Of a stretch of 44,123 nucleotides of DNA, positions 1 to 44,123 are shown piece after piece. A model generated the notes under the pieces. It saw only the letters and a program-made list of their open reading frames with translations. It was not told the origin of the DNA and did no database searches. Source of the DNA: Candidatus Neomarinimicrobiota bacterium (GTDB lineage Bacteria > Fidelibacterota > UBA2242 > B5-G15); NCBI GenBank assembly GCA_017656425.1, contig JACDNV010000017.1, forward strand, positions 1 to 44,123. Reading direction: 5' to 3'. Within the stretch, counting starts at the first letter, position 1; every line of letters begins with the position of its first letter. Both the position numbers and the translations under genes were made by a program.

Positions 1-154
1 GATTATCATCAACACTACCATCATAGCTTAATACTCCGGACTCATTCTCTTGAATAGTAATGGTACTTGTACCAAATACAGTTTCAAATCCAGCAAAAAT
101 TGTCATTAACATAATAATGACAATTAAGCAATTAACCTTCTTAAACTTAATCAT
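1..154 (-). CDS. Secreted protein, N-terminus only (cut by window edge)
   Basis: An open frame runs from an ATG at 154 to the left edge of the window (51 codons). A GGGGGTG Shine-Dalgarno sequence precedes the start. The first ~28 residues form a signal peptide: basic start MIKFKK, then a hydrophobic core rich in I, L, M and V. The mature part begins with TSTITIQENESGVLSYDGS. This ITIQEN-E-G-x-x-x-x-DGS pattern resembles the start of carbohydrate-binding or linker modules that I recall at the N-terminus of secreted pectate lyases in Bacteroidota-like bacteria; that link is recollection and was not searched. It points the same way as the pectate lyases upstream, so the full gene may be another polysaccharide-active enzyme. 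The catalytic part lies outside the window. Confidence 0.7.
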   Translation of the reverse strand, partial: MIKFKKVNCLIVIIMLMTIFAGFETVFGTSTITIQENESGVLSYDGSVDDN

Positions 155-308
155 TTCATCACCCCCTCTTTAATATTATAAACAATTGTTACTATAAAAA
201 ATTAATATGAAAGATAACAGCAATTTTGAGTAAAAGGTTAAATATTTTCGTAAGTGGTATATGGTCTGTTAAATTTTATGTTAAAATTTTATAGTGAAAT
301 GAGGAAGA

Positions 309-700
309 TACCTCTGGTTAACTAATAAAGAGGAAGTATCCATAGCACCTAAGACTTTTAAGGAAATTCAATCCTTTAATGATTTTATTATGCAAGTATA
401 TTATAAGATTAGGCCAAGGTTAAGTGACATTCTTAAAAATGTTTAGATGGGGGAACTGATTAAGTAGAGAGATAGAATAATAGGAAAAAACCTTTTCAAA
501 GTACACCCAGGATAAAGAAATGGTGTTATACAGTTAAGAAATGCATTGTAGCACATTTGGGAGATTTAACCGATGTTAGTATACACAGCATGAGATATGA
601 AAAGGGAGATACGTATTGCAGCTCAAAGAGCCTCTTTGAGGAAGGAGTTTTCTCCGACATTTACGTAAATTTCTAAGGAGATAACCAGGCTGGATAGATA
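309..700 (+). pseudogene. Decayed protein-coding relic, possibly a mobile-element gene
   Basis: A frame beginning near 309 reads as ordinary protein (TFKEIQSFNDFIMQVYYKIR and on) but is broken by TAG at 444-446 and TAG at 465-467. It then needs a one-base frameshift near 510-515 to continue as IKKWCYTVKKCIVAHLGDL and SIHSMRYEKGDTYC. Protein-like sequence on both sides of each lesion suggests a decayed gene and not chance. I do not recognise the family with certainty. The style and the presence of other insertion-sequence relics make a transposase possible. From 155 to 308 and from 700 to 872 I see no gene. Confidence 0.4.
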
Positions 701-872
701 AAAAAGGTATATAAAATAAATGATTCTTTTCCTAAAAGGTATGAAAGCTTATAGTGAAATCTTTAATAAATCAAAATGTAAAACAAAACTAAACAGGGGG
801 TAACTCTTATCTATGCTTTACAACTTCAACAGAGTTCTATTGCTTTTCCATTATAATTGACAAATTTTCGTC

Positions 873-912
873 TCCTCTTATTTATATCTATTTTATCAAC
901 AACATCTTCTTT
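873..912. repeat. 40-bp direct repeat, copy A (end of pectate lyase 1)
   Basis: This stretch matches 3890-3929 at 39 of 40 bases. On the minus strand it holds the last codons of a T9SS tail, the TAG stop and an AGAGGA ribosome-binding-site-like sequence. Here it closes the downstream pectate lyase gene; the AGAGGA is not followed by any gene I can see. Confidence 0.85.
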
Positions 913-2516
913 GATATTATATGACCAGGATATTCAAGCTTATAGACATAAATACCACTGCTTAGATTCTTCGCATCAAAATGAACTTCATGCTTCCCTG
1001 GTGATGCAACTCCATTAAACAGCTCAGCTACTTTATTTCCTCTTATATCATATATATCTAACTTAACATTAACCTTATATGGAACACTAAATTTAATCAT
1101 CGTGGATGAGTTGAATGGATTTGGATAATTTTGAGATAGGCTAAATCCATTCACAAAATTAGATTCAGTATAATCTATCGCATTTCCATTCAAATACTCA
1201 TCTTCACCTGCTAAATGACAAAGAAATACTTCAAGATTTGTATATCCTCCTGCTCCAATTTCATTTCTATCTAAAGGATCATTTGAATCAAGCCCATGCT
1301 CATCTTCCCAGTCATCTGCTATTCCGTCATGATCATTATCTGTATAAGGTGTCCCAGATTCCAACTCAGGCCATCCACCGACATCACTCGGTGAATCAAT
1401 AATGCCATTATTACCGTACTTCGCTATCCCTTTCTTAACATCATCTATGATATCTTCATCTACTTTATCTCTCTTTGGTATAGTACACCCTGCTTTATCA
1501 AGAACCAGTTCATATGCTTCCTCTGCTGTCTGCTGATTTATTGGCATTGCATCCCATGGAGCATCCAGCTTAATATAATTACTACCCTTAACTCCCTTCC
1601 AGTTATCAGCAGTAATATCATCATGTCCGTAAAAATAATTATCACTGACATACCAGCTACCTTTATCATCTAATGACCTTGCACTCGGTTCAGCAATGTA
1701 AATTGCTGTCGAAGCGGGCCCTGGTTTAAAATAATTTGCAATCATATTGATAGTGCTAAACGTATGTTCCGGATCATTCGGTTGTTTAGCTTCTGCACCA
1801 TAAATACTTTGATAACCCCAATTGTATAGTACATTGTTTCTAAAATCGTTATATCCACAACCAGAAGCCCATCGAGGATTTCGACTGTCATTATGTACTA
1901 TTAGATTATGATGCCAGGTCCCATAGTTGTTCCCCCATATACCTCCAAAGCGATGTGAATCTGAACCATCTTTAGGACATGCCTCTGAGATAATACACCA
2001 CTGCACGGTAGTTGAATCATTATGGTAAAGTGAAAAAACTTCATCAGTGCCCCAACTGACTGAAACATGATCAATAATTATATTCTTATGAGACCTTCCA
2101 GACAACGCATCTCTATCAGGATTGACTGAGGGATCATTTCTTACTCGTATATATCTTATAATCACATTATCTGCACCTATCGAAAGGCTACCCCTAATAG
2201 TTATTCCACCACCTGGTGCTGTTTGCCCAGCAATTGTAATATCATCATTACTTATTGTGAAATTGCCTTTTATTTCACCTGATACTTTGAATACTACAAT
2301 TCTTGGTCCTGAAGCACTTATAGCTGCTCCAAAACTGCCAGAACCTGAACTATTGAGGTTTGTTACCTCATATACCTTGCCCCCACGACCCCCTGTCGCA
2401 TATTTACCATATCCTTCAGCTGTAGGAAATGCCAGTTGGCGAGGTAAAAGAACACGGGTAGAAAACAAAATAAGAGTTGTGACTAATACAAACCTAATTA
2501 ATAAAGTCGACTTCAT
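888..2516 (-). CDS. Secreted pectate lyase, PL1 family, with T9SS C-terminal sorting domain
   Basis: The product is 542 aa. Residues 1-29 are a signal peptide (MKSTLLIRFVLVTTLIL). The mature protein starts AFPTAEGYGKYATGGRGG, the typical opening of Bacteroidota-type PL1 pectate lyases, and continues as a parallel beta-helix with the IIIDHVSVSWGTDE calcium-site region. PL1 enzymes cleave alpha-1,4-polygalacturonate by beta-elimination. An Asp-rich stretch near residues 390-415 (DNDHDGIADDWEDEHGLD) resembles a calcium-binding thrombospondin-3-like linker. The last ~80 residues (NYPNPFNSSTMIKF to SKKMLLIK) are a T9SS sorting domain, so the enzyme should be secreted and perhaps surface-attached. 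The start has an AGGAGG site upstream. An almost identical gene lies directly upstream. Family call is firm; exact substrate is inferred. Confidence 0.93.
   Translation of the reverse strand: MKSTLLIRFVLVTTLILFSTRVLLPRQLAFPTAEGYGKYATGGRGGKVYEVTNLNSSGSGSFGAAISASGPRIVVFKVSGEIKGNFTISNDDITIAGQTAPGGGITIRGSLSIGADNVIIRYIRVRNDPSVNPDRDALSGRSHKNIIIDHVSVSWGTDEVFSLYHNDSTTVQWCIISEACPKDGSDSHRFGGIWGNNYGTWHHNLIVHNDSRNPRWASGCGYNDFRNNVLYNWGYQSIYGAEAKQPNDPEHTFSTINMIANYFKPGPASTAIYIAEPSARSLDDKGSWYVSDNYFYGHDDITADNWKGVKGSNYIKLDAPWDAMPINQQTAEEAYELVLDKAGCTIPKRDKVDEDIIDDVKKGIAKYGNNGIIDSPSDVGGWPELESGTPYTDNDHDGIADDWEDEHGLDSNDPLDRNEIGAGGYTNLEVFLCHLAGEDEYLNGNAIDYTESNFVNGFSLSQNYPNPFNSSTMIKFSVPYKVNVKLDIYDIRGNKVAELFNGVASPGKHEVHFDAKNLSSGIYVYKLEYPGHIISKKMLLIK
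1192..2444. repeat. Long tandem duplication, copy 1 (~1.25 kb)
   Basis: This stretch appears identical to 2558-3810, offset by exactly 1366 bases; the translations agree in the coding frame and in an antisense frame. It covers the whole mature catalytic part of the pectate lyase but stops before the T9SS domain. Past 2445, in the signal-peptide codons, the copies differ at about eight positions in 75 bases. Confidence 0.9.
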
Positions 2517-2544
2517 ATGCGTTTCCTCCTATAAATATATATTA

Positions 2545-3882
2545 TTAATTACATCTTAAATACTCATCTTCACCTGCTAAATGACAAAGAAATACTTCAA
2601 GATTTGTATATCCTCCTGCTCCAATTTCATTTCTATCTAAAGGATCATTTGAATCAAGCCCATGCTCATCTTCCCAGTCATCTGCTATTCCGTCATGATC
2701 ATTATCTGTATAAGGTGTCCCAGATTCCAACTCAGGCCATCCACCGACATCACTCGGTGAATCAATAATGCCATTATTACCGTACTTCGCTATCCCTTTC
2801 TTAACATCATCTATGATATCTTCATCTACTTTATCTCTCTTTGGTATAGTACACCCTGCTTTATCAAGAACCAGTTCATATGCTTCCTCTGCTGTCTGCT
2901 GATTTATTGGCATTGCATCCCATGGAGCATCCAGCTTAATATAATTACTACCCTTAACTCCCTTCCAGTTATCAGCAGTAATATCATCATGTCCGTAAAA
3001 ATAATTATCACTGACATACCAGCTACCTTTATCATCTAATGACCTTGCACTCGGTTCAGCAATGTAAATTGCTGTCGAAGCGGGCCCTGGTTTAAAATAA
3101 TTTGCAATCATATTGATAGTGCTAAACGTATGTTCCGGATCATTCGGTTGTTTAGCTTCTGCACCATAAATACTTTGATAACCCCAATTGTATAGTACAT
3201 TGTTTCTAAAATCGTTATATCCACAACCAGAAGCCCATCGAGGATTTCGACTGTCATTATGTACTATTAGATTATGATGCCAGGTCCCATAGTTGTTCCC
3301 CCATATACCTCCAAAGCGATGTGAATCTGAACCATCTTTAGGACATGCCTCTGAGATAATACACCACTGCACGGTAGTTGAATCATTATGGTAAAGTGAA
3401 AAAACTTCATCAGTGCCCCAACTGACTGAAACATGATCAATAATTATATTCTTATGAGACCTTCCAGACAACGCATCTCTATCAGGATTGACTGAGGGAT
3501 CATTTCTTACTCGTATATATCTTATAATCACATTATCTGCACCTATCGAAAGGCTACCCCTAATAGTTATTCCACCACCTGGTGCTGTTTGCCCAGCAAT
3601 TGTAATATCATCATTACTTATTGTGAAATTGCCTTTTATTTCACCTGATACTTTGAATACTACAATTCTTGGTCCTGAAGCACTTATAGCTGCTCCAAAA
3701 CTGCCAGAACCTGAACTATTGAGGTTTGTTACCTCATATACCTTGCCCCCACGACCCCCTGTCGCATATTTACCATATCCTTCAGCTGTAGGAAATGCCA
3801 GTTGGCGAGGATAAAGAATGCAGGTAGAAAACAAAATAAGAGTTGTGACTAATACAAATCTTATCAATAAAGTCGACTTCAT
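2545..3882 (-). CDS. Secreted pectate lyase, PL1 family, tandem copy lacking the T9SS domain
   Basis: The product is 445 aa and matches the downstream pectate lyase residue for residue through the catalytic beta-helix and the Asp-rich linker. It ends EYLRCN-stop, exactly where the other copy runs on into its T9SS sorting domain. It keeps a signal peptide, so it should reach the periplasm but not be handled by T9SS. I chose the ATG at 3882 over the ATG at 3888 because the AGAGGA site is about 7 bases from the former and 2 from the latter. The signal-peptide codons differ from the other copy (FSTCILYP against FSTRVLLP). The spacer to the next gene is only 28 bases, so the pair is probably co-transcribed. 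It could be a young duplicate, a truncation product, or an assembly artefact. Confidence 0.9.
   Translation of the reverse strand: MKSTLLIRFVLVTTLILFSTCILYPRQLAFPTAEGYGKYATGGRGGKVYEVTNLNSSGSGSFGAAISASGPRIVVFKVSGEIKGNFTISNDDITIAGQTAPGGGITIRGSLSIGADNVIIRYIRVRNDPSVNPDRDALSGRSHKNIIIDHVSVSWGTDEVFSLYHNDSTTVQWCIISEACPKDGSDSHRFGGIWGNNYGTWHHNLIVHNDSRNPRWASGCGYNDFRNNVLYNWGYQSIYGAEAKQPNDPEHTFSTINMIANYFKPGPASTAIYIAEPSARSLDDKGSWYVSDNYFYGHDDITADNWKGVKGSNYIKLDAPWDAMPINQQTAEEAYELVLDKAGCTIPKRDKVDEDIIDDVKKGIAKYGNNGIIDSPSDVGGWPELESGTPYTDNDHDGIADDWEDEHGLDSNDPLDRNEIGAGGYTNLEVFLCHLAGEDEYLRCN
2558..3810. repeat. Long tandem duplication, copy 2 (~1.25 kb)
   Basis: Partner of 1192-2444. The unit length of 1366 bases includes the short spacer with its own AGGAGG site and ATG for the downstream copy. 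Confidence 0.9.
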
Positions 3883-3889
3883 ATACATT

Positions 3890-3929
3890 TCCTCTTATTT
3901 ATATCTATTTTATCAACAACACCTTCTTT
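3890..3929. repeat. 40-bp direct repeat, copy B (upstream of pectate lyase 2)
   Basis: Matches 873-912 with one T/C difference. Here the AGAGGA of the repeat serves as the ribosome-binding site of the upstream pectate lyase copy, while the rest encodes a T9SS-like tail from a vanished gene. Confidence 0.85.
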
Positions 3930-3949
3930 AACTTTAAATAATAGCCCAT
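3905..3949 (-). pseudogene. Remnant of a T9SS C-terminal tail
   Basis: Read on the minus strand, the bases before the pectate lyase copy encode GYYLKLKKVLLIK-stop, which matches the style of the T9SS tails in this window (SKKMLLIK, SRCILIK). No sorting domain can be read further upstream. This looks like the last piece of a deleted secreted-protein gene, retained beside the 40-bp repeat. Confidence 0.5.
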
Positions 3950-4523
3950 CAACTCTACACCTATTACAATAGATAGTAGGCGATATAGAAAACACAGCAA
4001 TTTAAATATAAACTAGAATATTCCTTATTCTCTTACCTAAACTCATATTACTCTAATCACATAGATCATCAGCATTACTACTTCTCATATTGTCCCAGTG
4101 AATTATCCACAGTGATTAATTTAACTAATATTCAAACGACTGAAATTGGGACTAAAGCTTTCATTAACTTCATACATATTTCATATATTTTAATAAACAA
4201 CTAAATATATATGAAAAAAATTGATTCGACAAATATAAATAAATAAGCGGTTATTTTATTTAACCAGAGGCAAAGAAATATATATCTTCTGATGTGGGAA
4301 AACCTGTATAAATATACCCAACTTTTGTTTCAAGCTATATTCTAATAATATCTTATCAGTCGGACCCATTTTTACTTCCAAATATGGAATCTGAAAATAG
4401 ATCTAAATAATAACTATAACAGACGCTTCAAAATGTGCACTATTTTCATAATTCTATCTTATATGTTGTTTTCTCTCCTAAATTTCACTTCACAAATATA
4501 CTTTTCTTAATTAACATTATCAT
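3950..4523. other. Gene-free stretch, ~570 bp
   Basis: Strongly AT-rich with many stops in all frames. I see no gene, RNA or clear terminator. The plus-strand frame at 4435-4764 is antisense to the next gene and is not credible. Confidence 0.5.
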
Positions 4524-6193
4524 TCATTTTATAAGAATACATCTGGATATTCTGTATACTCCATTATATGAGACTCTAATGAAATATAATCCAGTACATA
4601 GATTAGAAGCATCCCAAACAACTGTATGTTCCCCTGATTCCAATTTCTTATGCAAAAGCTTTTCTTTTTCTTTTCCAGTGATATCAAAAACTTTAATACT
4701 TACCACATCTGTCTGTGGAACAAAAAATCTTATTTGTGCTTCGGCATTAAAAGGGTTTGGATAAATCGGATATAGCTTAAATTCCGAGGTAATTTTGCAA
4801 TTTTGCCTGACTGCACTTTCTTTTGAAATGTTAAAAATTATCCGCTGATAAGAAGTAAGAGGAGGATTTCCATTATCTGTTACTTCAAGAATAATATGTA
4901 TTTGCTTGCCCGGCTCATTAGGAACAATAAAGCTGGCATTGTTTTTCGAGTAAGGATTTTTAATAGTAACTTTAGTTACAGCATTGTCTGCATCATAATA
5001 TTGCCACCAGTAAAATGTTAGACTATCTCCATCTGGATCTATTGTGGGTGATGCATCAAGGGTAACGGTTTCATTAGGTTTAACTGTTCTCACATTACTA
5101 CCTACAAATTGGGCGATAGGCTGATGATTGGCTTCTTTATAATTCGAGGCTACACACCAATCCATCCGAGCTGCAAAATCATTTTGTGCTGGAATAATCC
5201 ATCGCCAGTACATTTTATTGCGGTTACCATCATCATTAACATTTCCTTTATCAGTGACATGATTCGGTTTGTTGACTGGATCATCATATTCTGAACGGCC
5301 TCCCCAACCTCCAAGTGTATAATCTTTATAACTCTCGAGTCCATTATTAACTAAATGCAAAAATGATGGTGTATCTCCTTCACTAACATAAGACTGTGGA
5401 TACAGAGCTCCCAATCGACCATGATTACGTTTTACATTTTCGTATAACCAAGAGCTTGACATATATTTTTGCTGTTCGGAAGGATTTTTACTATAACTAC
5501 CAACGCTCTGGTAGTCCCAGACATTATCCCACCGATAAGCTTCGTTAATATATGCCTCTTTAACATTGTTCTCTATCCATTCACCACCTCCATCCTGATA
5601 CCATATACAATAGATGCGTATTTTAGATACCGCATATTCAAACTGTTCCTTTGTGTACTCTCCAGAATATTTAAGTCTCCATAAAGCTGAAGCAACAGTA
5701 TTGGCACCACCCCAGCAAGCTATATGTACAGGTCTGGTATCTTCGTCTAATAGTGTCTTAATAATCAATTGCTCTCCTGGAGTATTTTTTGTTTCCATAT
5801 CAGGAGGGTCCTTATACAAATCATTAGGATTTTCATTCCCTACCCTTATTATACCCCGCAAATAGTCTGCATCAGGATAATCAGGATTATGTATACGCAA
5901 ATTTGGTAAAATTTGTTCATAAGCATCTAATTCTCCTTCAATCCATTTTTCTTTACTGTGTCCCGTTTTTTGAAATTTAGAATTATTCTGAATTATACCA
6001 AATACATCAAAATCACAGGTATAAAGCAGGAAGCGTATCATTGAACTACGATCATCTATTTCCCCATCTGTAGTAACTATTATGCGAGGTTTAACATGCT
6101 GATCTGAAGCTATTAGAAAAATAACTTAAACAAAATAAAAATAAATACAATAAAACACCAATAAATGTTTATTAGATGTTTTCTTTTGTGCAT
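4524..6193 (-). pseudogene. DUF1593 (Sde182-type nucleoside-hydrolase-like) protein with T9SS domain; frameshift in the signal peptide
   Basis: From about 6100 down to 4524 one long frame encodes a DUF1593 domain: PRIIVTTDGEIDD, then HIACWGGANTVASALW and NDFAARMDW. An Ig-like Sde182 C-terminal domain follows (DASPTIDPDGDSLTFYWW), then a T9SS sorting domain (YPNPFNAEAQIRF, ending SRCILIK). The natural start is ATG 6193 with a GAGGAG site; it opens the signal peptide MHKRKHLINIYWCFIVFIFI but reaches TAA just after it. Adding one T to the T5 run (minus strand, 6117-6121) joins the two frames perfectly. So the gene is either broken by a one-base deletion or carries a sequencing error. DUF1593 proteins resemble nucleoside hydrolases and have been linked to cellulose binding; activity here is unknown. 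Confidence 0.8.
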
Positions 6194-6275
6194 CTCAAAC
6201 TCCTCAATATTATTTCCTTCCATTTTTCTTTTAAACAATCTTAGACTTTAACTTTTAGTTTTATAAATTGTTATT

Positions 6276-7492
6276 TTATTTAATCAATAAACACTTTAAA
6301 GTTTTTATGAAATTTTCTGTACTCATTCGAATTATATATATTCCAGATGCCATATCCGAAGCCTCCCAAATTAGTGTATGTGTTCCTGAATTTATATTTC
6401 CATTTAATAAAGTCTTTATCAATCTTCCTTTGCTATCATATACAGAAATATTTACGTAACTGGCTTGAGAAATGGAAAACTTTATTCTTGTCTGTACATT
6501 AAATGGATTGGGATAAATGGAATATAATTTGAATTTTGACTGGCTAGTATCTTCAGATTTTACAATTGAAGTTGTATTACCAACATTGCCTGCACCAGCT
6601 ACGACAATTGATTTTACATCTTCAACAGAATCCATTTCGTATGTGTAGGGAGGATCAAATACAGGGAAAGAATTTTTAACAAAAGTTGGTTGCGAACAGT
6701 TCACAAACATTAAATTATTCCATCCTATCTCCCCATTCTTTTTGCTAACACCTCCATAATCTGCCCATGCATCATTTATCTTTTCAAAATAGCAACTTTC
6801 TACTCTTATATGACATTCAACTCTCAATCCAATACAATAATCATTACCAATACTGTTATAATAACAATTATAAATGTGAACTTGGCCATATCTGACTCTC
6901 GGCATTCTACCTTTGATGTTATTAGAATACCAATTATGATGTAAAGTTACGCGTAACTTACCTCTATCAGAGGTTCGATCATCTCTATTACCAATCCGAT
7001 GGGCAAAATTATGAGAACCAGTAGAGGTAAAATAAAATTTACACCATGAAATCGTTACATAGTCATCACCCCTCACTACAGAAAGAAGTTCATCCGAACT
7101 GTTGTAAAATGTACATTTAGTTATAAATACCTTTTGTGCACCTGACACTTCCATATCATCAGAACCTGATGGACCAAAGGTGAGTCCTTGAAAAATATAG
7201 TTTGAACCTCTAACTCCGACAACACCACCATAAAGTCCTGAATTTGAGTCAAAACCAATTATAGTTTTATTAGAACCGATTATAATATCTCCTATATTAA
7301 GTCTTCCTTTTACTATTACAATTCTAGGATTATCATCTTTTACAGCTGATTCAAAATCAGAAACCCGCCACCTGCACCCCCAGTTGTACCTGCGTATCTA
7401 GCGTAACCATCAGGAACGGCAATTGTTTGTGCATTTGTCGAAAACGTAACTATTAACAAAATAGTAGATAAAGTTAACCTTTTGTAAACCAT
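6276..7492 (-). pseudogene. Secreted pectate lyase, PL1 family, with T9SS domain; frameshift near the N-terminus
   Basis: ATG 7492 opens a signal peptide (MVYKRLTLSTILLIVTFS) and the mature start VPDGYARYAGTTGGAGGG, typical of PL1 enzymes. At about 7364-7366 the frame is lost; one base over, it resumes as VSDFESAVKDDNPRIVIVKG and SNKTIIGFDSNSGLYGG and runs to the end. The downstream part has the PL1 motif RVTLHHNWYSNNIKGRMPR-V-R, whose PRxR arginine is the catalytic base in the family, and a T9SS domain (YPNPFNVQTRIKFS, ending KTLKCLLIK). A few codons may be missing at the lesion, since PL1 proteins usually have more residues between GGAGG and this strand. The part from 7154 down could be expressed only as a fragment without export. 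Confidence 0.82.
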
Positions 7493-7552
7493 ATCTTCTC
7501 ATTCCATCATTATTTTAATCTTAATTAATAACCTCAATCGTATATTAAATCC

Positions 7553-8977
7553 CTAAGGTTTCACGTCAACAATCACTCGTTTATAACGGGTAAGTGGAGG
7601 TTTACCTGTATCGGTTATTTCCAAAATGATATGCATTGTACCGTAGGAAAAAACTCGCTTTGTTGGTACATAGAACCAGGCGTTGGCTTTATCGGCATTT
7701 TCTATTTTCACAGGTTGGCCGGTGCGAGCACTCGATGTGGTAAATGTGCCTACCTCACCATAATAAAACCAATTGTATCGCAAAGAATCCCCATCTGGGT
7801 CTGATGCTTTTGCACTGAGTTCTACTTTCTCTCCCAATTTTGCTTTTATTCTTTCAGGACATGTTAATTGTATAACCGGCGGATGATTAGCTTCTTCGTA
7901 AGGTTTAATCGTCCAGTCCATTCTTGCGGCAAAGTCGTTCTGATAAGCTTCTCTCCAGCGCCATATTGTCTCATGGTTACCAGTATGCCATTTCCCATCT
8001 ACACCAAGCACTTCATCCTCAGCATCAGTCCAGAATGGGCGAGTTTCTGGCTCCAAAAACCATTTCCTCATTCTTGGTGTATAAAATTCATAACGACCAC
8101 CCCAGCTTCCCCAATCTGGGTGTTCAGGATTACCAAGGCCATTATTTATCAAATAAAGAAATGTCGGCGAATCTCCTTCCATCAAATATTTTACTTTAGG
8201 ATATTGAGCTCCAAGCGGACCTTTGCTACGAATATGTTCATCCAGCCAAGGATTATCTACAAGACTGAAATCCGCTCCCACAAACCTGCCGTGGAAATTA
8301 TCACCACTAATTCCACTCCATGTGGCATAATGATAGGCACCACCAGCATGAAATCCAGGACTGGCAATGTAGAAAAGGTCTGGAAACGTCTTCCTTATCC
8401 AGGGGCCACTATCATCCTGATCAGAAATTGTATATACACGCAGTTTTTTTACAAATTTTTCTACCTCCTCCTTCGAACGAGTATGGCTTACTTTCCAAAG
8501 AGCCTGCGCCAGACAGTTTGGACCACCCCATACCAGTACCCAAACAGGACGGGGATCATCACGATCGACGACCTCAATAATCATTTCTGAGCCCGGGGAA
8601 TCCATACCTTCACCTACGGCACGCATACCATATTCTGGTTTCCCTTCTCGTATAATAGATAATAAATATTCTGCCTTTGGGAAACCAGACTCATGCTTAA
8701 GCAAATTGTCTCTAACTTTGCCATAAGCCTTTACAATTTCCCGAATCCGCCACGCAGCAGTCTTATTTTTTTGATGGATTGAAGTTGTAGCAATCAAAGC
8801 CTCAACATCCCACATATTAGAATATACTAAAAAACGTACCATCGACATGGCGTCGTCGGGTTCGTTCTCTATATCTGTAAGAACGATTACCCGCGGTTTG
8901 GTATAGGTTTCAGCCATTAAAAAACTACTACAATACAACAGTAGTATCAAACTAATTAGTAATAAATTACTTTTCAT
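7553..8977 (-). CDS. DUF1593 (Sde182-type) secreted protein
   Basis: The product is 474 aa with a signal peptide (residues 1-22, [20 protein letters not shown]). The DUF1593 domain carries [20 protein letters not shown], which resembles the DxxxxxDD calcium and substrate site of nucleoside hydrolases, followed by [17 protein letters not shown] and [10 protein letters not shown]. The C-terminal ~100 residues are the Sde182 beta-sandwich domain ([31 protein letters not shown]). Unlike its relative at 4524-6193 it has no T9SS domain. It lies 53 bases after the GH31 gene and is probably in the same operon. Such proteins are common in polysaccharide loci but their reaction is not established, so I give no enzyme name. 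Confidence 0.85.
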
Positions 8978-9030
8978 AACAATGCCCCTTCTTTTTTAAA
9001 TTCATCACTAAAATATCTTCCTTATTATCG

Positions 9031-11415
9031 CTACATTTTTATAACAATCCTTTTACCCTCATATACAACAACTCTATCTGGTTCAGTCGTAATTTCAACT
9101 CCAACACCCCTTCCTCTGTCAACAAGCACAATATAGAAAGTTCTTTTCTTCAGCATTCCAGGGAAATACCCTTTTATTGGCTCTATAGTCAATTGTCTAT
9201 TTTCATCATCCCATTTGAATTCTATTATACAATAGACTCCTTTCTCATAATTGTAATTATCACATTCATCTTCATAAAGTTTGAAATTGCCATCGTAACC
9301 AGGATATATTCTAATTTCCAATGGATCCGATGATTCTGTAGCATATTGAATAAACGGTCCCATAGGCACAATAGAACCTGCTTTAACAAATATCGGAATC
9401 TCATCAATAGGAGTAGGGACTTGCAATGTTTGACCACCGGAATATCTCTTACCTGTCCAGAAATTATACCATTTTTCACCTACTGGAAGATACACATACC
9501 GATAAGAAGCCTTAGGTTCTGTCACTGGACAAACCATAATAGCCTGCCCAAACATGAATTGATCAGCAATATTATAAACATGTGTATCATTCATAAAATC
9601 CATTACCAGAGCTCGCATTAATGTGTATCCCTCGCTAGTCACTTTCCACGCCTGAGAGTAAATGTACGGCATAAGACGATATCTTAAATTGTCAAATTTT
9701 ACTAACGCTTCATAAACCCAATGACCAGGTTCACCAAACCTCCAAATTTCTCTGGGAATATCCGTTCCATGCGCTCGAAATATTGGACAAAAAGCCCCAT
9801 ATTGGAACCAACGCACATAGAGTTCCTTATAATTATCATCCTCTACTCCTCCATCAAACTCACCATTACGGAACCACGCACCACGTCCCAGCTTACCGAC
9901 TTCAGACGATTGGACAAAGAAACCACCAATATCTGTCGTCCAGTATGGTAATCCAGATAAGCAAAAATTTAATCCTGCAGGTATTTGATTCCTGAACACC
10001 TTCCAACTGGCAACAATGTCACCAGACCAGGTAATTGTAGCATATTTCTGCTGCCCAGCGAAAGCAGAACGCGTCAGGTTCACTACCCTTTTTTTATCTG
10101 TTGTTTTACGTTGATTTTCATAAATACCTTTCGAATGCATGAGTGAATAAGCGTTCAAATAACGTGCCCCAGATCCAATAGCTGGTTTCATTTTCTCTTT
10201 GAAAGCATCATAGTTAAAATCCCAGCCATCGAGTTCGGGTTCTGTGGCATCAGACCACCAGGCATCGATTCCTTTTGAAAACAATCCCTCATAAGCTTGT
10301 TCCCAAAACAGTGCTCTAGCATCAGGATTAAAAGCATCATAAAAAGGACTGCCTACAGTATCGTATAAAAACCCTTTATATTTAATCATCTGTTTATAAT
10401 CAACACTTCTAAAAGATATTTTTGGCCAGATAGAAATCATCATTTTAACATTATACAAGTTATGAAGGGTATCCATCATAGCTTCTGGATCTGGAAATCG
10501 CTCTTTGTTGAATCGTTTTTCTCCCCAGTGCCCATCATCCCAATATTGCCAATCCAGCACAATACCATCCAATGGAATCCTTCTTTTTCTATATTCCCGA
10601 ACAACATTTATTATTTCATCCTGAGTTTTATAGCGTTCTTTCGACTGTAAATAGCCATATGCCCATTTAGGAAATAAAGGGACGTGGCCAGTTAGTTCAC
10701 GATAGTGATTAATAACTGTATCTGGTTCAGGTCCATAAATGAAGAAGTAATGGATTGCATCACCGACTTCAGACCACAAATAAGATTCATAAGGAGAATC
10801 ATTAAATCTTGTATATGAATAATTATCCCACAGAATCCCATAACCTTTCGTAGATATTAAAAAAGGAACAACAGCTCTTTTATTATGCTGAAACAATTCA
10901 GCATAATGTCCCCGCCAGTTGAAAACCCCCTCTTGATGTTGTCCTAATCCATATAAAGCTTCATTATCTACCCACTCAAAAAATTGTTTAATGCTAAAAG
11001 TTTTTTCACCTTCAACTTCAACAGGAATAATCAGCCTTGATCCTTCTCGAAAAACAATTTCACTTTTTAAATCTTTAACAGTTATTCTACCACTGAATCG
11101 GTTGATTTCAACTTTAAGTTTCCTAGTCATCAAATAGATAAGATTTTTATTTTTACGAATCTGGAATTTAACCTCCTTCAATGGTTTCTTTGGTACAATC
11201 AAGCTGGTTGGACGGCATCCGGAATCAGTAGGCGAAGCAACAATTTCAATAACATCTTCATCCCAAAATTGCACATTTACATACTGGACACCTGATATTT
11301 CAGAGTTTTTTGGCTCTATCATAATTCCATTATTTATTTCTTCATAAGTTTGACCTATTGTTAAACTTATCAATATTAACATAATTAATAATATAAATCC
11401 CCTTTTGAATGTCAT
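9031..11415 (-). CDS. GH31 family glycosidase (alpha-xylosidase or alpha-glucosidase type)
   Basis: The product is 794 aa from ATG 11415, chosen over ATG 11430 because a TAGGAG site lies 5 bases before the former and is itself inside the longer version. A signal peptide follows (FILLIMLILISLTIG). The N-terminal beta-domain has LYGLGQHQEGVFNWRG. The barrel has GIVLDWQYWDDGHWGE, the nucleophile motif WWSDATEPE (Asp near residue 389) and the acid/base motif TWSGDIVASW (Asp near 466). GH31 enzymes are retaining alpha-glycosidases. The WDDGHWG and SDATEPE motifs recall alpha-xylosidases acting on xyloglucan fragments, but substrate cannot be fixed by eye. It heads the minus-strand gene run and faces the rhamnosidase gene across a 0.94-kb gap. 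Confidence 0.92.
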   Translation of the reverse strand: MTFKRGFILLIMLILISLTIGQTYEEINNGIMIEPKNSEISGVQYVNVQFWDEDVIEIVASPTDSGCRPTSLIVPKKPLKEVKFQIRKNKNLIYLMTRKLKVEINRFSGRITVKDLKSEIVFREGSRLIIPVEVEGEKTFSIKQFFEWVDNEALYGLGQHQEGVFNWRGHYAELFQHNKRAVVPFLISTKGYGILWDNYSYTRFNDSPYESYLWSEVGDAIHYFFIYGPEPDTVINHYRELTGHVPLFPKWAYGYLQSKERYKTQDEIINVVREYRKRRIPLDGIVLDWQYWDDGHWGEKRFNKERFPDPEAMMDTLHNLYNVKMMISIWPKISFRSVDYKQMIKYKGFLYDTVGSPFYDAFNPDARALFWEQAYEGLFSKGIDAWWSDATEPELDGWDFNYDAFKEKMKPAIGSGARYLNAYSLMHSKGIYENQRKTTDKKRVVNLTRSAFAGQQKYATITWSGDIVASWKVFRNQIPAGLNFCLSGLPYWTTDIGGFFVQSSEVGKLGRGAWFRNGEFDGGVEDDNYKELYVRWFQYGAFCPIFRAHGTDIPREIWRFGEPGHWVYEALVKFDNLRYRLMPYIYSQAWKVTSEGYTLMRALVMDFMNDTHVYNIADQFMFGQAIMVCPVTEPKASYRYVYLPVGEKWYNFWTGKRYSGGQTLQVPTPIDEIPIFVKAGSIVPMGPFIQYATESSDPLEIRIYPGYDGNFKLYEDECDNYNYEKGVYCIIEFKWDDENRQLTIEPIKGYFPGMLKKRTFYIVLVDRGRGVGVEITTEPDRVVVYEGKRIVIKM

Positions 11416-12357
11416 AAGATCTCCTATCATTAATTATACTAATTTCCACATAGCATTGCTAACAAAAATTCATTCCGTCTTATTCATCAATCAAAATGCT
11501 TCCATAGAATCATTAAGCAACTCCTTATCATAAATATTACTATCATCCAGATGATAATCCCCTCACTAACCTCAGCAATGGAATATTTTCATCCAATTTA
11601 GAATGTTAAAATCGTAGTGAAAATTATTCCTCATTCAAACAAAATATTCAACAATTAAGAATTTTTGTCCATTAAAAAGTTATTACAAAATATTTTTTCA
11701 TATATTACTTTAATAAATTCTGAGAAATGACAAAGTTGAGTTTAGTTAAAAAATCGAAAAATCCATTCAAAATAAGAAACTTCAATTCTTATTAATATAC
11801 AAATTCCATTTTATAACAAGCAACATATCATTTTCAAATATTTGAAGATAAATATTTAATCTAACATATTAAAAATACACACCTCAAAAAATATTGGTAT
11901 GTTTTATAATGAAAAACAAATTAAGAAATACCTATTTGTACAGTTCAAAGAACAAAATAAGAAATATCTTTCAAAAAATTGAAAAATAGGGAAAATAATT
12001 TCTTTGCGTATCTGTGTTTTTTGGATACATAGTCTTAAGGAAACCTGTACAAACGAGGTTAATCACTACAGATAAAATTAATTTGACACTATAGCAATTT
12101 CTCTACATCTTCTTTTCCCTTTAAGATACCAAAACAATAGAAAATTATATGATTAATTATGACATTACAAAGTTCAATAATCATTTATTCTTCCTGAGGG
12201 AAAAAATAGAAACCTATTGTCATAATTAATTATTTTCCTAAATTTGCTTATGAAATGAAATCACGGGATATTTTGTACTATGTAATTTTCTTTCATTAAT
12301 AATTTAATTTTATACAAAAGTTATTGCTAATTGTAACTAAGAAGAGGAGGTGAGACT
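11416..12357. other. Divergent intergenic region, ~940 bp
   Basis: The region separates the GH31 gene (minus) from the GH78 gene (plus), so promoters for both should lie here. It is very AT-rich and I cannot pick -35/-10 pairs with confidence. It contains the inverted repeat at 12149-12233 and two loosely similar stretches (ACAAATTAAGAAATACCT near 11917 and ACAAAATAAGAAATATCT near 11953). No coding frame is convincing. Confidence 0.5.
12149..12233. repeat. Inverted repeat, 16-bp arms, 53-bp loop
   Basis: Left arm 12149-12164 (ATGATTAATTATGACA) and right arm 12218-12233 (TGTCATAATTAATTAT) pair at 15 of 16 positions. Each arm contains a short palindrome around ATTAAT. It lies about 125 bases before the GH78 start. 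It may be a paired operator site or the ends of a vanished element; the sequence alone does not decide. Confidence 0.5.
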
Positions 12358-15165
12358 ATGATAACATGCTTAAAAAAATTTAAATATGTATCAATACTTT
12401 CTATAATCACTTTAGTTTTTAATTACAATTCGTTACATGCCAAAGAAATAGTAATTAATAATTTGCGGACAGAATATCTTAAGAATCCTATAGGAATCGA
12501 TGTATCTCAACCAAGGTTGAGCTGGCAAGCGGAAAACCCAGGATATAATCTAAAACAGGTAGCTTACCAAATATTAGCTGCAAATAGTTTAGAATATTTG
12601 ACTGAAGAAAAAAATTTAATGTGGAATACCGGCAAAGTAGAAAGCGAACAATCGATTCATGTAAAGTACAAAGGGAAAAAATTACAACCATGCCAAAGAG
12701 TATACTGGAAAGTAAGAATTTGGGACAATGAGGGAAATATATCTAATTGGAGTGAGCCAGCTTTTTTCGAAACTGGTTTGATGAATCATAAAAACTGGAA
12801 AGCAAAATGGATTACTCATCCGTATCCTGAAAAAGTAAACGATTACAATCCTTGTCCATATTTCAGAAAAAAGTTTAGAATAAATAAAAAAATTAAATCA
12901 GCCAGACTATATATCTCAGCCCTTGGATTATACCAGGCTTTTATAAATGGGCAAAAAGTCTCTGATGATTTATTTGCCCCAGGATGGACAAACTACAAAA
13001 AAAGAGTTCAATATCAAACATATGATGTAACTGATCTTCTAAAAAAGGGGAATAACGTCATAGCTGTAATACTTGGAGATGGCTGGTATAGAGGTCCAAT
13101 AACCTGGCAATTTATACGTAATTTCTACGGAAAGCATCTTGCATTAATTTCACAACTTCATATTATATACACAGATGGAACAAGTGATACAATAGTATCT
13201 GATAAAAGCTGGAAAACAGCTCGCGGTGGTATAGTAAGGTCCGAAATTTATTTCGGAGAAATTTTTGATTTTAATAAAGAACCAAAAGGATGGAAATATC
13301 CAGAATTCAATGATAGAAAATGGAAAAATGCAAAAATATTGAAACATCCTAAAGATATTCTTATTTATACCGAATCTCCATTACCCAGAGTTACCAAAAC
13401 GCTCAATCCTCAAAAAGAATGGATAGGTCCAAATAATGAAGTAATTTTCGACCTAGGACAAAACATGACCGGTTGGGTAGAAATAACAATAAAAGGTAAA
13501 AAAGGTAAAGAAATCTACTTAAAACATGCAGAAGTTCTAAATAAAGATAGTTCATTATACGTTAGAAATCTTAGAAAAGCAAAACAGGAAGACCATTATA
13601 TTTTTGCTTCGAACGATACAGTAACAATTAAACCACATTTTACTTTTCATGGATTTAGATACGTTGCAGTCCATAATTGTAAACCGGAAAATATAATATC
13701 AATAAAGGGAGAAGTAATACATTCTGATCTTGAAATTACTGGTTCATTTTCATGCTCAGATTCTCTTATAAACAGACTACAAAAAAATATAGTATGGAGC
13801 CAGAGAGGTAATTTTCTTGATGTCCCAACCGATTGTCCACAAAGAGATGAGAGACTTGGATGGACTGGTGATGCACAGGTCTTCTGCCCAACTGCGTCTT
13901 TCAATATGAATACAGCAACTTTTTATAGCAAATGGCTCAAAGATTTTCTTTGTGATCAAACACCTGAGGGAAAAGTACCGTGGGTAATACCAAATGTGAT
14001 TATAAATGGAGGAGGTACTGGTTGGTCAGATGGTACAGCTTCTACAGGATGGTCAGATGCAATAGTTACTATACCATATAACATTTACCTCAGATATGGT
14101 GATACCACTATATTAAAAACAATGTATGACGGTATGAAAAAATGGTGCGAATATATGATAAGTGAAAGCAAGAAAAATAACTATATTTACAAAACAGGAT
14201 TTCACTTTGGCGACTGGCTTGCTTTTTCAGAATACTATTCTTATAGGTATCGTGCTCCAGATTATGGATATGCTGGAGCACATACGGATAAAGATCTTAT
14301 AGCAACCGCCTACATGTACCATTCAACAAATTTATTAAAGAAAATGGCAGAAGTTTTAAATATAAAACAGGATGTAATTAGATACGATACAGTTACCAAA
14401 AAGATAAAAGAAGCTTTTATTAAAGAATTTATAACTCCAACAGGGAGAATTGTCTCAAATACTCAAACCGCTTACTCAATGGCTTTAATGTTTGGTTTAG
14501 TCCCTGAAAAATTTATAGATACTGCCGCAGCAAGATTATCAGCTGATGTTAAACATTTTGGTCATATTACCACAGGCTTCTTGGGTACTCCATTAATTAT
14601 GCACGCTCTAACCGATTATAATTACACTTCACTGGCATATATGCTACTAATGAACAAACGATACCCCTCATGGCTTTACCCTGTTACTATGGGTGCAACA
14701 ACTATATGGGAAAGATGGGATGGAATTAAACCTGATGGAAGTTATCAAACTCCCGGAATGAATTCTTTCAATCACTATGCATACGGAGCAATAGGAGATT
14801 GGCTCTACTCCAAAGTTGCAGGTATAAATCCTGACATTTCTATGCCAGGATATAAGAAAATAATTATATATCCCCATGTCAACGATACTCTTAAATTTGT
14901 CACCGCAATCTATAACAGTATGTATGGGAAAATATCTTCTTCATGGAAATTCGAAAACGATGAATTAAATATAGAAGTTGATATACCATTTAATACTGTT
15001 GCTACAATCATATTACCGTGCAATGATCCAAATTCAATTAATATAATTCCTGCAAATATCATAACTAAAGATAAAATAATAGTAAAAGATAATAGAATCC
15101 ATATTAATACAGGTTCGGGCAAGTATATCTTTAAAATACCAAAAAATATGGTCATTATGAATTAA
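12358..15165 (+). CDS. Alpha-L-rhamnosidase, GH78 family
   Basis: The product is 935 aa with a GAGGAGG site 7 bases before ATG 12358 and a signal peptide in residues 1-28. The N-terminal region has the GH78 opening NLRTEYLKNPIGIDVSQPRLSW, split by beta-sandwich domains with GLYQAFINGQKVSDDLFAPGW and LGDGWYRGP. The (alpha/alpha)6 barrel has DVPTDCPQRDERLGWTGD, with the catalytic acid region at D497-E498, and TIWERWDGI, with the likely base at E785. GH78 enzymes remove terminal alpha-L-rhamnose, for example from rhamnogalacturonan, by inversion. There is no T9SS domain. It is the only plus-strand enzyme of the pectin island proper and probably has its own promoter in the divergent gap. Confidence 0.95.
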   Translation: MITCLKKFKYVSILSIITLVFNYNSLHAKEIVINNLRTEYLKNPIGIDVSQPRLSWQAENPGYNLKQVAYQILAANSLEYLTEEKNLMWNTGKVESEQSIHVKYKGKKLQPCQRVYWKVRIWDNEGNISNWSEPAFFETGLMNHKNWKAKWITHPYPEKVNDYNPCPYFRKKFRINKKIKSARLYISALGLYQAFINGQKVSDDLFAPGWTNYKKRVQYQTYDVTDLLKKGNNVIAVILGDGWYRGPITWQFIRNFYGKHLALISQLHIIYTDGTSDTIVSDKSWKTARGGIVRSEIYFGEIFDFNKEPKGWKYPEFNDRKWKNAKILKHPKDILIYTESPLPRVTKTLNPQKEWIGPNNEVIFDLGQNMTGWVEITIKGKKGKEIYLKHAEVLNKDSSLYVRNLRKAKQEDHYIFASNDTVTIKPHFTFHGFRYVAVHNCKPENIISIKGEVIHSDLEITGSFSCSDSLINRLQKNIVWSQRGNFLDVPTDCPQRDERLGWTGDAQVFCPTASFNMNTATFYSKWLKDFLCDQTPEGKVPWVIPNVIINGGGTGWSDGTASTGWSDAIVTIPYNIYLRYGDTTILKTMYDGMKKWCEYMISESKKNNYIYKTGFHFGDWLAFSEYYSYRYRAPDYGYAGAHTDKDLIATAYMYHSTNLLKKMAEVLNIKQDVIRYDTVTKKIKEAFIKEFITPTGRIVSNTQTAYSMALMFGLVPEKFIDTAAARLSADVKHFGHITTGFLGTPLIMHALTDYNYTSLAYMLLMNKRYPSWLYPVTMGATTIWERWDGIKPDGSYQTPGMNSFNHYAYGAIGDWLYSKVAGINPDISMPGYKKIIIYPHVNDTLKFVTAIYNSMYGKISSSWKFENDELNIEVDIPFNTVATIILPCNDPNSINIIPANIITKDKIIVKDNRIHINTGSGKYIFKIPKNMVIMN

Positions 15166-15208
15166 AAAGGGCAAGTCAAAAAAATCCACCCTCCTTAACA
15201 CCAAGCAT

Positions 15209-15253
15209 GCAGTGTAACCGTAATGGAACGTAGTGGGATGAAGGTTACACTGC
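15209..15253. repeat. Perfect 11-bp inverted repeat at the IS end
   Basis: GCAGTGTAACC (15209-15219) and GGTTACACTGC (15243-15253) form a hairpin with a 23-base loop. The right arm includes the stop codon of the transposase relic. The same structure, slightly changed, is at 18547-18591. Confidence 0.8.
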
Positions 15254-15466
15254 ATCACAAACCTCCAGTTTCATATTTGATATTTCGTCAATTTTGCTAT
15301 CCCCAATATTCAAATACCTTCTTCCACTTTGCCAATACTCACTATACTCCATACATATCACCCCTACTAACCTTAAACAGGATTTATCATTAGGAAATAT
15401 CCTAACAACTCTCGTTCCCCTCTTTATCTCCTGGTTTAATCTCTCTAACATATTTGTACTTTTCAT
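15245..15466 (-). pseudogene. IS256-family transposase, C-terminal fragment
   Basis: The 73-residue frame contains STNMLERLNQEIKRGTRVVR, IFPNDKSCLRLVGV and YWQSGRRYLNI, which match the well-known C-terminal block of IS256/Mutator transposases (TNxLERLNxEIKRRTRVV and EExxExWxxxRRYL). A TGA precedes it in frame, and the catalytic region is absent, so it cannot be active. Confidence 0.85.
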
Positions 15467-15799
15467 TTCTCAAAGAGATCCTTCGGACTTATACGATCCT
15501 TCTCACTTATTCCATATACTCCAAAACAATAATCTCTGTGCTTCACTAAATTGATCTTGTCTTGTTTCCTTTGTCATACCTCCCTCCTTTCTTTCTTTTT
15601 AATATCTTTATTATCAAAAAAGAAATTTATTATTTTTTCCCCCAGTGTTATTAAATTAAAAATGATATTGATTGAGTGAGGAAGGTGAAATGCTATTATA
15701 TTTATTTCACAAATGAATCAAGAAGTGTTTAATGGGCTTGCAAAGATAAATAATTATGAAATTGACTAATAGACTAAAAATTCATTCATTGAGGGATTA

Positions 15800-18076
15800 A
15801 TGAAAAAGAAAATTTTACTAATTCTCCTGTTCTTTTTATTGCCAAGCATGATTTCTGCTATTGATAAACCTGAGTTTTCTCACCACCGAGATTTCTATTC
15901 GGAGCCCTTCTATTTAACTTTAAGTTCGGATAGCGGAACTATTATATATACTTTAGATTGCTCAAAGCCATCATATAATAATGGATACATTTATTCCAAC
16001 CCCATAAAAATATCAAGAACCACTATAGTTCGTGCAATAGCCTGTATTGATGAAAATCACTGTTCAGATGTAAGAACTCATTCTTTTATCTTTCTTGACG
16101 ATGTAATTCATCAAGATAATAGTGGAGTTCCAAAACCTGAGCATAAGAGGGATCATGTTTACTGGACAGAAGAATTTGATATGTCCGATGTCAATGTATC
16201 AGAAGAAGAGATAAAAGAAGCTTTATTGGATATTCCTACAATTTCCATTGCTGCTCCATATGATTCTTTATTTGGAGTTGCTGGAATCCTACGCGGACAG
16301 AATTTAATGGATGGGAAAAGTGAAAAAGCGGGAGATCCCAACGATCCAAACTGGCACGAGATTATTGAGTGTTCTGTTGAAATGATTTATCCTGAAAATA
16401 AAAAATTTGGAAAGTACAAAGACTGGCAGGAAAATGCTGGGATCAAAATTCAGGGTGGAGGCGGTAGGTGGTATAATGGATATTATGATCATAAACAATC
16501 TTTCACGCTTGAATTCAAGAAATATTATGGCGAAGGCACATTGAAAAATGATATATTCAAAGCTGCTCCATTTAATAGAGAGACTTCCCCTGGTGAATTT
16601 GATAAAATAATTTTGAGAGCAGGCCATAATAAAAGCTGGGGAGCTGATTGGGACAGAGAAAATACTGTATATACACGAGATCAGTTCGGTCGTGACTTAC
16701 AAATACTGATGTCTGGATGGGGCAGTCACGGTACTTTTGTACATCTTTATTTAAACGGGAAATATTGGGGTCTTTACAATCCCTGTGAAAGAATGGATGA
16801 TAACCAGCTGGCAATCTATTTTGGTGGCGATAATAAAGATTATTATTATGGAAAAGGTAAAGATGGGGATATGGCTGGAAATGATGATAGATACGATTAT
16901 CTGTGTAGAACAGATTGGACAAAAAGACGACTCTCTAAATTAGCCGAGTATCTTGCTATAGATGAGTATATAGATCTTTGTCTTTTATATTGCTATGCTA
17001 ATGCAGGTGATAGCCCGCAATATTATTATGGAAATCGAAATGAACCGCCAGGTCCTGTATATTTCACTGCTTGGGATATTGAAGATAGCTTTGGAGGGGG
17101 ATCTAAGAGGTCAGGTCCACCAGAAGCAATCGAAAAAATGAAAGAAAAGAATCGTCTTACTGGCGACAAGTTCAAACTCTATTTCAATGTTAGGAACAAT
17201 ATAGACTTTAAAATGAAATTTGCTGACAGGGCTTATAAACATTGCTATAATAATGGAATACTGACTGATGAAAATGTCATAGCTGTTTGGGATTCATTGT
17301 GCCGCTTCATTGAAAAAGCAATTTTATGTGAAATAGCACGATGGGGTGATGAACGTGGAAAAGTTTATGATTATGATCACTGGCATAAAGAATGGGAAGA
17401 TGTTAGAAATGATTTGCGCGGTAGAGCTGATAAATTAATTAAAGAGTTAAAATCTGTAGGAATGTATCCATCAGTACAGCCTCCGATTTTTAAGCATGGC
17501 GATGATATTATTATGGATAAAGTAATTTATACAGATTCGGATTTCCAGCTGACTATTGAACGAGCTGGGGATTCAGATACTATTTACTACACTACTGATG
17601 GAACCGATCCGAGAACATGGGATTTGACTGCAAGTGTTTCTCAAACGGCTATAAAAGTTGATTCTCCTAAAGAAATTATCACTATAAACGGTTCAGGAAT
17701 TATCAAAGCACGAAGCAAAAAGGGTAAAATATGGAGCCCATTGCATGAATTGGCAATCAATCCGGAATCTCTTAATGGCTTAAAAGAAGATGAACAAATT
17801 GAAAATGCAATAAAAAGTTTTAAGCTTTATCAAAACTATCCCAATCCATTTAATGCCACAACAAGAATTGGCTTATATCTTTCAAAGGAAACACATGTGC
17901 GATTGGAAGTATTTAATCTTTTGGGAGAAAAAGTAGCTGTTTTGCTGGATGATGTTAAACAAGCGGGTACATACTCTATAGTATTCAACGGCTCCGATTT
18001 ACCGTCAGGAATGTATATATATCAATTGAGATGTGGAAATAAGAATCTTTATCGAAAAATGCTATTACTAAGATGA
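15800..18076 (+). CDS. Secreted CotH-kinase family protein with T9SS domain
   Basis: The product is 758 aa: signal peptide (residues 1-20), a chitobiase/HYR-like beta domain (TIIYTLDCSKPSYNNGYIYS), a CotH kinase domain from about residue 200 to 560, a second domain of the first type (IYYTTDGTDPRTWDL) and a T9SS domain (YPNPFNATTRIGLY, ending YRKMLLLR). The CotH part shows QGGGGRWYNGYYDHKQSF, FVHLYLNGKYWGLYNPCERM and the metal-site motif AWDIEDSFGGG. CotH proteins are atypical kinases that phosphorylate spore-coat proteins in Bacillus; the secreted forms in polysaccharide-degrading bacteria have no settled role. It lies beside an IS relic, apart from the other island genes. Confidence 0.9.
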   Translation: MKKKILLILLFFLLPSMISAIDKPEFSHHRDFYSEPFYLTLSSDSGTIIYTLDCSKPSYNNGYIYSNPIKISRTTIVRAIACIDENHCSDVRTHSFIFLDDVIHQDNSGVPKPEHKRDHVYWTEEFDMSDVNVSEEEIKEALLDIPTISIAAPYDSLFGVAGILRGQNLMDGKSEKAGDPNDPNWHEIIECSVEMIYPENKKFGKYKDWQENAGIKIQGGGGRWYNGYYDHKQSFTLEFKKYYGEGTLKNDIFKAAPFNRETSPGEFDKIILRAGHNKSWGADWDRENTVYTRDQFGRDLQILMSGWGSHGTFVHLYLNGKYWGLYNPCERMDDNQLAIYFGGDNKDYYYGKGKDGDMAGNDDRYDYLCRTDWTKRRLSKLAEYLAIDEYIDLCLLYCYANAGDSPQYYYGNRNEPPGPVYFTAWDIEDSFGGGSKRSGPPEAIEKMKEKNRLTGDKFKLYFNVRNNIDFKMKFADRAYKHCYNNGILTDENVIAVWDSLCRFIEKAILCEIARWGDERGKVYDYDHWHKEWEDVRNDLRGRADKLIKELKSVGMYPSVQPPIFKHGDDIIMDKVIYTDSDFQLTIERAGDSDTIYYTTDGTDPRTWDLTASVSQTAIKVDSPKEIITINGSGIIKARSKKGKIWSPLHELAINPESLNGLKEDEQIENAIKSFKLYQNYPNPFNATTRIGLYLSKETHVRLEVFNLLGEKVAVLLDDVKQAGTYSIVFNGSDLPSGMYIYQLRCGNKNLYRKMLLLR

Positions 18077-18725
18077 TGTGGGTAAAAGTAAAAAATATAT
18101 GTGAAAGAAAAGAGATGATACATAAATACGAAGCATTCAGAAGTGTACATCTTTATGATAATCGAAATGTGATGTTCCTGCTCCCATCTATTCTATACCA
18201 AAGTAAGGGTTCCTATAATACGGATATAATGTTAAGAATATTAGCTAAACAATCAGTGAATAATTGATATACTTTCTTTGTTAACGATAAGACAAAGATA
18301 GTTTTTGTTAAGAATGTGAGAGAAGAATTTTGATAAATGCACTATTAAAATTTAATAATCAATTGGCATATTCCAATTATAGGTTATTTATTCGTGTGCT
18401 ATGCATTTTATGATTGTTTCTTTTTTATCCCAATCCATTCAATTCTGTAACTAAAATAAAATTTATAAATGTATATTGATTAAATAATGAATCATTAAGT
18501 CAAATCAAAAATGTTGTGTAAATTCACCCTCCTTAACACCAAGCATGCAGTGTAACCGTAATAGAACGTAGTGGAATGAATGTTACACTGCATTACAAAC
18601 CTCCAGCTTCATATTCGATATACATAAGAATGATGTTCTTAATAAATCCTTTTCCAAATTCCCAAGATGATTCATAAATTTGCTCGATTTTTATTACATA
18701 AGTTAACTATAAAGCAATCAAGAAT
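18077..18725. other. Gene-poor stretch with an IS relic
   Basis: A 64-codon plus-strand frame (18073-18267) overlaps the CotH stop but has no recognisable features and I do not call it. The rest is AT-rich and holds the IS end at 18522-18620. Confidence 0.5.
18522..18620 (-). mobile_element. IS256-type end fragment (solo end)
   Basis: About 99 bases match 15184-15282 closely, including the CACCCTCCTTAACACC edge and the hairpin arms GCAGTGTAAC (18547-18556) and GTTACACTGC (18582-18591). Similarity stops after CATATTCGATA. It is the outer end of the same insertion sequence type, without transposase core. The two copies bracket the CotH gene in the same orientation. Confidence 0.75.
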
Positions 18726-19883
18726 ATGAATAATAAAAGCTTAAATATCCTATTTTTAAACTCCGTCAAGGTCAATACTTTTGGTGGTGTTGAAAGGTGG
18801 ATGTTGAATTTAGGAAAAGGACTTTATGAAAGAGGACACAAAATATATTACGCTGCCAAGAAAGGCTCCATATTTATCAATACTTGTAGAAGTATAGGTT
18901 TCCCAGTATTTAAAAATAAATTTGGAATAGATTATAGCATTATAAATAGTTACAGATTATCAAAAATTTTAAGAAAATATGACATAGATATTGTAATAAA
19001 TCATCACAACAAAGATATAAAAATTGCTAGAATGGCGAGTCTAATCGTAAATAAGAAAATAGTAAACATTAAAAGAGCAGGATCTATTGGCGATGTAAAA
19101 AATACTTTAGAAAATAAACTGATATATAAAAGATTTGTGGATGGTATAATAACACCAACTTATGATATAAAATATAAATTACTAAAATACGGCTGGTTAG
19201 ATAAGGATTTAATTCATGTAATAAAAAACGGTGTTATTATACCTAATTTAGAAGGTCTAAACATCAAAAATATAAAGAACTCATTGAAAGTAGCAGATGA
19301 AAGCAGAGTCATAGGATCATTTGGTAGATTAGTAGAGCAAAAACAATTCGATAAATTTTTATTTGTTTCGAAACTAATAAAACAAAAAATAGATAATGTA
19401 AAGTTTATCATCGTAGGGGAAGGACATTTAAAAGATGAGATAATAAATATTTCAAAGGAAATAGGAATATTTAACGATTTGATTCTGCTAGACTTCCAAG
19501 CGGACCCAATATCTATTTACGCAATTTGTGATATTATTGTCATGACTTCCAGGAGTGAAGGATATCCAAATGTATTATTAGAAGCAATGTCTGTTGGTAA
19601 ACCAGTAGTTGCATTTGGTGTCGGAGGTATTAAAGAACTTATCAAAAATGGTGATAATGGTTATATTATCGATCCTTTCGATTGTGAAAAAATGGCTGAA
19701 ATATGTATTGAACTTCTTAGGAATGAAGAAAAGGTAGAGGAAATTGGCAGTAGAGCAAAAAAATATGTGGAAAATAATAATTCTATTAAAACAATGATAG
19801 ATAAGACTGAAGAATATATCATTCAATTATACAATAAAAAGTTTATACGAAATGAGACATTTAAAAATTCTTTTTATAGGTAG
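18726..19883 (+). CDS. Glycosyltransferase family 4 (GT-B fold)
   Basis: The product is 385 aa. The N-terminal Rossmann half opens LNILFLNSVKVNTFGGVERW, with the GG-E motif typical of GT4 enzymes. The C-terminal half has VIGSFGRLVEQKQFDKFLF, FIIVGEGHLKDEI, and the sugar-nucleotide motif MTSRSEGYPNVLLEAMSVGK. GT4 enzymes transfer sugars from nucleotide donors during synthesis of lipopolysaccharide or surface polysaccharide; donor and acceptor are unknown here. The ribosome-binding site is weak. It begins about 105 bases after the IS relic and overlaps the next gene by 32 bases, so the two are co-translated. Both are more AT-rich than most neighbours by eye. Confidence 0.88.
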   Translation: MNNKSLNILFLNSVKVNTFGGVERWMLNLGKGLYERGHKIYYAAKKGSIFINTCRSIGFPVFKNKFGIDYSIINSYRLSKILRKYDIDIVINHHNKDIKIARMASLIVNKKIVNIKRAGSIGDVKNTLENKLIYKRFVDGIITPTYDIKYKLLKYGWLDKDLIHVIKNGVIIPNLEGLNIKNIKNSLKVADESRVIGSFGRLVEQKQFDKFLFVSKLIKQKIDNVKFIIVGEGHLKDEIINISKEIGIFNDLILLDFQADPISIYAICDIIVMTSRSEGYPNVLLEAMSVGKPVVAFGVGGIKELIKNGDNGYIIDPFDCEKMAEICIELLRNEEKVEEIGSRAKKYVENNNSIKTMIDKTEEYIIQLYNKKFIRNETFKNSFYR

Positions 19884-20832
19884 AAGCAAAAATTTACCAA
19901 GTACTAGGATTAGAATAACAAATCTTTTACACATTTTAAAGAAAAGAGGCATAAAATACGATTTTATCATCCTTCCAAAGTCGATTAAAGATCGAATAAG
20001 ATTATTTAGCAAATGTAAAAAGTATGATATAATTTTTTTGCAAAAGAAAACATTAGAATTCCCAGAATTTTTCTTATTGCGATTAAACAGTAAAAAACTT
20101 ATCTTCGATTTTGATGATTCAATCTTTACAACTTTAGATAGACCTTTCAATTTTAATAGAAAATGCTTCCGAAAATTCAAAAAAGTCATAAAATACTCAG
20201 ATTTAGTAATAGCTGGTAATGATTATTTAGCTAAAATAGCAAAAAAATTTAACCCTAATGTAGTAATTTTACCATCAGCTGTACCAATCAAACCAATTTA
20301 TCAAAACCACTTTCATAATAAAACCACAATAATTGGATGGATAGGTAGTAAGTATAATATACATTATCTAAATATAGTAAAAGATGTTTTAGTTTCAATT
20401 CATAACCAAGCAAAATTTGAATTTAGAGTTATTTCTGATAGACCATACAAAATTGATAAAATTCCATGTAAATTCATAGAGTGGAGACTAGAAACACAGG
20501 AAGAAGAAATTTCAAAATTTGATATAGGAATAAATCCACTACCAGACGATCCATGGACCAGAGGTAAATGTGCCTATAAGGTATTACAATATATGTCAAT
20601 GGCAAAACCTTTTGTCGCTTCGGCCGTAGGTATGAATGTGTTACTATCATGTAATAACACCGCCGGTTTCGTTGCAAAAAATAGTAAAGAATTCAAAAAA
20701 TATCTTTTGCTATTGTTAAAAGATAAAGACCTGCGAATAAAAATGGGATTAAAGGGTTATGAGATAGCCCAAGATTATTCTATCGAAAAAATTGGTAATA
20801 AACTAGCTGATATATTATCGGCTAATTCTTAA
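19852..20832 (+). CDS. Glycosyltransferase, GT4-like
   Basis: The product is 326 aa. It opens LKILFIGRSKNLPSTRIRIT and keeps a C-terminal half with GWIGSKYNIHYLNIV, DIGINPLPDDPWTRGKCAYK and VLQYMSMAKPFVASAVG, a layout seen in GT4 enzymes of surface-polysaccharide clusters. The usual E-x7-E motif is altered: a Lys-rich K-x3-K-x-LQYMSMAKP segment stands in its place. The start at 19852 lies within the previous gene. Its 3' end overlaps the convergent DUF89 gene by 11 bases. Only two such genes are present, so this is not a complete polysaccharide locus. Confidence 0.8.
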   Translation: MRHLKILFIGRSKNLPSTRIRITNLLHILKKRGIKYDFIILPKSIKDRIRLFSKCKKYDIIFLQKKTLEFPEFFLLRLNSKKLIFDFDDSIFTTLDRPFNFNRKCFRKFKKVIKYSDLVIAGNDYLAKIAKKFNPNVVILPSAVPIKPIYQNHFHNKTTIIGWIGSKYNIHYLNIVKDVLVSIHNQAKFEFRVISDRPYKIDKIPCKFIEWRLETQEEEISKFDIGINPLPDDPWTRGKCAYKVLQYMSMAKPFVASAVGMNVLLSCNNTAGFVAKNSKEFKKYLLLLLKDKDLRIKMGLKGYEIAQDYSIEKIGNKLADILSANS

Positions 20833-21718
20833 AACCAAATTTTTTGCTTTTACACAATATTATATCACCAACTTCACAACCAAGATGATTGGCAATCACT
20901 TTGCATTTCGCCATGAGCATAAAAAATATTGGATAGGGTTCTTCGTTTAAAGACTCAAAATTGCCCTGCCCCTTGGCTATTACTAAATCAGATGATTTTA
21001 CAATTTCTACAAAATCCCTCTTACACTGTGAAAGTATTGTCCCTTGAATGTCTGATCCAGAAGACACAATATTAGCCACATTATCAATCCCACTTTTTAC
21101 AGCATCTTCATCTACAGCATCATTCACGATTGGTTTTTCTTTCACGGCATAGAAAATCTTAACCCTTTTATTCTCATTTTTTATCTCTTCAATTAAAATT
21201 CTGTCAAATACTGTCTCTCCAGCATTATCACCAATATAAAGCAATCTCTCTGATTTCATTACACGTTGTTTAAAAATTTCATAATCAAATTTAGTTTTAC
21301 ACTTTTTCAAAGGTAATTCTTTACCATTTAAAAGCGTATCCAATTCTCTTTCAATTTCATCTTCCGTTTTTGCTCCATAATCTATAACATTGCCATATAT
21401 GGCTAGCTCAACTGCTTTAAGAAGTTTATCATCTGCTTCTTCCACAATTTCCTTTAACTGATCATAATGTTTTAGAGCAAATTTAATACTCTTTTCTCTT
21501 ATTTCACGGTAAGGATCGTGATTTCCTGTATAACCATTAACTATCGAATGAATAATCTTACCCATCTCTGGAGGTAAAATATTCAAATTCGTATTCTGAA
21601 TTTCTTTTGATAGCTTTTTAATTACTTCCAAAATTTGCAGATCTGTTAATCCCGATAGTCTACCCGCTTCAATTGCCTGTCTGAAAAAACATGGGAAACA
21701 ATCAACTTTCGCTTTCAT
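20822..21718 (-). CDS. DUF89/ARMT1-like metal-dependent phosphatase
   Basis: The product is 298 aa with an AGAGGTG site before ATG. The N-terminal DCFPCFFRQAIEAGRL holds the CxxC seen in the archaeal-type subfamily. YGNVIDYGA, YIGDNAGETVFDR and LVIAKGQGNFESLNE are the DUF89 core, with the DNAGE and KGQGN segments forming the metal and phosphate site. DUF89 proteins are proposed damage-control phosphatases that remove phosphate from unwanted phosphorylated metabolites. The gene lies 114 bases after the methyltransferase gene and may be the last member of the long Fur-box operon or have its own promoter. The gap contains an AACATTTAT/ATAAATGTT inverted repeat. Confidence 0.85.
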   Translation of the reverse strand: MKAKVDCFPCFFRQAIEAGRLSGLTDLQILEVIKKLSKEIQNTNLNILPPEMGKIIHSIVNGYTGNHDPYREIREKSIKFALKHYDQLKEIVEEADDKLLKAVELAIYGNVIDYGAKTEDEIERELDTLLNGKELPLKKCKTKFDYEIFKQRVMKSERLLYIGDNAGETVFDRILIEEIKNENKRVKIFYAVKEKPIVNDAVDEDAVKSGIDNVANIVSSGSDIQGTILSQCKRDFVEIVKSSDLVIAKGQGNFESLNEEPYPIFFMLMAKCKVIANHLGCEVGDIILCKSKKFGFKN

Positions 21719-21832
21719 ATATCACCTCTGTACTTACTTAAAAATAGCCTGAAATTTAATAATTTATTAAACATTTATCTCAAGAAATACTTTCTAATAT
21801 TTATTCACATTAATAAATGTTAAGTACAAAAA

Positions 21833-22474
21833 TTATATATATGCTTTCTTCTTCGCAGAAATGGCAACAAATCCTCCGCGCCCATAACCAGGTTCTACCT
21901 TATCAATTCTCTTAATATCCGAAGGATATTTAAATATAGTTTGCCTGTATTCAAAATTATAAAATCCGGCATTTGTAAGCATATCTATAAGCACGCTAAC
22001 TGAGAAAAATCTCACCTCTTTATAAAATATACTTTTAGAACGTCTCTTCTCATATAGTTTACCAAGAAAACTATTCTTATCTACAATACCCAAAACGAGG
22101 GTGCCATTATCCCTAAGAATCCGATTTGCCTCTTTTATTGAATTCACAGGGTCCTCGACAAAACAAATCGTTACAATCATAAGTGCAAGATCAAAAGAAT
22201 TATTTTTGAAAGGAAGATTTTCAGCCATAGCCTGTAAAACAGTAAGTCCTCTATTCTTAGAAATTTTTGCCATTGACATAGATGGTTCAATCCCTTTCTT
22301 TATTTTTAGGGGTAAAGCAAATCGCCCGGTCCCAATTCCTATTTCAACTCCAGATTCAAATCTAGGAATTAACTCCTTTACAGCATTAAGTTCGGAAAGA
22401 TATACAAATTTATTCTCTTCATACCATTTATCATATTCTTCAAAATATTTATTAAAAATTTCGATGTTATACAT
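21833..22474 (-). CDS. Class I SAM-dependent methyltransferase
   Basis: The product is 213 aa. Motif I is SGVEIGIGTGRFALPL, motif II region QAMAENLPFKNNSFDLAL, and motif III region ANRILRDNGTLVLGIVD, the Methyltransf_11 pattern. The ATG follows the stop of the upstream gene without any spacer (TAAATG), so the two are translationally linked. The substrate is unknown. As part of an iron-sulfur/metal operon, it may act on a small molecule or a cofactor precursor, but nothing in the sequence shows this. Confidence 0.85.
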   Translation of the reverse strand: MYNIEIFNKYFEEYDKWYEENKFVYLSELNAVKELIPRFESGVEIGIGTGRFALPLKIKKGIEPSMSMAKISKNRGLTVLQAMAENLPFKNNSFDLALMIVTICFVEDPVNSIKEANRILRDNGTLVLGIVDKNSFLGKLYEKRRSKSIFYKEVRFFSVSVLIDMLTNAGFYNFEYRQTIFKYPSDIKRIDKVEPGYGRGGFVAISAKKKAYI

Positions 22475-23188
22475 TTATATCTCTATTATATCGCCAACTT
22501 TTACTTCAAAAAATTTTTCTCCAAATTCTTCCTTTATGATTGCTTCCGCCTCCTCACCTGTACAGTGCGTAGCACCTATCATATCTATTTTAAATTCCTT
22601 TAATTGACTCACTATTTTTATGATATCTATTTTCTCCCTATTCAATAGGTGAAATCCACCCATTACTAAATGAAATTTATCATTTCCGAAATCATCATTA
22701 ACTTTTTTCAAAATATTTATAATCCCCGGGTGGGAGCAACCAGTAAGAACTGAAACTTCTCTGTTAATTTTAATCACCAAAGAGTGCTCTGCAAGAGTAT
22801 AACCCTTATATATCGAAGCAAGCTCGCCACTTGTGAAAATATTCTCAGTTACCTTACAACTATCTTTACACTCATTCAGATTAACACCATATTTCTTAGC
22901 TTTTTCTTTAAAATCAGCAGAAAAACCAGGCGTTATATAAAGGTTTATTCTACTATTAAGTTCAAGAAAGCTCCACAATCCACCCGTATGATCCCAATGA
23001 TCATGAGAGATTATAACATTTTCAATTTTGTTGATGTCAACTCCTAGATTTTCCATATTTTCTATTAGCCATTCACCTTTTTCACCAGTATCAAAAAGAG
23101 CAATATCATCAATTAAAAAAGATAATCCCCAACCGACATTTAATCCTCTTATTCTACTTCTTTTATCAAATAAAACTTTTATCTTCAT
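22475..23188 (-). CDS. Metallo-beta-lactamase-fold hydrolase (COG1237 type)
   Basis: The product is 237 aa. The HxHxDH metal motif is SHDHWDHTGGLW; further ligands lie in LTGCSHPGIINIL and VMGGFHL. Members of this subgroup are often named dihydropterin (methaniline) phosphate synthase-like, after an archaeal enzyme, but most bacterial copies have no proven function. It starts 3 bases after the FmdB gene, with AGAGG as ribosome site inside that gene's end. Confidence 0.85.
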   Translation of the reverse strand: MKIKVLFDKRSRIRGLNVGWGLSFLIDDIALFDTGEKGEWLIENMENLGVDINKIENVIISHDHWDHTGGLWSFLELNSRINLYITPGFSADFKEKAKKYGVNLNECKDSCKVTENIFTSGELASIYKGYTLAEHSLVIKINREVSVLTGCSHPGIINILKKVNDDFGNDKFHLVMGGFHLLNREKIDIIKIVSQLKEFKIDMIGATHCTGEEAEAIIKEEFGEKFFEVKVGDIIEI

Positions 23189-23191
23189 TTT

Positions 23192-23458
23192 TTACCTCTT
23201 ACAAACCCCATCATCTGAACAAGGCGGTTTATCACACCTTTGGCTTCTCCCGCAGCATGTTTTACCATCATAGCTTTTATTTTTATAGTCTGTAGCATAA
23301 AATCCACTACCTTTAAAAATTATCCCTGCCTCGGAAGTTATTTTTATTTTTGCGCTACTTCCACAAACAGGACATTCAGCTTCATTGGTGTTTATTGACC
23401 ATCTGAATTCCTCAAATTCATAACCACATTCCTCACATTTAAAAACATAGGTAGGCAT
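23192..23458 (-). CDS. FmdB-family zinc-ribbon protein
   Basis: The product is 88 aa from ATG 23458, which has a GGAGGG site; the longer frame to 23536 would run into the radical SAM gene. It begins MPTYVFKCEECGYEFEEF with CxxC pairs KCEEC and CPVCGSSAKI, then GFYATDYKNK, the classic FmdB layout. The Cys-rich tail (CCGRSQRCDKPPCSDDGVC) adds further possible metal ligands. FmdB proteins are small zinc ribbons of unclear role, often close to metal or one-carbon genes. Confidence 0.85.
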   Translation of the reverse strand: MPTYVFKCEECGYEFEEFRWSINTNEAECPVCGSSAKIKITSEAGIIFKGSGFYATDYKNKSYDGKTCCGRSQRCDKPPCSDDGVCKR

Positions 23459-23495
23459 ATTAATACCCTCCATTTTTAAACTTGCAATTTGTGTT

Positions 23496-24269
23496 TTATA
23501 ATATTTTCCCTCTTCTTTCCATAGTTTCCTTTTCACTTATCGGAACCACTTTCTTCCTTTCTGTTTCATATACCGTCATATAGTTTAGACCATCAAAATA
23601 CTTACTTATTTCGGATAATTCTTCCTTGTCCAAAGGTTTCGCTTTTGATGGACGAAGTGGGGTGTTTATTTGTACCTCATCAGGATGAATTTTAGCTGCT
23701 ACCTTTGCAATTTCTTTTGCATGATTTTTATTCTCTTCTGTAAACATTATCTGAAGAGCAAGCTTCCCTTTATAATTTTTCTTAAAGCTAATAACACCTT
23801 CTATTATTTTTCTTATTTCAACTCCATCCATTGGCCTATTTATTTTCAAAAAAGTTTCCTGATCAACAGCATCGAGTTTAGCAACTACAAGATCAAATTC
23901 CGAAAGCTCTTTTTTTACATCGTCACTATTTATTAATGATGAATTTGTCAAAATTGCAATTTTTTCATTACGTATTTTTCTTATAACTCTTACAATTTCT
24001 AAAAGATTTTTGGCAAGGGTTGGTTCTCCCATTCCAGAAAAAGTAATATAATCAATCTCTATTTCTGGTACTCTTTTTATTTCCTCTATTACCTTTTCAG
24101 TTTCAACATAGACCTTTCTTTCATCTGTATAAAGCACTTTTTTACCTAACTGGCAATAAATACAGTTAAATGTACAGACTTTTATCTTTTGAGAAAGTGG
24201 GTCAATTCCCAATGAGCTACCCAATCTCCACGAAGGTACTGGACCATATACATATTTAAATTTTTTCAA
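23496..24269 (-). CDS. Radical SAM protein (COG0731 type)
   Basis: The product is 257 aa. The CxxxCxxC cluster motif is [12 protein letters not shown] (Cys 32, 36, 39), followed by [17 protein letters not shown], the GGE-like SAM-binding motif. It opens [18 protein letters not shown], typical of this group of short radical SAM proteins, which is related to the wyosine-type TYW1 family but lacks its flavodoxin domain. The start codon is TTG, overlapping the upstream Mrp stop as TTGA, so translation is coupled. Substrate unknown. A role in maturing or modifying a metal-cluster component is an inference from context. Confidence 0.85.
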
Positions 24270-25096
24270 ATTCTCTTCTCGAGTTTATCTATTATATTTC
24301 GAACGATATTAAAAAAAGCCTTACCCGTGCTGGAGTCTTTTCTTTCAAGCACATATGGTCTTCCTTTATCTTCATATTCTACTACTAGCGGATCAAAAAG
24401 AATATCCCCAAGAAAATCTACATGTAAATCTTTTGCGGCTTTTTCACCGCCCCCTTTACCAAACAGTGCGATATCATAGCCACACTTTGGACACTTAAAT
24501 CCACTCATATTTTCGACAATCCCTATAACAGGAGCATTTAATTTTTGAGAAAAAATAACACTCTTTCTTGAATCTAGAATTGCAACATCCTGAGGAGTTG
24601 TAACTATAACCGTACCTGTAAGATCTGGTAAAATCTGACAGATGCTTAAAGGTTCATCACCCGTCCCAGGAGGCGCATCAATAATAAGATAATCAAGCTC
24701 ACCCCAGTTTACGTCCCCAAGAAATTGTTTGATCAATGCAGTTTTCAAAGGCCCACGCCATATTATAGGTTGATCAGTATCTTGTGATAAAAGAGCAATA
24801 CTTACAACAACAAGATTCTCATTCATTTTAAAAGGTTCAATACTGTTTTCATTACCATATAGTGTTACCCCTTCGATCCCCAGCATTTTTGGTACATTTG
24901 GACCATGAATATCAATATCAAGTATTCCAGTTTTTTTACCTAGGCTTGACAAAGCTAATGCCATATTCACAGCTACGGATGTTTTTCCTACTCCCCCTTT
25001 TCCGCTCATTACAAGTATTTTAAACTTGATTCTGGACATTCTTTCTTTTATTCTTTTTGTCCTTTCTTCATCTTCTCTTGATATCGGAACTGGCAT
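24266..25096 (-). CDS. Mrp/NBP35-type iron-sulfur cluster carrier ATPase
   Basis: The product is 276 aa. The deviant Walker A motif is [34 protein letters not shown] is the Walker B/switch region; and [19 protein letters not shown] holds the CxxC that bridges a 4Fe-4S cluster between two subunits in this family. Mrp/NBP35 proteins deliver iron-sulfur clusters to target proteins with ATP hydrolysis. It is 16 bases after the MinD-ferredoxin pair. The combination of two ferredoxin-type MinD ATPases with Mrp is characteristic of ORP-type operons. Confidence 0.92.
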
Positions 25097-25112
25097 TTTG
25101 AACCTCTTTTTT

Positions 25113-25982
25113 TCAGTTTTTTAAAATATTTTTAACTCTTTCAAAAGCTCTGATAAATTCCTGTTGTATAACTTCACCTATTTCCAAAATTGGAGGAATA
25201 CCATTTACAATCGAGTCTACTATCTTAGCTGTATATGGAATCTTTGCAATTATTTCAACATTTCTTTTTTCACAAAATTCCTCGATCAATTTAGAATTTT
25301 CTAAATTTATATCATACTTATTTATCACAACGGTGGGTGTTATTCTAAAATAATCGGTCAGCTCGAGAACACGCTTCAGATCATGCAAACCTGACATGCT
25401 GGGTTCTGTTATGACTATTACAATATCTACTCCAGTTATTGATGCAATTACAGGACAACCAATACCGGGAGGACCATCAATCAAAATAAAATTTTTATTT
25501 TCATTCTTTGCATATATCATTGCTTCTTCTCTAACTCTGGTTACAAGTTTACCTGAATTTTCCTCTCCAGGATATAGCTCTGCATGTATTAACTTTCCGT
25601 ATTTAGTATCCGAAACATATAGTTCTCCTGCTTCTCTCGGTTGCGTTACCACGGCTTCAACAGGGCAAATTTTCTCACATATTCCACAATGTTCACAGGA
25701 AAAAGGATCAATAGTATAACTATTATCTATTGCATTATATCGACAGTATGTTATACACCTTCTGCACTGAATACATTCCTCTCTATTTATAGAATACTTC
25801 TTCCCACTTACAAACTTTTCTTTTTTTAATATTTTTGAACCAGTAATGAGATGCAGATTCGATGCATCCACATCACAATCTGCTATAACCTTGTTATTCA
25901 TTAAAACTGACAATGATGAGACAAAGGTGGTTTTTCCGGTTCCCCCTTTACCACTTATAGCCGTGATCTGTTTTATTCTCAT
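25113..25982 (-). CDS. MinD-type ATPase with inserted 2x[4Fe-4S] ferredoxin domain (second of pair)
   Basis: The product is 289 aa from ATG 25982. I prefer this start because it overlaps the upstream stop as ATGA and has a GGAG site. Walker A is [18 protein letters not shown]. The ferredoxin insertion has [11 protein letters not shown] (Cys 70, 73, 76, 80) and [12 protein letters not shown] (Cys 96, 99, 102, 106). [18 protein letters not shown] and [15 protein letters not shown] are the switch regions. This is COG1149. In Desulfovibrio two such proteins belong to the orange-protein complex; here they are likewise paired. They probably couple ATP hydrolysis to cluster or electron delivery. Confidence 0.92.
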
Positions 25983-26842
25983 TTCCGGTCTCCACACAAA
26001 ATTTTCTCAATATTTTTATGTAATAATTGATATTCTTCCTTTAAATTCTCAAAATGTTTAACATAAGGTATCCCTTGCGAATACAATCTGGCAAATTCTT
26101 CATTATAGGGGATTTTCATAAGCACAGGTATATTTTCTGCCTCACAGTATTTTTCCACTTCTTTATCACCAATATTGAATCTATTTATCACGACTCCAAA
26201 AGGTATCTTCATTTCTCTAATTGCTTTAACAGCTTTTATCAGATCGTGGAGGCCGAATGGTGTCGGTTCTGTAACGAGTAAAGAGAAATCACTACCCTTA
26301 ACAGATGCTAGGAAAGGGCAGGATACTCCAGGTGGAGAATCAATTATGACAATTTTCCTGCGATTTAAATATTTTTTCACACTATTAATAATAGTAGGTG
26401 TAGAAACCTCTCCAATATTCATTTTCCCCTGTATGAATTCGATATTACCACTATTACCGCTTTCGACTACTCCAACTATTTTATCCTTTTCTTTTATTGC
26501 TTTTTCCGGGCAAAAAAGCGTACAGGCTCCACAGTTATGACATAAATGGTCAAATATCATTACCTGCCCTTTTGAATTATCTGTTGGTGGTAATACAACA
26601 ATAGCATTAAACTCACATACCTCTTTGCATTTACCACAGTAAGTACATTTTGATTCTATAATTTCGGGAACAGGTAAACTAATATATATTTTAGTTTGAA
26701 TTCTGGGTTTTAAAAATATATGAGCATTGGGTTCTTCAACATCACAATCAAGAAATTGGACACTTTTAATTGATAGAGCGAAATTGACCGCAACCGTAGT
26801 TTTACCCGTTCCACCTTTACCACTTGCAACCGATATGATCAT
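25979..26842 (-). CDS. MinD-type ATPase with inserted 2x[4Fe-4S] ferredoxin domain (first of pair)
   Basis: The product is 287 aa. Walker A is [19 protein letters not shown]. The ferredoxin part has CTYCGKCKEVC (Cys 66, 69, 72, 76) and CHNCGACTLFC (Cys 101, 104, 107, 111). IIDSPPGVSCPFLASVKG and VTEPTPFGLHDLIKAV follow, as in its partner. The two are paralogues and probably work as a heterodimer. It is the first gene of the operon that continues to about 21.8 kb, and a perfect 7-1-7 Fur box lies 42 bases before its start. Confidence 0.92.
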   Translation of the reverse strand: MIISVASGKGGTGKTTVAVNFALSIKSVQFLDCDVEEPNAHIFLKPRIQTKIYISLPVPEIIESKCTYCGKCKEVCEFNAIVVLPPTDNSKGQVMIFDHLCHNCGACTLFCPEKAIKEKDKIVGVVESGNSGNIEFIQGKMNIGEVSTPTIINSVKKYLNRRKIVIIDSPPGVSCPFLASVKGSDFSLLVTEPTPFGLHDLIKAVKAIREMKIPFGVVINRFNIGDKEVEKYCEAENIPVLMKIPYNEEFARLYSQGIPYVKHFENLKEEYQLLHKNIEKILCGDRK

Positions 26843-26883
26843 TTCTATCCCATTTATTTAAGTCGATTTTTAAAAATCAATAT

Positions 26884-26898
26884 TGAGAATCATTCTCA
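26884..26898 (-). promoter_or_regulatory. Fur box before the MinD-ferredoxin/Mrp operon
   Basis: TGAGAAT-C-ATTCTCA is a perfect 7-1-7 inverted repeat of the Fur type. It lies between the end of a methyltransferase gene and the start at 26842. I could not choose a -35/-10 pair with confidence. The same structure occurs at 33682 and 34201. Confidence 0.85.
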
Positions 26899-26949
26899 TT
26901 TAAATTTAAGAAAGAAATCCCAAATAAAAAATCTTAAAAACGCCCTGAG

Positions 26950-27510
26950 TTACTTACACACGAAAAAGTTTAGAATCTGGCACTGATTATAGTAAGTGTC
27001 GTGCAAACATGCAGTATCTATGGTCTCTTTTAACGTAAAGCCGAACTTTTCTATCTCATCGATTATCTCTTTCAATGAGATGTTGGCTAATTCCATCAGG
27101 GGGTAATCATTCTTGTTATGCTTTGGATAAAGAGAAAATATCCCCCTGCTTTTTAGAACCCTTTTTACTTCTCTGTAAATTTTATCTCTTCTGTCAACAT
27201 AGTGAATCACATCGTAAACGAGAGCAAAATCCAGTGAGTCATCATTAATCGGCACTGTAGTGTCACTTTTAATGAGCTGTATGTTATCTGTTTTCATTTC
27301 TCTGATGAGAGTTGAAACAAACTTTAGCACCTCCGGGTTTTTGTCAAGGGCATACACTATCCCTTTATTGCCAACAACCTTTGATAAAGGAATTGTGTAA
27401 TGACCTTCTCCACATCCATAATCAAGCACTTGCATTCCCTCTCTGATACCAATTTTTTTCAAAAAATTTATTCCATCAAAGTTCATCCATTTATTGACGT
27501 CACCAGTCAT
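26950..27510 (-). CDS. Class I SAM-dependent methyltransferase
   Basis: The product is 186 aa. Motif I is QVLDYGCGEGHYTIPLSKVV, with an acidic residue in YALDKNPEVLKF and motif IV region LDFALVYDVIHYVDRRDKIY. The fold is clear; the substrate is not. It is the last gene of the run that starts with the SLAC1/TDT transporter and lies before the Fur box of the next operon. Residues near the end, TACLHDTYYNQCQILNFFVC, could include metal or thiol ligands. Confidence 0.82.
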   Translation of the reverse strand: MTGDVNKWMNFDGINFLKKIGIREGMQVLDYGCGEGHYTIPLSKVVGNKGIVYALDKNPEVLKFVSTLIREMKTDNIQLIKSDTTVPINDDSLDFALVYDVIHYVDRRDKIYREVKRVLKSRGIFSLYPKHNKNDYPLMELANISLKEIIDEIEKFGFTLKETIDTACLHDTYYNQCQILNFFVCK

Positions 27511-27537
27511 TCTAAACCCCTTGCCGTCTTTAGAAAG

Positions 27538-27753
27538 CTATTGCAATGATTCGTCTATTGTCCCATCTGGAAGCATGTTATCAGGGTGATATTCTCCTTT
27601 TTCTTCCATTTTATATCTAACGCAATCCGTAAAATTACCCATACAATATTAGTTTATCCATTTTTTATCAATTTTGCCCTGTTCGTAAAAATATCTCATA
27701 GGGCATACCCAATACCATTTACACACTTTTGACTCGTTCTCAAATTTTCTCAA
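27538..27753 (-). pseudogene. Small four-cysteine protein interrupted by an in-frame TAA
   Basis: A 72-codon frame from TTG 27753 (inside the end of groES, behind an AGGTGG-like site) encodes SKVCKWYWVCPMRYFYEQGK, then KKWIN, a TAA at 27649-27651, and goes on in the same frame as YCMGNFTDCVRYKMEEKGEY, ending HPDNMLPDGTIDESLQ. The protein character and the two Cys pairs (CKWYWVC and C-x6-C) continue across the stop with no frame change, so this is a single nonsense change (for example from AAA or GAA) or a base-call error. I recall small four-cysteine proteins of this kind in anaerobes and archaea, but the function is not known to me. Confidence 0.6.
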
Positions 27754-28024
27754 CTTCCACCACCTTTGCAACAATGTTTGTATATTCCACCAGTAGCAAT
27801 CTGCTTTTATCCTCGTGTCCTACCTCTATTGCTGGGTTATCTTTGAATATAACTTTATCCCCTACCGATATTTCTTTTGGGACATCAGGGGCTACAGCCT
27901 CAACATATCCCTCATTTTTGTCACTACCTGCAACTTCAGGTATTATCAAACCTGAATCGGTTTTTAATTCCTCCTCTTTGACTTTTACCAATACATGATT
28001 ATTTAATGGTTGAATCTTTTCCAT
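27740..28024 (-). CDS. groES: GroES-type co-chaperonin (orphan)
   Basis: The product is 94 aa, the normal GroES length. It has PLNNHVLVKVKEEELKTDSG, then LIIPE as the mobile-loop IVL-like contact, and VGDKVIFKDNPAIEV followed by LLLVEYTNIVAKV. GroES caps the GroEL folding chamber. No groEL is in the window, and the gene is placed 11 bases after a redox protein gene, which is unusual. Either it is a second GroES copy or the chaperonin genes are scattered in this genome. Confidence 0.85.
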   Translation of the reverse strand: MEKIQPLNNHVLVKVKEEELKTDSGLIIPEVAGSDKNEGYVEAVAPDVPKEISVGDKVIFKDNPAIEVGHEDKSRLLLVEYTNIVAKVVEVEKI

Positions 28025-28035
28025 ATCTAACCTCC

Positions 28036-28617
28036 TTATTTTTTTACTCCCAGTAATCTGTCTATTTCAGGCTTATTGAAGCCTATAACAAATTTCCCGT
28101 TTATATCGATTTGAGGTGTTCCCATCTGACCTGTCCTTTTGACAAGTTTGTCAATTTCACCAGGATTTTTCGACAGGTTAACTTCTTTAAAAGGTAGAGC
28201 CAGGCTTTTTAGATATTCTTTAGCTCTGACACACCAGGGACATCCGTCGGTTGTATAAACGACAATTCTTTTCGATTTCTTTTCAGCTTTTTTAGTGGGT
28301 TTTATTTTCTTTTCTTCAAAAGCTTGTATAAAGAATTCCTTATCTTGCAGACCGTAGATGATATTTTGTACCCTCCCTTTTTCAATAATTGCCACGGCAG
28401 GAATAGAATCAATATTGAAATGACGGTGGACATCTTTAACTTCCGATACATCGACGGTCAGAACTTCAATGCTCTTATTTTCGCTTTCCAGTTCTTTGAA
28501 AATATCGAGAACTCGTTTGCTTTTTTCTGAGTTTCTGGAGTAGAAAACAACAGGGTAGATCAGGTCATTGTTTTTTGTGACCTTTTCCAGGTGTTTGAAA
28601 TTCAGAACATTTACCAT
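28036..28617 (-). CDS. Thioredoxin-like/glutaredoxin fusion protein
   Basis: The product is 193 aa. The N-terminal ~110 residues have the thioredoxin fold pattern (YPVVFYSRNSEKSKRVLDIF; VDVSEVKDVHRHFNIDSIPA) with the cis-Pro, but the CxxC position reads RNSEKS, so this half cannot do dithiol chemistry. A Lys-rich linker (KKIKPTKKAEKKSKR) joins it to a glutaredoxin domain with YTTDGCPWCVRAKEYLKS and the cis-Pro loop MGTPQIDINGKFVIGF. The CPWC half is probably the active disulfide reductase. It belongs to the group with the OYE-type reductase and GroES and may receive electrons from a flavoprotein. Confidence 0.88.
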   Translation of the reverse strand: MVNVLNFKHLEKVTKNNDLIYPVVFYSRNSEKSKRVLDIFKELESENKSIEVLTVDVSEVKDVHRHFNIDSIPAVAIIEKGRVQNIIYGLQDKEFFIQAFEEKKIKPTKKAEKKSKRIVVYTTDGCPWCVRAKEYLKSLALPFKEVNLSKNPGEIDKLVKRTGQMGTPQIDINGKFVIGFNKPEIDRLLGVKK

Positions 28618-28724
28618 GTTGCAACCCTTTCATAAATCAAGCATTATTTGATTGTTTTGATTCATATTTGGTTACAAAATTACTATGGCATTGAACAAAT
28701 GCAACATACACCTGTATCCCTTGC

Positions 28725-30548
28725 TTACAATTTTATTGCGATATTGAAACCTTCATGAATGGCATCTATAATACAATGGACATTTTTAGCATCTCCTATA
28801 ACATAGGAAGGAACTCCTTCAAATTTAAAAGGAATATAAGGTTCATTTCCCAGAGCAAACACCAATTCGTCAAATTCAAATGTTTTGCAATTCCCCTCTT
28901 CCAGATACTCAACTATAAGTTTATGTCCTTCGACTTTTTCTATTTTGTGTTTTACAAGTATTCTAACTTTGTTTTCCTTTAGTTCTTGAAGCAGCACTTT
29001 TCGCGATAGAGTTTCCGTTCCCGGAGCTATATCATCTAACATTTCTATTATTGTAACGGAATTATCTTCGCTCAGGAAATGAGCCGTTTCACACCCAACC
29101 AGCCCTCCACCACAGACGATGACATTTTTGTTTTTCACTGTAACTTTTCTGTTCAAAATCTCGTCGTAGGTATGGATGTATTCAGATTCGATGCTAAATG
29201 GGATGTTCGGCCTTGATCCTGTGGCAATTATAACTGCATCAGGGTTAATCTTTGTTACTTCATCTTTTGAAGTGGCTTTTGGGTGAACTGTAATGTTTTT
29301 TGTGTCTTTTATACTGTTTTCAAAGAATTCTATGAGCCAGTTTATCTTATCCTTTCCAGGCGGGACGGCTGCCTCATGTAATTGTCCGCCAAATTTTTCA
29401 CAGAATATATGAACTTCGTGACCTCGAAGAGCACTCACTAATGCAGATTCCAATCCCGCAGGCCCACAGCCGATGATTGCAATCCGTTTTTTGACTTCTG
29501 CTTCTTTCACCTCAACTTCATTTCCAACATTTGGATTGACCCCACAGCAAATTGCCGTATCTTTGTCGTGCCGCGCTTTAATACACTCGCTACAGCCTAT
29601 GCACTTTCTTATGAGATTAACTTTGTTTTCTTTTACCTTCTTTAACCAATCGGGATCGGCGAGATAAGCCCTCCCGAGCACCACCATGTCAGCCTGATTC
29701 TCCAGTATATGTTCGGCAACCTCGGGTGAACGGATCACGCCAACAGCCGCTATGGGGACGGGTTTTGGGTAAATAGCTTCTGCTAAGTATGCTCGCCATC
29801 CTTCGGGAAAGGAAATGGGTTCTAGCCTATATTCTTTTGGACCTATTCCTATATCAGCTTGTATCATATCGTAACCAGCTTTCGCTAAAATATCCGCAAT
29901 TACGTTCCCTTCTTCAATAGTAATGCCCCCTTCTTCTGTATCTTTTACCGCTAATCGGATTGTAACAGGGAAGTCATCACCACAAAACTTTTTTATCTCC
30001 TTCAAAATTTCAACTGGAAATAAGGTCCTATTTCCCCACCTGTCTGTACGATGATTGGTTAAGGGTGATAAGAATTGATTTACCAGCAAGCCGTGAGCAC
30101 CCTGTATTTCTACCATATCGAAACCTGCCTTTTTTGCCAGCAATGCAGCCTTTGTGTAAATATTGATTAATTCAAGGATTTTTTTCTCTGATAGATCATC
30201 AACGCCGATTCCTTTTTCAATAAAGCCAGGATGAGTAAGTTCCACTGAAACCTTACTATCATATTCATGAATTGCTTTCGTAAAATCTTTCCAATCACTT
30301 AAAAATTCTTCCGAATCAAACCGAGGTGAATATGTTCCCTTCTTGCCATAAGGGTAATCTATTGTTACGTTTTCAACAATGGTAAGACCAATTTCCCCCT
30401 TTGCTCTTCGGACATAATGTTTAACAAACCTCTCAGTTAGTTTTCCATTCTGATCAGCAAAATTGGTGGAGATTGGGGGGAAAATAAGCCTGTTTCGCAA
30501 TTCCACTTTTCCAATTCTGATCGGCTTAAAGATTTTTTTGTATTTCAT
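28725..30548 (-). CDS. OYE-family NADH:flavin oxidoreductase (2,4-dienoyl-CoA reductase type)
   Basis: The product is 607 aa with an AGGAG site. Residues 1-330 form an FMN barrel: KIFKPIRIGKVELRNRLIF, and MVEIQGAHGLLVNQFLSPLT with the usual H-x-H/L-L substrate region. A 4Fe-4S site follows (RKCIGCSECIKARHDKDTAICC). The C-terminal half binds FAD (IAIIGCGPAGLESALV) and NAD(P)H (VIVCGGGLVGCETAHFLSE). This is the 2,4-dienoyl-CoA reductase/trimethylamine dehydrogenase layout; the natural substrate, an enone or other unsaturated compound, is unknown. It follows the TDT transporter gene after 75 bases. Confidence 0.9.
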   Translation of the reverse strand: MKYKKIFKPIRIGKVELRNRLIFPPISTNFADQNGKLTERFVKHYVRRAKGEIGLTIVENVTIDYPYGKKGTYSPRFDSEEFLSDWKDFTKAIHEYDSKVSVELTHPGFIEKGIGVDDLSEKKILELINIYTKAALLAKKAGFDMVEIQGAHGLLVNQFLSPLTNHRTDRWGNRTLFPVEILKEIKKFCGDDFPVTIRLAVKDTEEGGITIEEGNVIADILAKAGYDMIQADIGIGPKEYRLEPISFPEGWRAYLAEAIYPKPVPIAAVGVIRSPEVAEHILENQADMVVLGRAYLADPDWLKKVKENKVNLIRKCIGCSECIKARHDKDTAICCGVNPNVGNEVEVKEAEVKKRIAIIGCGPAGLESALVSALRGHEVHIFCEKFGGQLHEAAVPPGKDKINWLIEFFENSIKDTKNITVHPKATSKDEVTKINPDAVIIATGSRPNIPFSIESEYIHTYDEILNRKVTVKNKNVIVCGGGLVGCETAHFLSEDNSVTIIEMLDDIAPGTETLSRKVLLQELKENKVRILVKHKIEKVEGHKLIVEYLEEGNCKTFEFDELVFALGNEPYIPFKFEGVPSYVIGDAKNVHCIIDAIHEGFNIAIKL

Positions 30549-30623
30549 GGCAGTCTCCTGATGTTTGTAATGTTTCTGTATTGTTTGGTCCAGAAAAATC
30601 GGGAGCTTTTATCTCGCAGATTT

Positions 30624-31667
30624 TCATTTTTCTACGAACAATTCTCCACGATACGTTTTTATTGCGGTATTGATAAAAGTAATTAGCCACAGAGAGAACA
30701 ACAACCAGTATAGTCCAAAGCCTATATAGTCTACCAGAGCTATTTTAAAGATTTGAGATATGGAATGACTTGCGGCTACGTATGCTCCCAGAGGGAATGT
30801 GAAAGCCCACCAGGACATGGCGTAAGGTAGTTTTAATCTTCTTATGTAGTGAAGGGTCATAATAATTGCCATTAGAGTCCACCATATTCCAAATCCCCAG
30901 AATATGAATCCAAAGACAAAGAAAGGTTCTTTTACAGTGATAAATGCAGAGTTGTTTGTGAGGTTTATTAAAGCAACTATTCCCGCACCGATAGGCCCAA
31001 GGTTTATCCATATTGTTGGAGCGAGGGTGTTTGGTAATGGGCTATGAAGGATGAAGCGGTATATACAAACTGCAAGTAACCCGAGGTAAATGAAAAATCC
31101 CGCGCCCCATCCAAAATAGTTTATGAATATGACGAGTTCCTGCAACGCTCCTGAAAATTTTGGTATGACCAGGCTTCCTGCAATGGGAATCACAATAAGC
31201 CCGACAGGAGGGATGAACCATGCAGGATTAATATGGTCAATTTTAACGTGTTCGCCTCTAAACATAATGTATGGTGTCAATATCCCAAAGAATACAGTCA
31301 GCAAAGTACCTACAGACCAGAATGCTTTTCCAATAAACATATTGTTCCTGATCACAATGTAGTCTGCTGCGAGGACGAGCATGCCAATAGCGATTGTTGC
31401 GTAAAAGTTTGATACAACGGGATGTTCAATATCTGCTAATGCTTGTTTCCTAAAAAGTATCCACCTTAATGTCCAGGGAACTAACAGGGTAAAGAATAGG
31501 GTAACATTAAAATATAGTAAGATGTGGGAAAAGACTCTTAGAATAGGCAGATATCGGGAATAAAATAAACTGTTTACAGCCAGAATTCCCGTTCCCATTA
31601 TGCTGGCAAACCAGGCCGGGGAAAAATTTTTAATAATTTCGCATTTGCAGTTAATCCGTTCTAGCAT
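30624..31667 (-). CDS. SLAC1/TDT-family transporter (TehA/Mae1 type)
   Basis: The product is 347 aa with about ten membrane segments. It starts FSPAWFASIMGTGILAVNSL, the pattern of the TDT family (PAWFxxVMGTG), and continues with conserved Phe- and Pro-bearing helices. Family members carry dicarboxylates, sulfite, tellurite or chloride/nitrate as anions. A GGTGGAGG site precedes ATG. The neighbouring reductase suggests an organic anion, but that is inference. Confidence 0.88.
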   Translation of the reverse strand: MLERINCKCEIIKNFSPAWFASIMGTGILAVNSLFYSRYLPILRVFSHILLYFNVTLFFTLLVPWTLRWILFRKQALADIEHPVVSNFYATIAIGMLVLAADYIVIRNNMFIGKAFWSVGTLLTVFFGILTPYIMFRGEHVKIDHINPAWFIPPVGLIVIPIAGSLVIPKFSGALQELVIFINYFGWGAGFFIYLGLLAVCIYRFILHSPLPNTLAPTIWINLGPIGAGIVALINLTNNSAFITVKEPFFVFGFIFWGFGIWWTLMAIIMTLHYIRRLKLPYAMSWWAFTFPLGAYVAASHSISQIFKIALVDYIGFGLYWLLFSLWLITFINTAIKTYRGELFVEK

Positions 31668-31803
31668 ATTTCCTCCACCTTAATTTGACACATCAGATTG
31701 CTTTAATTGATTTAGCTTTCCCAGAAACATAACAAAATGTCCTCAGATTTAGACACCACAGTGTTGGTTATAAAAGGCTTGACTTAATCAGTGGAGGAGG
31801 GTG

Positions 31804-31908
31804 TTAAGTGCCTTTCCACCTACATTTACACTTGCACTTGTTACGTTTCCGGCAACATAAATTGCACAAACAATTTGATATATGTTCCTGAAGCAAGATT
31901 AAATTCAT
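31804..31908 (-). CDS. Putative 34-residue cysteine-rich peptide
   Basis: ATG 31908 has AGGG five bases upstream and opens a 34-codon frame with seven Cys in its C-terminal 22 residues: NCLCNLCCRKRNKCKCKC, i.e. C-x-C-x2-CC-x5-C-x-C-x-C. The Cys spacing recalls metallothionein-like or metal-clamping peptides. It lies in the ~330-bp gap between the ferredoxin gene and the TDT transporter. The rest of the gap (31668-31803 and 31909-31994) has no other gene. It may be chance: the last codons come from a repetitive AAG-TGT-AAA run, and another frame on the same strand is open over about 29 codons here. Confidence 0.35.
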   Translation of the reverse strand: MNLILLQEHISNCLCNLCCRKRNKCKCKCRWKGT

Positions 31909-31994
31909 TTTAACCCTGATGTAAGTACTTAAATTGTAGTTTCGTTCATGATTGCATACTCAAATAAATTCAGGGAGTTTAAATTGCAATGTCT

Positions 31995-32468
31995 TTATTC
32001 AATTATTATGGCATTCCGGGGGCAAGCAGATACACAGTTGCCACAACCTGTACACAAATCTTGATTAATCTTTGCAACATCATTCACAGATATTGCATTT
32101 TCAGGACAGGCAGGGATACATACACCACATCCGACACAATATTGAGTTATGACCTCCGCTTTCCCAATTTCCTCACTCTCTCTTTTATTTTTATTTTCAG
32201 TTCTCACCTCATTTAAAAGTTCCTCCAGCTCCCTTTTTCTCTCTCTTAAATATTGTAATTCTTCTGCTTTACTGTATTTTTCAGGACGGTTTCTATCACT
32301 ACTTTGTTCAATATAATCTTCGGGATTTGGTCTATTAAAATTCCAGATACCTCTGCCCAGTCTTGATCCCTGTCCTAATCCTCTACCAAGCCCTCTTCCC
32401 CTACCACGCCCTTTTCCAAATCCTCTACCTCGACCATGCAATGGTCCTTTTCCATCTCCAAACGGCAT
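31995..32468 (-). CDS. 2x[4Fe-4S] ferredoxin with Gly/Arg-rich N-terminus
   Basis: The product is 157 aa. It starts MPFGDGKGPLHGRGRGFGKG and continues Gly/Arg-rich for ~45 residues (the DUF5320-type PxGDxxGPxG start), has a charged helix (KAEELQYLRERKRELEELL), and ends with a bacterial ferredoxin: CVGCGVCIPACPENAI and CTGCGNCVSACPRNAIII. The ligands for two 4Fe-4S clusters are complete. It is the last gene of the Fur-box operon with two NifX/ORP-like proteins and may supply electrons or clusters to them. Confidence 0.9.
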   Translation of the reverse strand: MPFGDGKGPLHGRGRGFGKGRGRGRGLGRGLGQGSRLGRGIWNFNRPNPEDYIEQSSDRNRPEKYSKAEELQYLRERKRELEELLNEVRTENKNKRESEEIGKAEVITQYCVGCGVCIPACPENAISVNDVAKINQDLCTGCGNCVSACPRNAIIIE

Positions 32469-32504
32469 GATTAACCTCCATCTGCCAAATTTTTACAATC
32501 AACT

Positions 32505-32837
32505 TTAAGAAAAATCATCAAGTTTATTTTCAATTAGTTTCTCTATATTATCTTTCACTGTTCCATCAACGGCCTTATAAACCTTAATACCACTACCAGA
32601 TAATATACGACCAGCGTTCGGTCCCACGCTTTTTGCTATAACAGCATCAGTTTTTTCCTGAATAACCAGTTGCGTAACCTGTACTCCCGCTCCAGATTGT
32701 AAATCTTTAAATCCGTTTTCTATTACATCAATATTACCATTTTCAGTGTCGAAAAATATAAAATAATTGCATCTGGCAAAAACCTCCGACAATTTCGAAT
32801 CGAGGGCATTTCCATCGCTGGGTATACATACTTTCAT
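32505..32837 (-). CDS. NifX/ORP-like metal-cluster binding protein (1)
   Basis: The product is 110 aa, a single Nitro_FeMo-Co domain: MKVCIPSDGNALDSKLSEVF at the N-terminus, FARCNYFIFFDTEN and a Gly-rich IAKSVGPNAGRILSGSGIK segment. Members bind iron-molybdenum or molybdenum-copper clusters as carriers. The position usually FGRC/HFGR in ORP-type proteins is FARC here. It has a GGGAG site and lies 18 bases after the other NifX-like gene. Confidence 0.9.
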   Translation of the reverse strand: MKVCIPSDGNALDSKLSEVFARCNYFIFFDTENGNIDVIENGFKDLQSGAGVQVTQLVIQEKTDAVIAKSVGPNAGRILSGSGIKVYKAVDGTVKDNIEKLIENKLDDFS

Positions 32838-32855
32838 AATAACTCCCTATTTTTA

Positions 32856-33212
32856 TCAAACCCCACAATTCTCTTCATCATGTGATTTACTACAAAGATT
32901 TTCACTACCCTTTAAGCTCCCATTCACAAATCGCTCAATTATATCTTTTATATCCCCATTTATGCCAGAAATAACATCTATACCGAAAGTTTTAAAATTT
33001 TCAATAGCCCTTTGGCCAATACCACCACAAATAACACATGTTACTCCCATATCTTTCAAATAACCTGGTAAAAAGCCTGGTGAATGTCCTGGATTATCTA
33101 TAATGTTTGTATTTTTAATCTTCCCCTCTTCAATATCCACAATTGTATATTGAGAGCATCTTCCAAAATGTAATGCTACTTTCCCATCATCCGTTGAAAT
33201 TGCAACTTTCAT
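32856..33212 (-). CDS. NifX/ORP-like metal-cluster binding protein (2)
   Basis: The product is 118 aa from ATG 33212 (GGGAGG site; the GTG/ATG further out is within this site). It starts MKVAISTDDGKVALHFGRCS, continues with DMGVTCVICGGIGQRAIENF and IDVISGINGDIKDII, matching the orange-protein/NifX group. The tail adds C-x6-7-C type cysteines (ENLCSKSHDEENCGV). ORP of Desulfovibrio holds a mixed Mo-Cu-S cluster; the cluster type here is unknown. A terminator-like hairpin separates it from the first gene of the operon. Confidence 0.9.
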   Translation of the reverse strand: MKVAISTDDGKVALHFGRCSQYTIVDIEEGKIKNTNIIDNPGHSPGFLPGYLKDMGVTCVICGGIGQRAIENFKTFGIDVISGINGDIKDIIERFVNGSLKGSENLCSKSHDEENCGV

Positions 33213-33232
33213 CTTACCTCCCATGTAAATTT

Positions 33233-33268
33233 AAAAAAAGGGGGGAGGGGGAAATCCCTCCTCTTTTT
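33233..33268 (-). terminator. Terminator-like hairpin inside the operon (possible attenuator)
   Basis: On the minus strand GGAGGG (33261-33256) pairs with CCCTCC (33249-33244) across a 6-base loop, followed by CCCC and seven T. It lies directly behind the DUF5320 stop and 21 bases before the next gene. It could lower expression of the genes that follow, or end one transcript. Confidence 0.65.
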
Positions 33269-33648
33269 TACTCCTTCTTGGACTGGGACTCTTTTTCTAA
33301 TGTTTCGATTCTCTTACTAATTTCCTCTAGGTTCCTTTTTAAAACCTCTGCCTGATCTTGCAAATACGCCATTTCTTCCTTGGGTGTTATTTCACCGGGA
33401 TATGGATAAACCCAGCCTCCAAAGGCAGGTAAACCATACCATGCTCTTACCCCTCCTGGCAATCCTGTTGCCCAGAACCAGTGTCTCCAACCTCTACCTC
33501 TACCAAACCAGCCTCTGCCCCAGCCAAGCCTTCCAATCCCGGGTACAGGGTTCAGATATCCGGGAACAGGATATCCAGCGCAATAACCGGCAGCTCTACC
33601 TGTCATTGGTCCCAGTCCAAGTGGTCCAGTACGATCTCCTAACGGCAT
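33268..33648 (-). CDS. DUF5320 protein with coiled-coil tail
   Basis: The product is 126 aa from ATG 33648, which has AGGAGG 7 bases upstream; the GTG just before it is less likely. It begins MPLGDRTGPLGLGPMTGRAA, the mark of DUF5320, then a Gly/Trp/Arg-rich middle (RGRGWRHWFWATGLPGG) and a coiled-coil end (YLQDQAEVLKRNLEEISKRI). DUF5320 genes travel with NifX/ORP-like genes; the function is unknown. It is the first gene behind the Fur-box promoter at 33678-33706. Confidence 0.88.
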   Translation of the reverse strand: MPLGDRTGPLGLGPMTGRAAGYCAGYPVPGYLNPVPGIGRLGWGRGWFGRGRGWRHWFWATGLPGGVRAWYGLPAFGGWVYPYPGEITPKEEMAYLQDQAEVLKRNLEEISKRIETLEKESQSKKE

Positions 33649-33677
33649 CACTTATCCTCCTCTCTTATTTCAAATAA

Positions 33678-33706
33678 ATAATGATAATCATTATCATTTG
33701 TTTCAA
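33678..33706 (-). promoter_or_regulatory. Promoter with Fur box before the DUF5320/NifX operon
   Basis: On the minus strand TTGAAA (33706-33701), a 17-base spacer and CATTAT (33683-33678) form a plausible sigma-70 promoter. TGATAAT-C-ATTATCA (33682-33696), the textbook 7-1-7 Fur box, fills the spacer. Bound Fur would block polymerase directly. Confidence 0.85.
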
Positions 33707-33713
33707 AAAAAAT

Positions 33714-34169
33714 TTATTTATTTTTACATCTATCACATATCCCGTAAAACATTACCTGATGATTCTTGATTTCAAAATTATACTTTCTTGATAGTGCGTT
33801 CTCCAAATCCTCAAAAAACCTCTTTTCTTCCTCGCTAAAATCTCTATAATCTACTACTTGGCCACAAATGGTACATATAAGATGATGGTGATGTTTAGGA
33901 CCTTTGGAATCCTCAGACAATTCATATCTTGCCCTTCCATCTCCAAAGTCAAACTTATTAACAATTCCCATTTCCACTAAAAGCTCAAGAGTCCTGTATA
34001 TCGTGGCAAGACCGATTGACGGATACTGCTTATGAACCTCTAAATAAATCTCCTCTGCACTTAAGTGCTCGCTGGTTCTACTTAAGACCTCCAGAATTGC
34101 CTGCCTTGGTATAGTTAATCTATACCCCCATCCTCGGAACCTATTATGCCACCAGTGTGGACCCATCAT
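33714..34169 (-). CDS. fur: Fur-family ferric uptake regulator
   Basis: The product is 151 aa from ATG 34169 (AGGGAG site about 7 bases upstream; a TTG at 34193 is a less likely start). The winged helix has YRLTIPRQAILEVLSRTSEH and ATIYRTLELLVEMGIV. The metal region has HHHHLICTICGQVVDYRDF and the end is YGICDRCKNK, with both structural Cys pairs. Promoter sites in the window are Fur-type (TGATAATCATTATCA) and not the PerR box, so Fur is preferred over PerR or Zur. The unusual start MMGPHWWHNRFRGWG is His/Trp-rich. The gene lies between two Fur boxes and is likely autoregulated. Confidence 0.9.
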   Translation of the reverse strand: MMGPHWWHNRFRGWGYRLTIPRQAILEVLSRTSEHLSAEEIYLEVHKQYPSIGLATIYRTLELLVEMGIVNKFDFGDGRARYELSEDSKGPKHHHHLICTICGQVVDYRDFSEEEKRFFEDLENALSRKYNFEIKNHQVMFYGICDRCKNK

Positions 34170-34200
34170 AGTCATTCTCCCTTTAATTATCAAATAGTAA

Positions 34201-34250
34201 TGATAATTATTCTCAATTGGAAATTTAATAGAATTATTTTATTATGTCAA
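34201..34250 (-). promoter_or_regulatory. fur promoter with overlapping Fur box
   Basis: On the minus strand TTGACA (34250-34245), a 17-base spacer and TAAATT (34227-34222) give a strong sigma-70 promoter. TGATAAT-T-ATTCTCA (34201-34215) lies at the expected transcription start, a usual place for a repressor. Confidence 0.85.
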
Positions 34251-34535
34251 TACCCTTGTAAAGAAAATTACATGAACTATCTTTCTTATGCCATTCTAAA
34301 GAAAATCGAATTACATATGGCTAACAAGCAACCAAGAGTTCCTATTACAATTACACACACATCTGTCTCTACGAAGAGCTAGCGCAAGCAAGGACATGGC
34401 AAACTATTTCGTAAAATGCTTAATCTGTCCAGAACAATCTCTTATGTAGTAAAGACTTCCAAACGTTTTTCAAAAACAAACTAAGTTACCCATACTTATA
34501 GATAATGGTTAGAAGACAGAAACTCGCATTAAGGA
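34251..34535. other. Gene-free stretch between glcD and the fur promoter
   Basis: About 285 bases with no convincing frame, RNA or hairpin followed by a T-run. It should contain the end of the etf-glcD transcript. Confidence 0.5.
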
Positions 34536-35960
34536 CTATATATCAAAAATTTTCCCTGGATTCAAAATATTATTAGGATCGAATGCAAGCTTTATTTTTT
34601 TCATTATCTCGATTGTTTTTTTATCAAGGACCAAATTGATATACTGTTTCCTTTTGTGACCGATACCATGTTCACCGCTGATAGTACCGCCAAGATCTAC
34701 AGCTATCTGGAAAATTTCCCTTCTTATAGCAGGCAGAATAGAATACCATTTATCAAGACTCATTTCAGGCTTTTTAACCACCCTAACATGTATATTACCA
34801 TCACCAGCATGACCATAACATGGTATCAAAACCTTATATTTTTCAGAAAGTATTTCCATCTTCTTTACAAAAGTTGGAATCTCGCTAATTGGGACAACTA
34901 TATCCTCAGAGGTCTGATTTGAACTGATTACGATAAACGACTCTGGAATATTTTGTCTTACCTTCCACACTCTCTGGAGCGTCGTATGATTATCGGCGAC
35001 ATAAACCTCAATAGCTTTGTTTTCAAAACACAATTCACCTATTGTTTCATAATCTCTTTCAAGACTTTCTTTATTATTTCCATCCAGTTCAATTAAAAGC
35101 ATTGCACCAGCTTTCTCATAAGGTAGATGTTCATTCAAATATTTACAGGCATTATGCACAGCAAGTTTACTCATAAATTCTATTGCTGTCGGTATGATGT
35201 GACCGTTTGTCATTATCTTAGGCACAGTTCTCAAAGCAGTCTCAACATCTTCAAAAAGGACAAGTAGGGCAACTCTCGCCGTGGGTAACGGTAATAGTTT
35301 TATAATTATTTTTGTAAAAATACCAAGTGTACCTTCAGAACCAACCATCAATTTCACGAGATCATACCCAACTACATCTTTCATTCTCTTCCCACCAAGA
35401 GTTATTATATCTCCTTCAGGTGTAACAACTTCAATTCCAAGTATATACCTTCCTGTAACACCATACTTCACAGCTCTACCACCACCTGCATTTTCAGCAA
35501 CATTTCCACCTATATAGCAGGATTCTACACTCATAGGATAACCAGGAAAAAACAACCCATAGTCTTTTAACTTTTCATTTATTTCATTTGTTATAACTCC
35601 CGGTTCCACAACAGCCACAAGGTTTTTCGTATCTATTTCCAGAATTTTATTCATTTTTTCAAAGGAAAGTACAATACCCCTAAAAATAGGCACAGCACCT
35701 CCTGATAAACCACTACCAGCCCCTCTTGGAGTTACCGGTATTCTATGCTTGTTTGCAAGTTTCATAATCTCAGAAATTTCATCTGCACTAGTTGGTTTGA
35801 TAACAACTTCAGGCATACTGGAATATTCTTTCTCAGATACCTCATCGTGAGAATAGGGTTCAAGCTTTTCCTCATCGCCGTAGATAACATTTTTTGGGCC
35901 AACGATTTTCTTCAGCCTTTCTACGATATCAGGTGTAACTCTGTTATATTTACTCTCCAA
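34536..35960 (-). CDS. glcD: FAD-linked D-2-hydroxyacid dehydrogenase (GlcD/D-lactate dehydrogenase type)
   Basis: The product is 474 aa from TTG 35960, which has a GAGGAG site 7 bases upstream; the ATG at 36011 would overlap etfA by 35 bases without a site. The FAD domain has PVTPRGAGSGLSGGAVP, GGNVAENAGGGRAVKYG and GSEGTLGIFTKI; the C-terminal part has CYGHAGDGNIHVR and GEHGIGHKRKQYI, with His and Arg typical of the substrate site. Members oxidise glycolate or D-lactate. Placement after etfB-etfA means electrons probably pass through the ETF, as in the lactate dehydrogenase/ETF complex of Acetobacterium. Confidence 0.92.
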   Translation of the reverse strand: MESKYNRVTPDIVERLKKIVGPKNVIYGDEEKLEPYSHDEVSEKEYSSMPEVVIKPTSADEISEIMKLANKHRIPVTPRGAGSGLSGGAVPIFRGIVLSFEKMNKILEIDTKNLVAVVEPGVITNEINEKLKDYGLFFPGYPMSVESCYIGGNVAENAGGGRAVKYGVTGRYILGIEVVTPEGDIITLGGKRMKDVVGYDLVKLMVGSEGTLGIFTKIIIKLLPLPTARVALLVLFEDVETALRTVPKIMTNGHIIPTAIEFMSKLAVHNACKYLNEHLPYEKAGAMLLIELDGNNKESLERDYETIGELCFENKAIEVYVADNHTTLQRVWKVRQNIPESFIVISSNQTSEDIVVPISEIPTFVKKMEILSEKYKVLIPCYGHAGDGNIHVRVVKKPEMSLDKWYSILPAIRREIFQIAVDLGGTISGEHGIGHKRKQYINLVLDKKTIEIMKKIKLAFDPNNILNPGKIFDI

Positions 35961-35976
35961 AGCTATTACTCCTCTA

Positions 35977-36981
35977 TTAATTTCCGGTCCTGATCTTCTT
36001 GATCCTTTCAATCAATGCAGGTAAAAAATCAAAGAGGTCAGCTACAATTCCAAGATCAGATACATGGAAAATTTGCGCCTCCGGATCATTATTAATTGCA
36101 ATTATATTCTCGGCTGTTTTAATACCAGCTAGGTGTTGAACAGACCCGGAAATTCCAATAGCAATATATAATTTTGGACTTATTGTTTTACCACTTAATC
36201 CAACCTGATGTGGATAGCTTACCCAACCAAGATCAACAGCATCCCTTGAAGCTCCTATAGCACCATCCAGTAGCTTTGCAAGTTCATGGACCATTTTAAA
36301 ATTATCTTCTTTTTTAAACCCCCTTCCACCAGCAACTACAATCTCAGCATCCTGGATATTTGCTCCTTCTTCCCCGATCTCTCTGAAGCCGACTCTTTTT
36401 ACCCTAGAATTCAATGTAATACCATCTATTTTAACTTTTTCAATATCCCCCTTACCTCTAAAATCTCTTTTCAAAGGCTTATTGGAATGTGGTCTAACAG
36501 TTGCTATTTGAGGTCTGGTATTAGGTGTTTTTATTGTTGCTAAAATATTTCCACCAATTGCAGGTCTTGTCTGGATAAGGTTTCCAGTTCCTTCTTCAAT
36601 GTCAAGTCCCGTACAATCTGCCGTCAAACCTGTATTACATTTAGTCGCAACTGCAGGCATTAGAGTTCTACCCATTGTCGTAGCACTGGCAATAATTATT
36701 TCAGGACTATATTTTTTTATTAACTCTACCATAACATTTGTGTAAGGTTCAGGTAAAAAATATTCTAGTCTATAGTCTTCCACAACCAAAACTTTATCAG
36801 CCCCGTAATATATCAATTCCTTAAGTTCATCATCATCAAATGATTTCCCCATTAACAAAGCCACAAGCTTGACACCTAGCTTATCTGCTAAATGTCTACC
36901 CCGTGCTAAAAGTTCAAAAGAAACAGTTTTTATATTACCATTCTTCTGCTCACCCAATATCCACACATTACCTTTATTCAT
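35977..36981 (-). CDS. etfA: Electron transfer flavoprotein, alpha subunit
   Basis: The product is 334 aa. The N-terminal half has LARGRHLADKLGVKLVALL and IIASATTMGRTLMPAVA; the C-terminal FAD domain has VVAGGRGFKKEDNFK, IGASRDAVDLGWVSYPHQVG and AIGISGSVQHLAGIKTAE, ending NDPEAQIFHVSDLGIVADLF. No N-terminal ferredoxin domain is present. With EtfB it carries FAD electrons between dehydrogenase and acceptor. It is 13 bases after etfB, with an AGAGG site. Confidence 0.95.
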   Translation of the reverse strand: MNKGNVWILGEQKNGNIKTVSFELLARGRHLADKLGVKLVALLMGKSFDDDELKELIYYGADKVLVVEDYRLEYFLPEPYTNVMVELIKKYSPEIIIASATTMGRTLMPAVATKCNTGLTADCTGLDIEEGTGNLIQTRPAIGGNILATIKTPNTRPQIATVRPHSNKPLKRDFRGKGDIEKVKIDGITLNSRVKRVGFREIGEEGANIQDAEIVVAGGRGFKKEDNFKMVHELAKLLDGAIGASRDAVDLGWVSYPHQVGLSGKTISPKLYIAIGISGSVQHLAGIKTAENIIAINNDPEAQIFHVSDLGIVADLFDFLPALIERIKKIRTGN

Positions 36982-36994
36982 AGCAGCCTCTTAT

Positions 36995-37792
36995 TTATAG
37001 TATTTCCTTTGATTTTAGAAATTCAATAAAGCTATCAACAGCTTCATTTATATCATCTTCGTCTTTAACATATACCATTTGTCCATTTCTAGCTATTTTA
37101 GGTTTGCTTATCTTAACAACTCGTGTAGGCGATCCATTTAATCCAATCTTCTTCTCATCAGCATCTATATCCTCAGGTCCCCACATTTTTATTTCTATAC
37201 TTTTTGATTTCTGCTTACCCCTTAATGTGGGTAACCGGGGATAGTTTATCTCTTTTACTACAGTCAAAAGGGCTGGTAATTCAACTTCTAATATTTCATA
37301 CCCCTCCTCAATTATTCTTTCTACAATTATTTTATCATTGTATACCTCTTTGATTGAACTAACATATGTAACAAAGGGTATATCAAGCCAGGCACCAATT
37401 CCGGGACCAACCTGACCAGTATCGCCATCTGTCGCCCTTTCCCCGCATATTATCATGTCAAAATCCCCTATCTTCCTGACTGCTTGAGCTATTGTATACG
37501 AAGTTGCCCATGTATCTGCACCTGCAAACCTTTTATCCGTTAATAAAATTCCGTCATCGCATCCCATCGCTATTGCTTCCCTTACCGCCTCCTCAGCCTT
37601 GGGTGGACCCATACTCACTACTATAACCTCACCACTATAATTTTCCTTCAAAGATATGCCCTCTTCAATTGCATATAAATCAAGTGGATTAATTATCTGT
37701 TCCACTCCTTCCCTTATCATTGTACCAGTCTTTGGATCCATCTTAACATTACTTGTCTCAGGCACTTGTTTAATCGGTACTATTATTCTCAA
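36995..37792 (-). CDS. etfB: Electron transfer flavoprotein, beta subunit
   Basis: The product is 265 aa. It begins MRIIVPIKQVPETSNVKMDP and has VSMGPPKAEEAVREAIAMG and CGERATDGDTGQVGPGIG. The DGDTGQVGP motif resembles EtfB subunits of anaerobic, electron-bifurcating systems as I recall them; this was not aligned. The start codon is TTG at 37792, with AGGAGG 7 bases upstream. It heads the operon etfB-etfA-glcD. Confidence 0.95.
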   Translation of the reverse strand: MRIIVPIKQVPETSNVKMDPKTGTMIREGVEQIINPLDLYAIEEGISLKENYSGEVIVVSMGPPKAEEAVREAIAMGCDDGILLTDKRFAGADTWATSYTIAQAVRKIGDFDMIICGERATDGDTGQVGPGIGAWLDIPFVTYVSSIKEVYNDKIIVERIIEEGYEILEVELPALLTVVKEINYPRLPTLRGKQKSKSIEIKMWGPEDIDADEKKIGLNGSPTRVVKISKPKIARNGQMVYVKDEDDINEAVDSFIEFLKSKEIL

Positions 37793-37888
37793 TTCATATC
37801 CTCCTATCTGGATTCAATATATAAAAATACCCGAAGATTAATACTTTTTTTCGTTTTTTTCATTAGACTTTTTAGAAAATTTAATTAT

Positions 37889-38017
37889 TTATTCTTTGTT
37901 TATTCTGTTTTTCATTTGCTCAACAATGGAACGCACTTCATCTAAACTATTTCTCACTCTATCAATTAATTCCTGAATTTTTGCCTCTTCTGTTCTTTCA
38001 ATTTCACCTTCGCTCAT
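37889..38017 (-). CDS. Small helical protein, 42 aa
   Basis: ATG 38017 opens a 42-codon frame rich in E, K, R and I: MSEGEIERTEEAKIQELIDR, then VRNSLDEVRSIVEQMKNRIN. Hydrophobic residues recur every 3-4 positions, as in a single amphipathic helix or coiled coil. A GGGGA lies about 8 bases upstream. It stands alone between sppA and etfB. I do not recognise it. Confidence 0.5.
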   Translation of the reverse strand: MSEGEIERTEEAKIQELIDRVRNSLDEVRSIVEQMKNRINKE

Positions 38018-38177
38018 CTATTCATCCCCGAATTTATTTTACAGCTTATATTACACCTTTTTATTTTATTTATCCTACACTTTCCCTAAAAGATTAATTT
38101 TTTTCATTTCCTGCTCAACTTATATCCAAGAACAAACATTGAAACCTATCAATATAAATATCAAGCCTCTCCTATTG

Positions 38178-40577
38178 TTACTCAATCTCTATAATATACG
38201 GCATGATCATAAAGATATTTTCATCATTATTTAACCAGAGATTGAATAAATACTCATAATGTTTCATTTTTTTCACAAAGGGATTATCAGTTAATTTATT
38301 ATTCTTAACAAACATGTCTCCAATATTCACATTCAGTAAAGACGGCCTGTGTTTTGGAAGTACTTTTATAACGGTTTCCTCCCCTTTCAAACCACCTTTT
38401 TCCTTCGCGATTTCTATCGCGGTTTTAAGATCACCAATCACGTCAACAATTCCTATATTCCTTCCGACAAGTCCACTCCATATCCTACCCTCACCGATTG
38501 CTTTTACGCTATCCTGCATTATATTTCTGCCTTCCGCCACTCGCTTTGTAAAAATTTCATAATAATCCGATATAATATCCTTTAATTTCTCTCTCTCGTC
38601 TTCAGTCAATTTCCTGAAAATACTCAGATAATCACTATATTTCCCTCTCTTAATAGTTACACTATTCACACCCATTTTATCAAAAAGTTTTTCCATTGCC
38701 AACTTTCCACCCAGTACTCCAATTGATCCTGTAACCGTATATGGTGTGGCAATAATTGTATCAGCCTGGCAGGCAATATAATAGCCACCCGAACCAGCTA
38801 CACTGGACATTGAAACTATAAAAGGTTTTCTCTTTTCACCAGTTGTCGTGAGGTAGATTTCTCTCCATATTATATCTGACGCTAGTGCTGAGCCTCCAGG
38901 TGAATCTATACGAAAGACAATTGCTTTCACAGTTTTATCTTTTCTAGCACTTTTTATTGCTTTTGCAATGGTTACAGAACCCATCATTTTCCCATCAAAG
39001 TCCTCTCTTGATTTACCCTGGCTTATAGAACCAACTGCATAAATAAGGGCGATTTTATCTCTTTGTTCTGGATAAACCCAATCCTCGTTAAAAATCTTTT
39101 TTCCTCGATATTTTTTAATCTCAACAATCTTGGGTTTTGCTCTCTTACCAATTATTTTCTTTGCAACTTCAATCACTTGATCTTCATATAGACAATCAGT
39201 AACTAATCCAACTACTTTTGCATCCCGAGCCATATAGGGACCATTGTCTATTAAGTTTTTCAACTCCTCTTTTGTAAAGTTCCGTGAAATGCTTACTTCC
39301 TCAAGATAGGTATTGAAGTAATCATCAAGTAAAGCCTCCACCATTTCTCTATACCAGATAGACATTGTATCACTTGTCAACATATCTGCTGCCGTTTTAT
39401 ATCGACCAATTTTTTCAAATTCTGCTTCTATACCAATTTTGGTGAGTAAATCTTTTATGAATATCGACGTGGTTGACATACCAACAAGCCATAATGTACC
39501 AGCAGGATTAATATATATAGAATCACAAATACTGGACAGGTAATAGCTACTATTATTAAATGACTCACCGTAATAAATAACTGTTTTCCCGCTTTTCTTT
39601 AACCTACTTATAGCTCTTCTTAACTCATACAATTTTGAATAACCGTATCCTGTTCTGTCACCTTTAAAAACGACAATTTCTATATCTTTATCTTTTGCCA
39701 GCTCATCAATAAAATCAATCAGCTGCTTTAAAGTCGGCTTTTTTTTGAAAAATAACCTTGAAGGTTCTTCATCTATTTCAGGAGGCAATTCGAATATTAC
39801 TATTTTCTTTTTTCCCCCCTTAAAAATGGTTCTGTATTCAGCATTTGTAAAGTGGATATAATCACCCATAATCTCCGATCCACCAATATTTGTAACAATA
39901 CCACCACCAAAGTTCAGTAAGTTCAAATTCAACCCACATATAATATCTTCATCTTTATGTCGATATTCTCCGAATAAACTTATACCATTTACTGGTTTTA
40001 TTTCAGCGTAAATCTTATAACTAAAATCAGATCCCTCAAAATCACCTTCTATATCTCCTGCTATTGTAAGCCAGTTTCCCAGTGGTCTTACACCAACACC
40101 TGTTGCAAAATTCATCGATTCGTAGTTTGCTTCAGTAACATTTCTTAAAACGCCACCAATTGACAAAAATTCAAAAGGTCTTTGTAAAAAGCCGATATTT
40201 ATCTCTGAGTTCAATTTTACACCAGAATAATATTTATAATTGAATCCCAGATTAAGTCCTTTTCCAACCGAGAATCCTATACCAAAATTATAAATATTAT
40301 ATTTAAATCCATAGCTTTCCATATGCTCCAAACCAAAGGCAGAATTAGCCGACATCAGTGAAAAACAAAATTTATTTCTTATATTTCCATTATGTGTTAA
40401 AAATCCAAAAAATTGAATTTCCTTTCTTATCCCGAGAGCAGACGGATTCGTAAAAATCGACAAAGCATTATCTGTTACAGCTACGGACGAAGGATATGAT
40501 GTAATATCTGCTAAAAACACCTGGGGTATAATTAAAATAAAAAATAAAGCTATTCTAGTAAATCCAAGATATCTCAT
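38178..40577 (-). CDS. sppA: SppA-type signal peptide peptidase (S49) with N-terminal barrel-like domain
   Basis: The product is 799 aa from ATG 40577, which has AAGGAAAGG upstream; the longer frame to 40646 lacks a site. A signal peptide (residues 1-22) leads to ~250 residues of short amphipathic strands (FGFLTHNGNIRNKFCFSL; LNLGFNYKYYSGVKLNSEIN; LFGEYRHKDED), like an outer-membrane or PorV-type barrel. A tandem S49 protease follows: the general base is in EKIGRYKTAAD (K394) and the nucleophile in SMSSVAGSGGYYIA (S596). Their spacing of 202 residues fits the 200 of E. coli SppA (K209/S409). SppA degrades cleaved signal peptides at the inner membrane. An attached outer-membrane-like domain is unexpected for that. 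Confidence 0.88.
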   Translation of the reverse strand: MRYLGFTRIALFFILIIPQVFLADITSYPSSVAVTDNALSIFTNPSALGIRKEIQFFGFLTHNGNIRNKFCFSLMSANSAFGLEHMESYGFKYNIYNFGIGFSVGKGLNLGFNYKYYSGVKLNSEINIGFLQRPFEFLSIGGVLRNVTEANYESMNFATGVGVRPLGNWLTIAGDIEGDFEGSDFSYKIYAEIKPVNGISLFGEYRHKDEDIICGLNLNLLNFGGGIVTNIGGSEIMGDYIHFTNAEYRTIFKGGKKKIVIFELPPEIDEEPSRLFFKKKPTLKQLIDFIDELAKDKDIEIVVFKGDRTGYGYSKLYELRRAISRLKKSGKTVIYYGESFNNSSYYLSSICDSIYINPAGTLWLVGMSTTSIFIKDLLTKIGIEAEFEKIGRYKTAADMLTSDTMSIWYREMVEALLDDYFNTYLEEVSISRNFTKEELKNLIDNGPYMARDAKVVGLVTDCLYEDQVIEVAKKIIGKRAKPKIVEIKKYRGKKIFNEDWVYPEQRDKIALIYAVGSISQGKSREDFDGKMMGSVTIAKAIKSARKDKTVKAIVFRIDSPGGSALASDIIWREIYLTTTGEKRKPFIVSMSSVAGSGGYYIACQADTIIATPYTVTGSIGVLGGKLAMEKLFDKMGVNSVTIKRGKYSDYLSIFRKLTEDEREKLKDIISDYYEIFTKRVAEGRNIMQDSVKAIGEGRIWSGLVGRNIGIVDVIGDLKTAIEIAKEKGGLKGEETVIKVLPKHRPSLLNVNIGDMFVKNNKLTDNPFVKKMKHYEYLFNLWLNNDENIFMIMPYIIEIE

Positions 40578-41072
40578 AATATTTCCCTTTCCTTTTAATT
40601 TCATCAGGTTTATTAATAATACAGATAAATATAAAATCCATGTCACAATTTTACAATGTATATGATGATTGATATTCTAATTCTATGCAATAATAGTTTC
40701 AATTTTTCAAAGACAAATTTCTAATGATTTTTATATCAAATTTTCTCCATCTACTATTTAAATGGGTTGCTGATTACACAGTTACCTTTTTCTGTTAGGA
40801 TGGCAATTTGAATGGGCTGTGTTTATTCATATAATCCACTATAGTAGAATAGTGTTGCTACTCGTTTTCACATTCCTTCCAAAAACTATCATCTTATAAA
40901 AAAATTGATTTTCATGCCTATTTCCAGGGAATTCTAAAATAAATCTACCTTATTCAAAATTTTTTAATTTAATCTAAGTAGCTCATTTGACTATTACAAT
41001 ATCCTTATAATGTCCTTCATAAAGAGTGTAAAACAGTAAGCATATACATAAGGTTAATAAACTATAAAAAAT
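40578..41072. other. Gene-free stretch, ~495 bp
   Basis: AT-rich and full of stops on both strands. I noted a short CACTAT-AGTAGA-ATAGTG inverted repeat near 40838 but no gene. It should contain the sppA promoter and the end of the nikR operon transcript. Confidence 0.5.
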
Positions 41073-41657
41073 TTATTTTAATTTAACAGCTTCAATTAAA
41101 AAGAGCCTATATGTATCAATTAGATTTAAAATCTGGAAATTCTGTGCACTAAGTTCCTCTCTTAAAATCTCTTTATCAGGCAATAAATCATCCTCCACCG
41201 GCGCACCTATTTCCATATGAATTTTATTTGTCTGTTCTCTTCCCTCAGGATGTATGATAAATAATCTACCTCTTCCCTTTAATACCCTATAATATTCAGA
41301 AAAAGCCTGCCGCCTGTTTTTAATATGTGGCACAACACAGTAGTTAACTACTACATCAATAGATTTGCTTTTAAACGGTAAAGACTCTGCAAAGGAATTT
41401 ATAACGTTAGAGCCGCTGTTTTTGATTTTTGATATTTTTAACATTTCCTTTGATATATCTATACCTACAATATTTTCAGCATATTTTCTCAATATTTTAA
41501 ATAGAAATCCATTGCCACATCCAACATCGAGAACCCAATATACTCTTTTTAGATTCAATAAATTGAAAATCTCAATAGCTCTTTTAAATCCATCCCTTTG
41601 ATTTCTAAAACTAACTGCTATATTATCAAAATAATCAATCAACTCTTTATAATACAT
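41073..41657 (-). CDS. Class I SAM-dependent methyltransferase of the nikR operon
   Basis: The product is 194 aa. Motif I is YWVLDVGCGNGFLFKILRK, followed by VGIDISKEMLKISK, FAESLPFKSKSIDVVVN and YRVLKGRGRLFIIHPEGR. It begins 12 bases after the TonB receptor gene with GGAG very close to ATG, so it is the third gene of the nikR operon. The link with nickel uptake suggests a role in making or modifying a nickel-binding small molecule, but this is inference. Confidence 0.87.
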   Translation of the reverse strand: MYYKELIDYFDNIAVSFRNQRDGFKRAIEIFNLLNLKRVYWVLDVGCGNGFLFKILRKYAENIVGIDISKEMLKISKIKNSGSNVINSFAESLPFKSKSIDVVVNYCVVPHIKNRRQAFSEYYRVLKGRGRLFIIHPEGREQTNKIHMEIGAPVEDDLLPDKEILREELSAQNFQILNLIDTYRLFLIEAVKLK

Positions 41658-41669
41658 ACTCCAATATAT

Positions 41670-43517
41670 TTATATAGAATATTTTAAACCGAAAGTAAAA
41701 TTAATTCCAGGCAATGGGTATCCATACATCATCTCATACTTTTTATCAAGCAAATTATTAACCTTTAAATTCAATATAACAGACCTAAATGGTTTAAAGT
41801 TTACACCTGCACTAATTAATAAAATTGGATCCAATTTCACATACGATGGTGGTCCATATGCATAGGGATTTTTATAACTATAAAGACCACTTATATATTG
41901 TGCATTAATCATCCCGCTTATTTTTTTGGATACCTTATAATCAAATCCACATATAATTTTTAATTCAGGACTACCAACGACATTATTAGAATATTTAGCT
42001 TTATATAATCCAATATTCAAAGCTCCCATATTTAAGTGATATTTTAGTGAAAACTCAGCTCCCTTACTTGAAAAACTTGCAATATTCACATTCTTAAAAT
42101 TTACAGTCTGAATCATATTATCAACATCTATATTAAAAAATGAAACGGTTCCAGATATAGATTTCCACCAGAAATCAGCAGAAAACTCCAGATTTTCCGA
42201 ATATTCTGGTTTTAGTCCCTTATTTGCGGGTCTAAACAAATACAATTCACTTATTGTTGGATTCCTGTATCCTTTTGAGTAATAAGCTTTTATATTTAAG
42301 TATCTATTTACACTATATATAGCACCAGCCGATGGTAGTACCAACCCCTTCTCTACATCACCATATACAAATCTTACACCTCCTTCGAGTACAAGCTTTT
42401 TCAACAACCTACCATGGATAATCCCTATCATACTATGTTCACTAATACTATAACTATTCCATGATCCGCGAAATACATCTCCACCATAATTTCTATAATC
42501 ATAACCCAAGATTAGATGATTGGAATGGTTAAAGTTATAACTTTCGGTAAGCATCAGTCCATAATTATAATCTTTTGATTTCCAGCCATCAAAAATCTTA
42601 TGATCACCATAGTTATAATGCATCTTAATTTCACTTGTAAGCTTCCCAAAATCATATTCACCTGTGATATCAAAACCACCTCTTTTTAAATCATACCAAT
42701 CTGTATCACTTGGAGCAGTTACCTGACGAGGATCATACAGATAAATATCGCTTATGTAAACATTGGAATAAATTTTGGCATTCTTTGCCCTGTTATAATG
42801 TGCTTCTAAGTTCAAAAAATTAGATTCATAAGAATCTTTGCCGGTACCTTCGAAGGTCCTGTAGCCTTCAGAGCGCCTTGTGCCCATAGAGACTGAATAA
42901 CCCAACCCATTTTTCTCAAAGGTATGGCTTAAAGCATAGTTTATTGTATTAAAGCTTCCGTAAGTAATTGGTATTGATAAATGGATACCTTCTGGATACT
43001 CATGCTTTAGTGCAACATTAATAGCGCCAGCAAGGGCATTTGATCCATACAATAATGAAGCAGGACCTTTGATAACCTCAATACTTTTCGCATTAGTCAA
43101 AAAATATACATCATGAATTGGATGTCCGAAGATCCCCATTATATCAGGTCTGCCATCGATTAATATAAGAGACCTTGTTGTTGGGAATCCACTAATCCCT
43201 CTTATAGAAATCATACCAGCAGAACCTCTACTTACTCCATACCCTATATTAGACCTGGAAGTTACGAATAAACCAGGGAATGAACTATTAAGTTCCTCAT
43301 ACAATGGCATACTGTTTTTGAACTCAATTTCATTTATTTTCTTTATATCAATTGAAATAGGTACTTCCCATTTATGATATTTCACTCTAGACGCAGTTAC
43401 CACAACTTCGGGTAAGGGATACACCTTAAGAGTATCTCTTTTTATAACCTCCTCAGAAACTAAATTACTCACAGCAATTACAAATATTAAAATTACTATC
43501 AAACTCCTATTTTTCAT
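41670..43517 (-). CDS. TonB-dependent outer-membrane receptor, probable nickel uptake
   Basis: The product is 615 aa from ATG 43517 (GGGGAGG site; the GTG before it is less likely). A signal peptide (residues 1-21) is followed by LPEVVVTASRV as TonB-box region, a plug domain (GMISIRGISGFPTTRSLILI; KSIEVIKGPASLLYGSNALA) and a barrel of alternating strands to INFTFGLKYSI. It sits between nikR and a methyltransferase with 12-base spacers. The known NikR-regulated TonB receptor FrpB4 of Helicobacter carries nickel, so nickel or a nickel chelate is the likely substrate here. No exbB, exbD or tonB is in the window. Confidence 0.9.
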   Translation of the reverse strand: MKNRSLIVILIFVIAVSNLVSEEVIKRDTLKVYPLPEVVVTASRVKYHKWEVPISIDIKKINEIEFKNSMPLYEELNSSFPGLFVTSRSNIGYGVSRGSAGMISIRGISGFPTTRSLILIDGRPDIMGIFGHPIHDVYFLTNAKSIEVIKGPASLLYGSNALAGAINVALKHEYPEGIHLSIPITYGSFNTINYALSHTFEKNGLGYSVSMGTRRSEGYRTFEGTGKDSYESNFLNLEAHYNRAKNAKIYSNVYISDIYLYDPRQVTAPSDTDWYDLKRGGFDITGEYDFGKLTSEIKMHYNYGDHKIFDGWKSKDYNYGLMLTESYNFNHSNHLILGYDYRNYGGDVFRGSWNSYSISEHSMIGIIHGRLLKKLVLEGGVRFVYGDVEKGLVLPSAGAIYSVNRYLNIKAYYSKGYRNPTISELYLFRPANKGLKPEYSENLEFSADFWWKSISGTVSFFNIDVDNMIQTVNFKNVNIASFSSKGAEFSLKYHLNMGALNIGLYKAKYSNNVVGSPELKIICGFDYKVSKKISGMINAQYISGLYSYKNPYAYGPPSYVKLDPILLISAGVNFKPFRSVILNLKVNNLLDKKYEMMYGYPLPGINFTFGLKYSI

Positions 43518-43532
43518 CACGACCTCCCCTAT

Positions 43533-43955
43533 TTAAACTCCTGGTAGCATTTTACCTGTTGAGGTAAATGTTAATTTTCCATGCTTTACACCTCTCGAAC
43601 CGATAATTCGATTCGCTATATCTGAAATCGTAGAATATCTTCCCTTAAGTATAATAACTTCTAAACAATTATCATGATCAAGATGTACATGTAAGTTAGA
43701 GTGTATGTACTTAAAATTATCATGTTGAAGATCAATTAATCTATCACTTATCTCTCTCACATGATGGTCATAAACTATTGTAAGAGTTCCTACTACTTCC
43801 ATATCCTGATCAATCTCTTGTTTTACCAGGAATTCTCTTATTAAGTCCCGTATTGCCTCGGATCTATTCGTGTATCCTTTTCCCTGTATTTCCTTATCAA
43901 ATTTTTCAAGTAAATCTTTTGGTAATGAAACCCCAAAACGAATCAACTCACTCAC
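43533..43955 (-). CDS. nikR: NikR nickel-responsive transcriptional regulator
   Basis: The product is 140 aa from GTG 43955, with GGAGG close upstream, which gives the usual NikR start (V/M)SELIRFGVSLPKDLLEKF. A ribbon-helix-helix domain follows (GYTNRSEAIRDLIREFLV), then an ACT-like domain. The nickel ligands fit E. coli NikR: HSNLHVHLDHDNC has His-x-His-x5-Cys (H87, H89, C95), and a His lies 11 residues before the first (H76). Nickel-bound NikR represses nickel uptake genes. It is the first gene of an operon with a TonB receptor, and its own promoter carries GTGTTAC repeats. Confidence 0.94.
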   Translation of the reverse strand: MSELIRFGVSLPKDLLEKFDKEIQGKGYTNRSEAIRDLIREFLVKQEIDQDMEVVGTLTIVYDHHVREISDRLIDLQHDNFKYIHSNLHVHLDHDNCLEVIILKGRYSTISDIANRIIGSRGVKHGKLTFTSTGKMLPGV

Positions 43956-43964
43956 AAAGCCTCC

Positions 43965-44010
43965 GTAACACATTTCTAAAAAATGTAACACCATTTTTAC
44001 ATACTGTCAA
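43965..44010 (-). promoter_or_regulatory. nikR promoter with GTGTTAC repeats (candidate NikR operator)
   Basis: On the minus strand TTGACA (44010-44005), a 17-base spacer and TACATT (43987-43982) make a good promoter. GTGTTAC occurs at 43991-43985 and 43971-43965, separated by 13 bases. GTGTTAC is, as I recall, the half-site of NikR operators in several bacteria, but there it is paired with inverted GTAACAC; here the two copies are direct repeats. The upstream copy touches the -10, so binding should repress. Confidence 0.65.
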
Positions 44011-44108
44011 GAAAAATATTACACCAATTACTATTTTATTTTTATTTTATATTAAATTCATACGAACCTTGTACAGTTCATTCACATGGTATACAGTTAA
44101 GGAGATTA

Positions 44109-44123
44109 ATGGGGTTGATAGGG
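44109..44123 (+). CDS. Possible gene start at the right window edge
   Basis: TAAGGAGATTA precedes ATG 44109, a strong ribosome site with good spacing, and MGLIG can be read before the window ends. It diverges from nikR, and TTGTAC/TATACA near 44069-44095 may be its promoter. Too short for any function. Confidence 0.3.

Follow-up and report, generated by a model that had tools for sequence, protein, structure and literature searches.

At the end of the window, the whole 44,123-nucleotide stretch of DNA analysed here, a gene for a NikR-type regulator is followed by genes for a TonB-dependent receptor (TBDT) and a class I SAM-dependent methyltransferase (MT). This arrangement raises the question of whether the three genes serve nickel uptake and, if so, what the methyltransferase contributes. 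The window is one entire contig (C17) of a 2.8-Mb, 99.7% complete genome (G000) of a marine and sediment class of Ca. Neomarinimicrobiota, hereafter the class. We compared it with samples of 23 genomes from the class and 245 genomes from the phylum.

Organization of the nikR operon

The three genes are carried by the minus strand between positions 41073 and 43955 in the order nikR - TBDT - MT. They are separated by 15 bp (nikR/TBDT) and 12 bp (TBDT/MT), which bears out the tight spacing claimed in the preliminary description. The first gene, nikR (43533-43955, minus strand), encodes a protein of 140 amino acids with a ribbon-helix-helix and a NikR_C domain. The start of its open reading frame at 43994 falls between the -35 and -10 boxes of the putative promoter, and the predicted nikR start should therefore move to the GTG at 43955, which is directly preceded by GGAGG (43964-43960). 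The receptor gene (41670-43517, minus strand) most likely starts at the ATG at 43517, preceded by a GGGGAGG ribosome-binding site, and encodes 615 amino acids comprising a signal peptide, a TonB box, a plug and a beta-barrel. The last gene (41073-41657, minus strand) encodes the class I SAM-dependent methyltransferase, of 194 amino acids with a DVGCGNG motif. Upstream of nikR we found a sigma-70-like promoter (43982-44010, minus strand; TTGACA at 44010-44005, a 17-bp spacer and TACATT at 43987-43982) that matches 10 of 12 consensus positions and has a TG ahead of the -10 box, a quality of match that is common by chance in this region.

At the other end of the window (888-3888) two adjacent genes with near-identical N-termini (LAFPTAEGYGKYATGGRGGKVYEVTNL) apparently arose by recent duplication.

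NikR and its predicted operator

The regulator scores 109 bits against PF08753 (cut-off 22) and 197 bits against NF003381 (cut-off 105). Alignment with Pyrococcus horikoshii NikR (2bj1, E 5.5e-42) shows that the metal ligands H78, H89, H91 and C97 are all present, as the preliminary description had stated, and they are kept in every NikR of the class. The regions upstream of nikR in the class contain paired half-sites 13 bp apart, GTGTTAC-N13-GTGTTAC or GTARCAC-N13-GTGYTAC, plus close variants. The pattern GT...AC-N13-GTG..AC fits 12 of the 14 class loci, against 0.0004 expected per locus when the sequence is re-sampled with its dinucleotide transitions preserved. In the window the predicted operator (43965-43991, minus strand) reads GTGTTAC-N13-GTGTTAC, and its overlap with the -10 box would suit repression.

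Matches to the exact pattern occur in 11 of the 23 whole class genomes, in every case solely upstream of nikR, and the window's site is the single one in the 2.8-Mb genome. A whole-genome pattern search thus revealed no further target carrying the operator in G000, and, judged by this pattern, the NikR regulon appears to be the operon alone. Similar sites also precede nikR in phylum members having nikMQO-like genes. The NikR box of delta-proteobacteria is built from the half-sites GTGTTAC/GTAACAC with 13-bp spacing, its reversed form included (PMC545781), and so shares both half-sites and spacing with the class operator. The delta-proteobacterial sites are however inverted or reversed repeats found mostly before nikMQO, whereas in the window the half-sites are directly repeated and stand ahead of nikR-TBDT-MT.

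Conservation of the three genes in the class and the phylum

NikR was found in 14 of the 23 class genomes. The methyltransferase was also found in 14, one of these copies being a contig-end fragment, the only one seen outside a nikR-TBDT locus. A receptor gene adjoins nikR in all 14 nikR-bearing genomes, and in 13 of them, belonging to several genera, the methyltransferase gene directly follows the receptor gene on the same strand. In the remaining genome, G016, nikR and the receptor gene are present and the methyltransferase was not seen, an assembly gap starting about 290 bp past the receptor gene. Because the order recurs in 13 genomes whose methyltransferases and receptors are 33-54% identical to the window's, the arrangement is far beyond chance. 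Pairwise distances of NikR, receptor and methyltransferase are correlated (r 0.65-0.82), which is what joint inheritance of the genes would produce. Together, operator and linkage strongly indicate, at the level of sequence, that NikR controls the receptor gene.

Across the phylum NikR was present in 24 of 245 genomes, and the methyltransferase (E <= 1e-25) was confined to the class. Outside the class, 7 of 10 nikR loci lie beside cbiM/nikM-like, cbiQ-like and ABC genes, as judged by inspection and confirmed with Pfam in one case, and one further genome, G056, has nikR beside a receptor gene. A search of the contig collection for named methyltransferase relatives, run with strict patterns of limited reach, returned only class loci already known. 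We found no paper describing the nikR-TBDT-MT operon among the open-licence papers searched.

The methyltransferase

The methyltransferase belongs to PF08241 (Methyltransf_11, 85 bits); against NF045667 (DVU_1556 family methyltransferase) it scores 77 bits, below the curated 155, and it is thus not assigned to that family. Its AlphaFold2 model is a confident class I fold of Rossmann type (pLDDT 88.6), and a Foldseek search with this model retrieved many small-molecule and other class I methyltransferases with no preference. The family keeps a motif NYC..PH ... IIHPEG....N..H, in which H-P-x-G....N..H is retained, and its conserved residues are C107, H111, H136, N144 and H147. A similar motif is present in methyltransferases of Parabacteroides distasonis and Chloroflexota encoded in other contexts, and the motif therefore marks a wider group.

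Co-regulation and constant linkage point to a possible carrier-modifying role, and we tentatively propose that the enzyme acts on a small molecule carrying nickel. Whereas the preliminary claim of a nickel operon stands, its suggestion that the methyltransferase makes or modifies the nickel chelate is the weak part: it is possible but unproven, given the generic fold, the nikR-TBDT loci of P. distasonis, G056 and G016 at which no methyltransferase is found, and the fact that no metallophore-synthesis gene was seen near the operon. A credible alternative, which we also hold only tentatively, is that the receptor takes up nickel in free form or already chelated in the environment, for instance as nickel-amino acid complexes, and that the methyltransferase does something separate when nickel is short, for example by methylating a metabolite that accumulates when nickel enzymes idle. 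The generic fold and the loci lacking the enzyme also fit this explanation, the latter indicating that such receptors do not as a rule require it; so do relatives with a similar motif, H..S....N.HH, in unrelated contexts, such as the one adjoining ispE in P. distasonis. On the other hand, the methyltransferase gene is the sole other gene kept with nikR-TBDT on the same strand in those 13 genomes, which speaks against this alternative.

Relatives of the methyltransferase on plasmid records are found in unrelated contexts. One of them, on the Chloroflexota ZRK35 plasmid (L162), is close to a cluster similar to that at window positions 24266-33651, which encodes Mrp-type ATPases and NifX/NifB-like small proteins. 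In a Subdoligranulum record (L164) a methyltransferase related to that of P. distasonis has a hypB-like gene at a distance of about 4 kb.

The receptor groups with other nikR-linked receptors

Domains PF07715 and PF00593 were both detected above cut-offs in the receptor, and inspection revealed a signal peptide and a TonB-box-like stretch around DTLKVYPLPEVVVTA; the plug carries the motif GRPDIMGIFGHP. We compared the receptor with six from E. coli whose cargo is known, the source genome's own receptors and nikR-linked relatives. Outside the class, the receptors of P. distasonis (235 bits) and G056 (201 bits) are closest to it, both encoded directly after nikR. Together with the class receptors these two make up a single clade (support 100/99) that excludes BtuB, CirA and FepA; the position of long branches elsewhere in the tree is unsure. 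In this tree with the six E. coli receptors, the window's receptor did not cluster with vitamin or siderophore receptors, in line with the preliminary assignment to nickel. The nikR-linked clade shares a GH motif in a plug loop (H133) and a GxHxIxD motif in the barrel (H307, D311), of which H133 and H307 are conserved residues in the 616-residue numbering of the alignment. H133, H307 and D311 are possible metal ligands, to be regarded as candidates; as the predicted model has a fair barrel and a poor plug (pLDDT 65.6), we did not read ligand geometry from it.

NikR-regulated receptors could carry cobalt or another complex, and we considered whether the operon might serve not nickel but cobalt, a corrinoid or some other metal complex. 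BtuB is indeed the best relative of solved structure, and the best family is TIGR01779 (TonB-B12), with 108 bits (cut-off 600). Yet BtuB lies far outside the clade, scoring 51 bits against the window's receptor compared with 201-235 for the nikR-linked relatives; G000 encodes no FecCD/BtuC permease, and the controlling NikR has all its nickel ligands. We thus consider a cargo other than nickel improbable.

The narrower reading as a vitamin B12 receptor was rejected on the TIGR01779 score together with that of NF007926 (79 of 836 bits) and the grouping away from E. coli BtuB. NF049944 (selenoprotein PUIUD receptors), matched with 65 of 850 bits, is a weak lead.

Nickel demand and the inner-membrane step

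The source genome encodes an energy-converting [NiFe] hydrogenase, in a cluster that includes Mrp-type genes and shows both CxxC motifs, and another NiFe hydrogenase accompanied by hyp genes. Large-subunit CxxC motifs were also seen in G010, G012, G019 and G022. In these four genomes and in G016 the nikR operon lies directly downstream of the energy-converting [NiFe]-hydrogenase cluster or of its maturation-protease end. The hydrogenase family PF00374 is also present in some class genomes without nikR, which indicates that the link between hydrogenase and nikR is local, not strict. Mrp/Mbh-like [NiFe] hydrogenase clusters were noted at L077 (G000:C12:34000-50000), L043, L045, L049, L050 and L079, and several genomes of the class encode, between the hydrogenase cluster and the nikR operon, a histidine kinase together with a hydrogenase maturation protease.

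Energization of the receptor would require a TonB/ExbBD complex, whose presence in G000 we assume from its 25 plug-domain proteins. For the inner membrane, CbiM/NikM was found in none of the 23 class genomes, NicO in two and FecCD in four, neither of the last two in G000. Since no dedicated inner-membrane nickel transporter of these kinds was found in G000, the nickel route is incomplete. Opp/Dpp-type ABC systems move nickel complexes in other bacteria. One complete system of this type is encoded on contig C13 of G000, where we found no link to NikR, and the family is likewise present in class genomes that lack nikR; it is a candidate only. In G056 (L122) the nikR-TBDT pair is followed by a short open reading frame with a weak match, below cut-off, to an ECF S-component (PF12822), a possible inner-membrane partner.

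Proposed function of the operon

We consider it probable that the operon encodes an importer, repressed by NikR and driven by TonB, whose substrate is nickel or a complex of nickel. The nickel link asserted in the preliminary description gains from four lines of evidence: a NikR-family regulator with intact ligands, a NikR-type operator at the nikR promoter only, receptor relatives that are nikR-linked elsewhere too, and [NiFe]-hydrogenase genes directly beside the operon in several relatives. Repression by nickel, energization by TonB and the identity of the substrate are what we infer from them. When cytoplasmic nickel is sufficient, Ni-NikR would bind the operator over the -10 box and keep nikR, receptor and methyltransferase genes off; when nickel falls, all three proteins would be made. 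The receptor would then take up nickel, probably as a small complex, powered by TonB, and the imported nickel would supply the cell's [NiFe] hydrogenases. The methyltransferase, made only under nickel shortage, would most likely act on the nickel-carrying small molecule, either making the ligand transport-competent or converting the complex once it has entered the cell.

In its most far-reaching form this proposal describes a nickelophore system: a single SAM methyltransferase, repressed by NikR along with the receptor, would make or remodel the carrier of nickel, in a lineage that has a receptor in place of NikMNQO at its NikR locus; we regard this form as rather doubtful. It is unlikely that the methyltransferase, acting alone on a common metabolite, yields a nickel chelator that is secreted and then retaken by the receptor: the enzyme's co-regulation and position agree with this, and its five conserved residues could form a metal- or imidazole-binding pocket, but no exporter or further synthesis gene is encoded nearby and H111 is common in the wider methyltransferase family.

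Comparison with known systems

In Helicobacter pylori (FrpB4, FecA3) and H. mustelae (NikH), NikR represses TonB-dependent receptors for nickel (PMC3856676), and by description, not by sequence, these resemble the window's unit. In the available part of that account no linked methyltransferase is described, unlike in the class operon, and the inner-membrane step is assigned to NixA or FecDE/CeuE, whereas G000 has neither a NicO nor a FecCD protein. In Caldithrix abyssi the nikR-regulated loci Cabys_1316-1319 and 2622-2627, predicted to serve nickel (PMC5317091), likewise combine nikR, a TonB-dependent receptor and a shared NikR-like upstream motif; they include nikMNQO with no mention of a methyltransferase, while the class has no CbiM/NikM. 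P. distasonis (L144, NZ_OY725748.1; WP_005857797 / WP_121956810), a gut occurrence in Bacteroidota, has a receptor gene directly after nikR as in the window, and this receptor, at 31% identity, is the closest found outside the phylum. Its pair differs in lacking a methyltransferase gene and in that the NikR-type site, GTAACAC-N14-GTGCCAC, precedes the receptor gene and not nikR and has a spacing of 14 bp.

The combination of a NikR sensor with a TonB-dependent receptor is thus a known kind of pairing, and the part of the methyltransferase in it is new. According to the Helicobacter account (PMC3856676), it is still an open question in what form nickel crosses TonB receptors. In a lineage without CbiM/NikM, whose NikR regulon is apparently the operon alone, one receptor, one enzyme, their own NikR and a single genomic operator make the question of the nickel carrier testable, and the substrate or product of the methyltransferase would point to that carrier.
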